The position numbers and the translations under genes were made by a program. Below the pieces are notes generated by a model. It worked only from the letters and a program-made list of their open reading frames with translations, ran no database searches and was not told the origin of the DNA. A DNA stretch of 64,000 nucleotides, taken from contig JALHMR010000007.1 of assembly GCA_022843945.1 (NCBI GenBank), positions 1 to 64,000 on the forward strand, read 5' to 3'. This document shows positions 1-64,000 of this stretch, in pieces (the stretch's first letter is position 1; each line of letters opens with the position of its first letter). This DNA is from Rhodospirillaceae bacterium (GTDB lineage Bacteria; Pseudomonadota; Alphaproteobacteria; CACIAM-22H2).

Positions 1-1280
1 TGCGACAGGGATTCGAAGGCGAGGCCGGTGGTCGCCGTGTAAGGATAGGCGTCGTCGGCGATCAGGTTGCGCCGCCGGATCTCGGCCGGATCCATGCCGA
101 GCTTCTGCGCCGCCAGATCGACCAGGCCCTCGGTGACGGCGCAGGCGATGGGATGGCCGACCGCCCGGTACTGGCACATCACGTTCTTGTTGAGGAACAC
201 GACGCGCGCCCGCGCGCGATAATTCTTGTGCTTGTAGGGACCGCCGATCAGGTTGACGACCTGGTTGGCCTCGATGCCGCTGGTGCGCGGATAGACCGAA
301 TAGGGCCCGATGCCGGTCAGGTCGTCGATCTCGAAGGCCTTGATCTCGCCGTCCTTGGTCACGGCGATGCGGCCCTTGATGACGTGATCGCGGGCGTGGA
401 TGTCGGTGACGAAGGATTCCAGCCGGTCGGCGACGAACTTGACCGGCCGCTTGAGCATCACCGCCAGGGCGCAGGTCGCCACCTCGTCGGCGTAGGTATG
501 CACCTTGATGCCGAACGAGCCGCCGACGTCGCGGCAGATCACGCGGACGTTGGTCTCCGGCAGGCCGAGATGCTTGGCGAAGATGTTCTGCATCATGTGC
601 GGCGCCTGGGTCGAGTGATAGACCGTGAGCTGCCGGTCTGCCGGGTTGAAGTCGGCCAGGATCGAGCGCGGCTCCAGGCAGACGCCGGTATGGCGGCCGG
701 TGATGTAGGTCTCCTCGACCACGACGTCGGCCGCCGCGAAGGCCGCGTCGACCTCGCCCACCGTCATCTCGCGCTGGAAGCAGATGTTGTCGCCCAGCTC
801 CGGGTGGATCGCCGGCGAGCCGGGCGTCGCCGCCGCGGCCGCGTCGGTGATCGCCGGCAACTCCTGCCACTCCATCTCGATGAGCGGCAGCGCATCCTCC
901 GCCTCGGCGCGGCTGCGCGCCACCACGGCGCAGACCGCCTCGCCCTGCCAGCAGGCGCGGTCGACGGCGATCGGATGCTGCGGCGCCGACTTCATGCCCT
1001 TGAGATGGGCCAGCACGCCGACCCACGGCGTGCAGACCTCCGCCATGTCGCGGCCGGTGACGACGCGCAAGACCCCCGGGCTCTTCGCCGCGGCCTGGGT
1101 GTCGATACGCAGGATTCGGGCGTGGGCGTAGGGGCTGCGCAGGAAGGCGACATGTGCCATGCGCGGCAGCCTGATGTCGTCGGTGAACTGGCCGCGGCCT
1201 TCGGCCAGCTTGCGGGCGTTGGGCCGGGGGACGCTGCGGCCGATATAGGAGTTGGGCCGGTCGAGCGGGGAGAGGCTCAT
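1..1280 (-). CDS. Xanthine dehydrogenase family molybdopterin-binding subunit (CoxL-like), 3' end outside window
   Basis: Large catalytic subunit of a CO-dehydrogenase/xanthine-dehydrogenase type molybdenum hydroxylase, binding Mo-pterin cytosine dinucleotide. The frame opens with ATG at 1280 and runs off the window start, giving about 426 residues of an enzyme usually near 780. The N-terminal aldehyde-oxidase a/b hammerhead begins with SYIGRSVPR; later come GGSFGIK and QYRAVGHPIA. True form I CO dehydrogenases carry AYRCSFR at the active-site loop; here that loop reads QYRAVGH, so CO is unlikely to be the substrate and some other hydroxylation (purine, aldehyde or N-heterocycle) is more likely. 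The start overlaps the stop of the small subunit by 4 bp (ATGA), so the two are translationally coupled. The family is certain; the substrate is unknown. Confidence 0.9.
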   Translation of the reverse strand, partial: MSLSPLDRPNSYIGRSVPRPNARKLAEGRGQFTDDIRLPRMAHVAFLRSPYAHARILRIDTQAAAKSPGVLRVVTGRDMAEVCTPWVGVLAHLKGMKSAPQHPIAVDRACWQGEAVCAVVARSRAEAEDALPLIEMEWQELPAITDAAAAATPGSPAIHPELGDNICFQREMTVGEVDAAFAAADVVVEETYITGRHTGVCLEPRSILADFNPADRQLTVYHSTQAPHMMQNIFAKHLGLPETNVRVICRDVGGSFGIKVHTYADEVATCALAVMLKRPVKFVADRLESFVTDIHARDHVIKGRIAVTKDGEIKAFEIDDLTGIGPYSVYPRTSGIEANQVVNLIGGPYKHKNYRARARVVFLNKNVMCQYRAVGHPIACAVTEGLVDLAAQKLGMDPAEIRRRNLIADDAYPYTATTGLAFESLS

Positions 1281-1762
1281 TTCTTCCTCCCGGCGCGGGC
1301 CCGGCAGGCCGTTTCGACGGCATCGACGATGGCGTGATAGCCGGTGCAGCGGCAGAAATTCCCGGAGAGGTGCTCGCGGATCTCCTCGCGCGTGGCCGCC
1401 GGCTTGCGGGCCACCAGGTCGGCGGCGGCGATCAGCATGCCCGGCGTGCAGAAGCCGCATTGCAGCGCGTTGCGCTCGACGAAGGCGCGCTGCAGCTCGA
1501 CGATCTCGCCCGAATCTGACAGGCCCTCGATGGTGTCGACGCGGGCTCCGTCGGCCTGCACCGCGAGCATCAGGCAGCCGCGCACGATCTCGCCGTCGAC
1601 CCGCAAGGTGCAGGCGCCGCACACGCCGTGCTCGCAGCCGGCATGCGAGCCGGTCAGCTCGAGCTCGTCGCGCAGGAAATCGACCAGGTGCTGGCGCGCC
1701 GCCACGCGCCGCGTGAGGCGCTCGCCGTTGACGGTGAGCGTGATTTCGATGGTTGTTTCCAT
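1277..1762 (-). CDS. (2Fe-2S)-binding small subunit of molybdenum hydroxylase (CoxS-like)
   Basis: Iron-sulfur subunit (161 aa) that passes electrons from the Mo site to FAD. Two [2Fe-2S] sites are visible: the plant-ferredoxin type motif CEHGVCGACTLRVDG with its partner Cys in RGCLML, and the C-terminal helical cluster CGFCTPGM ... CRCTGY. The length is normal for CoxS proteins. It sits between the FAD subunit (whose stop is directly adjacent) and the Mo subunit (4-bp overlap), giving the classical M-S-L operon order read on the minus strand. Confidence 0.95.
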   Translation of the reverse strand: METTIEITLTVNGERLTRRVAARQHLVDFLRDELELTGSHAGCEHGVCGACTLRVDGEIVRGCLMLAVQADGARVDTIEGLSDSGEIVELQRAFVERNALQCGFCTPGMLIAAADLVARKPAATREEIREHLSGNFCRCTGYHAIVDAVETACRARAGRKK

Positions 1763-2626
1763 CTAGGCGTTCTCCGAGAGCATGGCCTGCACGACGCGGC
1801 CGAGCAGCACGCGCGCCAGGTGAAGCTTGGTGGCACCCGAGCCGTTGAGGTCGGCAGGCGGGTCGAGGTCGTCAGCCAGGGCGGCGGTCGCGCCCGCGAT
1901 GCTCGCGTTGGTCACGGCCTGTGTCTCCAGGACCCGGGCCGCCGAGACGGCCATCACCGGCTTCGTGCCGACGCCGAAGAAGACGAGGCGAAGGTCCGAC
2001 AGTTTCTCGCCGCTCACGCGTCCATGGGCGGCGAGCCCGACCATGGCGTAGTCGCCATGCCGGCGCGCCAGCTCGGCGAAGTGCGAGCGATAACCGGATG
2101 CCTGCACCGGAAACTCCGCGCCCAGCAGGATTTCGCCGGCTTGCAGATCCGTGGCGTAGAGGCCCTGGAAGAAGTTCCGGGCGGCGACCCGCCGGCGGCC
2201 GGCGCGGCTGGCGAGTATCAGGGTGGCGCCGAGGGCGACGGTGCAAGCCGGCAACTCGGCCGCCGGATCGGCGAAGGCGAGGCTGCCGCCGAACGTGCCT
2301 CGATTGCGGATCGCCGCGTGGCCGATATGCCTCACGGCCTGGGCGACCAGCGGCAGATGCCGCGCGATCTCCGGCGAGCGCTCGACCGCGCTGTGGCGGG
2401 TGAGCGCACCGATGTGGATCGTCTCGCCCTTGACCGCGATGCCCGAAAGCTGGCCGAGACCGTTGATGTCGATGAGGAGGCTCGGGCTGGACAGGCGAAG
2501 GTTAAGCGTCGGGATCAGGCTCTGCCCGCCGGCCAGCAGCTTGGCACCCTCGCCATGGGCGGCGAGCAGCTCGAAGACCTGGTCGAGGCTGGACGGCTTG
2601 GTGTAGGCGAATGGCGACGGCTTCAT
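1763..2626 (-). CDS. FAD-binding medium subunit of molybdenum hydroxylase (CoxM-like)
   Basis: FAD subunit (287 aa) of the same hydroxylase. The N-terminal half has the PCMH-type FAD-binding signature LLAGGQSLIPTLNLRLSSP and the second flavin loop NRGTFGGSLAFADPAAELP; the C-terminal half is a CO_deh_flav_C domain. It is the first gene of the M-S-L operon, starting at ATG 2626. The stretch to the divergent ABC ATPase (2627-2762) is AT-rich around 2648-2668 and probably holds the promoters of both directions. Physiological role depends on the unknown substrate of the large subunit. Confidence 0.93.
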   Translation of the reverse strand: MKPSPFAYTKPSSLDQVFELLAAHGEGAKLLAGGQSLIPTLNLRLSSPSLLIDINGLGQLSGIAVKGETIHIGALTRHSAVERSPEIARHLPLVAQAVRHIGHAAIRNRGTFGGSLAFADPAAELPACTVALGATLILASRAGRRRVAARNFFQGLYATDLQAGEILLGAEFPVQASGYRSHFAELARRHGDYAMVGLAAHGRVSGEKLSDLRLVFFGVGTKPVMAVSAARVLETQAVTNASIAGATAALADDLDPPADLNGSGATKLHLARVLLGRVVQAMLSENA

Positions 2627-2650
2627 CGTCTCCCCCGATGCGCGCGGCTT

Positions 2651-2668
2651 TTTTTATCGTTCAATAAA
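2651..2668. promoter_or_regulatory. AT-rich dyad in the coxM/ABC ATPase divergent promoter
   Basis: TTTAT-CGTTCA-ATAAA is a perfect 5-bp dyad with a 6-bp spacer (2651-2666), overlapping CGTT-CAATA-AACG (2656-2668). It stands out in the GC-rich background, 25-40 bp upstream of the coxM start. A repressor operator or promoter core is inferred; no regulator gene is adjacent. Confidence 0.35.
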
Positions 2669-2762
2669 CGCTCTCATGGGGGTGCGGGCGCTGTCAACGT
2701 GTCGGAGGTCGCTGGCGTCAGCGCCGATCCCCGCTACAATAGCGCCAGGAACAGGAGGCGAC

Positions 2763-3851
2763 ATGGCGGGGGCACGACTGGATGTCGACAAGGTGGAGGT
2801 CGCCTACGGCGATGTCCGCGTGCTCAAAGGCATCTCGTTGGCCATTGAGCCGGGCGAGTTCGTCGCCCTGCTCGGCTCCTCGGGCTGCGGCAAGACGACG
2901 TTGCTCCGCGCCATCTCGGGCTTTGTGCCGGTGAGTGCGGGCACCATCAGCTGCGACGGCAAGGACATCACCGCGGCGGCGCCGGACAAGCGCGAGATGG
3001 CCATGGTCTTCCAGTCCTACGCGCTGTGGCCGCACATGAATGCCGCCCGCAATATCGGCTATGGCCTGCGGCTGCGCGGTTGGAGCCGTGCCGACATCGA
3101 CAAGCGGGTCGCCGAGATGCTGGCCATGCTCAAGCTCGACGGGCTGGGCGAGCGCATGGTGGGGCAGCTCTCGGGTGGCCAGCGCCAGCGCGTGGCGCTC
3201 GGCCGGGCCCTGGCCATCAGCCCGCGCGTCCTGCTGCTCGACGAACCGCTATCCAATCTCGACGCGCGGATCCGCGAGGACGTGCGACACGAGATCAAGG
3301 CCCTGCAGGAAAGCCTCGACATCACCGCCATCCACGTCACGCACGACCGCGAGGAGGCCATGGTGATGGCCGACCGCATCGTCATCCTCGATGCCGGCGC
3401 CATTGCCCAGGTCGGCACGCCGGAGGAGGTCTACAACCGCCCCAACTCGCCCTTCGTCGCCGCCTTCATGGGCGCCGGTAACAAGGTGTCGCTGAAAGCG
3501 CGCGCCGAGAACGGCGCGCTGGTCATCGAAGCGGGCCCGCATAACGGCGAGGTCCGCCTGCCGGCGGCGACCGTGACGCGCGGCGACCGGCCGCCGGTCG
3601 GGCCGGTCATCGCCCATTTCCGCAGCGAGGCTGCCCGGCTCGCCTCCGCGGCGGCAGCGGCCGGGCCGGACGCGTTGCGCCTGCGCGGGCGGATCTCTCA
3701 GAGCTCCTATCCCGGCGGCTTCTGGCGCTACGCGGTGCGCGTCGGCGACGACCAGTTCCTGGTCGATGACGGCGAGCGCTACCCGATCGGCGCCGAAATC
3801 GACATCCGGCTGCCACCGGCGGCGCTGCACATCTACGCAGCACCACGCTAG
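2763..3851 (+). CDS. ABC transporter ATP-binding protein (PotA/FbpC type), orphan
   Basis: Import-type ABC ATPase, 362 aa. Walker A GSSGCGKTT, Q-loop FQSYAL, signature LSGGQRQRVALGRAL, Walker B LLLDEPLSNLD and H-loop THDREEA are all present. A TOBE-like C-terminal region of about 120 residues follows, so the protein should energise uptake of an organic cation, iron, polyamine or phosphonate-like solute. ATG 2763 is chosen because AGGAGG lies just upstream; the frame is open further upstream without a ribosome site. No permease or binding protein is adjacent. The nearest incomplete importer is the one at 9756-12609 on the same strand, which lacks an ATPase; pairing the two is inference. The methyltransferase follows with no gap. 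Confidence 0.9.
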   Translation: MAGARLDVDKVEVAYGDVRVLKGISLAIEPGEFVALLGSSGCGKTTLLRAISGFVPVSAGTISCDGKDITAAAPDKREMAMVFQSYALWPHMNAARNIGYGLRLRGWSRADIDKRVAEMLAMLKLDGLGERMVGQLSGGQRQRVALGRALAISPRVLLLDEPLSNLDARIREDVRHEIKALQESLDITAIHVTHDREEAMVMADRIVILDAGAIAQVGTPEEVYNRPNSPFVAAFMGAGNKVSLKARAENGALVIEAGPHNGEVRLPAATVTRGDRPPVGPVIAHFRSEAARLASAAAAAGPDALRLRGRISQSSYPGGFWRYAVRVGDDQFLVDDGERYPIGAEIDIRLPPAALHIYAAPR

Positions 3852-4676
3852 GTGAGCGGCGACGACGAGGTCGCGCGGCATTACGCGCACGGCAACCTGG
3901 AGGCGGCAATCCTCCAAGGGCTGCGTGCCCTGGGCCGCGATCCCGACCGGCTGCAGCCGGACGATCTCCAGCCGATCGACGAGTTTCACATGGGTGGCCG
4001 GGTGGCGACGGTCGAGCTCGCCGATCGCCTGGACCTGGCGCCGGGCTTGCGCCTTCTCGATATCGGCTCAGGCCTCGGCGGCGCCGCGCGCTTCTTCGCC
4101 GGCCGCGGCTGCCAGGTGGACGGCATCGACGTGACGCCTGATTACGTCGCTGCGGCAAATTTCCTGACGCGGCGATTCGGTCTCGGGGACCGGCTTTCCT
4201 TCCATCCCGGCAGCGCCACCGATCTGCCGTTCCCGGCCGCGACTTTCGATCGGGCGACGTTGCTGCATGTCGGCATGAACATTGCCGACAAGGCGCGGCT
4301 GTGCGCGGAGGCGGCGCGGGTGCTCAAGCCCGGCGGTTTGTTCGGGATTTACGACGTCATGCGGGTTTCGCCGGGCGAGATCGCCTATCCCGTGGCCTGG
4401 GCGGCAGGCCCTGAAACCTCGTTCGTCGTTGCGCCGGCGGTTTATCGCGAGGCGCTGGCTCGCGCCGGCTTCACGCTTCTCGAAGAGCATGATCGCCGCG
4501 CGCTCGCCCTGGACGTCTTTCGGCGCTTTCAGGCCCGGGTGAGCGAGCGCGGCCTGCCGCCGCTCGGCCTGCACCTGCTGATGGGGGGAGACGCCGTTCC
4601 TAAGGTCGCCAACATGGTCGCCGCCCTCACGGCCGGAATCATCGCGCCGCTGATGATGATCGCCCGCCGCGCTTAG
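3852..4676 (+). CDS. Class I SAM-dependent methyltransferase
   Basis: A 274-aa protein with a Rossmann methyltransferase fold. Motif I is [19 protein letters not shown], the acidic loop is DGIDVTPDY, and a motif IV-like segment [13 protein letters not shown] precedes [15 protein letters not shown]. This arrangement resembles the UbiE/COQ5 and sarcosine/dimethylglycine N-methyltransferase group (Methyltransf_11). Translation starts at GTG 3852, immediately after the TAG of the ABC ATPase, so the two are co-transcribed and probably coupled. The acceptor substrate cannot be read from the sequence. The 3' end overlaps the convergent slipin gene by 4 bp. Confidence 0.85.
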
Positions 4677-5443
4677 CTCTTGTCGGGGCGTCCCCGGATG
4701 AAGACGTCCAGCATTTCCGTAGGGAGCGGGAAGACGATGGTGTTGGAGCGCTCGCCGGCGATGTTCTGTAGGGTGGAGAGATAGCGCAGCTGCATCGCCT
4801 GCGGCCGGCCGGCGAGGATGTCCGAGGCCTCGAGCAGCTTCTGCGCCGCCTGGAGTTCGGCCTCGGCGTCGATCACCCGGGCCCGCCGGTTGCGCTCCGC
4901 CTCGGCCTGGCGGGCGATGGCCCGCACCATGTTCTCGTTGAGGTCGATATGCTTGATCTCGACGTTCTGCACCTTGATGCCCCAGGCGTCGGTCTGGGTG
5001 TCGAGGATGCGCTGGATATGCTGGTTGAGCTTGTCGCGCTCGGCCAGCATCTCGTCGAGCTCGTGCTGGCCGAGGACCGAGCGCAGCGTGGTCTGGGCAA
5101 GCTGGCTGGTGGCCACGTCGTAGTTCTCGACCTGGATGATCGCCTTGGGCGCGTCGATCACCCGGTAATAGATCACGGCGTTGACCTTGACCGAGACGTT
5201 GTCGCGCGAGATCACGTCCTGGCTGGGGACGTCGAGCACGCGCGTGCGCAGGTCGACGCGCACCATCTGCTGGATCAGCGGGATGATCAGGATCAGGCCC
5301 GGCCCCTTCACGCCCCAGAAGCGGCCGAGCATGAAGACCACGGCGCGCTCATACTCGCGCAGCACGCGGATCGAGTAGAACAGCAGCACGATAACGACGA
5401 CGACGAACACCGCCACCGGCGGGAAGAATCCGGGATCGAACAT
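4673..5443 (-). CDS. Slipin / stomatin-like SPFH-domain membrane protein
   Basis: An inner-membrane scaffold of the stomatin/prohibitin family, 256 aa. One N-terminal hydrophobic segment (about residues 6-25, [19 protein letters not shown]) is followed by the SPFH domain ([21 protein letters not shown] ... [21 protein letters not shown]). An Ala/Glu-rich coiled coil (about 170-215, [20 protein letters not shown]) comes last. ATG 5443 is preferred over the in-frame GTG at 5449 because the latter lies inside the Shine-Dalgarno GGAGGTGA. It follows nfeD by 22 bp, the conserved NfeD-slipin pair in which the protease clips the slipin C-terminus. Role: membrane microdomain organisation and protein quality control. 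Confidence 0.95.
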
Positions 5444-5465
5444 CGTCACCTCCGCATCATCAGGT

Positions 5466-6815
5466 TCATCTCATGGGTTCCACCACCGCGGTCAGCCCAT
5501 CGAGCCTTACCACACGCACGCTGTCTCCCGGTGTGAGCGTTCCCGACCGCGCCAGTCGCGCCTGCCAGGTCTCGCCATGCGTCCGGATGAGGCCCGACTC
5601 GCCCTGCCATTCGATGACCTCGCCCGGCGCGCCAAGCATCTGCTCCATACCCGTGATCACCGGCCGGCGGCGCGACTTGATCGCCGCGCCGAGTACGGCG
5701 AAGAAGAACAGGGCGCTCGCCGCCGCGGCCGCGGCGATCGTTGGCCAGGCGACGCCGTAGTCGAGGTCGCCGAGATCCTTGGCGTCGAACAGGAAAAGCG
5801 AGCCGACGACAAAGGCGGCGAGCCCGCCGACCCCCAGCACGCCGAGGGTCGGGGAGAAGGCCTCCGCCACCATCAGGCCAAGACCCAGGACCAGGAGGGC
5901 CAGCCCGGCATAGCTCACCGGCATGACCGCCAGGGCTGCCAGCGCCATGAGCAGACAGATCGCCCCCAGGACGCCCGGGACGGCCGCTCCCGGGTGCCAG
6001 AGTTCGAACAGCAGGCCGTAGAAGCCGAGGATCAGCAGCAGGTAGGCGACGTTGGGGTCGGTGACGATGGCGATCACGCGGGTGCGCCAGTCGGGCGTGA
6101 TGGTCTCGACCGCCGCCTCGCGCGTCGCCAGCGTATGTTCGCCGCCGGACACGGTGACGGTGCGGCCGTCGATCACGGCCAGCAGCTCGGACACGGTTGC
6201 CGCGACGACATCGATGACCCCGGCCTCTTTCGCCTCGCCTGCGGTCAGGGTCGCGGCCTCGCGCACCGATTTCTCGGCGAACTCGGCGTTGCGCCCGCGC
6301 AGCTGGGCCAGCGCCCGCAGGTAGGCCGTGGCGTCGTTGACCACCTTGCGCTCCGTGGTGTCAGCCGGCCGGGGCGCCGGCTTATCCTCGGGGCGATCCG
6401 CCGGTCTGGGCGCGGCCGGGGGAGCGCCCAGGCTCACCGGTGTCGCGGCGCCCAGATGGGTCGCCGGGGCCATGGCGGCAACGTGCGCGGCGTAGACCAG
6501 GTAGGTGCCGGCACTCGCCGCCCGCGCGCCGCTGGGGGCCACGTACACCGCGACCGGCACGGGCGAGGCCAGAATGGTGTCAATAATGTCGCGGGTCGAG
6601 CTCACGAGGCCGCCGGGCGTATCCAGTCGCAGGATGACGAGCGGCGACTCGCGGGCCACGGCCTGCTCGATGCCGCGGGCGATGAAGGCACTGGCGGCGA
6701 CGCCGATGACGCCCTTGACCTCGACGAGGACAACGGGGCCGGCGGCCCGGGCGGGAAGCCCCAGACCCATACCCAGCGAAAGAACGGCGGCCCAAAGCCA
6801 CGCGACCTGGCGCAT
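5466..6815 (-). CDS. NfeD family ClpP-class serine protease (nodulation formation efficiency D)
   Basis: Full-length 1510-N type NfeD, 449 aa. A signal peptide (residues 1-24) leads into a ClpP-like domain with LDTPGGL (substrate-binding strand) and [10 protein letters not shown], where Ser101 is the predicted nucleophile. [10 protein letters not shown] (Lys157) supplies the general base of a Ser-Lys dyad. Then come four or five membrane segments (about 255-370) and a C-terminal NfeD OB-fold ([19 protein letters not shown] to the end). ATG 6815 is chosen over the upstream frame because AGGAG sits 8 nt before it and the signal peptide begins there. It is co-transcribed with the slipin that is its usual substrate. 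Confidence 0.95.
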
Positions 6816-6991
6816 GCAAACGCTCCTGCCCCCGCACCGGTAGTCTGGCACAGCCGTTACCCCGGGGAAACCGTGGGACTGCCCGTGCGGGGGCTGGGAG
6901 CAGCCCGGCTGCCCATGCTAGGCTTCGGGTCAAGAAAACGTCGCGGCAGGTTCCTGACCGCGGCTGGGCATTGTTCCTTGGGAGGGAAAAA

Positions 6992-7444
6992 ATGACGGCC
7001 TTTACCATCAACGGAAAAGCAGTGGACGTCTCGGCCGACGCCGATACTCCGCTGCTCTGGGTGATCCGCGATCACCTGAAGCTCACCGGCACCAAGTTCG
7101 GCTGCGGTGCCGCGCAATGCGGCGCCTGCACCGTGCACATCAACGGCGAGCCGGCGCGCTCGTGCAGCGTTCCGCTGGCCGATGCCGCCGGCAAGCAGGT
7201 AACGACCATCGAAGGCCTGTCGCCCAACGGCCGCCATCCGCTGCAGAAGGCCTGGATCGCTGAGCAGGTGCCGCAATGCGGCTACTGCCAGTCCGGCCAG
7301 ATCATGCAGGCAGCGGCCCTGCTCAAGAAGAACGCCAAGCCGAGCCGCGAGCAGATCGTCGAGCACATGGACGGCAACATCTGCCGCTGCGGCACCTACA
7401 ACCGCATCATCGCCGCCATCCAGCGCGCGTCGCGGGAGGTCTGA
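6992..7444 (+). CDS. (2Fe-2S)-binding alpha subunit, isoquinoline 1-oxidoreductase-like (IorA)
   Basis: Small iron-sulfur subunit (150 aa) of a two-subunit molybdenum hydroxylase. The first cluster is [17 protein letters not shown] with the fourth Cys in RSCSVPL; the second is [16 protein letters not shown] ... [17 protein letters not shown] is typical of IorA/aldehyde-oxidoreductase alpha subunits, where CoxS proteins have CGFCTPGM. ATG 6992 has GGGAGG 6-8 nt upstream. Four bases separate it from the large subunit. No FAD subunit is present, as expected for this family, which passes electrons to a cytochrome or another external acceptor. Confidence 0.95.
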
Positions 7445-7447
7445 GCT

Positions 7448-9643
7448 ATGAACGCTTTTACGGATACCATGCTCCGCGCCACCGCTCTGTCGCGTCGCAG
7501 CTTCATGGTCGGCGCCGGCGGCGTCGGCATCACCGTGGTCTTCGGCGACATCCCCGAGGCACTGGCGCAAGGCGCCAAGACCCTGAAGCCCAGCGCCTGG
7601 GTGACGATTGCCACCGACGGGACCGTGACCATCGTCTCGCCCGCCGCCGAGATGGGCCAGGGCGTGATGACCTCCATGCCAGCCCTGGTGGCCGAGGATA
7701 TGGACGCCGACTGGACGAAAGTCCGGGTGGTGCAGGCGCCGGCCGACGCCAAGTCGTTCGGCAACCGCCTGTTCGGTGGGGCCATGACCACGGGCGCCAG
7801 CCGCACGACGCAGGGCTATTACCAGCAGCTCCGCCTGGTCGGCGCGCAGACCCGCAAGGTCCTGCTGGCCAGCGTGGCTCAGGAATGGAAGGTGCCGGTG
7901 GGTGAGCTGTCCACCGAGCCCGGCCGGGTCGTCCACGCCAAGTCGGGCCGCAAGATCGGTTACGGCGACGTGGCCAAGTTCGCCACCGTGCCCAACCCCT
8001 TGCCCGAGGTGACGCCCGCCGATCTCAAGCCGGTGGCGGAGTGCCGCCTCATCGGCAAGAACATCCCGCGCATCGACGTGCCGAGCAAGACCAACGGTAC
8101 GGCGAAGTTCGGCATCGACACGCAGCTGCCCAACATGCTGTACGGCACGGTGCTGCGCACGCCAGTGCAGGGCGAAAAGCCCGAGCGCATCGACGATGCA
8201 GCTGCCAAGGCGGTCAAGGGCGTGGTGCAGATCGTGCCGCTGCCCTACGGCGTTGGTGTCGTGGCCCAGACCTATGAGGCCGCCAAGAAGGGCAAGGAGG
8301 CGCTCAAGGTCACCTGGTCGACCACTGCCAAGGCGCGCTCCTACACCAGCGATCAGGTGCTCAAGGAGTATCTGGCGGCCGCCCAGGACACGACCAAGCC
8401 GGCGGTCACGGTGCTCAAGAACGGCGATCCTGACGCGGCGTTCCGCTCGGCGGCCAAGGTAATCAAGGCCGACTTCCTGGCCGATCACGTGGCCCATGCC
8501 TGCCTGGAACCGATGAACGCCACTGCGAAAGTCGACGGCGACCGGATCGAGATCTGGACGCCCACGCAGTCGCCGACTCTGGCCCAGGTATTCGGCGCCC
8601 GCATGGGCGGCACTACGCCGGACAAGGTGACGGTGAATACCACCCTGCTGGGGGGCGGTTTCGGCCGCCGTCTGGAGCCCGACTTCACGATCGACGCCGT
8701 GCTGCTGGCCAAGGCAGTGTCCGGCCGGCCGGTGAAGGTGATCTGGAGCCGCGAGGACGACATCCAGAACGACAAGTACCGGCCGATGACGGCGCAGCAT
8801 TTCGAGGTCGCACTGGATGCCCAGAACAACATAACCGGCTGGCGTCACCGCCTGGTCGGCGAGTCGATCTATGCGCGATTCGCCCCGCCGCTCTTCCAGC
8901 AGGGCGGTGGCAAGGATCCGCCGTTCCACGACGGCGCGGAGGTCAAGTACGCCATCCCCTCGCATCTGGTTGAATTTGCCCGCGAGCAGCGCGGTGTCGA
9001 TGTCGGCCTGTGGCGGGCGGTCGGGCCGGGTTACACCAAGCTCGGCATCGAGTGCCTGCTCGACGAAGTAGCGAAGATGAAGGGCGTTGATCCGGTGCAG
9101 TTCCGGCTCAGCCTGCTGGCCAACGAGCCGCGGGCAGCGAACGTGATCCGCACCGTGGCCCAGATGGCGGACTGGAACCGCAAGCGCGAAGGTCGCTTCC
9201 TGGGCATGGCCTATTCCGACTTCTGGAATACGCACTGTGCCCAGGTGGCGGAGATCTCGCTCAACCGAAATTCCGGCGAGATCCGCGTCCACAACATGTG
9301 GTGCGCGGTCGATACCGGTGTCGCGGTGCAGCCGGCCAATGTCATCGCCCAGATCGAGAGTTCCATCGTCTACGGCATCAGCCACGCGCTGTACGAGCAG
9401 ATCAACTTCAAGAACGGCGAGGTGCAGGAGTCGAATTTCCATGACTACCGAGTCCTGCGCATGTCGGAGGCGCCCGTCATCCAAGTGGGCGTGATCCAGA
9501 CCAACAACCCGCCGGGCGGTATCGGCGAGGCGGGTCTGCCGCCTGTCGGTCCGGCGATTGCCAACGCGGTCTACGCCGCGACCGGCAAGACGCTACGCCA
9601 CTTCCCGTTCCTGCCGGCGCGGGTGAAGACGGCGATAGCCTAA
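7448..9643 (+). CDS. Molybdopterin-binding beta subunit, isoquinoline 1-oxidoreductase-like (IorB), Tat-exported
   Basis: Catalytic subunit (731 aa) of a periplasmic molybdenum hydroxylase. The N-terminus carries a Tat signal (LSRRSFMVGAGG, Arg16-Arg17). The two repeated Mo-binding halves follow, including EMGQGVMTSMPALVAEDMD, GGGFGRRLEPDF and, near the end, PPGGIGEAGLPPVGPAIANA with the catalytic Glu in GEAGLPP. The length matches IorB-type enzymes. The small subunit has no signal and presumably hitch-hikes through Tat. The substrate could be an N-heterocycle or an aldehyde, and nothing adjacent decides it. A perfect 24-bp GC-rich palindrome (9653-9676) follows the stop codon. Confidence 0.93.
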   Translation: MNAFTDTMLRATALSRRSFMVGAGGVGITVVFGDIPEALAQGAKTLKPSAWVTIATDGTVTIVSPAAEMGQGVMTSMPALVAEDMDADWTKVRVVQAPADAKSFGNRLFGGAMTTGASRTTQGYYQQLRLVGAQTRKVLLASVAQEWKVPVGELSTEPGRVVHAKSGRKIGYGDVAKFATVPNPLPEVTPADLKPVAECRLIGKNIPRIDVPSKTNGTAKFGIDTQLPNMLYGTVLRTPVQGEKPERIDDAAAKAVKGVVQIVPLPYGVGVVAQTYEAAKKGKEALKVTWSTTAKARSYTSDQVLKEYLAAAQDTTKPAVTVLKNGDPDAAFRSAAKVIKADFLADHVAHACLEPMNATAKVDGDRIEIWTPTQSPTLAQVFGARMGGTTPDKVTVNTTLLGGGFGRRLEPDFTIDAVLLAKAVSGRPVKVIWSREDDIQNDKYRPMTAQHFEVALDAQNNITGWRHRLVGESIYARFAPPLFQQGGGKDPPFHDGAEVKYAIPSHLVEFAREQRGVDVGLWRAVGPGYTKLGIECLLDEVAKMKGVDPVQFRLSLLANEPRAANVIRTVAQMADWNRKREGRFLGMAYSDFWNTHCAQVAEISLNRNSGEIRVHNMWCAVDTGVAVQPANVIAQIESSIVYGISHALYEQINFKNGEVQESNFHDYRVLRMSEAPVIQVGVIQTNNPPGGIGEAGLPPVGPAIANAVYAATGKTLRHFPFLPARVKTAIA

Positions 9644-9652
9644 GAAACGGCG

Positions 9653-9676
9653 CCGGGCGCCCCGCGGGGCGCCCGG
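9653..9676. terminator. Perfect 24-bp GC palindrome after the iorB-like gene
   Basis: Two 12-base halves (CCGGGCGCCCCG and its exact reverse complement) abut 9 bases after the stop codon. There is no T-run, so it would act as a stabilising 3' hairpin or a weak, Rho-assisted terminator. Just beyond, GTGAC ... GTCAC (9684-9705) flanks an AT-rich 12-bp core that may belong to the next gene's promoter. Confidence 0.45.
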
Positions 9677-9755
9677 TCAGCCGGTGACGATAAAAAATAT
9701 GTCACGCCCGGCCGCTAGGTTAGCGAATCGCGCGTGCAAAACTGTGGAGGTAACG

Positions 9756-10904
9756 ATGCGTAAATTGTGGCTTCTGTCGACGGCATTGGCGGCGCTCGCT
9801 TTGGCGGCACCGGCCGAGGCACAGCAGCGGGTGACGATCAACGTCATGACCGCCGGCGACCAGAACATGGTTGACTACATCACCGAATTCCTCGGACCGC
9901 AGTTCGAGAAGCAGAACCCGAACATCCGCGTCCGCGCGGTCGGCACGGGCCCCGGCGAGGCCGGCTCGCAGAAGATCTGGGAGCGTCTCGACGCCCAGAA
10001 GAAGGCCAACGTGGCGGCATGGGACGTCGATGTCGGTGTGGTGCACCAGACCATGGCCGGCCAGATGGTCAACGAGAAGCTGCTCGACCGCTACCGCGGC
10101 AGCATCCAGTCGGGCAGCCTGGTGACCCGCGACACGGCGAAGAACGCGCTGGGCTCGAACGTCGACGGCTACGTCATGCCGATGTTCCACAGCCAGACGG
10201 CCATCGCCTACAACCCGGCGCTCGTTGCCAACCCGCCCAAGACCTTCGACGAGCTGGCAACCTGGGCCAAGGCCAACCCGAAGAAGTTCGGCCATAACGG
10301 CATCAAGGGCGGCATGTCGGGCCAGGCCTTCGTGGTCGGCTGGATCTATGCCAACACGCCGAATTCCCAGCAGCTCATGGAAGGACCGTACGACGCCGCC
10401 GCCAAGAACGCCTGGACCCCGGCGTTCGCCAAGCTCAAGGAGTTCAACCAGAGCGCGGTGATCACGCCCGGCAATGCCGGCACGCTCGACATGCTCAACC
10501 GCGGCGAGATCGCCATGGGTCCGGTGTGGGTCGACATGTTCTACACCTGGCAGGCCGAAGGCCGCCTGGCGCCGAACATGCGGCTCTCGGTCATTGGTCC
10601 CGGCATGCCCGGCCAGCCGATGTACTACATCATTCCGGAAAAGGCGGCGAACCGCGACGCCGCGCGCCAGTTCGTAGCCTTTGCCACCAGCCCGGCGATC
10701 CAGGCCGAAGGCATCGTCAAGCGCTTCAACTGGTATCCGGGCATCGACGCGCAGCACGTCCAGGCGCATCTCGACCAGCAGGTGTGGAACAAGCTGTTCA
10801 AGGACGTGAGCCCACAGGACCTCGCCTCCAAGGGCAAGCCGCTGCCCATGGCGCAGTACTTCAAGGAGATACTGGAAGCCTACGAGCGCCAGGTCGCGAA
10901 CTGA
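9756..10904 (+). CDS. ABC transporter extracellular solute-binding protein
   Basis: Periplasmic receptor (382 aa) of a binding-protein-dependent importer, SBP_bac_1/8-like. A clear Sec signal (MRKLWLLSTALAALALAAPAEA, cleavage before QQRV) is followed by a mature domain with GPQFEKQNPNIRVRAV and GYVMPMFHSQTAIAYNPALV, the usual start and hinge regions. ATG 9756 is chosen because GGAGGTAACG precedes it and the signal peptide begins there. Two permease genes follow after a 65-bp gap containing a strong hairpin; no ATPase is in the cluster. The ligand is not identifiable; polyamine, thiamine or sugar-phosphate types are all possible. Confidence 0.92.
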   Translation: MRKLWLLSTALAALALAAPAEAQQRVTINVMTAGDQNMVDYITEFLGPQFEKQNPNIRVRAVGTGPGEAGSQKIWERLDAQKKANVAAWDVDVGVVHQTMAGQMVNEKLLDRYRGSIQSGSLVTRDTAKNALGSNVDGYVMPMFHSQTAIAYNPALVANPPKTFDELATWAKANPKKFGHNGIKGGMSGQAFVVGWIYANTPNSQQLMEGPYDAAAKNAWTPAFAKLKEFNQSAVITPGNAGTLDMLNRGEIAMGPVWVDMFYTWQAEGRLAPNMRLSVIGPGMPGQPMYYIIPEKAANRDAARQFVAFATSPAIQAEGIVKRFNWYPGIDAQHVQAHLDQQVWNKLFKDVSPQDLASKGKPLPMAQYFKEILEAYERQVAN

Positions 10905-10921
10905 CGCGCGCCTGAACGGGT

Positions 10922-10952
10922 CCTCATCCGGCTGCCCTGCAGCCGGGTGAGG
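10922..10952 (+). terminator. Intercistronic stem-loop between binding protein and permease
   Basis: CCTCATCCGGCTGC pairs with GCAGCCGGGTGAGG (14 bp, one T-G wobble) around a 3-base loop. There is no downstream T-run. Its position directly after the binding-protein gene suits an mRNA-stabilising or attenuating element that lets receptor exceed permease. Confidence 0.5.
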
Positions 10953-10969
10953 GGCCGGTTGTCGATTGC

Positions 10970-11800
10970 ATGAATCAATCCCGCGGACTGTCTCTGCTTC
11001 TCGTCACGCCGGCGCTGATCGTGGTGCTGGCGCTCTTTGTCTACCCGCTATTCTATTCGTTGGTCAGCGCTTTCACCGACCGGGCGGGCAGCTTCTCGCT
11101 CGAGAATTTCGACAAGGCGCTCGAGCTCTATCTCACCGATACGATCTTCACGGTCGTCATCATCGGGGTGTCGACCGCGCTGATCGCGTTGGTTTCCATT
11201 GCCATCGGCGGCTATCTGACCCTGGGCGAGAATCGCCGGGCCGTCGCGATGCTGGCCTGGCTCTACCGCTGGCCGCTCTTCGTGCCGTTCATCGTCGCGG
11301 CCCAGTGCATGCGCACCTTCCTGGCCAAGAACGGGCTGATGAACAACACCTTCGTCTCGCTCGGCCTGATGGACGTGGCCTCGACCCAGAGCTTCCTCGA
11401 CTGGCGGGGGATCATCGTCACGTTCGTCTGGAAGCAGGCACCCTTCGTCACCCTGATGGTGGCGGGTGCCATGGCCTCCCTGGACCGCTCGACCATCGAC
11501 GCGGCCCGCAACCTCGGCGCCTCGCGGCTTCGGATCCTCCTGGAGATCGTGGTGCCCCAGGTTCGGGGGACCCTGATGGTCGGGCTGATCCTGTCCTTCG
11601 TCACCATGATGTCGGTCCTCTCGGTGCCGATCATGATCAGCGGCGGCTCGCCGACCATGATGACCGTCGACATGGCCTACCGCATCAACGCGCATGGCGA
11701 TTACGGCGTGGCCAACGCCCTGGGCTTCATCTCCTACCTGCTGACCGGCGCCGCCGCCTATTTCTACCTGCGCCAGAGCGTGCGGGAGCGCAGCGCGTGA
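10970..11800 (+). CDS. ABC transporter permease (first)
   Basis: Inner-membrane permease, 276 aa, with about six hydrophobic segments starting LLVTPALIVVLALFVYPLFYSL. The EAA loop that docks on the ATPase reads DAARNLGASRLRILLEIVVPQVRG (about residues 180-203). The start is ATG 10970, with only a weak GA-rich ribosome site upstream. The stop overlaps the start of the second permease by 4 bp (GTGA). With the preceding binding protein and the next gene it forms a heterodimeric importer of the PotB/PotC or YnjC kind. Confidence 0.92.
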   Translation: MNQSRGLSLLLVTPALIVVLALFVYPLFYSLVSAFTDRAGSFSLENFDKALELYLTDTIFTVVIIGVSTALIALVSIAIGGYLTLGENRRAVAMLAWLYRWPLFVPFIVAAQCMRTFLAKNGLMNNTFVSLGLMDVASTQSFLDWRGIIVTFVWKQAPFVTLMVAGAMASLDRSTIDAARNLGASRLRILLEIVVPQVRGTLMVGLILSFVTMMSVLSVPIMISGGSPTMMTVDMAYRINAHGDYGVANALGFISYLLTGAAAYFYLRQSVRERSA

Positions 11801-12609
11801 TCGGCGCGCTCAATCTCGGCTGGCTGCCGCGCGCCATCATCCTCGGCCTGCTGGCCTTCGCCATCTTCGGGCCGCTGGCCAACCTGGCGCTCTGGGCTTT
11901 CGCCGAGGCCTGGTTCTTCCCCAACAAGCTGCCGTCGCAATGGGGCTTCCGCTTCTGGGAGGTCGTCTTCCGGCCCACCGGCCGTGCAATGGAGGCGCTC
12001 TCGGTCAGCATCTGGATTGCACTGCTGACGGTGGCGGTGAGCCTCGCCGTTTCTATCCCGGCGGGGCTGGCCCTGGCCCGTGGGCGCCTGCCCTGGCGGG
12101 CGCTCATCATGCTGGCCTTCCTGCTGCCCCAGGCGTTCCCGAGCCTGCCCGTCTATATCAACGTGGCGCGCATCTTCTATCAGTTTGGCCTCAACGGAAC
12201 GGTCGCTGGAGTCGTCCTCGTTCATACGCTCCACGGGCTGGTCTTCGCCGTGTGGATCACCACGGCCGCTTTCGCCTCGGTCGACAAGGAGCTCGAGCAG
12301 GCGGCGCGCAATCTCGGCGCCTCGGGCTTACGCACTTTCTTCACCGTGACCCTGCCGCTGGCCGCTCCCGGCATCGTCGCCTCGGCGATCTTCGTCTTCC
12401 TCGAATCGCTCGACGAGTTCACCGGCTCCTATTTCGTGGGGGCGCCGGAGATCCAGACCCTGCCGCTCACCATGTTCCTGGCCAGCATGGGCGGCAACTA
12501 CCAGATATCGTCGATCACCGCCCTGATCCTGCTGGTCCCCTCGATCGGCTTCATGCTGATCGTCGAGCGTTTCCTCAAGGCCGATGTCATGGCCAAGATG
12601 GGCAACTAG
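11797..12609 (+). CDS. ABC transporter permease (second)
   Basis: The partner permease, 270 aa. Hydrophobic segments begin at AIILGLLAFAIFGPLANLAL, and the EAA loop is EQAARNLGASGLRTFFTVTLPLAAPG. Translation starts at GTG 11797 inside GTGA, coupled to the first permease, with GGGAG upstream; the longer open frame 5' of this is only a shadow of the first permease. The operon ends here, 6 bp before a strong terminator. An ATPase is required for function and is not encoded in this operon; the orphan at 2763 is the nearest candidate. Confidence 0.92.
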   Translation: MIGALNLGWLPRAIILGLLAFAIFGPLANLALWAFAEAWFFPNKLPSQWGFRFWEVVFRPTGRAMEALSVSIWIALLTVAVSLAVSIPAGLALARGRLPWRALIMLAFLLPQAFPSLPVYINVARIFYQFGLNGTVAGVVLVHTLHGLVFAVWITTAAFASVDKELEQAARNLGASGLRTFFTVTLPLAAPGIVASAIFVFLESLDEFTGSYFVGAPEIQTLPLTMFLASMGGNYQISSITALILLVPSIGFMLIVERFLKADVMAKMGN

Positions 12610-12615
12610 AAAGCA

Positions 12616-12645
12616 AAAACCCCGCAACTCACGTTGCGGGGTTTT
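12616..12645. terminator. Bidirectional Rho-independent terminator
   Basis: A perfect 13-bp stem, AAAACCCCGCAAC / GTTGCGGGGTTTT, with the 4-base loop TCAC. The A-tract on one side and T-tract on the other let it work in both directions. It lies between two convergent genes, the second permease ending at 12609 and the flavocytochrome subunit ending at 12664. Confidence 0.93.
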
Positions 12646-12663
12646 CGTTGGCAGCTGGAGCGA

Positions 12664-13968
12664 TCAGGTGCCCCAGATCTCCTTGCCCATCGCCGCGTAC
12701 CAGCCTTCGGTGTAGCGCGCTTCCTGGACACGGAAGGCGGCGTCGGCCTGGCGCGGCGAGACGCCGCCGGCATTGGGTGCTGCCGCGATGCCCTGTGGCG
12801 TGACGCGATAGACGTCGGCGACCGAGATGCCATAGTCGGGGGTGATCAAGCTGTAGCAGGTGTTGACGTAGGTCGGGGCGGCGGTCGGTTTGCCGTTGAT
12901 CGCGTTGACCGCGGCCAGGGCCGCCACCTTGCCCTGGCTGTTGGCGGCGAAGCCCGACTTCGGCATGGCCCCGGCGATGCAGGCATCGCCGATCACGTGC
13001 ACGCCCTTGTGTACCGACGATTCGAAGGTCGTCGGGTCCACCGCGCACCAGCCGGTCTGGTTGGCGAGGCCGGCGTCGCGCGCGATCTTGCCGGCCATCT
13101 GCGGGGGCACCACGTTGATCACCGCCGCGCGGTGACGCTGGCCGAACTCGGTGACGACGGTCATCTCATTGGCCACGACCTGGGTGACTCGCCCGTCCTT
13201 CGACAGAGGCACCCATTCGATCATCTCGCCGTAGACGGCCTTCCAGCCGTCCTGGAAAAGTCCCTGCTTCGAGAACTGTTCCTTGGCATCGAGGACCAGG
13301 ATCTTGGAGCGCGGCTTCTGCTGCTTGAAGTAGTGCGCCACCATGGCCACGCGCTCGTAGGGGCCGGGCGGGCAACGGAAGGGGTTGGCTGGCGCCGAGA
13401 GGATAAACACCCCGCCGTCGGGCATCGCCTCGAGCTGACGGCGCAGGAGCAAGGTCTGGGCGCCGGGCTTCCAGGCATGCGGCACGCGCTCGGCCGCCGC
13501 CTCGTTGTAGCCCTGGATGCCGCCCTGGGCGCTGTCCCAGCGGATGTCGATGCCCGGGGCGACGATCAGCCGGTCGTAGTTCAGGACCGTGCCGTTATCG
13601 AGGGTGACGGTCTTCTTGGTGGCGTCGATGGCCGTCGCCATCTGGTGGACGACCTTGATGCCGGCCGCCTCGTGCGAGCGGTAGCCGTGGGTAATCTGGT
13701 CCATCCGCTTGAACCCGGCCAGCACGTAGTTGCTGAAGGGGCAGGTGATGAAGCTGCGGTTGGGCTCGACCAAGGTCACGGCGATGTCGGGATCGAACTG
13801 CCGGACATAGCGCGCCGCAGTGGCGCCGCCGAAGCCGCCGCCGATGACCACGACATTGGCCTTGGCCGGCTTGTCCATGGTGGCGCAGGCCGAGAGCCCG
13901 AAGGTCGCCGTGGCGGCGGTGGCACCGGCCAGGCGGGTGAACGAGCGGCGGGAAAGCTGGGTTTTCAT
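12664..13968 (-). CDS. fccB: Flavocytochrome c sulfide dehydrogenase, flavoprotein subunit (FccB/SoxF)
   Basis: FAD subunit (434 aa) that oxidises sulfide or polysulfide in the periplasm. A Tat signal (SRRSFTRLAGATAA) precedes a dinucleotide fold (VVVIGGGFGGATAARYV) and the FCSD C-terminal region. The two redox-active cysteines of this family are Cys199 in NPFRCPPGPYERV and Cys371 in VNTCYSLITPDYG. A lipobox-like LSAC (Cys28) follows the Tat hydrophobic core, so it could be a Tat lipoprotein. It is 10 bp downstream of its cytochrome subunit and lies in the same orientation as the sox operon 4 kb away, consistent with joint sulfide and thiosulfate use. Confidence 0.95.
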   Translation of the reverse strand: MKTQLSRRSFTRLAGATAATATFGLSACATMDKPAKANVVVIGGGFGGATAARYVRQFDPDIAVTLVEPNRSFITCPFSNYVLAGFKRMDQITHGYRSHEAAGIKVVHQMATAIDATKKTVTLDNGTVLNYDRLIVAPGIDIRWDSAQGGIQGYNEAAAERVPHAWKPGAQTLLLRRQLEAMPDGGVFILSAPANPFRCPPGPYERVAMVAHYFKQQKPRSKILVLDAKEQFSKQGLFQDGWKAVYGEMIEWVPLSKDGRVTQVVANEMTVVTEFGQRHRAAVINVVPPQMAGKIARDAGLANQTGWCAVDPTTFESSVHKGVHVIGDACIAGAMPKSGFAANSQGKVAALAAVNAINGKPTAAPTYVNTCYSLITPDYGISVADVYRVTPQGIAAAPNAGGVSPRQADAAFRVQEARYTEGWYAAMGKEIWGT

Positions 13969-13978
13969 GGCGCTCTCC

Positions 13979-14293
13979 TCATTTCCAGTTCGACGAGATT
14001 TCTTGGGCGACCGCGTCGATCTCGGCGTCGGTATAACCCTTGGCGAAGCGCACCATCACGGTCGATGGCTTCTTGCCGTCGCGGAAATCGCGCAGCGCCG
14101 TGGCAATCGAGGCGGAGGTGCGGCCGTAGAGCGAGGGCATGGCGCCCGGGCTGCGTCCGGCCGGACCATGGCAGCCGGAGCAGGACACGGTCAGGAGCTG
14201 GGGGTTGGCGTTCTGCGCCGCCGCCGGGGTCGCGAGCGCCAGCGCGCTCAAAGCGATACCGGCGCACGCGGCCGTGACGTACGCGGTCTTCAT
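13979..14293 (-). CDS. fccA: Flavocytochrome c sulfide dehydrogenase, cytochrome c subunit (FccA/SoxE type)
   Basis: A small monohaem cytochrome c (104 aa) that takes electrons from FccB. Sec signal (MKTAYVTAACAGIALSALALATPAAA), haem-binding CSGCH near residue 38, and axial-ligand region STVMVRFAKGYTDAEI, which matches FccA proteins. ATG 14293 has GGGAGGAAAG upstream. First gene of a two-gene operon with fccB. The upstream gap (14294-14422) carries an AT-rich dyad at 14352-14367 and probably the promoter. Confidence 0.93.
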   Translation of the reverse strand: MKTAYVTAACAGIALSALALATPAAAQNANPQLLTVSCSGCHGPAGRSPGAMPSLYGRTSASIATALRDFRDGKKPSTVMVRFAKGYTDAEIDAVAQEISSNWK

Positions 14294-14351
14294 TCTTTCC
14301 TCCCTTGATCAAACGCGGCCCTGAAAGGGCTAATACCTTCCAGAGCACGAG

Positions 14352-14367
14352 TTTATTCTGCCATAAA
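14352..14367. promoter_or_regulatory. AT-rich dyad upstream of fccA
   Basis: TTTAT-TCTGCC-ATAAA, a perfect 5-bp dyad with a 6-bp spacer, about 60 bp upstream of the fccA start. The same TTTAT-N6-ATAAA arrangement occurs at 2651-2666 upstream of coxM. Operator or promoter function is inferred. Confidence 0.35.
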
Positions 14368-14422
14368 TTGAAAAAAGCTGGGCGGATGCTTTAGAAAATT
14401 TTCCTGCCGCCGGGATAGCCGC

Positions 14423-15832
14423 TCAGGAACGGCCAGGCACGGAGCCCAGAAGGCGCGCCTCGATGCCGATCATTCGCAGCCAGAGGCTGGCCCAGAGCGG
14501 CGTCTCAGCCGTGTTTGCCGCGCGCGCGATGCGCGAGAAGCTGCGGGCCTCATCGGCAAAAGGCACCGGGGGCGCAAAGACGATCGACCCGGTCACCGCC
14601 AGCCAGGGAACGATCACCGAGGCGAGGCGCAGCGCCCGCAATGTTCCTCCGGACCTCAGTCGGGCCAGGGACGCAACCCCCAGACTGCCGATGAGCAGGA
14701 CCAGCGCCGTGGCGTTGGCGATGATGCCCACGGCGCCGAAGCTGAGGGCCAGCGGCGGCACGACGATGGAAAGCACGAACTGGCGCTCGGCGACGGGATC
14801 GAGAACGATCGAGGTGGAACGGTTGACCGTTTCCAGCGCACCCAGGACACGATCCTCGATGAGCCAGAGGGCTGCGTCGCGTCGCGTGGCGATGGCATTC
14901 GCGACGAACTGGCCGAAAATTTCCGGCGACAGGCCGGGCGCTATGTCGCCAAGGCGCAGCGCGCGGATGGGGGAGTCGGGCAGGGCCGGCACGATCTCGA
15001 GCGCGCCATTGGCCGCGGCGGCGATCCGGCGGTCCGGCGGCAGCTTCCACAGCCCGTCATAGGCGCTCCAGGCCGCCAGGGCGGTCGGCGACGGGCGGCC
15101 CTCGGCCAGCTCCGCGAAGGGCTCGCGGACCGTATTGAGGCGGGCACGCAAGGTCGCCGCTTCGGCCTCGGCGGTGCGCACGATCTGTTCCTTGCGCGCC
15201 TGGGTGCTGTCACGGATCACGCTTTCCGAGCGCCGGGCATAGTCGCGCTCGCGGTCGAGCAGGCCGATCGCGGCGTTGATGGCTTTTACGCGCTGCAGAT
15301 CGTCGAGCGTGCCGGCGCTGCCGGGGCTGAAATCAGGATCGCCGATCGTGCCGTCCTGGACGTTCTTGCGGTAAAGGGCGATCAGCACCGCGTCCTGGCG
15401 GGCGGCCTGCGGCAGGGAATCGACGATGGCGTCGGTGACGACCACCAGGGAGCGGTGGATGCCGACGGTGATGACCATCCAGATCACCATCAGCATGGCG
15501 ATCCGCCAGGCGCCGATGTGGCGGTGGCGGGCGGCGCGGTCGAGCAGGCCGCGGACGAGCAGCGTGGCGCCGGTCGCACCGGCAATCCATTTGCCGATGT
15601 CGGCCAGGCGCTCGATATCGGCGGGCTCGGCCGTGCCTTCGGGAAGGATGTGGAGAAGCTCCAGCATCAGCCAGAGCTCGGCGAGCAGGCATACGAACGT
15701 AGCCGCGATGCCGATGCCAAGGAGCACCAGCGCACGGCGCGGGTGGCGCGGTGTGCGATCTGCCTCGCTATCGAGGAGACGCCGCATCAAAGCGGGTAGC
15801 CCATATGCATTGACGGTGAGGAGTATGCCCAT
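14423..15832 (-). CDS. Hypothetical multi-pass membrane protein
   Basis: A 469-aa protein I do not recognise. It has hydrophobic segments near residues 35-60, 80-95 and 105-125, then a long soluble, charged stretch (about 130-310) with a coiled-coil-like part (RRSESVIRDSTQARKEQIV and following). Two or three more membrane segments lie near 335-425. Layout: membrane anchor, extramembrane helical domain, membrane anchor. The start at 15832 lacks a convincing ribosome site; Met16 (MRRLLDSE) is an alternative. A 7-bp inverted repeat (15835-15856) sits directly upstream. It lies between fccBA and the spermidine-synthase-like gene, all on the minus strand, with no functional link visible. Confidence 0.7.
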   Translation of the reverse strand: MGILLTVNAYGLPALMRRLLDSEADRTPRHPRRALVLLGIGIAATFVCLLAELWLMLELLHILPEGTAEPADIERLADIGKWIAGATGATLLVRGLLDRAARHRHIGAWRIAMLMVIWMVITVGIHRSLVVVTDAIVDSLPQAARQDAVLIALYRKNVQDGTIGDPDFSPGSAGTLDDLQRVKAINAAIGLLDRERDYARRSESVIRDSTQARKEQIVRTAEAEAATLRARLNTVREPFAELAEGRPSPTALAAWSAYDGLWKLPPDRRIAAAANGALEIVPALPDSPIRALRLGDIAPGLSPEIFGQFVANAIATRRDAALWLIEDRVLGALETVNRSTSIVLDPVAERQFVLSIVVPPLALSFGAVGIIANATALVLLIGSLGVASLARLRSGGTLRALRLASVIVPWLAVTGSIVFAPPVPFADEARSFSRIARAANTAETPLWASLWLRMIGIEARLLGSVPGRS

Positions 15833-15834
15833 GA

Positions 15835-15856
15835 CCGATACCGGAAGAAGTATCGG
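15835..15856. promoter_or_regulatory. Inverted repeat at the start of the membrane-protein gene
   Basis: CCGATAC and GTATCGG form a perfect 7-bp dyad with an 8-base spacer, ending 2 bp from the predicted start codon at 15832. It could sequester the ribosome site or bind a repressor. Both are inference. Confidence 0.3.
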
Positions 15857-15901
15857 TGCAAATTCGATGCCCGGCTGTGACGGCGGTCACGGGGGGCTCT
15901 T

Positions 15902-17470
15902 CTAGCGCTCGCTCAGCTCCCGGTCGAGGATCAGGTGGCTGAGCAGCCGGTCCACCGGAGCATAATCGTCGGTCAGCAGTGGGATCTGGCCCTCGGCGAC
16001 GCGCTGCGCCAGCCGGTCGAGCGGCGAGCGGATCCATGCGCGGTTATCGCCATAAGTCGCCTCCAGCCTGCCGCCCGGCGATGGAGTGTCGGAGGCGAGC
16101 ACGACATAGGTATTGCGCTTGCCACCGGCATCGTCGGCATCGAGCCAGACCTCCACGGAGGCGAAGTCCTCCGCCAGGGTGTGGACCAGGCTGTAGAGGA
16201 AGCGCGGCCAGGCCCCGCCCTCGATCACGTTGGCGGCGTAGAGCCCACCCGGGGCAAGACGCGCCTTGACCTGCTGGTGATATTCGCGGGTTACGAGGTG
16301 CGAGGGGATGGAGATATCGTGGAACACGTCTGAGAACACGATGTCGAAGCGTTTTTCCTGCGCCATCGACTGCAAGGTCAGCCGGGCATCGCCGTGGATG
16401 ACCCGGAGCCGCGGGTCTGGAAGGACCCAGAGCCGCTCGAAGGCGATGGCGGTCACGGCGGGGTCGATTTCCGCCACCGTGATGTCGACCGCCTCGCGGC
16501 CGGCGAGCCAGGCCCGCGGCAGGGTGAGGGCACCGCCGCCCGCCACCAGCACGCGCCAGGGTGCCGGCGAGGTGAACCGCTGGCGCACATATTCGTCGAG
16601 GAAATGCAGATAGGAGGAATGCAGGCGCCGCGGATCGTCACGGTCGTTGATGCCGTGGGCCAGGTGATCGAGCACCAGGACGGCGGCGGGGGTGCCGAAC
16701 ATCCGGGACACGTCCTCGACCCGGATGCAGTAATAGGCGCTCTCGACAGTGCAGGGCGGCGACAGCGCCTCCAGCCGCCAGCCGGCGAAGCCGAACCCGC
16801 CGGTGAGAATGAGCAGCAGCGCGGCGGTCGACCGCGCCGTGCGGGCGAAACTGGCGAAGGCCAGGGCCAGCAGGGCGTAGACGGCGGTGACGGCAAGCAC
16901 CGTGCCCGTCGAGCCGATCCAGGAAATGAAGAGATAGCCCGCCGCCAGGGTGCCGACGATGGCGCCGATGGCCGAGAGCGCGTACATCCGCCCGATCGCG
17001 CGGCCGGGATCGTCAGGAACCGCGTCGACGGCGAGCTTGGTCAGGATCGGCGAGACGATGCCGACGAACAGGCTGGGCAGCAGGAAGAGCACGGCGGCCA
17101 GGGCGACGATGGCGGCCAGGACAGGGAGGCCGGCGGAGAGCAGCGGTCCGGAGAACCAGCGCAGCAGGACGAGCGAGGCAAGGCTGGCGACCGCGGCCAA
17201 AGCGAGGGAAGAGGCCACGCGCCGGGCGCCGGCGACGGCGTCGCAATCCGGCCCGGCGAGGCGCCCGCCGATCCAGTGGCCGATCGAGAACCCGGCCAGC
17301 ACGACGGCGATGATCGCCGTCCAGGTATAGAGCGACATGCCGACATAGGGGGCTAGGAGGCGGCCGGCGACGATCTCCAGCACCAGCCCGCCGGCGGAGG
17401 ACAGGCAGACAGCCGCCCCATAGAAGGCCAGGCGGACGAATGAAGACGAGCTCGAGGGAGAGGACGGCAC
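15902..17470 (-). CDS. Spermidine synthase-like membrane protein (fused MFS/spermidine synthase)
   Basis: A 522-aa protein with about seven hydrophobic segments in residues 1-235 (starting LAFYGAAVCLSSAGGLVLEI). A spermidine-synthase-like Rossmann domain occupies about 255-480. Visible motifs are VLVAGGGALTLPR (cofactor loop), VAEIDPAV and VIHGDARLTL, and FSDVFHD in place of the catalytic D-x-F/Y-D region. The canonical GGGDG reads GGGALT, so classical aminopropyl transfer is doubtful. Members of this fused family are widespread but poorly characterised. Minus strand, divergent from soxW, with 93 bp between the starts. Confidence 0.85.
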   Translation of the reverse strand: MPSSPSSSSSFVRLAFYGAAVCLSSAGGLVLEIVAGRLLAPYVGMSLYTWTAIIAVVLAGFSIGHWIGGRLAGPDCDAVAGARRVASSLALAAVASLASLVLLRWFSGPLLSAGLPVLAAIVALAAVLFLLPSLFVGIVSPILTKLAVDAVPDDPGRAIGRMYALSAIGAIVGTLAAGYLFISWIGSTGTVLAVTAVYALLALAFASFARTARSTAALLLILTGGFGFAGWRLEALSPPCTVESAYYCIRVEDVSRMFGTPAAVLVLDHLAHGINDRDDPRRLHSSYLHFLDEYVRQRFTSPAPWRVLVAGGGALTLPRAWLAGREAVDITVAEIDPAVTAIAFERLWVLPDPRLRVIHGDARLTLQSMAQEKRFDIVFSDVFHDISIPSHLVTREYHQQVKARLAPGGLYAANVIEGGAWPRFLYSLVHTLAEDFASVEVWLDADDAGGKRNTYVVLASDTPSPGGRLEATYGDNRAWIRSPLDRLAQRVAEGQIPLLTDDYAPVDRLLSHLILDRELSER

Positions 17471-17563
17471 GGCCGCGCATCCTAACCACGTCGCCGTGAA
17501 ATGAGAACGCCGGACCTGGGCTGCTCATTTGCCGCGTGTCGGGCGCCGGAGTAGAGTCCGCCC

Positions 17564-18136
17564 ATGAAGCGACGCGCGTTCATCACCGGTTTTGCGGGTG
17601 CCTTGGTTACCACTCGGGCGGTGGCGCAGGCGCGTGTCGAGCCCGTGCCCCTGGATGAAGGGCGCTACACCCAGGCTTGGTTCCTCAACAGCTTCCTCAC
17701 GCTGAAGGACGACCTCGCCGATGCGGCGGCGCAGGGCAAGCGCTTCGCCATCCTCTGGGACCAGCGCGGCTGCCCTTACTGCCAGGAAATGCACCGGGTG
17801 AATTTTGCCGATCCGGCGGTCAATAATTTCATCCGCGAGCGCTTCACTATTCTGCAGCTCGATCTCTTCGGCGCGCGCGAGGTCATCGATTTCGACGGCC
17901 GTTCGCTGAGTGAAAAGGAGCTGGCGCGGCGCTACGCCATCGCCTTCACGCCGACCATCCAGTTCCTGCCGGCTGATGCTGCCGCGGTCGAGGGCAAGAG
18001 CGGACGCGCCCTCGAGGTGGCACGCATGCCGGGTTATTTCCGTCCCGGCCATTTCGAGGCGATGTTCGCCTTCGTCCACGAGCGCGCCTACGAACGGGGC
18101 AGCTTCCAGGTCTACCTGAAGCAGCGCACCGGCTGA
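17564..18136 (+). CDS. soxW: Periplasmic thioredoxin SoxW
   Basis: Thioredoxin-fold protein, 190 aa. It has a signal peptide with an Arg-Arg (MKRRAFITGFAGALVTTRAVA), the active site GCPYCQEMHR, and the cis-Pro loop AFTPTIQFLPAD. SoxW is reduced by the membrane protein SoxV/CcdA and keeps Sox thiols (notably SoxY) active. Here it is convergent with ccdA (3 bp between stops) instead of co-transcribed. Co-location with soxXYZAB supports SoxW over a cytochrome-maturation thioredoxin. Confidence 0.88.
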   Translation: MKRRAFITGFAGALVTTRAVAQARVEPVPLDEGRYTQAWFLNSFLTLKDDLADAAAQGKRFAILWDQRGCPYCQEMHRVNFADPAVNNFIRERFTILQLDLFGAREVIDFDGRSLSEKELARRYAIAFTPTIQFLPADAAAVEGKSGRALEVARMPGYFRPGHFEAMFAFVHERAYERGSFQVYLKQRTG

Positions 18137-18139
18137 CGC

Positions 18140-18871
18140 TCAGCCGATCCGCCCCAGCGCCGGGAACAGGCGCAGCAGCCCGTAGCCGATATCGTCGAAC
18201 GAGCCGGCGATCAGCAGCAGTCCCATGATCACCAGCAGGGCGCCCATCGCCTGTTCGGCCCGGCGCACGGCGCCGCGATGGCGCTGCATCAGCCGCAGGA
18301 AGCTTCCGGCGAACAGGGCCGCCGCCAGGAACGGGAGGCCGATGCCCAGGGAGTAGGCCGCCAGCAGCAGCGCTCCCTGGGCCGCGTCTTCCTGGCCGGC
18401 CGCCAGGGTAAGGATCGAGGCCAGGACGGGGCCGACGCAGGGCGTCCAGCCGAAGGCGAAGGCCAGGCCGATGACATAGGCGCCCAGCGGGCCGGTCGGC
18501 CGCCGCTCGACATGCAGCCGCGCCTCGCGGTCGAGAAAGCGCAGGCGGAAGAGGCCCAGGAAATGTAGCCCGAAGGCCAGGATGACGATCCCGGCAAGGC
18601 GCGACAGCCAGCCGGCATTGGCGATCAGGACCTGGCTCAGTGCCGTGGCCGCCGCGCCCATGGCGATGAACACCGTGCTGAAGCCGAGCACGAAAGCCAC
18701 CGCCGCGCCGAACACCCGGCGGCCCACGGCAGTGCTGCTTTCGGTCAGCTGGTCGAGGGTGACGCCCCCGAGGAAGCAGAGATAGGGCAGCACCAGCGGC
18801 AAGACGCAGGGGCTGGCGAAACTGAGGAGCCCGGCAACAAGAGCTCCGGCGGCGGTGACATCGAAGCCCAT
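18140..18871 (-). CDS. soxV: CcdA/SoxV-type thiol-disulfide membrane transporter
   Basis: Inner-membrane reductant conduit (243 aa, six membrane segments) of the CcdA/DsbD-beta family. It carries electrons from cytoplasmic thioredoxin to periplasmic SoxW. The paired cysteines are visible in FASPCVLPLVLPYLCFL (first helix) and FGWTPCVGPVLASIL (fourth helix). It begins 15 bp after soxB stops, as the last gene of the minus-strand sox operon. By sequence alone it could serve cytochrome c maturation; the soxB linkage and the soxW gene next door favour SoxV. Confidence 0.88.
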   Translation of the reverse strand: MGFDVTAAGALVAGLLSFASPCVLPLVLPYLCFLGGVTLDQLTESSTAVGRRVFGAAVAFVLGFSTVFIAMGAAATALSQVLIANAGWLSRLAGIVILAFGLHFLGLFRLRFLDREARLHVERRPTGPLGAYVIGLAFAFGWTPCVGPVLASILTLAAGQEDAAQGALLLAAYSLGIGLPFLAAALFAGSFLRLMQRHRGAVRRAEQAMGALLVIMGLLLIAGSFDDIGYGLLRLFPALGRIG

Positions 18872-18886
18872 GGGCCGACCGATCCG

Positions 18887-20569
18887 CTAGGCGTTGACGA
18901 CTTTGACCGCGGGATTCTCAGGCAGGCTGACCACGCGCTGGGCCTGGACATGCCGCGACACCAGGTCCCAGACCGGGGGACCTTGAGTGCTTTCATTGAC
19001 GGAGGCCCAGCCGGCAACCGTGTAGTTGCGGTTTGCGTCGATCGCCGCGCCATTGCGCAGCAGGCGCATTTCGGAAATACGCCGGCCCATCGGAGCACGC
19101 ACGTTGAGCGTGAACGAGAGGCCGCCGACCCGCACCATGTCGCCGCCCTGCTGGTAGTAAGGATCGGGATTGAACAGGTTGTCGGCCACGTCTTCGAGGA
19201 CATCCTTGAGAAAGGCACCGGACATCTGGTTCCGGTAGACCGCGGGATAGGTGATGGCCGTCTGATTGTAGACGTCTTCCATGGTGATATTCGCGCCCGG
19301 CAGCAGGCTCGAACCCCAGCGGAAGCCAGGCGACAGGGCGATCTCGGCGTCGCGCTCGACGAGCAAAGCCTGGCAGATCAGATCGTCGAACGTGCCGGCG
19401 AAATTGCCGCGGCGATAAAGCAGCGATTCGGTGCGCCCCAGAACGCGCCCGAGCTCCGCCGCGTAGGGGGCACGAACCTCTTTGATAAGCGCAGCCATCT
19501 CGGGATCCGGCTGGACGACGTCAGCGAAGATCGGGATCAGACGGTAGGTCCAGGAGGCGACGCGTCTGTCCTTCACCTCGATGTCGAGACGCGACAGGAA
19601 CTTGCCGTGGCTGCCCGAGGCGACCAGCAGCGTGCGGCCGACCTGGACAACGTCCGGCAGCGCATCGTGCGTATGGCCGGTCAGAATCACGTCGATGCCC
19701 TCGACCCGCCCCGCCAGCTTGCGGTCGACGTCGAAGCCGTTATGCGACAGCAGCACGACGAGCTCGGCGCCCGCGGCGCGAGCGTCGCCGACCCGCTTGC
19801 GGATACGCTCCTCGTTAATGCCGAACGACCAGTCCGGGATCATCCAGCGCGGATTGGCGATCGGCGTGTAGGGAAAGGCCTGACCGATGACCGCGATCTT
19901 GACGCCGCCGCGCTCGACCGTCATGGCGCCTTCGAAAGCGTCCTCGTCCCAGGTCGTATCGCGGATATTGCCGGCCAGGAAGGGATAGCCGAGCTGGTCC
20001 TTGAGCTGCTTGACCCGGTCCTGGCCGTAGGTGAACTCCCAGTGCCCGGTCATGACCTCGACGCCCAGCGCCTTCATGACGCGGACCATGTCGCCGCCCT
20101 TCGTCTGTAGCGACGTGTAGGAGCCCTGCCAGGTATCGCCGCCGTCTAGCAGCAAGGTGCGGCCGGGACGTTCGGCGCGGATCGCCTTGACCAGCGTCGC
20201 CAGGCGGTCGACCCCGCCCAGCCGTCCGTAGGTACGGGCAAGGGCGGCGAAGTCCTCGGACGTTAGGGCGTGTGCCGTCGAGGATCCGGGCGGGATGCCG
20301 TAGTGGCGCAGAAAGTCGGCGCCCGTCAGGTGCGGCACCAGTCCCCGGGCTGCGCCAACACCGAGGTTCCAGCTCGGCTCGCGGAAATGCACCGGCATGA
20401 GCTGGGCATGGGTGTCGGCAAAATGCAGCAGCGTCACTTGGCCGGTCGCCGGGAAACGCAGCAGCTCGTCCTGGGTCAGCCGCTCCTGGGCCGCAAGACG
20501 CCCCGCGCCCGGGCCGAGCAGGGCCGCCGCCGCGGCGGCGGCCTGGACGAAGTGACGGCGGGTCAGCAT
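18887..20569 (-). CDS. soxB: Thiosulfohydrolase SoxB
   Basis: Di-manganese enzyme (560 aa) that releases sulfate from the SoxY-bound thiosulfonate. A Tat signal (LTRRHFVQAAAAAAALLG) precedes a metallophosphatase-like domain with LLHFADTHAQLMPVHFREPS, LLDGGDTWQGS, MTGHWEFTYG, VVLLSHNGFDVD and ILTGHTHDALP. GHWEFTYG in place of the nucleotidase GNHEFDYG is a SoxB hallmark. A 5'-nucleotidase C-terminal domain (about 365-540) completes it. Standard length. It follows soxA by 34 bp and precedes ccdA by 15 bp. Confidence 0.98.
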   Translation of the reverse strand: MLTRRHFVQAAAAAAALLGPGAGRLAAQERLTQDELLRFPATGQVTLLHFADTHAQLMPVHFREPSWNLGVGAARGLVPHLTGADFLRHYGIPPGSSTAHALTSEDFAALARTYGRLGGVDRLATLVKAIRAERPGRTLLLDGGDTWQGSYTSLQTKGGDMVRVMKALGVEVMTGHWEFTYGQDRVKQLKDQLGYPFLAGNIRDTTWDEDAFEGAMTVERGGVKIAVIGQAFPYTPIANPRWMIPDWSFGINEERIRKRVGDARAAGAELVVLLSHNGFDVDRKLAGRVEGIDVILTGHTHDALPDVVQVGRTLLVASGSHGKFLSRLDIEVKDRRVASWTYRLIPIFADVVQPDPEMAALIKEVRAPYAAELGRVLGRTESLLYRRGNFAGTFDDLICQALLVERDAEIALSPGFRWGSSLLPGANITMEDVYNQTAITYPAVYRNQMSGAFLKDVLEDVADNLFNPDPYYQQGGDMVRVGGLSFTLNVRAPMGRRISEMRLLRNGAAIDANRNYTVAGWASVNESTQGPPVWDLVSRHVQAQRVVSLPENPAVKVVNA

Positions 20570-20603
20570 GGGGAAGGCACCCGTTGCCGGGCGCGAGGGC
20601 GGT

Positions 20604-21461
20604 CTAGCGCCGGACGGCCGGCGTTTCGACCAGGAGCCCGTTGGCGCGCCAGTTGACGTAGAGCTGGAGCTTGGCGAGTTCCTCGGAGCCGTAGGGCTCC
20701 GGCTCGGCGCGGACCTGGCCGTAGCACTCTTCCATGCGCCGGTCGAAGCTGCCCACCCCCGCCCATTTCAGGCGATAGAGCGGGAAGCCGTTGCTGCGGC
20801 CTTCGGATAGCAGGTCGGCGCGGATGTAATTGCCGGAGTTGTTTTCGTGGCAATGGATGCAGGCGACGTTGAGCTGCCCGCGGCGTGTGTTGTAGAGCCG
20901 CTCGCCTTCCTCGAAGAACGGCCTAGCGGCGCCGCTGTTCGAGACCTCGATCGGCAGGCCGCGCGACTGATGCATCACGAGGGTCTCGATCGCGTAGAGG
21001 TTCGCGCTGGTATAGGGGATGGCCGGCGCTTTCATGCGCTCGGTGCGGCAATAGTTGATCTGGTGCTCGAGCGTGAAGAGCTTGCCGGTGTCCTTGCTGA
21101 CTTTCGGATAGGTGTTGCCCACGCCGCGCATGTTGGCGGCGGCGCCATGGCACGAGCCGCAGGACTTGCCCGCCTCGCCCTCGGCCTTGAGCCACATCGC
21201 CTCGCCCTGGTCGACGAGCAGGAAGGCCGGATTCTCGAAATCGTCCTTCTGCATCGTCTGGGTCTCGGGCGTGGCGAACAGGAATCCGGACTTCTTGCCG
21301 GCGCGCTCGAACTGGGTCACCGGCTCGCTCTTGAAGCTGCCCGCCGTGCCGTCGCCCGGGAGAGGAATCATCGGCTTCGGGCCGGTGGTGCAGGCGGCGA
21401 CGATCACCATCAGCGATACGGCCGACGCGGTCGCGATGCCCCAAAAACGTCCGTTCATCAT
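20604..21461 (-). CDS. soxA: Dihaem cytochrome SoxA (sulfur oxidation)
   Basis: Catalytic subunit (285 aa) of the SoxAX cytochrome, which oxidatively couples thiosulfate to the SoxY cysteine. Two haem sites are present, CGSCH at 101-105 and CIHCH at 201-205. Cys246 in RRMEECYGQVR is the expected persulfide-forming haem ligand, and Cys138 is conserved. ATG 21461 is chosen over the longer open frame because AGGGGAG precedes it. The leader reads VSLMVIVAACTTG, a lipobox-like end at Cys24, so SoxA may be membrane-anchored here, unlike the soluble textbook protein. It starts 25 bp after soxZ ends. Confidence 0.96.
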   Translation of the reverse strand: MMNGRFWGIATASAVSLMVIVAACTTGPKPMIPLPGDGTAGSFKSEPVTQFERAGKKSGFLFATPETQTMQKDDFENPAFLLVDQGEAMWLKAEGEAGKSCGSCHGAAANMRGVGNTYPKVSKDTGKLFTLEHQINYCRTERMKAPAIPYTSANLYAIETLVMHQSRGLPIEVSNSGAARPFFEEGERLYNTRRGQLNVACIHCHENNSGNYIRADLLSEGRSNGFPLYRLKWAGVGSFDRRMEECYGQVRAEPEPYGSEELAKLQLYVNWRANGLLVETPAVRR

Positions 21462-21486
21462 CCAGGCTCCCCTGTCGCAGGCGTGT

Positions 21487-21807
21487 TCAGGTGACGGTGA
21501 TCTTGGCCGATTCCTTGATCGTCGACCCGTCGTCGTCGGTCCACACGAAGTCGAGCGTGCCGCTCTCTGTCGCGGTGACGAAGAAGGCCATGTACGGGTT
21601 GGCCGAGATCGCCGGCGCCATCTCGGCGCGGAACACTTCCTTGCCGTTATAGGTGCAGACGAACTTGTTGAGGATCTTGCGCGGAATGACGTTGTTCTGG
21701 GCGTCGCGGCGCTGGCCGGATTCCATGGTGTGGGTGACCAGCGTCTTGATCTCGATGGCCTCGCCTTTCTTGGCGGTGGCCGGCAGGCGGATGCGGGCGG
21801 TCGACAT
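21487..21807 (-). CDS. soxZ: Sulfur carrier complex subunit SoxZ
   Basis: SoxZ (106 aa) is the immunoglobulin-fold partner of SoxY in the periplasmic sulfur-carrier dimer. Family features include RIRLPATAKKGEAIEIKTLV, HTMESGQRRD and FKAEMxPAIxANPY-like FRAEMAPAISANPY. It has no signal peptide of its own and is co-exported with SoxY through Tat. ATG 21807 has GGAGAGATCC upstream. Normal length. Confidence 0.97.
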   Translation of the reverse strand: MSTARIRLPATAKKGEAIEIKTLVTHTMESGQRRDAQNNVIPRKILNKFVCTYNGKEVFRAEMAPAISANPYMAFFVTATESGTLDFVWTDDDGSTIKESAKITVT

Positions 21808-21873
21808 GGATCTCTCCTGAATTCGTTTGGGGCGCGGGTCTGCTCTTGCAGCCGCCGCCGGGGGCTAGGGGGC

Positions 21874-22350
21874 TTAGCCCCCGCATCCTCCAATAGTGAC
21901 CTTGGCTTCGGCGCGGGAGGACCACACGGAGCCGTCGCTCATCTCCGCGTAGGCGATGACGTTCATCGTCTGCGACAGCCGGATGCGCGTCGACACCTCG
22001 GCCTTGCCATTCGCCGGCGTGAAGTAGAAGGAGCCGACTTCGGGGCGCGGGTTGTTGTCGGTGACGACATGGACCGCCTTGACGTGGTCGCTGGCCGTCA
22101 TCGGGCTTTCGACCGAGACGGTCATCGGCACCGTGTTGCCGTTCTCGGCGATCTCCGGCATGCGGATCTTCACCTTGCCGGGCTGGGCCTTCTTGCCGCC
22201 CACGGCCTTGTCCAGCACCTGCTGATGGGCGCCGGGCTGCACCGCCTGGGCCGACGCATCGCGAACGACGATCAGGCCACCTGCGAGGCCCGCGGCGCCC
22301 GCCAGCAGGCGGCGGCGCGACAGCGCGGCCATTTCAGAAACGAGACTCAT
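21874..22350 (-). CDS. soxY: Sulfur carrier protein SoxY
   Basis: SoxY (158 aa) covalently carries the sulfur substrate on the Cys of its flexible C-terminus, here VTIGGCGG at the very end. A Tat signal (LSRRRLLAGAAGLAGG) is at the N-terminus. ATG 22350 is preferred because AAGGAGAT lies 8 nt upstream; an in-frame GTG at 22356 overlaps that site. It starts 31 bp after soxX ends, with 66 bp to soxZ. Cycling through SoxAX and SoxB is the core of the pathway; without soxCD the last sulfane sulfur must leave by another route. Confidence 0.97.
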   Translation of the reverse strand: MSLVSEMAALSRRRLLAGAAGLAGGLIVVRDASAQAVQPGAHQQVLDKAVGGKKAQPGKVKIRMPEIAENGNTVPMTVSVESPMTASDHVKAVHVVTDNNPRPEVGSFYFTPANGKAEVSTRIRLSQTMNVIAYAEMSDGSVWSSRAEAKVTIGGCGG

Positions 22351-22381
22351 TGCCACATCTCCTTGGGTATCGAGGCGGCCC

Positions 22382-22846
22382 TCACTTCAGGGTCATCAGA
22401 TAGGCGACGACGTCCTCGACCTGCTGGTCCGAGAGGATGGTCGTGCCCTGGAAGCGGCGCGTCACCTTGTTGAGGCCATCGACGCGGTAGAACGGCGGCA
22501 TCATCGTATCCGGGTTGACCTTGGTGCCGTCCACGATGCGCAGTCGGATCTCGCCTTCGCTCATGCGTGAGGCCACGCCATCGAGGCTCGGTGCGACGTT
22601 GCCGTGATACGGCTCGCTCTTGAGGTTGGTGATCTCGTGGCAGGCGAGGCAGTTGCCAAGGGTGCGGCTGACAATGACCTGACGGCCCTTCTGGACGTCA
22701 CCGGTCGTGCCGGTGAGATGGGTATCTATCTTGCCGTCCTTGATTGTGAACTTGGCGAATGGCGCGTTCGCCGCGCCCTGCGACCAGGCAGAGGTCGGGC
22801 CGGCCAAAAGACCGATCATGGTCAGGGCTGACAAGAAAAACCGCAT
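22382..22846 (-). CDS. soxX: Cytochrome c SoxX
   Basis: Monohaem subunit (154 aa) of SoxAX. It has a Sec signal (MRFFLSALTMIGLLAGPTSAWS), haem site CLACH at 66-70, and axial Met in NPDTMMPPFYR (Met115 or Met116). It is the first gene of the soxX-Y-Z-A-B-ccdA operon. Upstream lies a 233-bp divergent promoter region shared with the Bug-protein operon, containing a long AT-rich dyad at 22945-22980. Confidence 0.97.
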   Translation of the reverse strand: MRFFLSALTMIGLLAGPTSAWSQGAANAPFAKFTIKDGKIDTHLTGTTGDVQKGRQVIVSRTLGNCLACHEITNLKSEPYHGNVAPSLDGVASRMSEGEIRLRIVDGTKVNPDTMMPPFYRVDGLNKVTRRFQGTTILSDQQVEDVVAYLMTLK

Positions 22847-22944
22847 GGGTCCAGCTCTCTCCCGCTAGCGAACGGAAACTCTGCCAATTTTCTGGCCGAG
22901 ACCGGCGAAATTAGCAAAGTAAAAGCGCTCAACCGTACTATTCT

Positions 22945-22980
22945 GAGCATGCATATTTGAAGTCTCTAATATAGGCGCTC
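22945..22980. promoter_or_regulatory. Putative sulfur-responsive operator in the sox divergent promoter
   Basis: A symmetric dyad: GAGC-N4-ATATT-N10-AATAT-N4-GCTC. The core 22953-22972 is ATATTTGAAGTCTCTAATAT. ArsR-family sulfur sensors (SqrR, BigR, SoxR) bind AT-rich dyads of this general kind in sox promoters. A nearly identical core lies at 28082-28101 before the YeeE/tusA pair. It is about 100 bp from each start codon. No ArsR gene is in the window, so the regulator is inferred. Confidence 0.6.
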
Positions 22981-23079
22981 CTGCCTTTCGAACCAACTCC
23001 TTGTCCGCCGGTTGCCTGGCTGCCTGCCGGGAGGCAAGGTGACCCTCATACCGTGGGTTGAGCGAACTGGGAGGCAACC

Positions 23080-24072
23080 ATGCGTCCAGGATTTCGGGCG
23101 ATCTTCGTTGGAATTGCGGCCTTGCTGCTGACTGCCGACCCGGCAGCGGCACAGTACCCCAGCCGACCCATCCGGATCATCGTCCCGGCGGCTCCCGGTG
23201 GGGGCGCCGATATACTGGCGCGCATCATCGGGCAGAAGCTCACCGAAAGCTGGAGTCAGCCAGTGGTGGTGGAGAACCGGCCCGGCGCCTCCGGCCAGCT
23301 GGGCGCCGCGCTGGCGGCCCGGGCGACGCCGGATGGCTACACGCTCCTCCTGGCGACCACCGGGACGCTGATGGCCGTGGCAACGGCCGGGCCCTCGGGT
23401 CCCGTGGTGCCCAGCGAGCCGTTCGATGTGACCCGCGAACTGTCGCCGGTGACACTCGTCGCGGCTCCGCCGTACCTGCTTGTCGTGCATCCCGGAGTCC
23501 AGGCGCAATCGGTGGCCGAGCTCATCGCCCTGGCCAAAAGCCGGCCCGGTGCTCTCAACTTCGGCTCGTCCGGAAGCGGCGCGGCCTCCCATCTCGCGGC
23601 GGAGCTGTTCAATGCCACGGCCAGGATCTCCATGGTTCACGTCCCCTACAAGGGCCAGGGGCAGGCCGTCGCCGACCTGCTCGCCGGGCAGGTCCAACTG
23701 ATGTTCTCGCCGGCGCCGCCGGTCACCACCCATGTCCGCGCCGGGACATTGCGGGCCCTCGCCGTCACCGGGGCCGTGCGGTCGGCTTTCGAAGCCGACC
23801 TGCCGACGATTGCCGAAGCGGGGCTGCATGGCTACGAGGCCACGGGCTGGTTCGGGTTGTTGGCCCCGGCGCGCACGCCCGTGGAGATCGTTGATCGCCT
23901 GAGCGCAGAGGTCGGGCGCCTCCTGCGGCTGGAGGATGTGCGCGTCCGGCTGAGCCAGCTCGGTGCGGAACCGGCGCCATCGACGCCGGCAGCCTTTACG
24001 CTGTACATCAACGACGACATCGCGAAGTGGCTGAAGCTGATCCGCCACCTCAACATCAAGATGGAGAATTGA
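23080..24072 (+). CDS. Tripartite tricarboxylate transporter (Bug/TctC) substrate-binding protein
   Basis: Periplasmic binding protein (330 aa). The Sec signal ends ADPAAAQ, followed by the family opening YPSRPIRIIVPAAPGGGADILAR, then VVVENRPGASGQLGA and PYKGQGQAVADLLAGQVQLMF. ATG 23080 has GGGAGG upstream. No TctA or TctB permease is encoded nearby, which is common for Bug proteins. It opens a tight plus-strand operon (5-bp gap to the next gene) divergent from soxX across the putative sulfur operator, so a link to sulfur substrates is possible but unproven. Confidence 0.92.
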   Translation: MRPGFRAIFVGIAALLLTADPAAAQYPSRPIRIIVPAAPGGGADILARIIGQKLTESWSQPVVVENRPGASGQLGAALAARATPDGYTLLLATTGTLMAVATAGPSGPVVPSEPFDVTRELSPVTLVAAPPYLLVVHPGVQAQSVAELIALAKSRPGALNFGSSGSGAASHLAAELFNATARISMVHVPYKGQGQAVADLLAGQVQLMFSPAPPVTTHVRAGTLRALAVTGAVRSAFEADLPTIAEAGLHGYEATGWFGLLAPARTPVEIVDRLSAEVGRLLRLEDVRVRLSQLGAEPAPSTPAAFTLYINDDIAKWLKLIRHLNIKMEN

Positions 24073-24077
24073 GAGCG

Positions 24078-24497
24078 ATGGCGGAATCGCCCGCGACCCA
24101 GGCCCAGATCGTTCGCCAGGCGGAGCGGCTGGCGCCGCGGCGCAACGAAACCGTGCCTCCCGAACGCGCCGCCGAGGCGATGTTCCATCGCATCGTCGCC
24201 TATATTCGTGAGTTCGAAGCCAATCTCGACAGCGAGCACGAGGTCGGGGCGCGCATGGTCTCGTTCGGCGATACGGTGCAGTTCCACATCGTCGATATGG
24301 GCTACTGGAATCCCGATATCGTCACCTTCGACGGCGTCGACGAAGGCGGACGTCGCATGAAGCTCATCCAGAATCTCTCGCAGCTCAATGTCCTGCTCAT
24401 CGCCATGCCCAAGCGTATCGGGCACGAAGAGCCGCGCCGCATCGGCTTCGTGCTGGAGAACAAGACGAACGGCGATAGCGCCGCACCGGCGACCTGA
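24078..24497 (+). CDS. Small conserved hypothetical protein (possibly DUF6173)
   Basis: A 139-aa soluble protein with no signal peptide or membrane segment. A hydrophilic N-terminal helix (ATQAQIVRQAERLAPRRNE) leads into an alpha/beta segment: REFEANLDSEHEVGARMVSF, QFHIVDMGYWNPDIVTFDG, LSQLNVLLIAMPKR. The pattern reminds me of the DUF6173 family of alphaproteobacteria, recalled and not checked. ATG 24078 lies 5 bp after the Bug gene. Function unknown; its position suggests a cytoplasmic role linked to the sox-divergent operon. Confidence 0.75.
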   Translation: MAESPATQAQIVRQAERLAPRRNETVPPERAAEAMFHRIVAYIREFEANLDSEHEVGARMVSFGDTVQFHIVDMGYWNPDIVTFDGVDEGGRRMKLIQNLSQLNVLLIAMPKRIGHEEPRRIGFVLENKTNGDSAAPAT

Positions 24498-24507
24498 CGG
24501 CCGTACG

Positions 24508-24915
24508 ATGCCGCAACCGCTTGCCGAGATTGGTGACCGTATCGATCTGCTGAAGATGACGCTTGGCATGTTCGCGCCGAGCGAGCCGGTACCGATCGCC
24601 AGCGAACTGGTGGGATTGAGCGAGGAGATCTTCGAGCACTGGCTGATCGCCAGAGGCGAGGCCGCCGCTGCCGATACGCCGCAGGAGGCACGATTGATGG
24701 CGCTCCACGCGGCAGCTGTGCTGGGGGAGCCGGGTTTCGGCAGACTGGCCGCGGCCTGTCGCGACGCCGTCCATCTGCGCGATCTCGTGGCCGCCGAGCC
24801 GGACCACCCGGAAACGGGCGAGCGTCTGATTCTGGCGGCGGAGCTGGCTGGCGACATATATTCAGCGGTCACCCGCCGCATGATGGGACTGGGCGAGCCG
24901 GATAAGAAGCTATGA
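24508..24915 (+). CDS. Hypothetical helical protein
   Basis: A 135-aa protein I do not recognise. It reads as almost entirely helical (IGDRIDLLKMTLGM, EEIFEHWLIARGEAAAAD, RLILAAELAGDIYSAVTRRM) with no cysteines likely to bind metal and no export signal. Start at ATG 24508; the open frame further upstream is an overlap with the preceding gene. Its stop overlaps the next start by 4 bp (ATGA), so it is coupled to the alpha/beta hydrolase. Confidence 0.7.
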   Translation: MPQPLAEIGDRIDLLKMTLGMFAPSEPVPIASELVGLSEEIFEHWLIARGEAAAADTPQEARLMALHAAAVLGEPGFGRLAAACRDAVHLRDLVAAEPDHPETGERLILAAELAGDIYSAVTRRMMGLGEPDKKL

Positions 24916-25841
24916 GCCGGAGTATGAAACGGTCTCTGCGGGTGAGGGTCGGCGCCGTCCTGCTTCTCTGTCTGACCGTCATCACGGCGCGTGCGGAGGA
25001 GGTGAGTACGCGCTTTCGCGGGCTGACCCTGCTGGGCAATCTGGAACTGGCCGAAGGCAAGGGCCTGGAGAGCGGCGTGGCGGTCGTCGTCCATGGCCTG
25101 CTGGCGCATAGCGGCATGGAGATGATCGCCGCGCTGCAGAAGAACCTGAAGTCGCGGGGCATCTCGACACTGGCGATCACTCTCAGTCTCGGTGTGGACG
25201 GTCGCACCGGCTTCTTCGATTGCGGCCGGCTGCATGCCTACCGGCCGATGGATGCGCTGGACGAGATAGACGCCTGGATCGGCTGGCTGAAGAACAACGG
25301 CGCCGCCGAGATCGCCTTGATCGGCCACAGCCAGGGCGGCAATCACGTCGCGGTCTATGCCGCGGAACGCAACGATCCCTCGGTCAGCGCGGTCGTGCTG
25401 ATGGCGCCGGGCACTTTCGATCCGGCGCGGGCCGCCGAACGCTACAAGGCCCGCTACGGCGCCGATATAGAGCCGGTACTTGCCGACGCGCAGGCGCGCG
25501 TCCGAGCGGGACAGGCGGTCGAGCGCTTTCCCGGGATCGCCTTTCTCAGCTGCGAGAACGCCACGGTCACCGCCGGCAGCCTGGTCGGCTGGTACGGGCC
25601 GGAGCCGCGGCGGCACACCCCGTCGATTCTGCCGCGAATCAGCGCGCGCACACTGGTGGTGGTTGCCGGTGCCGACGAGGTCGTGCCGGACTTGCGCGAG
25701 GCTGTCGAGCCGCTGGCGCGCGATGCCGGCCGCCGCCAGGGCGAGATCCGCGTCCATACCGTCGATGGTGCGGACCATTTCTTCCGCGATCTCTTCGTCG
25801 AGGACGCGGCCGACGTTATCGCCGACTGGCTGAAGGGTTGA
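24912..25841 (+). CDS. Alpha/beta hydrolase with signal peptide
   Basis: Predicted periplasmic alpha/beta hydrolase, 309 aa. A signal peptide (MSRSMKRSLRVRVGAVLLLC to ITARAEE) precedes a fold with oxyanion-region VVVHGLLAHSG and nucleophile elbow ALIGHSQGGNH (Ser140). The acid lies near GADEVVPD and the base is His284 in DGADHFF. An FFDCGRLHAY loop and Cys in FLSCENAT are unusual. Fourth gene of the operon that diverges from soxX. Natural substrate unknown; a thioester or ester is possible. Confidence 0.85.
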   Translation: MSRSMKRSLRVRVGAVLLLCLTVITARAEEVSTRFRGLTLLGNLELAEGKGLESGVAVVVHGLLAHSGMEMIAALQKNLKSRGISTLAITLSLGVDGRTGFFDCGRLHAYRPMDALDEIDAWIGWLKNNGAAEIALIGHSQGGNHVAVYAAERNDPSVSAVVLMAPGTFDPARAAERYKARYGADIEPVLADAQARVRAGQAVERFPGIAFLSCENATVTAGSLVGWYGPEPRRHTPSILPRISARTLVVVAGADEVVPDLREAVEPLARDAGRRQGEIRVHTVDGADHFFRDLFVEDAADVIADWLKG

Positions 25842-25857
25842 GCGCCCAGGGGCCGGC

Positions 25858-26952
25858 ATGGCCCTCTACACGCGGAAGACGTATAACTGGCCCCTATACA
25901 GTCACGGCTTGTGGGGGGACGCCATGGCCTGGAACCACGAATTCGTGCATCTCGACGCGGCGCTGAGCACGCTCGAGGCGCGGCAGGGCCGCACCGCGGT
26001 GGACTGGACGGGTGTTCGCGTCGCCCATCTCGACACCGGCTACACGCGAGGGCACCCCGTATTCGGCACGTGGACCGGTGACGATTCGCCGGTCATCCTG
26101 GCAAGTCAGGGATTGTGCCTGGTTCCCAAGCCGCCGCCCGTGGTGCCGCCGGTCGATACCGGGATCGGCAGCGGGCCGCTGCGCAACCCCTGGCACGGCA
26201 CGCGCACCGGCAGCGCCCTCGCCGGGCTGAAGTACAAGGAGTTCGTCGGCTGCGCTCCGGGCGTGCCGATCATTCCGTACCGGGTGGTCGACGACGTCGT
26301 CCCTTTGGGTGACGCCGAATGGCTGCCTATCGCCGAAGCCCTGAGGCACGCGGTCTACACCGCGGGCTGCAGTATCGTCAGCATGTCTCTGGGTGGATTC
26401 TATCCCCACCGCGAAATGGGACGGGCCGTCGACGAGGCCTACGAGCGCGGCGTGATCATGGTGGCCGCCGCGGGCCAGCACAGCGATCGCGTCACCTACC
26501 CGGGCAAGTATGCGCGGGTGTTCGGCGTCGGCGGTCTACGGCGTCTGCCCAACGGCGAGATCCGGGTCTACTACGACTATTCGGACCATTCGGAGCGGGT
26601 CGACATCTGGGCGCCCGCCGCCCCGATCACCCGGGCCGATCCAATTGTCCCCGGCAACGACCCACCGATCGGTTCAGGGGACGGAACTTCCTATGCCACC
26701 GTGCATGTCGCCGCCGCCGCTGCCATCTGGCTGCGCTATCGCGAGGCGGAACTGGTTCCCTATGAAGGCTGGCGCCGGGTGGAGGCGTTCTGGCATTGCC
26801 TGAACCGCACGGCCAGCATGGCGAAAATGCCGGTGGGCGGAAACCGCTACGTCAACGGCGTGCTGGACGCGCGGGCTATCCTTGATGTGCCGCTGCCGCC
26901 GCCGGAAAGGCTTAACCCGAACTGGCGCCGGGCCGAGGACGAGCATCAGTAG
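25858..26952 (+). CDS. Subtilisin-like (S8 family) serine peptidase
   Basis: A 364-aa subtilase-fold protein with no recognisable signal peptide or prodomain. Triad: Asp59 in VAHLDTGYTRGHP, His113 in NPWHGTRTGSALAG, Ser278 in SGDGTSYATVHVAAAAA. The oxyanion-hole Asn of the usual AAAGN is Gln207 here (VAAAGQHSD), so activity may be altered. SIVSMSLGG is the conserved substrate-binding strand. ATG 25858 has AGGGGCC upstream. It follows the alpha/beta hydrolase by 16 bp and ends convergent with the YeeE-type gene. Probably a cytoplasmic maturation or quality-control protease. Confidence 0.87.
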   Translation: MALYTRKTYNWPLYSHGLWGDAMAWNHEFVHLDAALSTLEARQGRTAVDWTGVRVAHLDTGYTRGHPVFGTWTGDDSPVILASQGLCLVPKPPPVVPPVDTGIGSGPLRNPWHGTRTGSALAGLKYKEFVGCAPGVPIIPYRVVDDVVPLGDAEWLPIAEALRHAVYTAGCSIVSMSLGGFYPHREMGRAVDEAYERGVIMVAAAGQHSDRVTYPGKYARVFGVGGLRRLPNGEIRVYYDYSDHSERVDIWAPAAPITRADPIVPGNDPPIGSGDGTSYATVHVAAAAAIWLRYREAELVPYEGWRRVEAFWHCLNRTASMAKMPVGGNRYVNGVLDARAILDVPLPPPERLNPNWRRAEDEHQ

Positions 26953-26973
26953 AGGCGCCCACCAGGAAAAAGA

Positions 26974-28077
26974 TCAGCCGCGGGCCAGCAAGGCGCGCAG
27001 CGCGCCGCCGAAGCTGCCTTCCTCGAGATACTTCATGCCGTAGACGCCGCCGGCCAGGATCGACAGCCAGGCCAGGACCGAGCCCGCGGCCAGGGTCGAC
27101 AGGCCGGTGATGCCCTGGCCGATCGTGCAGCCCAGCGCCAGCACGCCGCCCGTGCCCATAAGAGCGGCCCCGCCCAGATGGCGCAGCACGTCGGCTGCAT
27201 CGGCGAAGCTCTCGATGCGGAAGGTATTGGTGGCAAGCGCCATCAGGAACGAGCCGGCGATGACCCCGCCGACGATGGCGATGCCGAAATTGATCTTCGC
27301 CCCGGTGAAGACCATCAGGTACATGAGGCTCTCGCCGACCGGTGCCACGAAGGTGAAGGAGGCCAGGGGCGTCGGTTCGAACTCGTCGGCACCGATGACA
27401 CCGGTGATCCACCAGCCCGCCGGGATCAGAGCGCCGATGATCAGCGCGCCGACGACCGTGTCACGGCTGGCGCGGAACTCGCCGTCCTTAAAGCAGTACC
27501 AGAGGAGCGCCAGCACCGCGGCGCCGGCCATCAGCCAGCGCAGCAGCGGGATCGACAACCCGCTCACCGCCGCCGCCATGTCGGGTATGCCCTGCGTGCG
27601 CAGACCGGTCCGCGTGAGATTGAGGTTGGTGGTCTCGATGAACTGCGCGCGGGGCAGGGCGAGCAGGCCGCGCAAGGTCATGTAGGCGAAGAGGCCGAGC
27701 ACGATCGCCACGACCAGCGATTTGAGATTGCCGCTGCCCAGCCGGACCAGCGTCTTGTTGCCGCAGCCGCCCGTCAGGGTCATGCCGAAGCCGAACATCA
27801 GGCCGCCGAGAACCGCGCCGAGCCAGCCGAGATTGGGCGTCAGGTAGATCGACTTGCCGAGATCGACGAAGCCGCCGAGATGGAGGAGCTGGCTGCCGGC
27901 CAGGGCCACGGCGATGGCCAGCAGCCAGGCGCGGAAGCGCCGGTAGTCCTGCAGGTTCACCATGTCGGAGATGGCGCCCATGGTGCAGAAATTCGTGCGC
28001 TGCGCCGTGGCGCCGAACACGATGCCGGCGGCAAAGCCGAGAAGAGCGACGAGAGTGGCGACGGGAAGATCGGTCAT
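26974..28077 (-). CDS. YeeE/YedE (TsuA-like) sulfur-compound membrane transporter
   Basis: Membrane protein (367 aa, about ten segments) of the YeeE/PmpA family, which moves thiosulfate or sulfane sulfur through cysteine-lined paths. The conserved cysteine loops are visible: QRTNFCTMGAISDM (Cys31), GGCGNKTLVRLGSGN (Cys105) and ALGCTIGQGITGLS near residue 312. ATG 28077 is used; an in-frame TTG at 28125 would add 16 residues but would cross the operator-like dyad. Divergent from tusA, its usual partner, so together they probably import and hand over sulfur. Confidence 0.92.
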   Translation of the reverse strand: MTDLPVATLVALLGFAAGIVFGATAQRTNFCTMGAISDMVNLQDYRRFRAWLLAIAVALAGSQLLHLGGFVDLGKSIYLTPNLGWLGAVLGGLMFGFGMTLTGGCGNKTLVRLGSGNLKSLVVAIVLGLFAYMTLRGLLALPRAQFIETTNLNLTRTGLRTQGIPDMAAAVSGLSIPLLRWLMAGAAVLALLWYCFKDGEFRASRDTVVGALIIGALIPAGWWITGVIGADEFEPTPLASFTFVAPVGESLMYLMVFTGAKINFGIAIVGGVIAGSFLMALATNTFRIESFADAADVLRHLGGAALMGTGGVLALGCTIGQGITGLSTLAAGSVLAWLSILAGGVYGMKYLEEGSFGGALRALLARG

Positions 28078-28081
28078 CGGT

Positions 28082-28101
28082 ATATTTACGGTTGCTAATG
28101 T
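28082..28101. promoter_or_regulatory. Putative sulfur-responsive operator between yeeE-type gene and tusA
   Basis: ATATTTACGGTTGCTAATGT. It has the same ATATT-N10-AAT-x-T form as the dyad in the sox promoter core (22953-22972), sharing ATATTT and CTAAT in register. It lies 5 bp upstream of the yeeE-type start and 61 bp upstream of tusA. Confidence 0.55.
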
Positions 28102-28162
28102 AAGATTGGCGATGCGCGGCGACAAGCGCTAAGGTCCCGCGCCGCTTGCCTTGGAGTGTTGC

Positions 28163-28390
28163 ATGTCGACGACCATCCTCGATACCAAAGGCCTCAACTG
28201 TCCGTTGCCGATCCTGCGGGTGAAGAAGGCGATCAAGGACGTGCCGGCAGGCGGCACGCTGCAGGTCCTGGCCACCGATCCCGGAGCGGTCAAGGATTTC
28301 GAAGCCTTCTGCAAGGCGACCGGCCAGCAGCTGCTCGACTGGAAGGAAGAGGCCGGTATCTTTACCTTCAACATCCGGAAGGCTGGCTAG
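28163..28390 (+). CDS. tusA: TusA/SirA-family sulfurtransferase
   Basis: A 75-aa cytoplasmic sulfur carrier. The family signature is LDTKGLNCPLPILRVKKAI, with Cys13 of the CPxP motif as the persulfide-bearing residue. ATG 28163 has TTGGAG upstream. Divergent from the YeeE-type transporter and followed directly by the HbpS/GlcG gene. In sulfur oxidisers TusA feeds sulfane sulfur to Dsr or sHdr systems, neither of which is seen here; delivery to biosynthesis is also possible. Confidence 0.93.
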   Translation: MSTTILDTKGLNCPLPILRVKKAIKDVPAGGTLQVLATDPGAVKDFEAFCKATGQQLLDWKEEAGIFTFNIRKAG

Positions 28391-28882
28391 ATGTACCGCT
28401 TCGGCTGCGCCCTGTTCGCGCTGGCGCTGACGCTCCCGGCTGCGGCCCAGGACGGCACCGTCTCCTATAAGTCCCTCAGTCCCGACGTGGCACTCGACCT
28501 TGCCCGTGCCACGCTGGAGAACTGCCGTCAGCGCGGATTCCAGGTTGCGGTCGCGGTTGCCGACCGCTTCGGCGTGACGCAGGTGATGCTGCGTGACCGC
28601 TTCGCCGGGCCGCATACCCCGTCTACGGCGTCGGGCAAGGCCTGGACTGCGGTGACTTTTCGCACCAGCACCACGGACCTGGTCGCGATCAGCCAGCCTG
28701 GCATGCCGCAGGCTGGCATTCGGGCGCTGCCGGGCGTCGTGGTGATCGGCGGGGGGCTGCTGATCGAAGCCGGCGGCTCGTTCCTGGGTGCGGTCGGGGT
28801 GTCGGGGGCGCCGGGCGGCGACGCGGACGACGCCTGCGCCAAGGCCGGTCTCGAGGCCGTCCGCGACAAGCTCGATTTTTGA
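28391..28882 (+). CDS. Secreted GlcG/HbpS family haem-binding-like protein
   Basis: A 163-aa protein with a Sec signal (MYRFGCALFALALTLPAAAQ) and one GlcG/HbpS domain: ALDLARATLENCRQRGFQVAVAV, DRFAGPHTPSTASGKAWTAVTF, GVVVIGGGLLIEAGGSFLGAVGVSGAPGGDADDACA. Members bind haem or cobalamin or act as extracytoplasmic redox sensors. The ATG abuts the tusA stop codon, so the two are co-transcribed. Role in sulfur metabolism is inferred only from this context. Confidence 0.88.
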   Translation: MYRFGCALFALALTLPAAAQDGTVSYKSLSPDVALDLARATLENCRQRGFQVAVAVADRFGVTQVMLRDRFAGPHTPSTASGKAWTAVTFRTSTTDLVAISQPGMPQAGIRALPGVVVIGGGLLIEAGGSFLGAVGVSGAPGGDADDACAKAGLEAVRDKLDF

Positions 28883-28916
28883 GGGACTGGCTTAAGTCCG
28901 GTCGGCGATCGGCAGG

Positions 28917-29624
28917 TCAGCCAGATGTCGTGGGCGATGACGTTGCTGCGGCGGTGGCGGCAGCCGCCAGCCGTTCTGCTTCCTGGCGATGGCGCCGGCG
29001 CAGGAACGTCACTAGGCAGTAAGCGCCCGCGAAAAACGCTGCCATGACGGCGAGAGATATCAGCACAACGTTGTCCAGGAACGGCTCCAGCGCTTCGCCG
29101 AACAAATAGCCGAAACCGGCGAATGCAAGTGCCCAGACGAAAGCCGCGATGAAGTTGAGTACGGCAAATCGCACGGGATCAAGGCCGCTCATGCCCATGG
29201 CAAAGGACGCGAAGTTTCGCACCCCATAGATAAAGCGGAAGGACAAGATGAAGGTCGTGTTGTAGCGGCGCAGGAAGTCCAGCGCGATGGCAACGCCTGG
29301 TCTCCAGCGTGGAATGCGGTCGAGAAGCCGCACGCCCCAGCGTCGTCCAATCCAGAAATAGAGTTGGTCGCCTGCAAAGCTACCAAACCACGCCACGAGA
29401 AAAAGCGGGGTCCACTCCAGGTAGTCCTGGCTTGCCACCACGCCGGCGATGATGACGCAGGTTTCGCCCTCGAAGAACGTCCAAAGGAAAATCAGCGCGT
29501 AGATATAGGGACCGTATTCGACTGCAAGGCGCTTGATCGAGGCACTGTCGACGGCCGTTACGCCAGAAAACGCCTGATATGCGGACGCCCCCCACTCAAC
29601 GATCTGATTCAGGAACGCTTCCAC
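28917..29624 (-). CDS. DedA family membrane protein
   Basis: A 235-aa inner-membrane protein of the DedA/SNARE-associated family (undecaprenyl-phosphate or phospholipid flippase superfamily). It has the E-x3-P-type region FFEGETCVIIAGVVASQDYL, GSFAGDQLYFWIGRRWG, and the conserved F-R-x-x-x-G-x-R motif as LSFRFIYGVRNFASFAMGMSG. An Ala/Thr-rich cytoplasmic tail ends the protein. Monocistronic, convergent with the HbpS gene. Codon use is slightly less GC-rich than in its neighbours. Confidence 0.93.
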   Translation of the reverse strand: MEAFLNQIVEWGASAYQAFSGVTAVDSASIKRLAVEYGPYIYALIFLWTFFEGETCVIIAGVVASQDYLEWTPLFLVAWFGSFAGDQLYFWIGRRWGVRLLDRIPRWRPGVAIALDFLRRYNTTFILSFRFIYGVRNFASFAMGMSGLDPVRFAVLNFIAAFVWALAFAGFGYLFGEALEPFLDNVVLISLAVMAAFFAGAYCLVTFLRRRHRQEAERLAAAATAAATSSPTTSG

Positions 29625-29745
29625 GGTCTACTGCTCTAGGCGGCCGTTAATGGACAATAAAGAGGGCGGACAGTATCATAGCGCCAAGTTTCTCAACAAA
29701 GACTCAATGCCTCGCGGGCGTAGAAAGCGTCGGTAGGAGAAGGCC

Positions 29746-30042
29746 ATGACAGTTTCATTAAGCCGTCTCTCGGGTCTTGTCGCTCTGGCGCTGGTATCGG
29801 CGTCCGGAGCCGCGGTGGCTCAGGACGCCGCTGCGCCTGGCGCTCCGCCGCCGGTCAACACCAACGACCACCCCGATGCGCTGATCCTCAACACCAAGAA
29901 CCCGCTGGTCATCCATGCCGGACCCGGCAAGCCGAATGTCGGGGCGATCTTCATCCCGCCGACCCTGTCCGGGAAGGACAAGGGCAAGGGGCAGAAGGCC
30001 GGCGCCACCGAGCAGGCTGTCATGGGTACCGCGCCGAAATAG
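29746..30042 (+). CDS. Small secreted hypothetical protein
   Basis: A 98-aa protein with a signal peptide (SRLSGLVALALVSASGAAVA) and a short Pro/Gly/Lys-rich mature part: PPPVNTNDHPDALILNTKNP, then a basic GKDKGKGQKAG near the end. AGGAGAAGG precedes ATG 29746. No family recognised. Coding use is convincing (strong third-position GC). Stands alone upstream of the DUF1217 gene. Confidence 0.65.
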   Translation: MTVSLSRLSGLVALALVSASGAAVAQDAAAPGAPPPVNTNDHPDALILNTKNPLVIHAGPGKPNVGAIFIPPTLSGKDKGKGQKAGATEQAVMGTAPK

Positions 30043-30176
30043 CCAGCTTGGCGGGACCTGGCGCCGCGGCCGGGTCTCGGTTTTAACGCTCTCTTAACGA
30101 ATTGTTTAAAATTGTCGGAATACACTCGCTTTGGCGGGTTGGCCCCCGTGTGGTAGTCTTCATCCGTCCGGATTGA

Positions 30177-30198
30177 GGCTTCCAAGAATTTGGAAGCC
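30177..30198 (+). promoter_or_regulatory. 5'-leader hairpin before the DUF1217 gene
   Basis: GGCTTCCAA pairs perfectly with TTGGAAGCC around the loop GAAT, 27 bases upstream of ATG 30226. An AT-rich stretch (30085-30125) further upstream is the likely promoter. The hairpin may stabilise the messenger or be a protein target, as 5' leaders of alphaproteobacterial flagellins can be; this is inference. Confidence 0.45.
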
Positions 30199-30225
30199 GA
30201 TTAGATCGGCGCAACCGAGGCCAGA

Positions 30226-32673
30226 ATGGTCGACTTTGGCGCATCATCAGGTTTTAGCGCTCCTGTAGTCCCGGCTCTTGCCAGCTTTAAGCTGCTGCTC
30301 AAGAACCGGAACCAGCAGTTTGACGTCTTCGCCAAGCAGGCAAAGATCCTGAAGGATATTGCCTACTTCAAAGACAAGATCGCCAAGGTCGAGACACCCG
30401 CGGACATCGTCAAGGACCGGCGACTGCTGATGTTCGTCACCTCGGCCTTCGGGCTCGAGGGCGAGGAGAAATTCGGCGGCCGTATCCGTAAGGTTCTGGA
30501 GAGCGATCTCAAGGACCCCAATTCCTTCGCCAACCGCACCATCGACCCGCGCTACAAGCAGCTGGCCGAGGCGTTCAAGTTCAAGGAATTCGGCACCTTC
30601 TATACGAAGCAGGCCCTGTTCGTGAACGATGTCGCGAACCGTTACGTCCGTAACGAGTTCGAGAAATCGCTCGGCGACAAGAACCCGGCACTACGCGAGG
30701 CGGAGTATTTCCTGCGCACCATCGGTGGCGTGCAGGACACCTACCAGATCCTCGGCGACAAGGTGCTGCGCTCGATCGTCACCACGGCGCTCGGCCTGCC
30801 GGCGAATATCGCCGTGCAGTCGATCGAGAAGCAGAAGGCGCTGATCGACGCCAAGCTCGATATCAAGAAATTCCAGACCGCTGCCGCGGCCGCCGCCGGC
30901 GGTGCCGCCAAGCCCAAATCGGCGCTCGACCTGGCGAAGGAAGAGCTGACCTCGATCACGGACGCGCGCGCCGTGGTCAAGGGCTCGCAGGATACGCTGA
31001 CCTCCGTCCTCGACCGCATCCAGGACATCCAGGACGAGTACGCACGCCTCGCGGTCATTCAGAGCGGTACCGGTCCTTATGCCGCCGAGATTCCTGTCCA
31101 GCAGACGGCCGCGCCGGAGTTGCTGCGCCAGCAGGGCCTGCTAGCGGCGTCGCAGGAGGCTCTTGGCCGGGTCGCGACGAAAACCGCGCGGTTGCAGGAG
31201 CTGGTCCAGCTCGCGGGCAATCCCGACACCGATGCCGGCGAGCTGGCGGACTACAAGACTGAGTTCGCCACGCTCAAGACCGAGATCGAGAACGCCATCT
31301 CCGGCGCCACCTATGCGGTCGACGTCGGCGCGGGCCCCACCTTTGCTTCGCAGAACCTGATCGGTGGGGCCCTCACCGACATCAGCGTGCAGATCAAGTC
31401 GACCGGCGAAACGACGGTCGTGCGGGCGCACGATTTGTCGGGCGCATCGGCGTTCCAGACCTTCCTGGACAATGCCAACGCATCGTTCCAGGCGATCACC
31501 GGAACGGGCGACAGTGCCAACATCAGCGCGGCCTCGTCGGCGATGAGCAGCGCCAAGTCGGCGAGCGACACGGTCAAGCTCACGGTCGATGTCGACGCCA
31601 ACCTGTTCGCTGAGCAGATCGCGTCGGTCTCGCAGTGGGCCGGCACGTTCAACACCGCCGGCACCTACGGCGGCGCCGAAGCGCTGCGCGACGCCGGTGC
31701 CCGCATCATCGACATCGACGGCATCATCTCCGAGATCCGCAACGTGGCCAGCGAATCCGCCCTGCGCGACATCGCCGCCGACCGGACCGATCTGAACGAC
31801 AAGTACACGAACCTGCTCGCCGAGCTGAGCACTGCCATCACCATCAGCGATGCCGGCACCAACCTGCTCAACGTCGCCGGCGACCAGGATTTCCAGGTCA
31901 TCGGCGACACCTACGCACGGGCCCGCGGGCGCGATCTGCTGGCGTCGATCCATACCCCGCTGAGCGGCGGCACGGTCGGCAGCCAGGCCGGCGCCAGCGC
32001 GGTCGTCGCCCAGATCGATGGCGCGGTCAAAACCGCGCTGGAGACGACGTCGCGCGAGATCGGCATCGACGCCAAGACCTTAGGCCTCGCCGCCGACACG
32101 CTCGATCCGCGCGCCGGCGTGGACAGCATGTACGCCAAGCTGTCGACCGACATGGAAGAGCTGGTCGGGAAGGCCGTGATCACCGGCAAGAACCTGCTCG
32201 ATGCGGATCAGGATTCGATCAAGCTCATCCTGGGCGCGGCCGGCCAGAGCATCACGATCGCCGCCAAGACGGCCTTCGCGACGGATGTCGCCGATCTGCT
32301 CAATTCCGGCGCCCTGAATCTGCCCAGCGACGCCGGGGATTCGACCGGGGCGCTGGCCACGCTCGAGACGGTGCGCTTCAACGCTGCGCGCGTGCTCAGC
32401 GAGCTCAACAACGACGCCCGCAAGCTCGATTCCGCCAGTACGATCACCAGCCAGCGTATCAAGGACCTGGAGGACAAGGCGGCGGCGAGTGGCGGCGGCG
32501 CGAGCAAGATCAACGCCACGCAATTCGCCATCAAGTTCATCGAGAAATACCTGACCTACAAGGATCAGGAGAACGCCATGGCGCTGGGCGGTTTCAGCTC
32601 GGGCAACGCCTATCTCACCCAGCTCATCCAGCCGATCAAGATTCGCGGCGGCGGTCTCGATTTCAACACCTGA
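30226..32673 (+). CDS. DUF1217 domain flagellar-type protein with long helical extension
   Basis: An 815-aa protein. Residues about 25-200 match the DUF1217 pattern found beside alphaproteobacterial flagellar genes: FDVFAKQAKILKDIAYFKDK, FVTSAFGLEGEEKFGGRIRK, DPRYKQLAEAFKFKEFGTFY, LGDKVLRSIVTTALGLP. The remainder (about 220-815) is Ala/Asp/Thr-rich, low in aromatics and predominantly helical with coiled-coil stretches, ending TSQRIKDLEDKAAASGG ... ENAMALGGFSSGNAYLTQLI. This composition resembles flagellin or hook-associated proteins. No signal peptide, consistent with type III export. DUF1217 proteins are usually shorter or carry the domain repeated, so the extension is notable. No flagellar genes are adjacent. 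Confidence 0.82.
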   Translation: MVDFGASSGFSAPVVPALASFKLLLKNRNQQFDVFAKQAKILKDIAYFKDKIAKVETPADIVKDRRLLMFVTSAFGLEGEEKFGGRIRKVLESDLKDPNSFANRTIDPRYKQLAEAFKFKEFGTFYTKQALFVNDVANRYVRNEFEKSLGDKNPALREAEYFLRTIGGVQDTYQILGDKVLRSIVTTALGLPANIAVQSIEKQKALIDAKLDIKKFQTAAAAAAGGAAKPKSALDLAKEELTSITDARAVVKGSQDTLTSVLDRIQDIQDEYARLAVIQSGTGPYAAEIPVQQTAAPELLRQQGLLAASQEALGRVATKTARLQELVQLAGNPDTDAGELADYKTEFATLKTEIENAISGATYAVDVGAGPTFASQNLIGGALTDISVQIKSTGETTVVRAHDLSGASAFQTFLDNANASFQAITGTGDSANISAASSAMSSAKSASDTVKLTVDVDANLFAEQIASVSQWAGTFNTAGTYGGAEALRDAGARIIDIDGIISEIRNVASESALRDIAADRTDLNDKYTNLLAELSTAITISDAGTNLLNVAGDQDFQVIGDTYARARGRDLLASIHTPLSGGTVGSQAGASAVVAQIDGAVKTALETTSREIGIDAKTLGLAADTLDPRAGVDSMYAKLSTDMEELVGKAVITGKNLLDADQDSIKLILGAAGQSITIAAKTAFATDVADLLNSGALNLPSDAGDSTGALATLETVRFNAARVLSELNNDARKLDSASTITSQRIKDLEDKAAASGGGASKINATQFAIKFIEKYLTYKDQENAMALGGFSSGNAYLTQLIQPIKIRGGGLDFNT

Positions 32674-32719
32674 ACTTGCCGCTATACTCGGCCGCTCCAT
32701 TAGAGGGTGAGCCGCGGCG

Positions 32720-33244
32720 ATGAGCGATTCCTTCACAGTACGCGACGTCCAGGGGGAGATCCGGATCACCCTGGCGGATATGCGCAAGTATCACGGCCAG
32801 GATTTCGACAACGGGCTGAGCATGGCTCTCAAGGCGTGCCAGCTCGCCTTTCACAAGCTGACCGGTGGCGCCGCTCCCGAGCGGCGCCGGATTCGCCTGG
32901 TGCTGGCCCTGAGCCCGCCGGGCATCCTGGACGGGTTCGAATACATCACCCGCGCGATCAGCGACCGGCGCGTCGTTATCGACCCGGCGGCGGGCCACGG
33001 CCCGGAATCCTATAACGGCCGCTACTACTTCGAGATCCACTACGAAGGGCGCAAGGTAGCCCTGTGGCTGCGCGACGGCATCGTGCCGGAGGGCTACACC
33101 CTGCTCGCCAAGCGCGGCTTCCTCGGGCTGCTCGGCGAAGCGGAGATGCGGGCCTGGCGCGAGGGCAAGCAGCGCATCGCCGATACGGTCATGCGCCTGC
33201 CGACTGACCAGGTGTTCGAGGCGTCCCCGGTCGAGCCGGCGTGA
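32720..33244 (+). CDS. Conserved hypothetical protein
   Basis: A 174-aa soluble protein with no recognised family. Features: DVQGEIRITLADMRKYHGQDF, KACQLAFHKLTGG, FEYITRAISDRRVVIDPAAG, FEIHYEGRKVALWLRDGIV. The layout (helix, strand, helix, strand) suggests a compact alpha/beta domain. Its stop overlaps the GTG start of a methyltransferase by 4 bp, so they are coupled and may act on one substrate. Function unknown. Confidence 0.75.
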   Translation: MSDSFTVRDVQGEIRITLADMRKYHGQDFDNGLSMALKACQLAFHKLTGGAAPERRRIRLVLALSPPGILDGFEYITRAISDRRVVIDPAAGHGPESYNGRYYFEIHYEGRKVALWLRDGIVPEGYTLLAKRGFLGLLGEAEMRAWREGKQRIADTVMRLPTDQVFEASPVEPA

Positions 33245-33876
33245 GCCGCCTCGCCGACACGCTCGAGGATCGGGCGTTCCACGTCTTCATGCGCGCGGCC
33301 GATGTGCTGATCGACGCGTCGTACGGTGTCTACACGCTGGCCGAGCGCCGCTATGCAGCGGGCGAGGTGACCGCCACCCGCTTCGGCGATCCCGCCACCA
33401 ACATGCCGACCTATTATCTGCGCCTGATGGCGCTGCGCGACGCGCTGGAGCTCACGCCGCAGGATGCGGTGACCGATCTCGGCTGCGGCTGTGGCCGGGC
33501 GCTGGCGGTGTTCGCGCGCCAGCCCTTGCGCTACTGCCGCGGCATCGAGTTCGAGGCGGGAGCTGCCGGCGTGGCGCGCGCCAACGCCAAGCGCCTGCGT
33601 GGCCGGCGTGCCGCGATCGACGTCGTCACGGCCGACGCCGCCGATTATCCCTTCGCCGACGAAACTCTCGTCTACCTCTTCAACCCGTTCGGGCCCCAGA
33701 CCCTGCGTGCCGTGCTGGCCAATCTCCGGCGGAGCCTGGAGATGAAGCCGCGTCGCCTGCGGCTTTGCTACTACCATCCCAAGCATCGCGACGTGTTCAA
33801 GGCCGCGGGCTGGCTGCGGCGCACCGCGACCTTGCGCGGCTTCAAGACCCATATCGAGATCTACGAGGCTCAGTAG
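33241..33876 (+). CDS. Class I SAM-dependent methyltransferase
   Basis: A 211-aa methyltransferase-fold protein. Motif I is VTDLGCGCGRALAVFARQP, followed by the acidic GIEFEAGAAGVARANAKR, VVTADAADYPF, and the motif IV region LVYLFNPFGPQTLRAVLANL. The NPF sequence at the NPPY position is of the type found in small-molecule or DOT1-like methyltransferases. GTG 33241 lies in a GTGA overlap with the upstream hypothetical gene. Converges with and overlaps the next minus-strand gene by 7 bp. Substrate unknown. Confidence 0.82.
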   Translation: MSRLADTLEDRAFHVFMRAADVLIDASYGVYTLAERRYAAGEVTATRFGDPATNMPTYYLRLMALRDALELTPQDAVTDLGCGCGRALAVFARQPLRYCRGIEFEAGAAGVARANAKRLRGRRAAIDVVTADAADYPFADETLVYLFNPFGPQTLRAVLANLRRSLEMKPRRLRLCYYHPKHRDVFKAAGWLRRTATLRGFKTHIEIYEAQ

Positions 33877-35000
33877 ACCTCGGCGATGAACTGGAACAGC
33901 TCCATCAGCTGCTCGGACGGCAGAAGGCGGCCGCGGAAATTCTGTGTGCCGCGATCCCAGATGACGATCGAATGGCTGAGTTTGGAGATGCTTTCGCCGA
34001 GCGAGTAGAAGTTGTTCGGGGCTGACTGCAGGAAGGTGACGAAGTCCGCCGCCGTCTTCTTCTCCTTGAAGAACAGGTCGAAGCCCTTGTGATAGGCACC
34101 GAGGTGCTTTTTGGTCTCCGACTTGGCCTGGAGGATGTGGTTCTTGATCTGCGTGCGCAGCCGGTCGAGCTCTTTCTCCAGCGCCGGCTTGACGAAATCC
34201 TTGGGCGTGGAGCTCTGGTCGAACCAGTCGAACAGCTCGGTGATCTTGCCGCGCAGCCGGTCGTATTCGAAGTCGTAGTAGATGACGCCTTTCCAGGAAT
34301 AGAAGATCTCTTCCGTGCGGTTGGGATCGAGTCCGAAGACCTTGGTCAGGGCTTCGAGATGCGTCAGGTCGCGCAGGTCCCAGAGCTGCTGCGTCAGCTG
34401 GCTGACGTGCTGGTCCATCTGGGCCGTGTCGCCGGGAAAGATCACGCTGGCCACGATGCGGAACTGGTTGTGCACGAACTGGCGGATCGCTTCCCACTCT
34501 TCCGGCTGCACGTAGAGGTATTCGTCGCGCACCTCGATGCCGGATTGCCGGAAGCGGTCCTTGAGCAGGAATGGGTCGAGCGACGGCAGGTCGGTGAAGA
34601 TCTTGAGAATCTTTTTGTCGTGCGCATACGCGTCAGGACGGTTCTTCTTGTCCAGACCGGCCGTATCCTGCAGGGCCTCGTCGAGCTTGGGATTCTGCGT
34701 GTCGATCGACACGCCACCTTCGTGCGGCTTCTCCCGGTTATAGGGGAAGTAGAGCCGGGTGCGCAGCGTCTTGCCCGGCGGCGGCGCGAACATGCCGGGC
34801 TGGTTGCGCGCCGGCTCCTTGATGATGATCACGTAGTTGAAGGCCCGGCTCTCGAACAGGAGCTTCGGCCCGGGCTCCGGCTTGGCATGCGGCTTGGGCT
34901 CGGGCGGCGGGAGGGCGGCGACGATGCCGGCCGAGATGGCGCAGGCGTTGAAGGTTCGCGATGAGCCGGCCGACAGGATTAGCTTGAGATATTGATCCAT
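33870..35000 (-). CDS. Hypothetical protein with proline-rich N-terminal linker
   Basis: A 376-aa protein I do not recognise. Residues about 35-50 are a Pro/Lys-rich linker (PPPEPKPHAKPEPGPK). A beta-rich part follows (FNYVIIIKEPARNQPG, KTLRTRLYFPYN), then a mostly helical domain with charged helices (DHVSQLTQQLWDLRDL-like region and KELDRLRTQIKNHILQAKSE). The C-terminus ends SHSIVIWDRGTQNFRGRLLP. No signal peptide or membrane segment. ATG 35000 is used; the frame is open for 7 more codons. It is transcribed toward the methyltransferase. Confidence 0.7.
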   Translation of the reverse strand: MDQYLKLILSAGSSRTFNACAISAGIVAALPPPEPKPHAKPEPGPKLLFESRAFNYVIIIKEPARNQPGMFAPPPGKTLRTRLYFPYNREKPHEGGVSIDTQNPKLDEALQDTAGLDKKNRPDAYAHDKKILKIFTDLPSLDPFLLKDRFRQSGIEVRDEYLYVQPEEWEAIRQFVHNQFRIVASVIFPGDTAQMDQHVSQLTQQLWDLRDLTHLEALTKVFGLDPNRTEEIFYSWKGVIYYDFEYDRLRGKITELFDWFDQSSTPKDFVKPALEKELDRLRTQIKNHILQAKSETKKHLGAYHKGFDLFFKEKKTAADFVTFLQSAPNNFYSLGESISKLSHSIVIWDRGTQNFRGRLLPSEQLMELFQFIAEVY

Positions 35001-35063
35001 CGCCCCGCCACCTAGCCGCAATCGCCGCCGGAAGTCATCCCGTCCGGAAGACCGGGGCGCGCA

Positions 35064-35138
35064 TGGTGCCGGGTGAGGGGATTGAACCCCCGACCTTCGG
35101 TTTACAAAACCGCTGCTCTACCGCTGAGCTAACCCGGC
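35064..35138 (-). tRNA. tRNA-Thr (anticodon TGT)
   Basis: Reading the minus strand from 35138: acceptor GCCGGGT, D arm with GCTCAGCGGTAGAGC, anticodon loop TTTGTAA (anticodon TGT, Thr), T arm GGGGGTTCAATCCCC, and acceptor ACCCGGC followed by discriminator A. The CCA end is encoded at 35064-35066. The cloverleaf is complete apart from a G-A mismatch at the base of the anticodon stem. Confidence 0.95.
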
Positions 35139-35303
35139 CCCTGAGCCCGGACAACGAATATCCCAATCGGCCACGCGGCGTCCACGGAATCGGTCCTGCG
35201 CGGCCGCCGTTTGACCGGGAACGGCCGCCCTCCCGTCCCGTTCTGGTAGAAGGTAACGGGACCCGCCCCCGCCGGCGGGTGTTGTCGCACGCACGGAGTT
35301 TCG

Positions 35304-36074
35304 ATGGCTGCCAAGGCATATATCGTCACCGGCTCGTCCTCGGGCATCGGCTTCACGGTCGCGCAGGCCCTGGTCCGGGATGGGCACAAGATCGTCGTCC
35401 ATGGCTCCTCGCGGCCCAAGGTCGAGGAGGCGGCGCGCCAGCTGGGGAATGTCCCGGCCCTCGTCGCCGATCTCCACGAGCCGGGGGCGGGTGCCGAGAT
35501 CGTCAGCTTCGCCATCGCCGCGCACGGACGGGTCGACGGCGTGGTCAACAATGCCGGTATCTTTCCGCGTGGCGACATCCAGAGCACCGATACGGCGCTG
35601 TTCGATCGCATCTTCGCGGTCAATGTCCGCGCCCCCCTGCTCATCTGCCAGGCGGCGGTGGCGGCCTTTCGCGCGCAAGGCTCCGGTGGTTCGATCGTCA
35701 ACATCGGCTCGCTCAACGCCTGGTGCGGCCAGACGGACCTGCTGCCCTATTCGATGTCGAAAGGCGCCCTGATGACCCTGACCCGCAACCTCGGCGACGC
35801 GCTGTCGGCCGAGCGGATCCGGGTCAACCAACTCAATGTCGGCTGGACGCTCACCGACACGGAGATCGCCACCCAGCGCCGGGAAGGCCGCCCGGACGAC
35901 TGGTTCAAGCGCCTCAACCCCTTGTCCGCGCCGACCGGCAGCCTGCTGACGCCGGCGATGGTGGCCGAGCACGTCCTGTTCTGGCTGTCGGAGCGCTCCG
36001 CCCCGGTCACCGGGCAGGTCTACGAGGTCGAGCAGTACCCGGTGATCGGGCGGAACCTGATCAATCGCCTTTGA
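35304..36074 (+). CDS. SDR family oxidoreductase
   Basis: Short-chain dehydrogenase/reductase, 256 aa. It has the cofactor loop TGSSSGIG (residues 10-17), NNAG at 82-85, and the Ser136/Tyr149/Lys153 triad in IVNIGSL ... YSMSK. HGSS after the second strand and the absence of an acidic residue there leave NADP as possible as NAD. ATG 35304 has ACGGAG upstream. It stands alone between the tRNA and the TRAP operon; substrate not predictable. Confidence 0.92.
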   Translation: MAAKAYIVTGSSSGIGFTVAQALVRDGHKIVVHGSSRPKVEEAARQLGNVPALVADLHEPGAGAEIVSFAIAAHGRVDGVVNNAGIFPRGDIQSTDTALFDRIFAVNVRAPLLICQAAVAAFRAQGSGGSIVNIGSLNAWCGQTDLLPYSMSKGALMTLTRNLGDALSAERIRVNQLNVGWTLTDTEIATQRREGRPDDWFKRLNPLSAPTGSLLTPAMVAEHVLFWLSERSAPVTGQVYEVEQYPVIGRNLINRL

Positions 36075-36146
36075 CTGGCAGGCGGCTTGCGAGTCCCCGG
36101 GCAAGCGGCCATGATCGCGACAAATCCGACTCTGGGGAGAATTTCC

Positions 36147-37184
36147 ATGATCGTTAATCTGACGCGCGCGATTGCCGTGATCGCCGCCGCCCTGTGGCTG
36201 GCGCCCGCCCCCGTTTCTCAAGCCTGGGCCCAACAGGCCAAGTACGTCGCCAAGATCGGCCATCTCGAAGCGCCCACCCAACCCCGGCATCAGGGGCTGA
36301 TCAAGGTGGCCGCCCTGGTCAAGGAGCGCACCAACGGCGAGGTCGAGTTCCAGCTTTTCCCGGCCTCGCAGCTCGGCAATGCCCGCCAGATGAACGAAGG
36401 CGTCCAGCTCGGCACCCTCGAGGGCACGGTGATGCCGGGTGGTTTCCTCGGCGGCTTCAATCCGGTCGTCTCGGTGCTCGATATTCCCTTCCTGCTGCCG
36501 GCCGACCGGGCGACAGCGCAGAAGCTGCGCGAAGGGGCCATGGGCAAGGCGATCCTCGACAGCTTCAACTCGCGTGGCTTCGTGGCCATCGGCATCTGGC
36601 CGAACGGCCGCAAGAACATCACGTCGAACAAGCCGATCGATACGGCGGAGGCGATGAAAGGCCAGCGCTTCCGGGTGATGGATTCGAAGATCCTGGTGGA
36701 GCAGTTCAACGGGGTCGGCGCCTCGGCCATCCCGATCAATTTCGGCGAGCTCTACACCGCGCTGCAGACCGGCGTGGTCGACGGCCAGGAGAACCCGCTC
36801 GACACCATCTACACGATGAAGTTCCACGAGGTGCAGAAGAACCTGCTGCTCACCGATCACGGTGTGCTCGACGACATCATCCTGTTCAATCCCGGCTGGT
36901 GGGGCCGCCTGCCCGCCGGCCATCGCGACGTCATCGCCAAGGCCTTCGACGAGGCGCGGCCCGAGGTCGAGCGGACCAAGGAGGCGGCCCAGAAGACGGC
37001 GCTCGACGGGATCAAGACCGGCGCCATCCAGGTTCGCGAGACCAGCGAGGCCGATCGCCAGAAGCTGCGCGCGCTGATGTACCCCAAGGCACGGGCGGCG
37101 TTCCTCGAGCGCGCCGGCGCCGAGGGCCAGAAGGTCATCGACGTCTACGAGGCCGAGCTCAAGCGCCTGGGCATCGCGAACTGA
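36147..37184 (+). CDS. TRAP transporter substrate-binding protein (DctP)
   Basis: Periplasmic receptor, 345 aa, of a TRAP transporter. The Sec signal ends APVSQAWAQ. DctP landmarks are KVAALVKERTNGEVEFQLFPASQLGNARQMNEGVQLG, and the carboxylate-binding Arg region KGQRFRVMDSKIL with GLYTALQTGVVDGQENPL-like ELYTALQTGVVDGQENP. ATG 36147 has GGGGAGAA upstream; the open frame extends 60 bp earlier without a start site. First of a five-gene set ending in the URC1/URC4-like genes, so a pyrimidine-related ligand is a reasonable hypothesis. Confidence 0.94.
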   Translation: MIVNLTRAIAVIAAALWLAPAPVSQAWAQQAKYVAKIGHLEAPTQPRHQGLIKVAALVKERTNGEVEFQLFPASQLGNARQMNEGVQLGTLEGTVMPGGFLGGFNPVVSVLDIPFLLPADRATAQKLREGAMGKAILDSFNSRGFVAIGIWPNGRKNITSNKPIDTAEAMKGQRFRVMDSKILVEQFNGVGASAIPINFGELYTALQTGVVDGQENPLDTIYTMKFHEVQKNLLLTDHGVLDDIILFNPGWWGRLPAGHRDVIAKAFDEARPEVERTKEAAQKTALDGIKTGAIQVRETSEADRQKLRALMYPKARAAFLERAGAEGQKVIDVYEAELKRLGIAN

Positions 37185-37205
37185 GACGCGCCTGACGCAA
37201 GACCG

Positions 37206-37715
37206 GTGATCGAAGCGGCCCTGCGCGGCCTGCGGCGCGTCGAGCGCGCGCTGCTGGCCGGCATCCTGCTCGTGCTGTCGGCGGCCTTCGTCGTCAACAT
37301 CGCCGTGCGCAGCCTGCTGCCGGCTTACGCGTCGACCTTCGCCTGGATCGACGAGTTCGGCGTCTTCGCCCTGGCCTGGGTGGTGTTCCTCGGCCTCGGT
37401 CTGGCGCTGGAGCGGCGGCAGCACATCGCCATGACGGCGCTGCGCGAAAGCTTCGGGCCGGCGGCGCAGCGGGCGGTGACGATCGGGGTCAACCTCGTCG
37501 GCCTGCTGTTCTGCCTCTATCTCGCCAAGCTCGGCTTCGACATCGCTCGGCTGGTGGCGCGCAGCGGTCAGATCAGCCCGATCCTCAATGTCTCGATGGT
37601 CTGGCTCTATGCCGTCGTGCCGCTGGGCTTCCTGCTGCTGGCGCTGCGCTACCTGCTGCTGCTCTGTGGCGTGGCGCCGCCGCCCGCCGAGGTGAGTGCG
37701 GAGAGCCAGCTGTGA
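37206..37715 (+). CDS. TRAP transporter small permease (DctQ)
   Basis: A 169-aa small membrane subunit with four hydrophobic segments (LLAGILLVLSAAFVVNIAVR onward) and the DctQ signature FAWIDEFGVFALAWVVFLGLGLALERRQHIAM. GTG start at 37206, 21 bp after dctP. The stop overlaps the dctM start by 4 bp (GTGA). It stabilises the large permease. Confidence 0.93.
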   Translation: MIEAALRGLRRVERALLAGILLVLSAAFVVNIAVRSLLPAYASTFAWIDEFGVFALAWVVFLGLGLALERRQHIAMTALRESFGPAAQRAVTIGVNLVGLLFCLYLAKLGFDIARLVARSGQISPILNVSMVWLYAVVPLGFLLLALRYLLLLCGVAPPPAEVSAESQL

Positions 37716-38992
37716 TCGTCGTCGGCCTGTGTGCGCTCGCCGCTCTGATGCTGGTCCTCGGCTTCGAGATGTTCCTGGTCATGGGTGTGCCCAGCGTCGT
37801 GGCCAAGTACGCCTTCAACCCCTTCATGCCGGACATCGTGATCATCCAGAAGATCGTCGGCGGGCTCGGCGCCTCGACTCTGCTCGCGATCCCGTTCTTC
37901 ATCTTCGCCGCCGACCTGATGACCCGCGGCGAGATCGCCCGGCGGCTGACCACCCTGGTCAAGGCGACGATGGGCCATTACGCCGGCGGCGTCGGCCACA
38001 CCGCGGTCGTCTCCTGCATGGCCTTTGGCTCGGTCTGCGGCTCGGCGCCGGCGACGGTCGCGGCCCTCGGTCGGCTGCTCTACCCTGAGCTGCTGCGCGC
38101 CGGCTACCGCGAGCGTTTCTCGCTGGGCCTGATCGCCGCGAGCGCCGAATGTGCGCTGCTCATCCCGCCGAGCATCACCCTCATCATCTATGGCTGGCTC
38201 ACCGGCACCTCGATCGCGGCGCTGTTCGCCGGAGGTCTGGCGGTCGGCATCGTGCTGGGTCTCGGCTTCATGCTGCAGGTGCAGCTGGAAACCTGGCGCA
38301 GCGGCGCCAAGCCGGGACCGAAGCCGGCGCCGGGCGAGCGCTGGCAGGCCTTCGTCGCGGGGCTCTGGGCGCTGGGTATGCCGGTGATCATCCTCGGCGG
38401 CATCTATGGCGGTATCTTCACCGCCACCGAGGCCGCGGCCGTCGCCGTCGGCTACGCCATCTTCGTCGAGACCGTGATCTTCCGCGCCTACGGTTTCGCC
38501 GAGCTGATGATCATCGCCGAGCGCAGCGCGGTGACCATCGGCGTGGTCTTCATCCTGCTCGGCATGGGCTCGCTGGTCTCCTACTTCATCACGCTGGCCC
38601 GCGTGCCCGACCTGCTGCTCGTCTTCCTGCAGGACAACCAGGTCAACTGGGTGATGTTCCTGCTGGCGGTGAACGTCGTGCTGTTCGTCGCCGGCATGTT
38701 CGTCGACCCCAACTCGATCCTGCTGGTCATGGTGCCGGCGCTCTACCCGGTCTCGGTGGCGCTGGGCATCGACCCGGTGCATTTCGGCCTGGTGATCTGC
38801 CTCAACATCTGCATCGGCATGGTCACGCCGCCCTTCGGCCTCGACCTCTTCGTGGCCTCGAGCACGCTGGGCCGGCCGGTCGAGCAGATCATCGCCGGGA
38901 TCTGGCCCTTCGTCCTGACTAACATATTGGTTTTGATGATAATATCCTACGTGCCGGCGATCTCGACGGCGCTGCCGCGGCTGCTGCTCTGA
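37712..38992 (+). CDS. TRAP transporter large permease (DctM)
   Basis: A 426-aa, twelve-segment ion-coupled permease. Typical features are MGVPSVVAKYAF near the start, IPFFIFAADLMTRGEIARRL, FGSVCGSAPATVAALGRLLYPEL, ECALLIPPSITLIIYGWLTGTSIAALF, and GMVTPPFGLDLFVASSTLGRP. GTG 37712 lies in a GTGA overlap with dctQ. The next gene begins 39 bp downstream on the same strand, without an obvious terminator. Confidence 0.95.
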   Translation: MIVVGLCALAALMLVLGFEMFLVMGVPSVVAKYAFNPFMPDIVIIQKIVGGLGASTLLAIPFFIFAADLMTRGEIARRLTTLVKATMGHYAGGVGHTAVVSCMAFGSVCGSAPATVAALGRLLYPELLRAGYRERFSLGLIAASAECALLIPPSITLIIYGWLTGTSIAALFAGGLAVGIVLGLGFMLQVQLETWRSGAKPGPKPAPGERWQAFVAGLWALGMPVIILGGIYGGIFTATEAAAVAVGYAIFVETVIFRAYGFAELMIIAERSAVTIGVVFILLGMGSLVSYFITLARVPDLLLVFLQDNQVNWVMFLLAVNVVLFVAGMFVDPNSILLVMVPALYPVSVALGIDPVHFGLVICLNICIGMVTPPFGLDLFVASSTLGRPVEQIIAGIWPFVLTNILVLMIISYVPAISTALPRLLL

Positions 38993-39031
38993 TCTCTGCT
39001 ATACTGTCTTTTTAGCGAGGCCTAGCACCCC

Positions 39032-40285
<1,254 letters not shown>

Positions 40286-40307
40286 TTTCTGCCGTGACCC
40301 AGTCCCC

Positions 40308-41543
40308 GTGAAAACGCCCGACGACAGCCGCGCCGCGATCGCCTATCTGCGCTCCACCCGGGCGATCCGCGAGCGCTGCGGCATGGTCTTCGCCGCCGGC
40401 GAGGCCGATCGCCTGCCGCATTTTCGGCTGCACCTGGACAAGCTGCCGGCGACCGCGCGCCTCGTCGCGGAGACGATTCGCGCCAACTATCCCACCCTCG
40501 ACATTCCCTATCACAGCCGCTGGCGGCATTTCGCCGCGGGCGGAAGCGACCGCTGGGCGGCGCTGGCGTCGCGGCTCTCGGTGTCGGTCGAGGAGCGGGC
40601 GCGCCTGCGCTTCGATCTCGCGGTGACCAGCGTCCTGCTCGATGCCGGCGCCGGCATGGTCTGGCGCTACCGCGAGGCCGCCTCCGGCCAGACCCTGTCG
40701 CGCTCGGAAGGCCTGGCGGTGGCGAGCTTCGACATGTTTGTCGCCGGGGCGTTCTCCGATCACGCCGGTGATCCGCTGCGCGCCGATGCCGCGGCCCTGC
40801 AGCGCTGCGGCGAGGCGCTTCTCGCCCGGGGCTTCCAGGTGAGCGCCGACAATCCGCTGGTCGGACTGGCCGGGCGTGCCGGTCTGCTGCGCCGCCTGGG
40901 CGAGGCGCTGGCCGCCGACCGCGAACTGTTCGGCGAGCCCGGTCGGATCGGCCATCTCGCCGACTTCCTGCGGGGGCGGGCGCGGGACGGAACGCTCGCC
41001 GCGACGGAGATCCTCGACGCCGTGCTGCGGGGGTTCTCTTCGATCTGGCCAGGCCGCGAGGCGATCGACGGCGTCAACCTGGGCGATGTCTGGCGTCATT
41101 CGGCGATCCGCACCGGCGGTCGCAGCGACGGGCTGGTGCCGTTCCACAAGCTGTCGCAGTGGCTGAGCTACTCGCTGGTCGAGCCGCTGGAGGAACTGGG
41201 AATTGCCGTCACTGGCCTCGACGCCTTGACCGGCCTGCCGGAATACCGCAACGGCGGCCTGTTCATCGACAGCGGCGTGCTGGAGCCGCGGGACCCTGAA
41301 ATGTTGCGCGCCCGCCACGCCGTGGGCTCGGAAGCGATCGTCGAGTGGCGGGCGCTGACCGTGATCCTGCTCGACCGCATCGCTGATCTTGTCCGGGCCG
41401 AGCTGCGGCTTGACGCCTCCCGCTTCCCGCTGGCCAAGATTCTCGAAGGTGGGACGTGGAGCGCCGGGCGGCGGCTGGCGCGCGAACGCCGGGCTGACGG
41501 CGGCCCGCCCCTCACCATCGACAGCGACGGCACGGTTTTTTAG
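40308..41543 (+). CDS. DUF1688 family protein, URC4-like (uracil catabolism)
   Basis: A 411-aa member of DUF1688, the URC4 family needed for uracil breakdown by the URC route (known from Lachancea kluyveri and conserved in bacteria). Recognisable stretches are IPYHSRWRHFAAGG near residue 65, GMVWRYREAASGQTLSRSEGLAVASF, FHKLSQWLSYSLVEPLEELG and GLPEYRNGGLFIDSGVL. Start: GTG 40308, 22 bp after the URC1-like stop; the frame is open upstream only through the neighbour. Biochemical step unresolved in the literature I know. A 7-bp GC hairpin (41550-41567) follows the stop codon. Confidence 0.9.
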   Translation: MKTPDDSRAAIAYLRSTRAIRERCGMVFAAGEADRLPHFRLHLDKLPATARLVAETIRANYPTLDIPYHSRWRHFAAGGSDRWAALASRLSVSVEERARLRFDLAVTSVLLDAGAGMVWRYREAASGQTLSRSEGLAVASFDMFVAGAFSDHAGDPLRADAAALQRCGEALLARGFQVSADNPLVGLAGRAGLLRRLGEALAADRELFGEPGRIGHLADFLRGRARDGTLAATEILDAVLRGFSSIWPGREAIDGVNLGDVWRHSAIRTGGRSDGLVPFHKLSQWLSYSLVEPLEELGIAVTGLDALTGLPEYRNGGLFIDSGVLEPRDPEMLRARHAVGSEAIVEWRALTVILLDRIADLVRAELRLDASRFPLAKILEGGTWSAGRRLARERRADGGPPLTIDSDGTVF

Positions 41544-41549
41544 GCATAG

Positions 41550-41567
41550 AGCGCCCCTATGGGCGCT
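41550..41567 (+). terminator. Hairpin after the URC4-like gene
   Basis: AGCGCCC pairs with GGGCGCT around the loop CTAT, 6 bases after the stop codon. There is no T-run, so it would be a weak or Rho-assisted terminator separating the URC genes from the phosphonate locus. Confidence 0.45.
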
Positions 41568-41574
41568 ATTCGTA

Positions 41575-41591
41575 CAATCGATTGGACCTAT
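41575..41591. promoter_or_regulatory. Putative LysR operator upstream of AEP transporter operon
   Basis: CAATCGATTGGACCTAT, containing the 10-bp palindrome CAATCGATTG. An identical 17-bp copy lies between lysR and phnW (50834-50850). It is 227 bp from the binding-protein start; the intervening leader (41592-41818) holds no convincing gene. Confidence 0.65.
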
Positions 41592-41818
41592 AGGCACGCG
41601 CTTTGCACCATCGCTGGCCGGTGCAGCGACGTCATCGGCCAGTCCGGGGCATGCATCGGGAGGTGACACGCGCGCGTAACACAGATGGGTTACACGGACC
41701 GCGGCTGTATTCACGGCCTGCGGCTGTGCTAGCCTTTAAACAGTAACAATCGTTAACGCGGGCCTCCGGCCGGCGTTGATCGCAAAACCGTTAAACCAGA
41801 ACAGAAGGGGTGGCTTCG

Positions 41819-42871
41819 ATGGATGGATTTCTTCGCAATCGGCCGATGATCGGCCTGTTTGCCGCCGCTGCCGGCGTCGCGCTGGCCGTCGGCTTTGCCG
41901 GCGAGGCCTCGGCGCAGCAACGCACGCGCCTCACCGTCTATACGGCCCTCGAGAACGACCAGCTTCAGCCCTACAAGCAGGCGTTCGAGAACGACGTCAA
42001 GGACGTCGAGATCGCCTGGGTCCGCGATTCCACGGGCGTGATGACCGCGCGTCTTCTCGCCGAGAAGGACAATCCGCGGGCCGACGTGATCTGGGGCCTC
42101 TCGGCTTCCAGCGTCGTGCTGTTCGAGAAGCAGGGCATGCTCGCGCCCTACACGCCCAAGGGCGCCGACCAGATCAAGGCCGTATTCCGCGACAGCAAGA
42201 ACCCGATGGTCTGGACCGGCATGGACGCCTACCTGTCGGTGGTCTGCTTCAACACCGCCGAGGCCGGGAAGACCAACGCGCCCAAGCCCGTCTCCTGGGA
42301 AGACCTGACCAAGCCTGCCTACAAGAACCAGATCGTCATGCCCAACCCCGCCTCCTCGGGCACGGGTTACCTCACCATCGCTGCCTGGCTGCAGCTGATG
42401 GGCGAGGCCAAGGGCTGGCAGTACATGGACGCGCTGCACCAGAACGTCGCGGTCTATACCCATTCCGGCTCGGCGCCGTGCGTCCAGGCGGCGCGCGGCG
42501 AGCGCCTGATGGGCATCGGCTTCGACATGCGCGGCGCCAGCGAGAAGAGCAAGGGCGCGCCCATCGACATCATCCTGCCCAAGGAAGGGGCGGGCTGGGA
42601 GATGGAAGCCTCGGCCATCGTCAAGGGCACCAAGAACCTGGCCGCGGCGCAGAAGCTCATCGACTGGTCGGTCACCAAGCAGGCGAACGAGCTCTACAAC
42701 AAGCACTACGCGATCGTGGCGCATCCGGACTCGAAGAACATCCCGCCGAACTACCCGGCCAATGCCGAGCAGTCGATGGTCAAGAACGACCTGGCGTGGA
42801 TGGCCAACGAGCGCGAGCGCATCCTGGCCGAATGGACCAAGCGCTACGACGGCAAGTCGGCGCCGAAGTGA
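41819..42871 (+). CDS. Putative 2-aminoethylphosphonate ABC transporter substrate-binding protein
   Basis: Periplasmic receptor, 350 aa. Signal peptide (PMIGLFAAAAGVALAVGFAGEASA), then an iron/AEP-binding-type fold: RLTVYTALENDQLQPYKQAF, RADVIWGLSASSVVLFEKQG, VMPNPASSGTGYLTIAAWLQ. The SSGTGY loop is typical of phosphonate and phosphate-group binders in this family. ATG 41819 has GAAGGGG upstream. AEP as ligand is inferred from the phnWAY genes 9 kb downstream and the shared operator. A strong terminator-like hairpin follows. Confidence 0.9.
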   Translation: MDGFLRNRPMIGLFAAAAGVALAVGFAGEASAQQRTRLTVYTALENDQLQPYKQAFENDVKDVEIAWVRDSTGVMTARLLAEKDNPRADVIWGLSASSVVLFEKQGMLAPYTPKGADQIKAVFRDSKNPMVWTGMDAYLSVVCFNTAEAGKTNAPKPVSWEDLTKPAYKNQIVMPNPASSGTGYLTIAAWLQLMGEAKGWQYMDALHQNVAVYTHSGSAPCVQAARGERLMGIGFDMRGASEKSKGAPIDIILPKEGAGWEMEASAIVKGTKNLAAAQKLIDWSVTKQANELYNKHYAIVAHPDSKNIPPNYPANAEQSMVKNDLAWMANERERILAEWTKRYDGKSAPK

Positions 42872-42900
42872 TCGGCCGGCTTCGCACTGATGCATGACAA

Positions 42901-42942
42901 TGGCCCCCGGGCCCGCTAAAACGGGCCGGGGGCCAGTTTTTC
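42901..42942 (+). terminator. Intra-operon terminator/attenuator after the AEP-binding protein
   Basis: A 14-bp GC stem with one bulged G (left arm 42901-42915, right arm 42922-42935, loop CTAAAA) followed by GTTTTT. It meets the criteria of a Rho-independent terminator yet ends 2-3 bases before the ATPase start at 42944. The G-run in the right arm is the only Shine-Dalgarno-like sequence for that gene. Confidence 0.85.
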
Positions 42943-42943
42943 C

Positions 42944-44044
42944 ATGACCAACACGACGACCGGGCCGGGCAGCGCCGCGCCCTATCTGAAGATCGAGCAC
43001 TTGAGCAAGCTGTTTGGCAGCTTTGCCGCGCTCAAGGACGTCTCGCTGACCATCTATCCCGGCGAGTTCGTCTGCTTCCTCGGGCCTTCGGGCTGCGGCA
43101 AGACGACGCTGCTGCGCGCTATCGCCGGGCTCGACGTCCAGACCACCGGCAAGATCGAGCAGGGCGGCCGCGACATCTCCCGTCTGCCGCCGTCGGAGCG
43201 CGATTTCGGCATCGTCTTCCAGTCCTACGCGCTGTTTCCCAACCTGAACGTCACCGACAATGTCGGCTATGGCCTGACAAGCCGCGGCATGAAGCGCGCC
43301 GATATCACGGCGCGGGTGAAGGAGCTACTCGATCTCGTCGGCTTGCCGGATTCCGGCGCCAAGTATCCCGCCCAGCTTTCCGGCGGCCAGCAGCAGCGCG
43401 TGGCCCTGGCCCGCGCCCTGGCGACCTCGCCCGGCCTGCTGCTGCTCGACGAGCCGCTCTCGGCGCTCGACGCCCGCGTGCGCGTGCGCCTGCGGCACGA
43501 GATCCGGTCGGTGCAGCGCCGGCTCGGTCTGACCACCGTCATGGTGACGCACGACCAGGAAGAGGCGCTGACCATGGCCGACCGCATCGTGGTGATGAAC
43601 CACGGCGTCATCGAGCAGGTCGGCAGCCCGTCGGAGATCTACCGCCTGCCAGCCACGCCGTTCGTCGCCGATTTCGTCGGCACCATGAATTTCCTCGACG
43701 GGCTGCTGGCCGGGCCGGGCCGCGTGAGCTTCGCCGGGCTCGACCTCACCGTGCCCACCGACGGCCTGGCGGCCAACAGCAACGTGCGCCTGTGCATCCG
43801 GCCCGAGGACGTCGCGGTGCGCAATCTCGACGCCAGCACGCCCAACCTGCTGCCGGTCGAGATCCGCGCGCTCGATTTCCTGGGCTCGTTCTGCCGGGCG
43901 ACGCTCAAGCCGACGGCGGGCAAGGGCAGCGAGATCGTCGCCGACTTCTCGATCAATCTGATGCGCGATCTCAACCTTGAGGTCGGCAAGCGGCTGTCGA
44001 TAGCGCTACCGGCGGACCGGCTGCGCGTTTTCGCCGCGGCCTGA
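42944..44044 (+). CDS. Putative 2-aminoethylphosphonate ABC transporter ATP-binding protein
   Basis: Import ATPase, 366 aa. Walker A GPSGCGKTT, Q-loop FQSYALFPNL, signature LSGGQQQRVALARAL, Walker B LLLDEPLSALD, H-loop THDQEEAL. A TOBE domain (from about 285) ends the protein. It is of the FbpC/PhnT kind. ATG 42944 is the first Met, directly at the foot of the terminator hairpin and lacking an ordinary ribosome site. Four bases separate it from the fused permease. Confidence 0.92.
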   Translation: MTNTTTGPGSAAPYLKIEHLSKLFGSFAALKDVSLTIYPGEFVCFLGPSGCGKTTLLRAIAGLDVQTTGKIEQGGRDISRLPPSERDFGIVFQSYALFPNLNVTDNVGYGLTSRGMKRADITARVKELLDLVGLPDSGAKYPAQLSGGQQQRVALARALATSPGLLLLDEPLSALDARVRVRLRHEIRSVQRRLGLTTVMVTHDQEEALTMADRIVVMNHGVIEQVGSPSEIYRLPATPFVADFVGTMNFLDGLLAGPGRVSFAGLDLTVPTDGLAANSNVRLCIRPEDVAVRNLDASTPNLLPVEIRALDFLGSFCRATLKPTAGKGSEIVADFSINLMRDLNLEVGKRLSIALPADRLRVFAAA

Positions 44045-44047
44045 TCC

Positions 44048-45754
44048 ATGGCCGAGATCCCGGCCAACGACTACCTGATCGGTCCGCGCGTCAAGTCAGC
44101 GATGTCGCGCGACGACATCATCATGCGCGCCGGCGTCGTGCTGTTCATCGGCTTCCTGGCCGTCGCCGTGGCCCTGCCGCTCTGGTCGCTGCTCTCAAAG
44201 AGCTTCGAGAATCGCGGCGAGTTCGTCGGCCTCGCCAACTACATCCGCTATTTCTCGACACCGGCGCTCTTCGCCTCAGTATGGAACAGTTTCTATGTCG
44301 CGGTCATCACCACGGCGATCGTCCTGCCGCTGGCCTTCGTCTACGCCTATGCCCTGACCCGCAGCGACATGCGCTGGAAGGGTCTGTTCCAGGCGCTGGC
44401 GCTCATCCCCATCCTGGCGCCCTCGCTGCTGCCGGCGATCTCGCTCATCTACCTGTTCGGCAACCAGGGTTTCCTCAAGACCTGGATTCCCGGCGGCACG
44501 ATCTATGGGCCGATCGGCATTACCATCGCCCAGGTCTTCTACTGCTTCCCGCACGCGCTGATGATCCTGGTCACGGCCCTGTCGATGGCCGATTCCCGCC
44601 TTTACGAGGCCGCCGATGCGCTGGGCGCCTCGAAGCGCCGCATCTTCTTCACCGTGACTCTGCCGGGCGCCAAGTACGGGTTGTTCAGCGCCGCCTTCGT
44701 CATCTTCACCCTGGTGATCACCGATTTCGGCATCGCCAAGGTGATCGGCGGCCGCTTCAACGTGCTGGCCACCGACATCTACAAGCAGGTCATCGGCCAG
44801 CAGAATTTCGAGATGGGGGCCGTGGTCGGCATGGTGCTGCTCGTCCCGGCGGTGCTGGCCTTCTTCGCCGACCGCATCGTGCAGCGCCGGCAGGTGGCGC
44901 TGCTCTCGGCCCGCGCCGTGCCGCTCATCCCCAAGCCCGAGCCGAAACGCGACTGGGCGCTGTTCGCCTTCTGCACCGTGGTCGGCGGCCTGATCTTCGG
45001 CATCCTGGCGGTAGCGGCCTGGGGCTCGCTGATCAGCTTCTGGCCCTACAACCTGTCGCTGACCCTCAAGAACTACGAGTTCAACAACTTCGACACCAAT
45101 GGCTGGGGCGCCTACGGCAACTCCGTGCAGATGGCGGCCTGGACGGCGGTCATCGGCACCTCGATCATCTTCGTCGGCGCCTATCTGCTGGAGAAGACGC
45201 GCGGCTTCGCCCTGGGGCGCGGTCTTGCCCAGTTCATCGCCATGCTGCCGCTGGCGGTGCCGGGCCTGGTCATCGGCCTCGGCTACATCTTCTTCTTCAA
45301 CGCCCGCGGAAACCCGCTGGGCTTCCTCTACGCCACCATCGGCATCCTGGTGCTCAACTCGATCGCCCACTTCTATACGGTGAGCCACCTGACCGCGACC
45401 ACGGCGCTCAAGCAGCTCGATACCGAGTTCGAGGCGGTCTCGGCGTCGCTCAAGGTGCCGCTGCTGCGCACCTTCTGGAAGGTCACGGTGCCGGTCTGCC
45501 TGCCGGCCATCCTCGACATCAGCATCTACATGTTCGTCAACGCCATGACGACCGTCTCGGCGGTCATCTTCCTCTACTCGACCGACACCAAGCTCGCCTC
45601 GGTCGCGGTGGTGAACATGGAGGAATCGGGCTTCACCGCGGCGGCCGCGGCGATGGCCATGATGATCGTCTTCACCTCGGCGGGGGTGAAGATCGCGCAT
45701 GTGCTGCTGACCCGCGGCCTGGACAAGCGCACGCAAGCCTGGCGCCGGCGCTAA
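44048..45754 (+). CDS. Putative 2-aminoethylphosphonate ABC transporter permease (fused)
   Basis: A 568-aa FbpB-like permease with two permease domains in one chain (about 12 membrane segments). The two EAA loops are EAADALGASKRRIFFTVTLPG (near residue 195) and FEAVSASLKVPLLRTFWKVTVPV (near residue 475). ALIPILAPSLLPAIS and MLPLAVPGLVIGLGYIFFFN mark the two cores. The fusion replaces separate PhnU and PhnV. Four bases separate it from the HAD gene. Confidence 0.92.
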   Translation: MAEIPANDYLIGPRVKSAMSRDDIIMRAGVVLFIGFLAVAVALPLWSLLSKSFENRGEFVGLANYIRYFSTPALFASVWNSFYVAVITTAIVLPLAFVYAYALTRSDMRWKGLFQALALIPILAPSLLPAISLIYLFGNQGFLKTWIPGGTIYGPIGITIAQVFYCFPHALMILVTALSMADSRLYEAADALGASKRRIFFTVTLPGAKYGLFSAAFVIFTLVITDFGIAKVIGGRFNVLATDIYKQVIGQQNFEMGAVVGMVLLVPAVLAFFADRIVQRRQVALLSARAVPLIPKPEPKRDWALFAFCTVVGGLIFGILAVAAWGSLISFWPYNLSLTLKNYEFNNFDTNGWGAYGNSVQMAAWTAVIGTSIIFVGAYLLEKTRGFALGRGLAQFIAMLPLAVPGLVIGLGYIFFFNARGNPLGFLYATIGILVLNSIAHFYTVSHLTATTALKQLDTEFEAVSASLKVPLLRTFWKVTVPVCLPAILDISIYMFVNAMTTVSAVIFLYSTDTKLASVAVVNMEESGFTAAAAAMAMMIVFTSAGVKIAHVLLTRGLDKRTQAWRRR

Positions 45755-45758
45755 GGCG

Positions 45759-46475
45759 ATGACCGCGCGCGACATCCGCGCCGTCCTGTTCGACAAGGAC
45801 GGCACGCTCATCGACTTCGATGCGACCTGGAACCCCGTCTATCTCGAGACGGTGAAGACGTTGGCCGGCGGCGATGCGGCCCTGTCGCGGCGTCTGCTGG
45901 AGGTCGGCGGCTGGGACTTCGCCACCGACAGCGTGCGCCCGGGATCCCCCTTGCGCCAGGGCTCCAATGCCGAGATCGCGGCACTGTGGGCCAAGGAGCT
46001 GAAATATCCCGGTCGGCCCGAGGCCCTCGAATTCCAGATCGACGTGCTGTTCCGTACCGGCGGCGTGCAGCATGCCCGGCCGACGACGCCGCACCTGCCG
46101 GAGCTGCTGGTCCGGCTGAAACGCGCCAACCTGCGCATCGGCGTGGCCTCGATGGACGGCGAGGCGGCGGTGCGCGCGACGCTGGAGCATCTCGACCTGG
46201 CGCCCTTCGTGGACTTCGTCGCCGGCTACGACAGCGGGCACGGCATGAAGCCGGAGCCGGGCATGGCTCTGGCCTTCGCCCGGCAATGCGGCATCACGCC
46301 GGCACAGATCGCGGTTATAGGCGACTCGCCGCATGACCTGGCCATGGGACGCGCCGCCGGGGCCGGCCTGGTCATCGGCTTCACCGGCGGCGGCGGCGCG
46401 CGCGAGGTGCTGGCACCGTCGGCAGACAAGATCATCGAGCGGCTGGAAGACCTGCTCGCCCTGGTCGCGGGTTAG
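45759..46475 (+). CDS. HAD family hydrolase (phosphoglycolate phosphatase-like)
   Basis: HAD phosphatase, 238 aa. Motif I is VLFDKDGTLIDFD (Asp12, Asp14), motif II GVASMDG, and motifs III/IV KPEPGMAL and VIGDSPHDLAMGRAAG. A helical cap lies between about 20 and 90. The operon position after the AEP importer is reminiscent of phosphonatase (PhnX), but PhnX has a catalytic Lys in the cap that I do not see, and the PhnA/PhnY branch makes PhnX unnecessary. A phosphoglycolate-type or general phosphatase is more likely. Confidence 0.88.
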   Translation: MTARDIRAVLFDKDGTLIDFDATWNPVYLETVKTLAGGDAALSRRLLEVGGWDFATDSVRPGSPLRQGSNAEIAALWAKELKYPGRPEALEFQIDVLFRTGGVQHARPTTPHLPELLVRLKRANLRIGVASMDGEAAVRATLEHLDLAPFVDFVAGYDSGHGMKPEPGMALAFARQCGITPAQIAVIGDSPHDLAMGRAAGAGLVIGFTGGGGAREVLAPSADKIIERLEDLLALVAG

Positions 46476-46493
46476 CGCAGTTCGCCGCCCGAA

Positions 46494-46518
46494 CCCTTCT
46501 CCCGGTAAGGGAGAAGGG
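46494..46518. repeat. REP-like palindrome between HAD gene and phage-like gene
   Basis: CCCTTCTCCC pairs perfectly with GGGAGAAGGG around GGTAA, between two convergent genes. It belongs to the same CCCTCTCCC-type palindromic family as the repeats at 56763-56902 and 59637-59782, and may serve as a terminator for both genes. Confidence 0.6.
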
Positions 46519-46538
46519 CCGGGGCGGTCGTTCCGAGC

Positions 46539-49500
46539 CTAGCGGGCGCGGGCGGTCTTGAACGGATGCTCGGCGAAGGCGGCGAAGTAGCAGACGCTGC
46601 TGCTGACGTTCACCTCGCCGGTCGCCGCCCTGACCTTGAAGCCGTTGGCCAGGAAGTCGATGCGGTCCGCCGAAGCGCCGGCCGCCGTCGTATCGGCGTA
46701 GAGGCGTTCGCCGATGACATTGTAGACGTTGCGTTCGGCATCGACGATCAGCCAGCTCTCCGTGGCATCGCGCTTCACCATCAGCCACTGCGGCCGGAAT
46801 CCGCACCAGACGAACGGCCCATCGGCATTGCCGTTGCCGGTGTAGGAGCCGAACTTCGAGAAGCCTAGCACCTCGGCCCAGAGATAGGCGACATAGTCCT
46901 TGGTGCTGGCGTTTACCGCGGCGTTGGTGCCCAGGGTTAAAACCGAAGCGTCCGGTGTGGTGCTGTTCCAGTAGCTCGTGTCGGTGAGCTTGCCGGCGGG
47001 CGAGTTGAGCTTCAGCACCTCGGTATTGACTAGAGCCTGGTGCCAGACGGCCCAGTCGCCGCTGCTGCCTGTGTAGTTCTTGACGATGACGAAAGCCGGC
47101 GCCACGCCTAGGTCGTGGTTGACCGTGTGGCCCGCGCTACTGTTGCCGGAGTAGCGCAGGATGTCGAAGCCCGGCGCGACACCTGTCTTCCAGTTCCAGG
47201 CCACGTAGTCATCGCCATTGGTGTTGTAGGCCGGGTCGCTGCCTAGCGAGAACCCTGTGTCTAGGAACGCAGTAAGGCCACCCGTGTCGGCGCACTGGGC
47301 ATTGGCGGTGTTCGATTCAAGCGCATTCGTCGCGGTGCGCTCCATGTCAGTCAGCTTGTGGTTGTCCGTGTCGTCGCGGTTCTTCAGCCAGACCAAGTCC
47401 GGCCAGAAGCCTACAGTGTCGATGTCTCTGCTTGAGCCGTCCCCCTGGTAAAGCACTGTCTTCACATAGCCGGCCGGCTTGGCGATGGCCGGCGCCGGCA
47501 GGTTCTGGGTGTTGAGCGCCTTGAAGCCTTCCGGTGCGGGATAGGTGAAAGGCCGCTGGCCGAAGTTGTAGGTGAGGCTGTGGCTGTTGTAGGTCAGGCC
47601 TCCCGGCACGAACGAGCCACTCAAGCTGGTGAAGGCAGCGTTTGTTCCGGCGACCGGATCGCCGGAGTTCTGCCACACGCCGTTCTTGGCAAAGAAGACC
47701 TTGCCGTTGTCCAGATCGAGAGCGACGCCGACGATATCGCCGGTCGTGAAGCTGTTCCCATAGGCGGAGCTGCTGGCGTTGGTGACCTTCACGCCCGTTG
47801 CGCGATAGGCGTACTGCGCATTGCCGACGCCGAGCAAGGTGTCCAGCTGCGTCACTGACGAGACACCGATGGTCGGATAGACATCGGTCGAGCCGTTGGT
47901 TGGAACGGCCTCGAAGTACCATTTGCCGGACGAGACGGCGAGTTGTCCGTAGGCCGCTGCGCTTGTACTGCCGTGCGTATTCTGGAAGTCGAGATTCCCG
48001 TTCGAGTAGGTTCCCAGCACGCCGCTGGCTTGCACGGGAATGATGGGGCTCAGCGTGCAGTAGTTGCCCCGCCCATTGACGCCGTCGTCAAAGTTGACCG
48101 GCAGGTCGATCAGGCTGTCGTTGCCGGGACCGGAAGCGACGGAAAAGTTGTTCGGCGTCCAGTCGTTGTTGTTGCCGCTGCGGTCCTTGCCCAGCGTCGT
48201 GCTCGTGGTGCCTGAGTTATCGGCGAAGTCGAGCCAGAAGCCGTTGTTGCCGTAGGTACCTTCGTACTTCTTGGGGATCCACGTGCCGTTCTCGTCGAAC
48301 TCGCCGAAGGCGCTGGCGTCGAGCGCCTGGCCGTCGATCAGGTGGATGTCAACCATGTAGCCGTCGAAACCAGCGGTCGCCCCGTTGTTGAAACCGCCGA
48401 TATTATGGTTGAGCGTGCTGTTAACGTAGGTCTCGATGTTGTGCATGATCGATGTATTCCACGTCACCGACTGCTCTACACCATTGACATACAGCTTCGA
48501 GCGGCTGATATCGGTCGCGTGAGCCGTGTTGACGTGAACCACGATGTGTAGCCAGGCGGCGGGGTCGCGAAAAACAGCATCGGTATCGTACTGCCAGGCC
48601 GTCGTGCCGCCCGTCACCTGCAAGACCGCGATTTTGCTGGACGAACCGTTAGGGGCCCCAATGATTGTGTAGTTGTTGCTGTCGGAGCCGGCCCACAGCA
48701 GATAGCCACCTGGCGTCGCAAGGTTTCCGATTTTGACCCATCCACTCCATGTCCAGATACGCCGATTTCCCGCCGCTGCAGGCGCGCGGTTGAGATAGGC
48801 CGTGTCGTCGTCGTTGAACCGCAGCGACCGGCTCATACCGCCCGGTGCCACACCGGTGGGCTGGTAGGCGATCGCGCGCCAGCGGTCACTGATGTGGTCG
48901 TACTGCAGGATCGCCGCCTGGTTGAAGGCGAGCGTGATGTTGCCGTTGAGGGCGAAACGGTTGCCGGCGCTGGAGCCCGAATGCTCGTTCTCGATGGTGA
49001 GGTTGTTGGTGTCGATGTTGTGGACGATCAGGATGCGGCCGGGTGTACCGCCAGCCAGGCCGGTGATGCTGTGCGCTGCGTCAGTCGAGAGCCGCAGGGT
49101 ACTGACCGTGGCCAAGCCGGAGGGGTCGTAGTCATCCTCGTCGGCTGTGATGGTTGGCGGGGTGAGGAAGCCCGAGAGGCTGAAGACATCGGCGAAGCTG
49201 AGGCCGAGCGCACTGAGCACCCGGACGTCGTCGATCACGCCGGTGGTGATGGCCGTGGCGCTGGCTGTCCAGTTGATGCGCGCCACCGGCAGCTGGCCGG
49301 CGGGGATGATGGGATCGGCCGGGCTCGCCGCCTCGACGCCGGTGACCACGCTGATGATGCCGGTCAGGCGATCGATGGTGACGAGGTCGCGGCGCGGGTC
49401 GCTCGACGGCGCGGTGAGGGTCGCCGTTTCCTGGCTGTCCACGCCGGTCAGGGTCCCGGTGACCGCGTCGAAGACGATGCCGGCATTGAGCCGCAGCTTC

Positions 49501-49763
49501 ATGTTCGGCGTGTCGTTGGCGCGCGGCGCGAAGAAACGCCCGGCGGCCAGGCCGTCGGCGATGAACACGTTGGTCGAGGCGTCGACCGTGCCGACCGGGA
49601 TCCAGTCGGTGCCGTCGTAGAGGCGCAAGGTCCAGGGTGTGGCGCTGTCGTCGAGCCAGAGCATGCCGGCGAGCGGGGCGGGCGGCACGCCCGGGCCCTT
49701 CATGGTGCTGCCGAGGGCGGCGAGGGCTTCGTTGACTTCGGTGTCGAGGCTGTGTTGCGACAT
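46539..49763 (-). CDS. Phage tail-like protein with LamG-type and SPRY-type domains
   Basis: A 1074-aa protein of phage-structural character. Residues about 1-290 resemble tail-fibre N-termini (STMKGPGVPPAPLAGMLWLD, LRLYDGTDWIPVGTVDASTN, then AGRILIVHN-type beta repeats). About 300-500 is a LamG/concanavalin-like domain (WTWSGWVKIGNLATPGGYLL, SKLYVNGVEQSVTW, NIGGFNNGATAGFDGYMVDI). About 580-740 is SPRY-like (SSGKWYFEAVPT, GDIVGVALDLDNGKVFFAKN). The C-terminal 300 residues (GFWPDLVWLKNRDDTDNHKL, GVAPAFVIVKNYTGSSG, FRPQWLMVKRDATESWLIVD) resemble the DUF7483 region of phage proteins. ATG 49763 has AAGGGG upstream. Codon use is visibly less GC-rich than its neighbours, and no other phage gene is present: likely a horizontally acquired cargo gene. 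Confidence 0.85.
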   Translation of the reverse strand: MSQHSLDTEVNEALAALGSTMKGPGVPPAPLAGMLWLDDSATPWTLRLYDGTDWIPVGTVDASTNVFIADGLAAGRFFAPRANDTPNMKLRLNAGIVFDAVTGTLTGVDSQETATLTAPSSDPRRDLVTIDRLTGIISVVTGVEAASPADPIIPAGQLPVARINWTASATAITTGVIDDVRVLSALGLSFADVFSLSGFLTPPTITADEDDYDPSGLATVSTLRLSTDAAHSITGLAGGTPGRILIVHNIDTNNLTIENEHSGSSAGNRFALNGNITLAFNQAAILQYDHISDRWRAIAYQPTGVAPGGMSRSLRFNDDDTAYLNRAPAAAGNRRIWTWSGWVKIGNLATPGGYLLWAGSDSNNYTIIGAPNGSSSKIAVLQVTGGTTAWQYDTDAVFRDPAAWLHIVVHVNTAHATDISRSKLYVNGVEQSVTWNTSIMHNIETYVNSTLNHNIGGFNNGATAGFDGYMVDIHLIDGQALDASAFGEFDENGTWIPKKYEGTYGNNGFWLDFADNSGTTSTTLGKDRSGNNNDWTPNNFSVASGPGNDSLIDLPVNFDDGVNGRGNYCTLSPIIPVQASGVLGTYSNGNLDFQNTHGSTSAAAYGQLAVSSGKWYFEAVPTNGSTDVYPTIGVSSVTQLDTLLGVGNAQYAYRATGVKVTNASSSAYGNSFTTGDIVGVALDLDNGKVFFAKNGVWQNSGDPVAGTNAAFTSLSGSFVPGGLTYNSHSLTYNFGQRPFTYPAPEGFKALNTQNLPAPAIAKPAGYVKTVLYQGDGSSRDIDTVGFWPDLVWLKNRDDTDNHKLTDMERTATNALESNTANAQCADTGGLTAFLDTGFSLGSDPAYNTNGDDYVAWNWKTGVAPGFDILRYSGNSSAGHTVNHDLGVAPAFVIVKNYTGSSGDWAVWHQALVNTEVLKLNSPAGKLTDTSYWNSTTPDASVLTLGTNAAVNASTKDYVAYLWAEVLGFSKFGSYTGNGNADGPFVWCGFRPQWLMVKRDATESWLIVDAERNVYNVIGERLYADTTAAGASADRIDFLANGFKVRAATGEVNVSSSVCYFAAFAEHPFKTARAR

Positions 49764-49912
49764 GAGGACCCCTTGCGGTAGGAGAGCGCTATCGCGGCGG
49801 GAGTGCCGCGCCAGGGGTATATACAAATTGTCTATGGCCGGTTTATGGCGTTCCCGCGGCGTGCCGCCTTAATCGGGCGAAGTGCCTCGATTGTAAATAC
49901 GATTTGTATTGA

Positions 49913-50815
49913 TCAGCGCTTGCGCGGCGCCGGCTTCTCGGGGAACAGCGCCAGGAAGGCCTCGGCGGCGGGCGAGGGCCGGCGCTCGGCCAGGCGCACC
50001 AGGTATTCGCCCATCTCCAGCCGGCCGGCCTCGGGGCCGAGGCCGCGGAGCGGCACGGTCTTGAGCCGCGGATCGGGGCTCATCTCGGCGGCCGAGATCA
50101 CGCCGAAGCCCAGCCCCTGGGCCACCGCCTCGCGCACCGCCTCGCGCGATTCGATCTCCAGCACGGTCTCGACCGTGATCTTCGCCCGGGCCAGGGCGCG
50201 CTCGAAGATGGCGCGGGTGACCGAGCCGGCTTCTCTGGCGACCATCTTCTGGTCGGCGAGCTCCTTGATCTCGACGCCGGGCCTCTTTGCCCAGGGATGC
50301 TCCCGGGGCACAAACACGACGATCGGGTCGCGGTGCAGCTCGCGGGTGGCGAGGCGCGGGTCGTCGGGCACGTCGGCCAGCACCGCGGCATCGAGCCGGT
50401 AGTCGAACAGTCCGGCGAGCACCGTCTCCGAATTGCCGATGGATAGCGCGATGCGTACACCCGGGTGCCGGCGGTGGAACTCGGCCACCCGGCCGAGGAT
50501 GTGGTGCGGGCTGTCGGCGCCCAGGGCCAGGCGGCCGGCGGCCAGGCTGCGCTCGGCGGCGAGCAGGGCGGCGGCCTCGACCTCGAGATCGAACAGCCGG
50601 CGGGTGATCTCCAGCAGCGAGACGCCCAGGGCGGTCAGCTCGACCTTGCGGCCGCGCCGGTGGAACAGCGAGATGCCGTTACGCGCCTCCAGCGCCGCCA
50701 CCTGGCTGGACAGGGTGGGCTGGGTGATGCGCAGCTGCCGGGCGGCGGCGGTAAAGCCGCCGGCCATGGCCACCGCGTGGAAGGCCCGCAGCTCCGTGTA
50801 GATGATAGTTTTCAT
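49913..50815 (-). CDS. LysR family transcriptional regulator of the AEP locus
   Basis: LysR-type regulator, 300 aa. The helix-turn-helix is FHAVAMAGGFTAAARQLRITQPTLSSQVAALE (residues 12-43). The substrate-binding domain runs from about 95 (LALGADSPHHILGRVAEFHR). It is divergent from phnW, the normal layout for AEP regulators (PhnR-like). The 85-bp region between them contains CAATCGATTGGACCTAT, identical to a site upstream of the transporter operon. It probably activates both operons in response to AEP or phosphonoacetaldehyde. Confidence 0.92.
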   Translation of the reverse strand: MKTIIYTELRAFHAVAMAGGFTAAARQLRITQPTLSSQVAALEARNGISLFHRRGRKVELTALGVSLLEITRRLFDLEVEAAALLAAERSLAAGRLALGADSPHHILGRVAEFHRRHPGVRIALSIGNSETVLAGLFDYRLDAAVLADVPDDPRLATRELHRDPIVVFVPREHPWAKRPGVEIKELADQKMVAREAGSVTRAIFERALARAKITVETVLEIESREAVREAVAQGLGFGVISAAEMSPDPRLKTVPLRGLGPEAGRLEMGEYLVRLAERRPSPAAEAFLALFPEKPAPRKR

Positions 50816-50833
50816 CTATGCGACATATTAATG

Positions 50834-50850
50834 CAATCGATTGGACCTAT
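50834..50850. promoter_or_regulatory. Putative LysR operator between lysR and phnW
   Basis: CAATCGATTGGACCTAT, identical over 17 bases to 41575-41591. It starts 19 bp upstream of the lysR ATG and ends 50 bp upstream of the phnW ATG, a position suited to autoregulation and divergent activation. Confidence 0.7.
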
Positions 50851-50900
50851 GGAAGCCCTGCTGGCAGACTTCGTTCATTCACAGATTCTGGAGCTTTCGA

Positions 50901-54727
<3,827 letters not shown>

Positions 54728-54731
<4 letters not shown>

Positions 54732-55294
54732 CGGATATCGTCAACCACAAGCACACGGTCGACGAGGTCCTCGGCCTCTACCGCAAGGGCGGCGACGAGC
54801 AGTATTTCGGCGAGGAGATCAGCCAGACCGAGCACGCGCTGCAATCGGCTTGGCTGGCCGAGAAGGCCGGCGCCTCACCGGCGATCGTCACGGCGGCGCT
54901 GCTGCATGACGTTGGGCACCTGCTGCACGGGCAGGGCGAGCACATCGCCGACGAGGATATCGACGCGCGCCACGAGGCGGTGGGTGCCGCTTACCTGGCG
55001 CAGCGCTTCAACACCGAGGTGGTTGCCGCGGTCAGCCTGCACGTCATGGCCAAGCGTTATCTCGTGGGGACCGACCCGGCCTATGCCACCAACCTCTCGC
55101 CGGCCTCGGTGCATAGCCTGGAACTGCAGGGCGGGCCGATGGGCCTGGAGGAAGCGGCCGAGTTCGCGGCCAAGAAGGCGTCCGCCGGCGCCATCGCCCT
55201 GCGCCGCTGGGACGACGAGGCCAAGGTCGTCGGCCTGAAGACCCCGGACCTCGACCATTTCCGGCCGTATCTGGAAGCGTCGCTGCGCAGATAG
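54728..55294 (+). CDS. HD-domain phosphonate oxygenase-like protein (PhnZ family)
   Basis: A 188-aa HD-fold protein of the phosphonate-associated family. Putative diiron ligands are His36 (TEHALQSA), His60-Asp61 ([12 protein letters not shown]), His82 (ARHEAVG), His105 ([10 protein letters not shown]) and an Asp in [15 protein letters not shown] (Tyr26, Glu29) corresponds to the PhnZ substrate loop. PhnZ oxidatively cleaves 2-amino-1-hydroxyethylphosphonate made by the dioxygenase PhnY*. No PhnY* is in the window, so its substrate here is open. GTG 54728 in the phnY stop overlap is chosen over GTG 54722. Confidence 0.88.
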
Positions 55295-55298
55295 TCGT

Positions 55299-55452
55299 CC
55301 TCATCCTTCGAGACGCCCGCGCAATACCTCACCCTGAGGTGCGCCAGTCTTTTCCTGGCGCACGCAGCCGCCACGCCAACCCTGCGTGCGCCAGAATGAA
55401 GTAGCGAGCCTCGAAGGGTGAGCTTGTGTCGCGCGGGCTCCTCAGGATGAGG
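55299..55452. repeat. 154-bp intergenic repeat, copy 1
   Basis: Bounded by CCTCATCC and GGATGAGG. It contains a perfect 13-bp hairpin, CTGGCGCACGCAG / CTGCGTGCGCCAG (55355-55394). A related copy in inverted orientation lies at 60902-61068. Noncoding, between the AEP operon and ndh. Confidence 0.75.
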
Positions 55453-55502
55453 CCCCTTTGTCTCGCTAGCCTCCCGCCTGCCGATCATGTTCTGATCCGG
55501 GC

Positions 55503-56762
55503 ATGGCTGACCCAGCATCGCGTCCCCAGGTCGTCATCGTCGGCGCCGGCTTCGGTGGGTTGTTCGCCGCCCAGGCGCTGGCGGACAGCCCGGTCGATCT
55601 CACGGTCATCGACCGCCACAACTATCACCTGTTCCAGCCGCTGCTCTACCAGGTGGCGACCGCCGGCCTGTCGCCGGCCGACATCGCCTGGCCGGTGCGC
55701 AGCATCCTGCGCCGCCAGAAGAACGCGACCGTGCTGCTCGGCGAGGTCACGGGTGTCGACAGCCAGGCGCGCGAGGTGCTGATGGGCGAGCGGCGCGTGC
55801 GCTACGACTGGCTGGTGCTGGCCACCGGCGCGCGCCATTCCTATTTCGGCCATGATGAGTGGGAGCCCGCGGCGCCGGGTCTCAAGCGGATCGAAGACGC
55901 CACGGAGATACGAGCGCGCATGCTGCTGGCCTTCGAGCGCGCCGAGGCCGAAACAGATCCGGAGAAGCGCCGCGGCCTGCTGAGCTTCGTTGTCGTGGGT
56001 GGCGGGCCGACCGGCGTCGAACTGGCCGGCGCCTTGGCCGAGGTGGCGAGGCGCGCTCTGGCGCGTGACTTCCGCCGCATCGATCCGCGCAGCGCCCGCA
56101 TCGTCCTGCTCGAAGCCGGCCCCCGTATTCTTGCGACATTCCCCGAGACGCTCTCTTCTATCGCCCAGCGCTCGCTGGAGAAGCTCTGCGTCGAGGTCCG
56201 CACGGGCAAGGCCGTGACCGGCGTCACTGAGATAGGAGTGTGCGTCGGTGACAACCGCATCGCCGCGCGCACCGTGCTGTGGGCGGCCGGCGTCACCGCA
56301 TCGCCGGCGGCGACCTGGATCGGCGCCGAGGCGGACCGCGCCGGACGCATCAAGGTCAATCCCGACCTTTCGGTGCCCTGGAAGCAGCGCATCTTCGCCA
56401 TCGGCGACACGGCGCTGGTCATGCAGGATGGCAAGCCCGTGCCCGGCCTGGCACCGGCGGCGAAGCAGCAGGGAACCTATATCGCCGGCGTCATCGACGC
56501 GGCGGCGCGTGGCCGGCCGGCGCCGCCGCCGTTCCGCTACCGCGACTACGGCAACCTGGCGACCATCGGCCGCAAATCAGCGGTCATCGACTTCGGCTGG
56601 ATCCGGCTCTCGGGCTTCATCGCCTGGGTGCTGTGGTGCGTGGCGCACGTCTACTACCTGATCGGCATGCGCAACCGGCTCATCGTCTCGATCCACTGGC
56701 TGTGGGCCTATTTCACCTTCCAGCGCGGCGCGCGGCTGATCACCGGAACGCCGAGAAAGTAA
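55503..56762 (+). CDS. ndh: Type II NADH dehydrogenase (NDH-2)
   Basis: Membrane-peripheral flavoprotein (419 aa) passing electrons from NADH to quinone without proton pumping. FAD loop VVIVGAGFGGLFAAQAL (9-25), NDH-2 segments RHNYHLFQPLLYQVATAGLSP, NAD loop VVVGGGPTGVELAGALAE, and FAIGDTALVMQDGKPVPGLA ... PAAKQQGTYIAGVI. A C-terminal hydrophobic segment (LSGFIAWVLWCVAHVYYLIG) anchors it. Single gene between two repeat clusters. Confidence 0.95.
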   Translation: MADPASRPQVVIVGAGFGGLFAAQALADSPVDLTVIDRHNYHLFQPLLYQVATAGLSPADIAWPVRSILRRQKNATVLLGEVTGVDSQAREVLMGERRVRYDWLVLATGARHSYFGHDEWEPAAPGLKRIEDATEIRARMLLAFERAEAETDPEKRRGLLSFVVVGGGPTGVELAGALAEVARRALARDFRRIDPRSARIVLLEAGPRILATFPETLSSIAQRSLEKLCVEVRTGKAVTGVTEIGVCVGDNRIAARTVLWAAGVTASPAATWIGAEADRAGRIKVNPDLSVPWKQRIFAIGDTALVMQDGKPVPGLAPAAKQQGTYIAGVIDAAARGRPAPPPFRYRDYGNLATIGRKSAVIDFGWIRLSGFIAWVLWCVAHVYYLIGMRNRLIVSIHWLWAYFTFQRGARLITGTPRK

Positions 56763-56902
56763 TCCCTCTCCGCGCGAAGCGGGGAGAGGGAAGGGGCCCG
56801 TTGCGCAGCAACGGGAAGGGTGAGGTGTCGCGCCGAAAGACCCACCTCACCCGCTCGCTCGCGCTCGCACCCTCTCCCCCCGAAGACGGGCGGAGAGGGT
56901 AA
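56763..56902. repeat. REP-like palindrome cluster
   Basis: Several short palindromes in the gap between convergent ndh and the threonine aldolase gene: a TCCCTCTCC ... GGAGAGGGA pair (56763-56791), a perfect CCCGTTGC / GCAACGGG hairpin (56797-56815), and a GGTGAGGTG / CACCTCACC pair further on. No coding potential. Confidence 0.7.
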
Positions 56903-56904
56903 AT

Positions 56905-57966
56905 TCAGCCCGCCCGCGTGACGCGCTCGCCGGGCGCCTGGCGCCAGAGCTCGCGGAAGGCAGTGAGCGTCGTCTCGATGTCGGCGGCTGAGATATGCCG
57001 GTGGGTGACGAAGCGCAACTGCCTGGGCCCGCCCGGCGCCACGCGAATGCCGCGTGTCTGCAGCGCCACCGACCATTCCTCGGCGTTCCAGCCGCTGACG
57101 CTCACGTCGACGCGCACGATGTTGGTCTCGATCATGCCGGGATCGGTCAGGCGCGACGAGATCTTGTGCAGCCCGTCAGCGAGCTGCTTGGCCGTGCGGT
57201 GATCCTCGGCCAGGCGGTCGACCATCTGCTCCAGCGCCACGATGCCGGCCGCGGCCAGCATGCCGGCCTGGCGCAGGTTGCCGCCCAGCATGCGGCGGAA
57301 GGCGCGGGCGCGATTGATGAACGCCGCACTGCCGCAGAGCAGCGAGCCAATCGGGGCGCTCAGGCCCTTCGAGATGCAAAAGGTAACGCTGTCGGTATGG
57401 CGCGCGATCTGCGCGGCCGGCACGCTCAAGGCGACGGCGGCGTTGAACAGGCGCGCCCCGTCGGTATGCACGGGAATGCCGTGCTCACGGCCGAGCGCAT
57501 GCACCGCCGCCATGTGATCGAGCGGCAGGATGGTGCCGCCGGCGCCGTTATGCGTCGTCTCCAAACAGATCAGCGCGGTGGCCAGCTTGTTCGGCTTGAT
57601 CTGGGCATTGATCGCATCGGCCAGGACGGCCAGGTCCATGGCGCCGCGCCGGCCGTGGATCTGGCGATGGAACAGGCCGGCGATCTGGGCGATGGCGCCC
57701 ATCTCGTGCTTGAGGATGTGCGAGCTTTCCTCGAGAAGCACTTCGCCGCCGCGCCCGGTATGGGCCATCATGGCCAGGAGGTTGCCCATCGTGCCGCTGG
57801 GCACGAACACAGCCGCTTCCTTGCCGGTGCGCGTGGCGGCCAGGCTTTCCAGCTCTCCCACCGTCGGGTCGCCGTCACGCGAATCGTCGCCGAGCCTGGC
57901 GCTCCGCATGGCGTCGAGCATCGCTTCGGTGGGCTGGGTCAGGGTATCGCTGCGCAGGTCGATCAT
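56905..57966 (-). CDS. ltaE: Low-specificity L-threonine aldolase (beta-eliminating lyase family)
   Basis: PLP enzyme (353 aa) cleaving threonine or allo-threonine to glycine and acetaldehyde. Family marks: IDLRSDTLTQPTEAMLDAM at the N-terminus, LGDDSRDGDPTV, FVPSGTMGNLLAMMAHT, HTDGARLFNAAVAL and the PLP lysine Lys200 in VTFCISKGLSAPIGS. ATG 57966 lies 3 bp after the permease stop, so it is the last gene of the ABC operon read leftward. The link suggests that the imported solute is, or yields, a beta-hydroxy amino acid; that is inference. Confidence 0.92.
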   Translation of the reverse strand: MIDLRSDTLTQPTEAMLDAMRSARLGDDSRDGDPTVGELESLAATRTGKEAAVFVPSGTMGNLLAMMAHTGRGGEVLLEESSHILKHEMGAIAQIAGLFHRQIHGRRGAMDLAVLADAINAQIKPNKLATALICLETTHNGAGGTILPLDHMAAVHALGREHGIPVHTDGARLFNAAVALSVPAAQIARHTDSVTFCISKGLSAPIGSLLCGSAAFINRARAFRRMLGGNLRQAGMLAAAGIVALEQMVDRLAEDHRTAKQLADGLHKISSRLTDPGMIETNIVRVDVSVSGWNAEEWSVALQTRGIRVAPGGPRQLRFVTHRHISAADIETTLTAFRELWRQAPGERVTRAG

Positions 57967-57969
57967 GGC

Positions 57970-59628
57970 TCACATCATACCGAGTTCGTGGCGGCGAAGC
58001 AGCCGGTAGACCAGGGCCACCGGCAGGACGGTGACGGCGATCAGCACGGTGGCCGCCGCCGAGGCGATGCCCGCACCCGTGCCTTCCAGCGCCTGGAACA
58101 TGACGATGGTCATGGTCGCCCAGGGGCCGCTGTAGAGCACCACGGTGGAGCTGAGCTCCGAGGCGACGGTCACCCAGGTCAGCACAATGCCACCGATCAC
58201 GCCGCCCATCATCAGCGGCACGGTCAGGCGGATGAAGGTCATCAGCGGCGAGACGCCCAGGTTGATCGAGGCCTCTTCGAGGCTGGGATCGATCTGGTGG
58301 AGGATGGCGGCCGAGGCGCGCACGTTGAACGGGATCTTCCGCACCGTCCAGGCCAGGACCAGGATCAGCCAGCCCCCGGTCAGCACCAGCCAGCCGCTGT
58401 TGAAGGAGATCACCAGGCCGATGGCCAGCACCGTGCCGGCGACGGCAAACGGCGTCATGGCGATGACGTCGAGCAGGTCGGAGGCCTTGGAGCGGAAGCG
58501 GGTGATGGCATAGCCGATGGGCACGCCGATCAGCGCCGCCAGCACCGCCGCGGCGGTCGACAGGACGAGGGTGTTGACCAGCGGGCGCGAGGACTGGTTG
58601 AGCAGGTCGCGGAAGTTGTTGAGGCTGAGATTGGGGTGCATCACCGGCCCGCGGAACTCCATGAAGGAGATGACGATGACCGCAAAGAACGGGATGAGCG
58701 CGATGAGGACGATGCCCCAGGAATAGGTCGCGGCGAGGCGCCGCAGCCAGGGCGCGACGACCAGCTCCGGCGGGGTGCGGCGCGCGGCGGTGGAGAAGCG
58801 GCGGCGGCCGAGATAGTAGCGCTGCACGAGCAACGCGGCGGCGGTGCAGATGATCAGCAGCACGCCGAGCACGCCGGCCGAAGCCGGGTTGCCGCCGGTT
58901 TCACCGACGAACAGCTTGTAGGCCTCGACCGCGAGGATCGGCTTGTCCTCGGCCAGCACGAAAGGCACGCCGAAGCTCTCGATCACGTCGATGAAGACCA
59001 GCAACCCGCCAGCCAGCACGGCCGGCATGACGATCGGCACGGTGACGGTCCAGAAGGTGCGCCAGCGCGAGGAGCCGAGATTCTGTCCGGCCTCCTCGAC
59101 CGAGATGTCGACGGCCTTGAAGGCGGCCAGCGTCGGGAAGACGACGAAGGGGAACAGGGTCAGGGCGAAGGTGACCGTCAGGCCGGTCATGCCGTAGATC
59201 GAGGTGAAGGGGATGCCGATGTCGCGCAGGAAGCGCGAGACGATGCCGGCCCGGCCGAGCAGCAGCACCAGCGAATAGGCGGCGATGAAGGAGGGCAGGA
59301 CCAGCGGCAGGGCGGCCAGGGCCAGCAGCGCCGACTTGCCCGGGATCGGCAGGCGGGCGAGGCAGAAGGCCAGCGGCACGCCGATGACGATGGTCACGAG
59401 GGTCGACAGCACGCCGAGGAGCAGGCTGTTATAGAGGCTGCCGAGATAGAAGCTGTTCGACAGCATGCGGGCGTAATTCGCCAGCGTGAAGTGCGTGCCG
59501 CTGCGGTCGATGAAGCTCGCGCTGAAGACGTTGAGCAGTGGGTAGAGCAGGAACAGGCCGAGGAAGGCGAAGGCCAGAACCGTGATGGTCAGCGGGAACG
59601 TGTCGCGGCGCGAGACGAGGGCGGTCAT
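57970..59628 (-). CDS. Iron/AEP-type ABC transporter permease (fused two-domain)
   Basis: A 552-aa FbpB-like permease with two fused permease domains. EAA loops are EEAGQNLGSSRWRTFWTVTVPIVMPA (near 185) and EEASINLGVSPLMTFIRLTVPLMMGG (near 465); LPLVLPSFIAAYSLVLLLG and MTPFAVAGTVLAIGLVISF mark the cores. ATG 59628 is preferred to GTG 59637 because AGGGGG lies 10 nt upstream. It is separated from its ATPase by a 146-bp palindromic repeat. Paralogous to the permease at 44048. Confidence 0.92.
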   Translation of the reverse strand: MTALVSRRDTFPLTITVLAFAFLGLFLLYPLLNVFSASFIDRSGTHFTLANYARMLSNSFYLGSLYNSLLLGVLSTLVTIVIGVPLAFCLARLPIPGKSALLALAALPLVLPSFIAAYSLVLLLGRAGIVSRFLRDIGIPFTSIYGMTGLTVTFALTLFPFVVFPTLAAFKAVDISVEEAGQNLGSSRWRTFWTVTVPIVMPAVLAGGLLVFIDVIESFGVPFVLAEDKPILAVEAYKLFVGETGGNPASAGVLGVLLIICTAAALLVQRYYLGRRRFSTAARRTPPELVVAPWLRRLAATYSWGIVLIALIPFFAVIVISFMEFRGPVMHPNLSLNNFRDLLNQSSRPLVNTLVLSTAAAVLAALIGVPIGYAITRFRSKASDLLDVIAMTPFAVAGTVLAIGLVISFNSGWLVLTGGWLILVLAWTVRKIPFNVRASAAILHQIDPSLEEASINLGVSPLMTFIRLTVPLMMGGVIGGIVLTWVTVASELSSTVVLYSGPWATMTIVMFQALEGTGAGIASAAATVLIAVTVLPVALVYRLLRRHELGMM

Positions 59629-59636
59629 CGGCGACA

Positions 59637-59782
59637 CCCCCTCACCCTAACCCTCTCCCCATCGTGCGCTGCGCCGCCGCGAAGCGCCGGCGGGCGCAGA
59701 AAGACTGGGGGGAGAGGGGACAGGAAGGAAGATGCTCTTATCTTACCCCTCTCCCCTCGGGGGAGAGGGTAGGGTGAGGGGG
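59637..59782. repeat. REP/MITE-like palindromic element inside ABC operon
   Basis: Perfect 12-bp terminal inverted repeats CCCCCTCACCCT (59637-59648) and AGGGTGAGGGGG (59771-59782), with CCCTCTCCCC / GGGGAGAGGG palindromes inside. It lies between the ATPase and permease genes of one operon and supplies the permease's ribosome site. Confidence 0.75.
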
Positions 59783-59805
59783 ACTCTCTCCGCAGGAGCG
59801 GTGTC

Positions 59806-60879
59806 TCAACCATTCCGAAACACCGTGACCCGGCGCGGGTCGTAGGCGGCCGATATGCGGCCACGCGCTTTCAGCTCGTCGGGCAGCACGTCGAGGCTGG
59901 CGACGCGCAAGGTCGCGCCATTGCCGACCGCAAGATCGAGGCGGGTGATGGCGCCCAGGAACTCGACATGAGCGAGATCGGTATGGAGCACGCTCCAGCC
60001 GGCCGGCGCTGATTCGCCGGGCGCGAGCAGGCGCACGGTCTCGGGCCGCAGCGAGAACGTCACTGTCTCGCCCTGGCGTCCATCGCCGTGCGCGCGGAAC
60101 TCCTGCTGGCCGACCTGGATACGCAAGGTCTCGCCATCACGGCCGGCGATGGTGCCGGAGAGCAGGTTGGTGGTGCCCATGAACTCGGCGACGAAGGGCG
60201 TCGCCGGGGCGCGGTAGATGGCTTGCGGGCTCGCTACCTGCTCAAGCCGGCCGCTGCGCATCACGGCGATACGGTCCGACATGGCCAGGGCTTCTTCCTG
60301 GTCGTGCGTCACGTAGATGGCGGTGATCTTGAGCTGTTGCTGGAGCTGGCGGATCTCGGCGCGCATTTCGACACGCAGCTTGGCGTCGAGGTTGGAGAGC
60401 GGCTCGTCGAGCAGCAGCACCTCGGGCTCGATGACCAGGCAACGGGCAATGGCCACGCGCTGGAGCTGGCCGCCGGAGAGCTGGTGAGGCCAGCGCTCGG
60501 TATAGCCGTCGAGATGCACGAGCTTCAGGGCGCGGGAAACGCGCTCGCGCATCTGTCCGTCCGGCACGCTGCGGGCCTTGAGGCCGTAGGCGACGTTCCC
60601 GCCGACCGTCAGGTTGGGGAAGATGGCGTAGTTCTGGAACACCATGCCGGTGTTGCGGCGATGCGGCGGCAGGGTGTCGATGCGCCGGTCGCCGAAGCGG
60701 ATCTGGCCGGCGGTCAGGTCGGCGAAGCCGGCGATGGTGCGCAGCAGGGTCGTCTTGCCGCAGCCCGACGGCCCGAGCAGGGTAAAGAATTCGCCGTCGC
60801 GGATTTCCAGCGACACGTCGTCGACGGCGCGCACCGTGCCGAACGATCGCGACACGTGGTCGATCGTGATTGCCGTCAA
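59806..60879 (-). CDS. Iron/AEP-type ABC transporter ATP-binding protein
   Basis: Import ATPase, 357 aa. Walker A GPSGCGKTT, Q-loop FQNYAIFPNL, signature LSGGQLQRVAIARCL, Walker B LLLDEPLSNLD, H-loop THDQEEAL, and a TOBE-type C-terminus (from about 270). The start appears to be TTG at 60879, with GGGGGGA just upstream; the next candidate would cut into the first beta strand. Middle gene of binding protein-ATPase-permease, flanked on both sides by intergenic repeats. Confidence 0.9.
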   Translation of the reverse strand: MTAITIDHVSRSFGTVRAVDDVSLEIRDGEFFTLLGPSGCGKTTLLRTIAGFADLTAGQIRFGDRRIDTLPPHRRNTGMVFQNYAIFPNLTVGGNVAYGLKARSVPDGQMRERVSRALKLVHLDGYTERWPHQLSGGQLQRVAIARCLVIEPEVLLLDEPLSNLDAKLRVEMRAEIRQLQQQLKITAIYVTHDQEEALAMSDRIAVMRSGRLEQVASPQAIYRAPATPFVAEFMGTTNLLSGTIAGRDGETLRIQVGQQEFRAHGDGRQGETVTFSLRPETVRLLAPGESAPAGWSVLHTDLAHVEFLGAITRLDLAVGNGATLRVASLDVLPDELKARGRISAAYDPRRVTVFRNG

Positions 60880-60901
60880 AAGTCCCCCCGACTCAACTCA
60901 A

Positions 60902-61068
60902 CCTCATCCTGAGGAGCCCGCGCGCATGTGGCACACTTCCTGGCGCGCAGCCGCCACACCAATCAGGGTTGTAAGGGGCAACGCCCCTTACGATCCCGGC
61001 CTACGCGCGCCAGAATAACGTGTCTCGCACCTCAGGGTGAGGTGTGGCGCGGGCGTCTCGAAGGATGG
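60902..61068. repeat. Intergenic repeat, copy 2 (inverted relative to 55299-55452)
   Basis: Opens CCTCATCCTGAGGAGCCCGC and closes GGCGTCTCGAAGGATGG, the reverse complement of the ends of copy 1. It carries an extra perfect 9-bp hairpin, GTAAGGGGC / GCCCCTTAC (60971-60991), absent from copy 1. It lies between the binding-protein and ATPase genes. Confidence 0.75.
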
Positions 61069-61074
61069 CAATGC

Positions 61075-62073
61075 TCAGCGCGTCTTCTGGATGACTTCCT
61101 TGATGCGCTCCAGGGTCTCGGTGCGCTTGGCGGTCCAGCCTTCCTCGTCGTACTTCGCGATCTTGATGTCGGCGAGCTTGGGCATCTTGCCCGGCAGGTT
61201 GGGCAGGTCGAGATCCTGGCGCGCCGGCCGGCGGAAGGTCTCCTTGAGGATCATCTCGCGGACGTCCTTGCGGTTGACGTAGTCGACGAACTGGCGGGCG
61301 CCGGCGGTGTTGGGGCCGTTCTTGACGATGGCGACACCTTCCATCTGCGCGATGGTGCCGTCCGACGGATAGACGGTCTTCACCGGCGCGCCGTTGCTGG
61401 CCCAGAGATAGCCGGCATATTCGAGCGACACGCCGAGACCGTATTCGCCGTTGCCGACACCCTGGAAGACCAGCGAGGAGCGGTTGAGCATCTTGGTGTT
61501 GGCGATCAGCTTGCTGACCTTGTCCCAGCCGGCATTGCCGCCGCCCCACATATCGACCAGCAGCGTGACGTTCGAATAGGCCGAACCGGAGTTCTGCGGA
61601 TCGGTGAAGGCGATGTTGCCCTTCCACTTGGGCTGGGTCAGGTCGTCCCAGCTCTTGGGCCCTTGCGCCTCGGGCACCGACTTGGTGTTCTGGAGGACGA
61701 CGAGAATGTGGAGGTTGGTGCCGATCCAGCGGTCCTGCGGATCGCGATATTCGGCGGGCACCGCGTTCTTGTGCTGCGAGGCATAGGAATCGAAATACTG
61801 CGCGTTGGTCTGCAGCAGCGAGCGGCTGATGCCCCAGACGATGTCGCCCTGCGGCCGGTCCTTCTCGGTCTCGACGCGCTTGATGACCACGCCCGAGCCG
61901 GCGGAGACGACGTCGGCCTGGACGCCGGTCGCCTTGGTGAACTCGGTGGCGGCCAGCTTGTTGAGCGTGGCGTCGTTCGACGTGTAGATGACGATACGCT
62001 GTTGGGCGTCGGCGGTGCCGGCCCAGCCGAGAGTCGCTGCAACGGCCATAGCCGTCATGCCAATGCGCTTCAT
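61075..62073 (-). CDS. Iron/AEP-type ABC transporter substrate-binding protein
   Basis: Periplasmic receptor, 332 aa. Signal peptide (MKRIGMTAMAVAATLGWAGTADA), then RIVIYTSNDATLNKLAATEF, GDIVWGISRSLLQTNAQYFD, FTDPQNSGSAYSNVTLLVDM and EGVAIVKNGPNTAGARQFVD, of the same superfamily as the AEP receptor at 41819. It lacks the tyrosine pattern of ferric-binding proteins as far as I can see, so a phosphonate-like or organic ligand is as likely as iron. ATG 62073 has GGAGGTAACA upstream. Confidence 0.9.
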   Translation of the reverse strand: MKRIGMTAMAVAATLGWAGTADAQQRIVIYTSNDATLNKLAATEFTKATGVQADVVSAGSGVVIKRVETEKDRPQGDIVWGISRSLLQTNAQYFDSYASQHKNAVPAEYRDPQDRWIGTNLHILVVLQNTKSVPEAQGPKSWDDLTQPKWKGNIAFTDPQNSGSAYSNVTLLVDMWGGGNAGWDKVSKLIANTKMLNRSSLVFQGVGNGEYGLGVSLEYAGYLWASNGAPVKTVYPSDGTIAQMEGVAIVKNGPNTAGARQFVDYVNRKDVREMILKETFRRPARQDLDLPNLPGKMPKLADIKIAKYDEEGWTAKRTETLERIKEVIQKTR

Positions 62074-62114
62074 TGTTACCTCCATCCCCGGAATTTTTAA
62101 CGTTCGGGCCGAGC

Positions 62115-63275
62115 TTAAGGCCGGATGGCCAGCGCGTCGAGCGCGGCGCGCACGCCGGCATTGGCGGAAGGGGCGGGGCGACCGAGATCGTTAAGCGTCG
62201 CCTCGAGATGGCGCAGGTCGGTGATGATGTCGGCCTCGCTGACCATGCCCATGGTGCCGATGCGAATGACTTTTCCCGTCTGGCTGGGATGGCGCGCACC
62301 CGCGATCACCGTGCGATAGCGCTCGCGCAGGTGCTGGACGATGGCCCCGCCTTCGAGCCCCTGCGGCACTTTCATGGCGACCACGGTGGAAGAGGAAATG
62401 TTTTGCTGGTTATACAATTCGAGGCCGAGCGCCTGGACGCCGGCCCGCAAGGCCGCGGCGAGGCGGCTGTGGCGCTTGAGGACGTTGGCCAGGCCCTCCT
62501 CGTCGATCATGCGCAAGGCCTCGAGCAGGCCGTAGATCAGGGTGACGGGCGGCGTGAACGGAGTCTCGCCCTTGTCGAGCGAGGCCTTGGCGCGGCGGAA
62601 ATCGGCGAAGAAGCTCGGCACGCGGCCGTCGCGGTCGATCACCGTCCAGGCCTTGGGGCTGATCGCGGCGAGGCCGATGCCGGGCGCGCACATCAGGGAT
62701 TTCTGCGAGGCCGAGACCACGATGTCGGCGCCCCAGTCGTCCATCTTCATCTCGATGCCGGCCAGGCCGCTGACCGAGTCCACCACGAGAAGGGTCGGGC
62801 TGTTCTTCAGCAGGGCGCCGATTTCCGCCACATTGTAGGCCACACCGGTGGAGCTTTCGTTGTGGACCATCACGACGGCTCGGTAGTCTCGGCGCTTGAG
62901 CTGGTGTTCGACTCTTCGGGGGTCCAGGGCTCGGCCCCATTCTGCAGGAATAGTGTCGACCTCGGCGGCCAGCGCCTTGGCGATCGAGACGAAGCGCTCG
63001 CCGAACTGGCCGGCGACGATGACCAGCACCGCCTCGCCGGGCGAGAGGATGTTGGCCAGCGCGGCTTCCATCATCGCCGTGCCGGAACCGGCGAAGATCA
63101 GGACGTTATGGGCGGTGCCGAAGATCGGCTTCAGGCGCTGCTGGCACTCGGCCAGCATGGCTTTGAATTCGGCGCCGCGGTGATTGAGGATCGGCAGGGC
63201 GGTGGCCTGGCGGATGCGCTCGGGGACTGCAGTGGGGCCGGGCAGGCGCAGGCGGTAGTCGGGAATCGTGAGCAT
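62115..63275 (-). CDS. Class V aminotransferase (alanine--glyoxylate / serine--glyoxylate type)
   Basis: PLP aminotransferase, 386 aa. Typical opening RLPGPTAVPERIRQATALPILNHRG, then FAGSGTAMMEAAL, MVHNESSTGVAYNV, VVDSVSGLAGIEMKMDDWGAD, and the PLP lysine Lys192 in SASQKSLMCAPG. The fold is shared with PhnW, but it is closer to the AGXT/SgaA group. It lies 41 bp upstream of the ABC binding protein and 10 bp downstream of a DMT permease, so the operon couples uptake and transamination of an amino compound. Confidence 0.9.
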   Translation of the reverse strand: MLTIPDYRLRLPGPTAVPERIRQATALPILNHRGAEFKAMLAECQQRLKPIFGTAHNVLIFAGSGTAMMEAALANILSPGEAVLVIVAGQFGERFVSIAKALAAEVDTIPAEWGRALDPRRVEHQLKRRDYRAVVMVHNESSTGVAYNVAEIGALLKNSPTLLVVDSVSGLAGIEMKMDDWGADIVVSASQKSLMCAPGIGLAAISPKAWTVIDRDGRVPSFFADFRRAKASLDKGETPFTPPVTLIYGLLEALRMIDEEGLANVLKRHSRLAAALRAGVQALGLELYNQQNISSSTVVAMKVPQGLEGGAIVQHLRERYRTVIAGARHPSQTGKVIRIGTMGMVSEADIITDLRHLEATLNDLGRPAPSANAGVRAALDALAIRP

Positions 63276-63285
63276 TTGCCGGAGC

Positions 63286-64000
63286 CTAGCGGAACACGAC
63301 GATGATCACCACGCCCGCGGCGAGGATCAGCGAGGCGGCGAGGCGCCGTCCCATCGAGCCTTCGAGGAGCCACATCCCGCCGATGAAGACGGAAACGGGA
63401 ATCGCTATTTGCCGCACGGCGTTCACCGCCGCGACGTTGCCGCCCAGGCTGTAGGCCAGCAGAATCAGGTAATACGAAATATAGGCCAGCGTGCAGATCA
63501 GGGCGTAGCGCAGCTTGGCGAGATTCCAGGCGGCGACTGGAAAAATCCGGCTGCGCCAATCGCTTCGCCCGTGCGCGAACATCAGGCCGAGCAGGGGCAC
63601 GGTGGCGGCCTGCACCCAGACCAGCATGGCGGTCGGGTGAATGGTCTGCACCATGCGTGAATCGGCGATGGCGTAGAGCGCGGAGCCGATCAGGGCGACG
63701 ACCGAGAACAGCAGCGCCACGGGATCGGAGAGCAGCCGCGCCCCGGGCTTGAACTGCAGCGCGAAGGCGCCGGCCAGCACCAGCCCGATGCCGGCGAGCA
63801 GCGCGAGCGAATAGCGCTCGCCGAAGAAAAAGAAGCCGATGGCGACCAGCGCCAGCGGCGCCGAGCGGATGATCGGGTAGTAGGCCGAGAGATCGGCGCG
63901 CTTGAGCACCAGAACCACGGCATAGCCGTAGGCGAGCTGCCCCACGCAGGACAGCAGCATCAGCGGCCACAGGGCGAAAGCGGCGAGGAAATCGACGCCG
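63286..64000 (-). CDS. EamA/DMT family transporter, 5' end outside window
   Basis: Metabolite exporter-type membrane protein, at least 237 codons, open to the window edge and so missing its N-terminus. About eight hydrophobic segments are visible, including SAYYPIIRSAPLALVAIGFF and LALLAGIGLVLAGAFALQF. The EamA-type end reads NAVRQIAIPVSVFIGGMWLLEGSMGRRLAASLILAAG. An internal Met at 63960 is not the true start, because the frame continues upstream with hydrophobic sequence. First visible gene of the aminotransferase/ABC operon. Substrate unknown. Confidence 0.88.
   Translation of the reverse strand, partial: GVDFLAAFALWPLMLLSCVGQLAYGYAVVLVLKRADLSAYYPIIRSAPLALVAIGFFFFGERYSLALLAGIGLVLAGAFALQFKPGARLLSDPVALLFSVVALIGSALYAIADSRMVQTIHPTAMLVWVQAATVPLLGLMFAHGRSDWRSRIFPVAAWNLAKLRYALICTLAYISYYLILLAYSLGGNVAAVNAVRQIAIPVSVFIGGMWLLEGSMGRRLAASLILAAGVVIIVVFR

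Follow-up and report, generated by a model that had tools for sequence, protein, structure and literature searches.

Two dyads that lie between divergent genes of a sox/tusA sulfur island are best read as operators of one dimeric repressor of the ArsR family, a member of the HlyU/SqrR/BigR/SoxR class whose gene is unlinked to the island and located on contig C14. We give this reading a probability of roughly 0.78. The evidence comes from the rarity of the dyad in the genome, from its conservation upstream of sulfur genes in relatives and from its co-occurrence with the clade of this candidate regulator.

Two dyads between divergent sulfur genes

The first-pass annotation had described two dyads with a 10-bp spacing in the window (the whole stretch of 64,000 nucleotides that was analysed), and both 20-mers are indeed present in its sequence at the positions given in Table 1. 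It had also ascribed common arms to the two sites and a symmetric GAGC frame to the first, and the sequence bears this out: dyad 1 has perfect 5-bp arms followed by two further inner pairs (ATATTnGAnnnnTCnAATAT), and GAGC and GCTC flank it in exact symmetry, while the arms of dyad 2 are imperfect (ATATT...AATGT). The frame was not seen at the sox site of a genome of the same genus (G001) and is therefore probably incidental. Dyad 1 is found ~107 bp from the start codon of either soxX or the Bug gene, while dyad 2 ends 4 bp ahead of the YeeE start codon. No consensus sigma-70 promoter was found in either intergenic region.

Table 1. Dyads, flanking genes and candidate regulator gene (window positions, except for the gene on contig C14).
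Feature	Position	Strand	Description
dyad 1	22953..22972	.	ATATT-N10-AATAT; predicted operator between divergent soxX and TctC/Bug gene; minus strand: ATATTAGAGACTTCAAATAT
dyad 2	28082..28101	.	imperfect ATATT-N10-AATGT; predicted operator between divergent YeeE-type transporter gene and tusA; minus strand: ACATTAGCAACCGTAAATAT
outer GAGC/GCTC frame of dyad 1	22945..22980	.	GAGC at 22945-22948, GCTC at 22977-22980
soxX	22382..22846	-	downstream genes on the same strand include soxY, soxZ, soxA and soxB
TctC/Bug substrate-binding protein gene	23080..24072	+	transcribed away from soxX; dyad 1 may act on it too; PF03401, E 5.7e-60
YeeE/TsuA/SoxT-type sulfur transporter gene	26974..28077	-	ATG at 28077; PF04143 (Sulf_transp), E 4.2e-65
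tusA sulfur-carrier gene	28163..28390	+	ATG at 28163; divergent from transporter gene; PF01206, E 1.1e-21
candidate ArsR regulator gene	C14:69253-69591		paired cysteines C30 and C96, 66 apart

The products of the sox genes all score above the cut-offs of the SoxX, SoxY, SoxZ, SoxA and SoxB models (TIGR04485, TIGR04488, TIGR04490, TIGR04484 and TIGR04486, respectively), and TsuA models match the YeeE-type transporter, but below their cut-off. Also within the island, a gene read from its sequence as a subtilisin-like serine peptidase (25858-26952) separates the Bug operon from the YeeE gene, and an HbpS-like gene (28391-28882) comes right after tusA; HbpS-like genes are found near tusA/YeeE or arsR in two of the compared genomes (G002 and G023) too. 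The same genome carries a second sox-like set (G000 C62:8947-9369, L138), with a SoxX that is 45% identical and with SoxY-, SoxZ- and SoxA-like neighbours; no dyad was found upstream of this set.

Rarity and conservation of the dyad

The pattern AYATT-N10-AATRT has 4 sites in the whole 5.38-Mb genome, against 1 for a reversed-pattern control, and AYATTAG-N8-AATRT has exactly 3 exact sites genome-wide, which are the sox, tusA/YeeE and pdo/rhodanese promoters. The third of these dyads, which was found blind, lies between divergent genes for a persulfide dioxygenase (PDO, ETHE1-type) and a rhodanese-DUF2892 protein, both names being read from the sequence with no family model. Genes of these two kinds are classic targets of sulfane-sulfur sensors. 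Two other matches are probably due to chance, both being unconserved even in the same-genus genome: an exact dyad between an alpha/beta-hydrolase gene and the cysteine-synthesis gene cysE (G000 C49:28724-28743, L004), and a dyad with one mismatch in front of an RND efflux operon whose end faces the candidate arsR in convergent orientation (G000 C14:64866-64885, L171, L172). In some relatives this arsR again has RND-type genes next to it, but not the dyad.

In the window, the joint pattern of both dyads with at most 2 mismatches gave 3 matches (in 2 places) when 0.32 were expected, a post hoc count in that the pattern had been derived from the two dyads themselves. A weight matrix was also built from 18 training sites, of which 17 came from other genomes; dyad 1 and dyad 2 were not among them. 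This held-out matrix ranked dyad 1 (30.7) and dyad 2 (19.8) first and second in the 64 kb, the next score being 11.7. The best scores from 20 random 64-kb sequences of similar GC content ranged from 5.5 to 19.2, so that dyad 2 by itself barely exceeds what chance can give and depends on its conservation for support.

For conservation, the regions upstream of orthologs were scanned for dyads with at most 1 mismatch, using the mean of dinucleotide shuffles as the expectation. Dyads were found upstream of pdo in 12/29 relatives (shuffle mean 0.37), upstream of YeeE/tusA in 5/21 (0.17) and upstream of soxX in 4/19 (0.3), these counts coming from related genomes and not from independent events. The shared-operator idea of the first-pass annotation, for which conservation upstream of sox or tusA was one of the checks, thus survived that one. 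In the same-genus genome, soxX has a weaker dyad at almost the same place (-122 vs -126), and soxX dyads were also found in G006 and G023. As for YeeE, dyads lie upstream of it in G002, G006, G003 and G023, and are missing from most of the more distant genomes of the family. Elsewhere in two of these genomes, dyads precede a SorA-like molybdopterin sulfite dehydrogenase gene and a DsrE2-like gene (G002 C116, L077; G006 C316, L076), which are likely further members of the regulon under these sequence-derived names.

Several points could suggest that the two dyads resemble each other by chance or merely through AT-rich promoter composition: promoters of GC-rich genomes are AT-rich, the pattern was picked after both sites had been seen, dyad 2 is imperfect with a matrix score just over the random best, and the cysE and efflux-pump matches are probably chance ones themselves. 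Still, this explanation is highly improbable and is already contradicted by the rarity of the dyad, by its conservation above dinucleotide shuffles at three target genes, by its co-occurrence with the ArsR clade described below and by the ranking of both dyads with the held-out matrix; that the pdo/rhodanese site was found blind argues against it as well. The two dyads are a real, conserved pair of predicted operators.

We see an even balance for a narrower version of the shared-repressor reading, in which dyad 1 regulates sox only and the divergent Bug gene is an independent neighbour. G006 and G023 have a different gene opposite soxX, yet keep their soxX dyads, and dyad 1 is about equally distant from both start codons; against this, the same-genus genome keeps the soxX-Bug arrangement together with its dyad. 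Judged from position only, dyad 1 may also control the Bug gene.

A candidate regulator on another contig

The first-pass annotation had noted that the window holds no ArsR gene and had supposed that an ArsR-type sulfur sensor is encoded elsewhere. Seven HTH_5 matches were detected in the genome, none of them in the window or elsewhere on its contig (C7), and one of the seven, the ArsR gene on C14, has exactly the paired cysteines of persulfide sensors, which lends support to that supposition. The C14 protein scores 50.8 bits against PF01022 (cut-off 22) and also exceeds the cut-off of NF033788; its closest solved relatives by sequence are HlyU (E 4.5e-29), then SqrR (2.9e-27), YgaV and BigR. 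Its C30 and C96 are invariant in 11 aligned relatives and align to the sensing cysteine pair of SqrR. Since its match to the NCBIfam BigR model NF040642 (E 9.4e-25, 86.5 bits) falls under the curated cut-off of 155, we call it a class member and not BigR: judged from its sequence, it is an ArsR of the HlyU/SqrR/BigR/SoxR persulfide-sensor class. A genome search for the dyad near an ArsR gene with paired cysteines, as had been proposed, thus yielded such a gene, but no dyad near it.

The link between this regulator and the sites was followed across the family, counting pdo dyads with at most 2 mismatches and the half-site ATATTAG, and assigning proteins with 64% identity or more to the ArsR clade. 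A pdo dyad was present in all 10/10 family genomes with this clade and in 0/6 without it; with bare half-sites counted, the figures were 10/10 vs 1/6 (Fisher p 0.0014, a guide only, the genomes being related). The YeeE dyad is absent in eight family genomes that have the clade. Over the whole class, a dyad lies shortly before the arsR start in 10/30 ArsR relatives (0.54 in shuffles), mostly the less similar ones. A scan around the 80 closest arsR genes in the genome collection gave 6 exact dyads vs 3 for two control patterns. The close ArsR clade therefore appears to be mostly not autoregulated and, since few dyads lie near the nearest arsR genes and none at the C14 gene, the regulator-site link rests on the co-occurrence above and on G023. 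This genome, from another family of the same class, has a ~10-kb cluster that comprises arsR, pdo, a SoeA-like molybdopterin gene, tusA, a DsrE2-like gene and YeeE. Three dyads lie in this cluster, of which one is perfect at pdo (ATATTAGATTAATCTAATAT), one has 1 mismatch at the SoeA-like gene and another lies at YeeE.

Alternatively, the dyads may be shared operators that are read by a different protein, such as a persulfide sensor of the CsoR/CstR type, a LysR-type protein or the product of a soxR gene that the assembly lacks. One CsoR-family gene does exist (C16:26413), the C14 arsR lacks a dyad and is unlinked to its supposed targets, and the assembly is ~97% complete, so that a linked soxR could be missing from it. 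We nevertheless regard another reader as unlikely, because the presence of the dyad follows the ArsR clade across family genomes, because G023 encodes that ArsR within its cluster of three dyads, because genes of ArsR relatives are themselves preceded by the dyad, and because the dyad spacing fits the SqrR motif. Altogether, these genomic patterns indicate that the unlinked C14 ArsR is very probably the regulator of the dyads.

A predicted persulfide switch and its known relatives

In SqrR, HlyU and Hyphomicrobium SoxR, the dimer binds DNA when reduced and lets go of it once a sulfur bridge joins the cysteines (PMC10509353, PMC10451225), and we infer from these relatives that the C14 ArsR may bind, repress and be switched by polysulfide in the same way. 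Its operator would consist of ATATTAG half-sites with 5-bp arms 10 bp apart, idealised as ATATTAG-N6-CTAATAT. When sulfane sulfur is absent, the reduced dimer would sit on the dyads and keep sox, tusA with the YeeE-type transporter gene, and the pdo/rhodanese pair repressed. Metabolism of thiosulfate or sulfide would then generate more persulfides and, with them, a sulfur bridge between C30 and C96, upon which the bridged ArsR would leave the DNA and its target genes would be turned on. In the light of work on SoxT (PMC11582611), it is sensible that a YeeE-type importer and tusA would be controlled jointly with sox.

The predicted system resembles that of SqrR from Rhodobacter capsulatus, a persulfide-sensing ArsR repressor with an aligned cysteine pair that controls sulfide and sulfane-sulfur genes. 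The SqrR recognition sequence, ATTC-N8-GAAT (PMC9774250), has the same ATT-N10-AAT spacing as the dyads, but neither of them has its C/G pair beside the spacer; the half-site here is ATATTAG instead, the predicted targets include periplasmic sox and tusA/YeeE, and the regulator gene is unlinked to them. SoxR/sHdrR proteins (Hyphomicrobium denitrificans, Paracoccus, Pseudaminobacter) are likewise cysteine-pair ArsR repressors of sox promoters, encoded beside the YeeE-like soxT (PMC10451225, PMC11582611, PMC12423496), and the sox promoters are predicted targets here too, whereas those systems have soxR linked to the sox genes (soxSRT arrangement) and the window's contig has no HTH_5 match. The literature consulted on SoxR gave no operator consensus at the level of single bases. 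BigR (Xylella, Agrobacterium, Acinetobacter) controls a sulfur transferase/dioxygenase, its blh/persulfide dioxygenase target (PMC5823870); it shares this kind of target and a cysteine-pair switch with what we predict, but is encoded in one operon with that target. Finally, Vibrio HlyU belongs to the persulfide-sensing ArsR cluster (PMC10509353), but activates unrelated genes, and its V. cholerae site (TAATTCAGACTAAATTA; PMC4330345) was rejected as a match for the dyads, the spacing not being common to both.

Compared with these known sulfur switches, the points of interest are thus the unlinked regulator and the slightly different half-site, the kind of switch itself being already known. We hold it to be a toss-up whether the broader picture applies, in which a repressor of the HlyU/SqrR class that is unlinked to its targets and not autoregulated would act through an ATATTAG-N6-CTAATAT operator as the single switch of a dispersed regulon made of periplasmic sox, tusA/YeeE import and pdo/rhodanese, possibly with a TctC-type uptake gene, in a family whose sox cluster has no soxR of its own. 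The analysis assigns a predicted regulator and operator to a sox/tusA sulfur island without a regulator gene in its vicinity, and the consensus may be used to find the remaining sulfane-sulfur regulon in the family.
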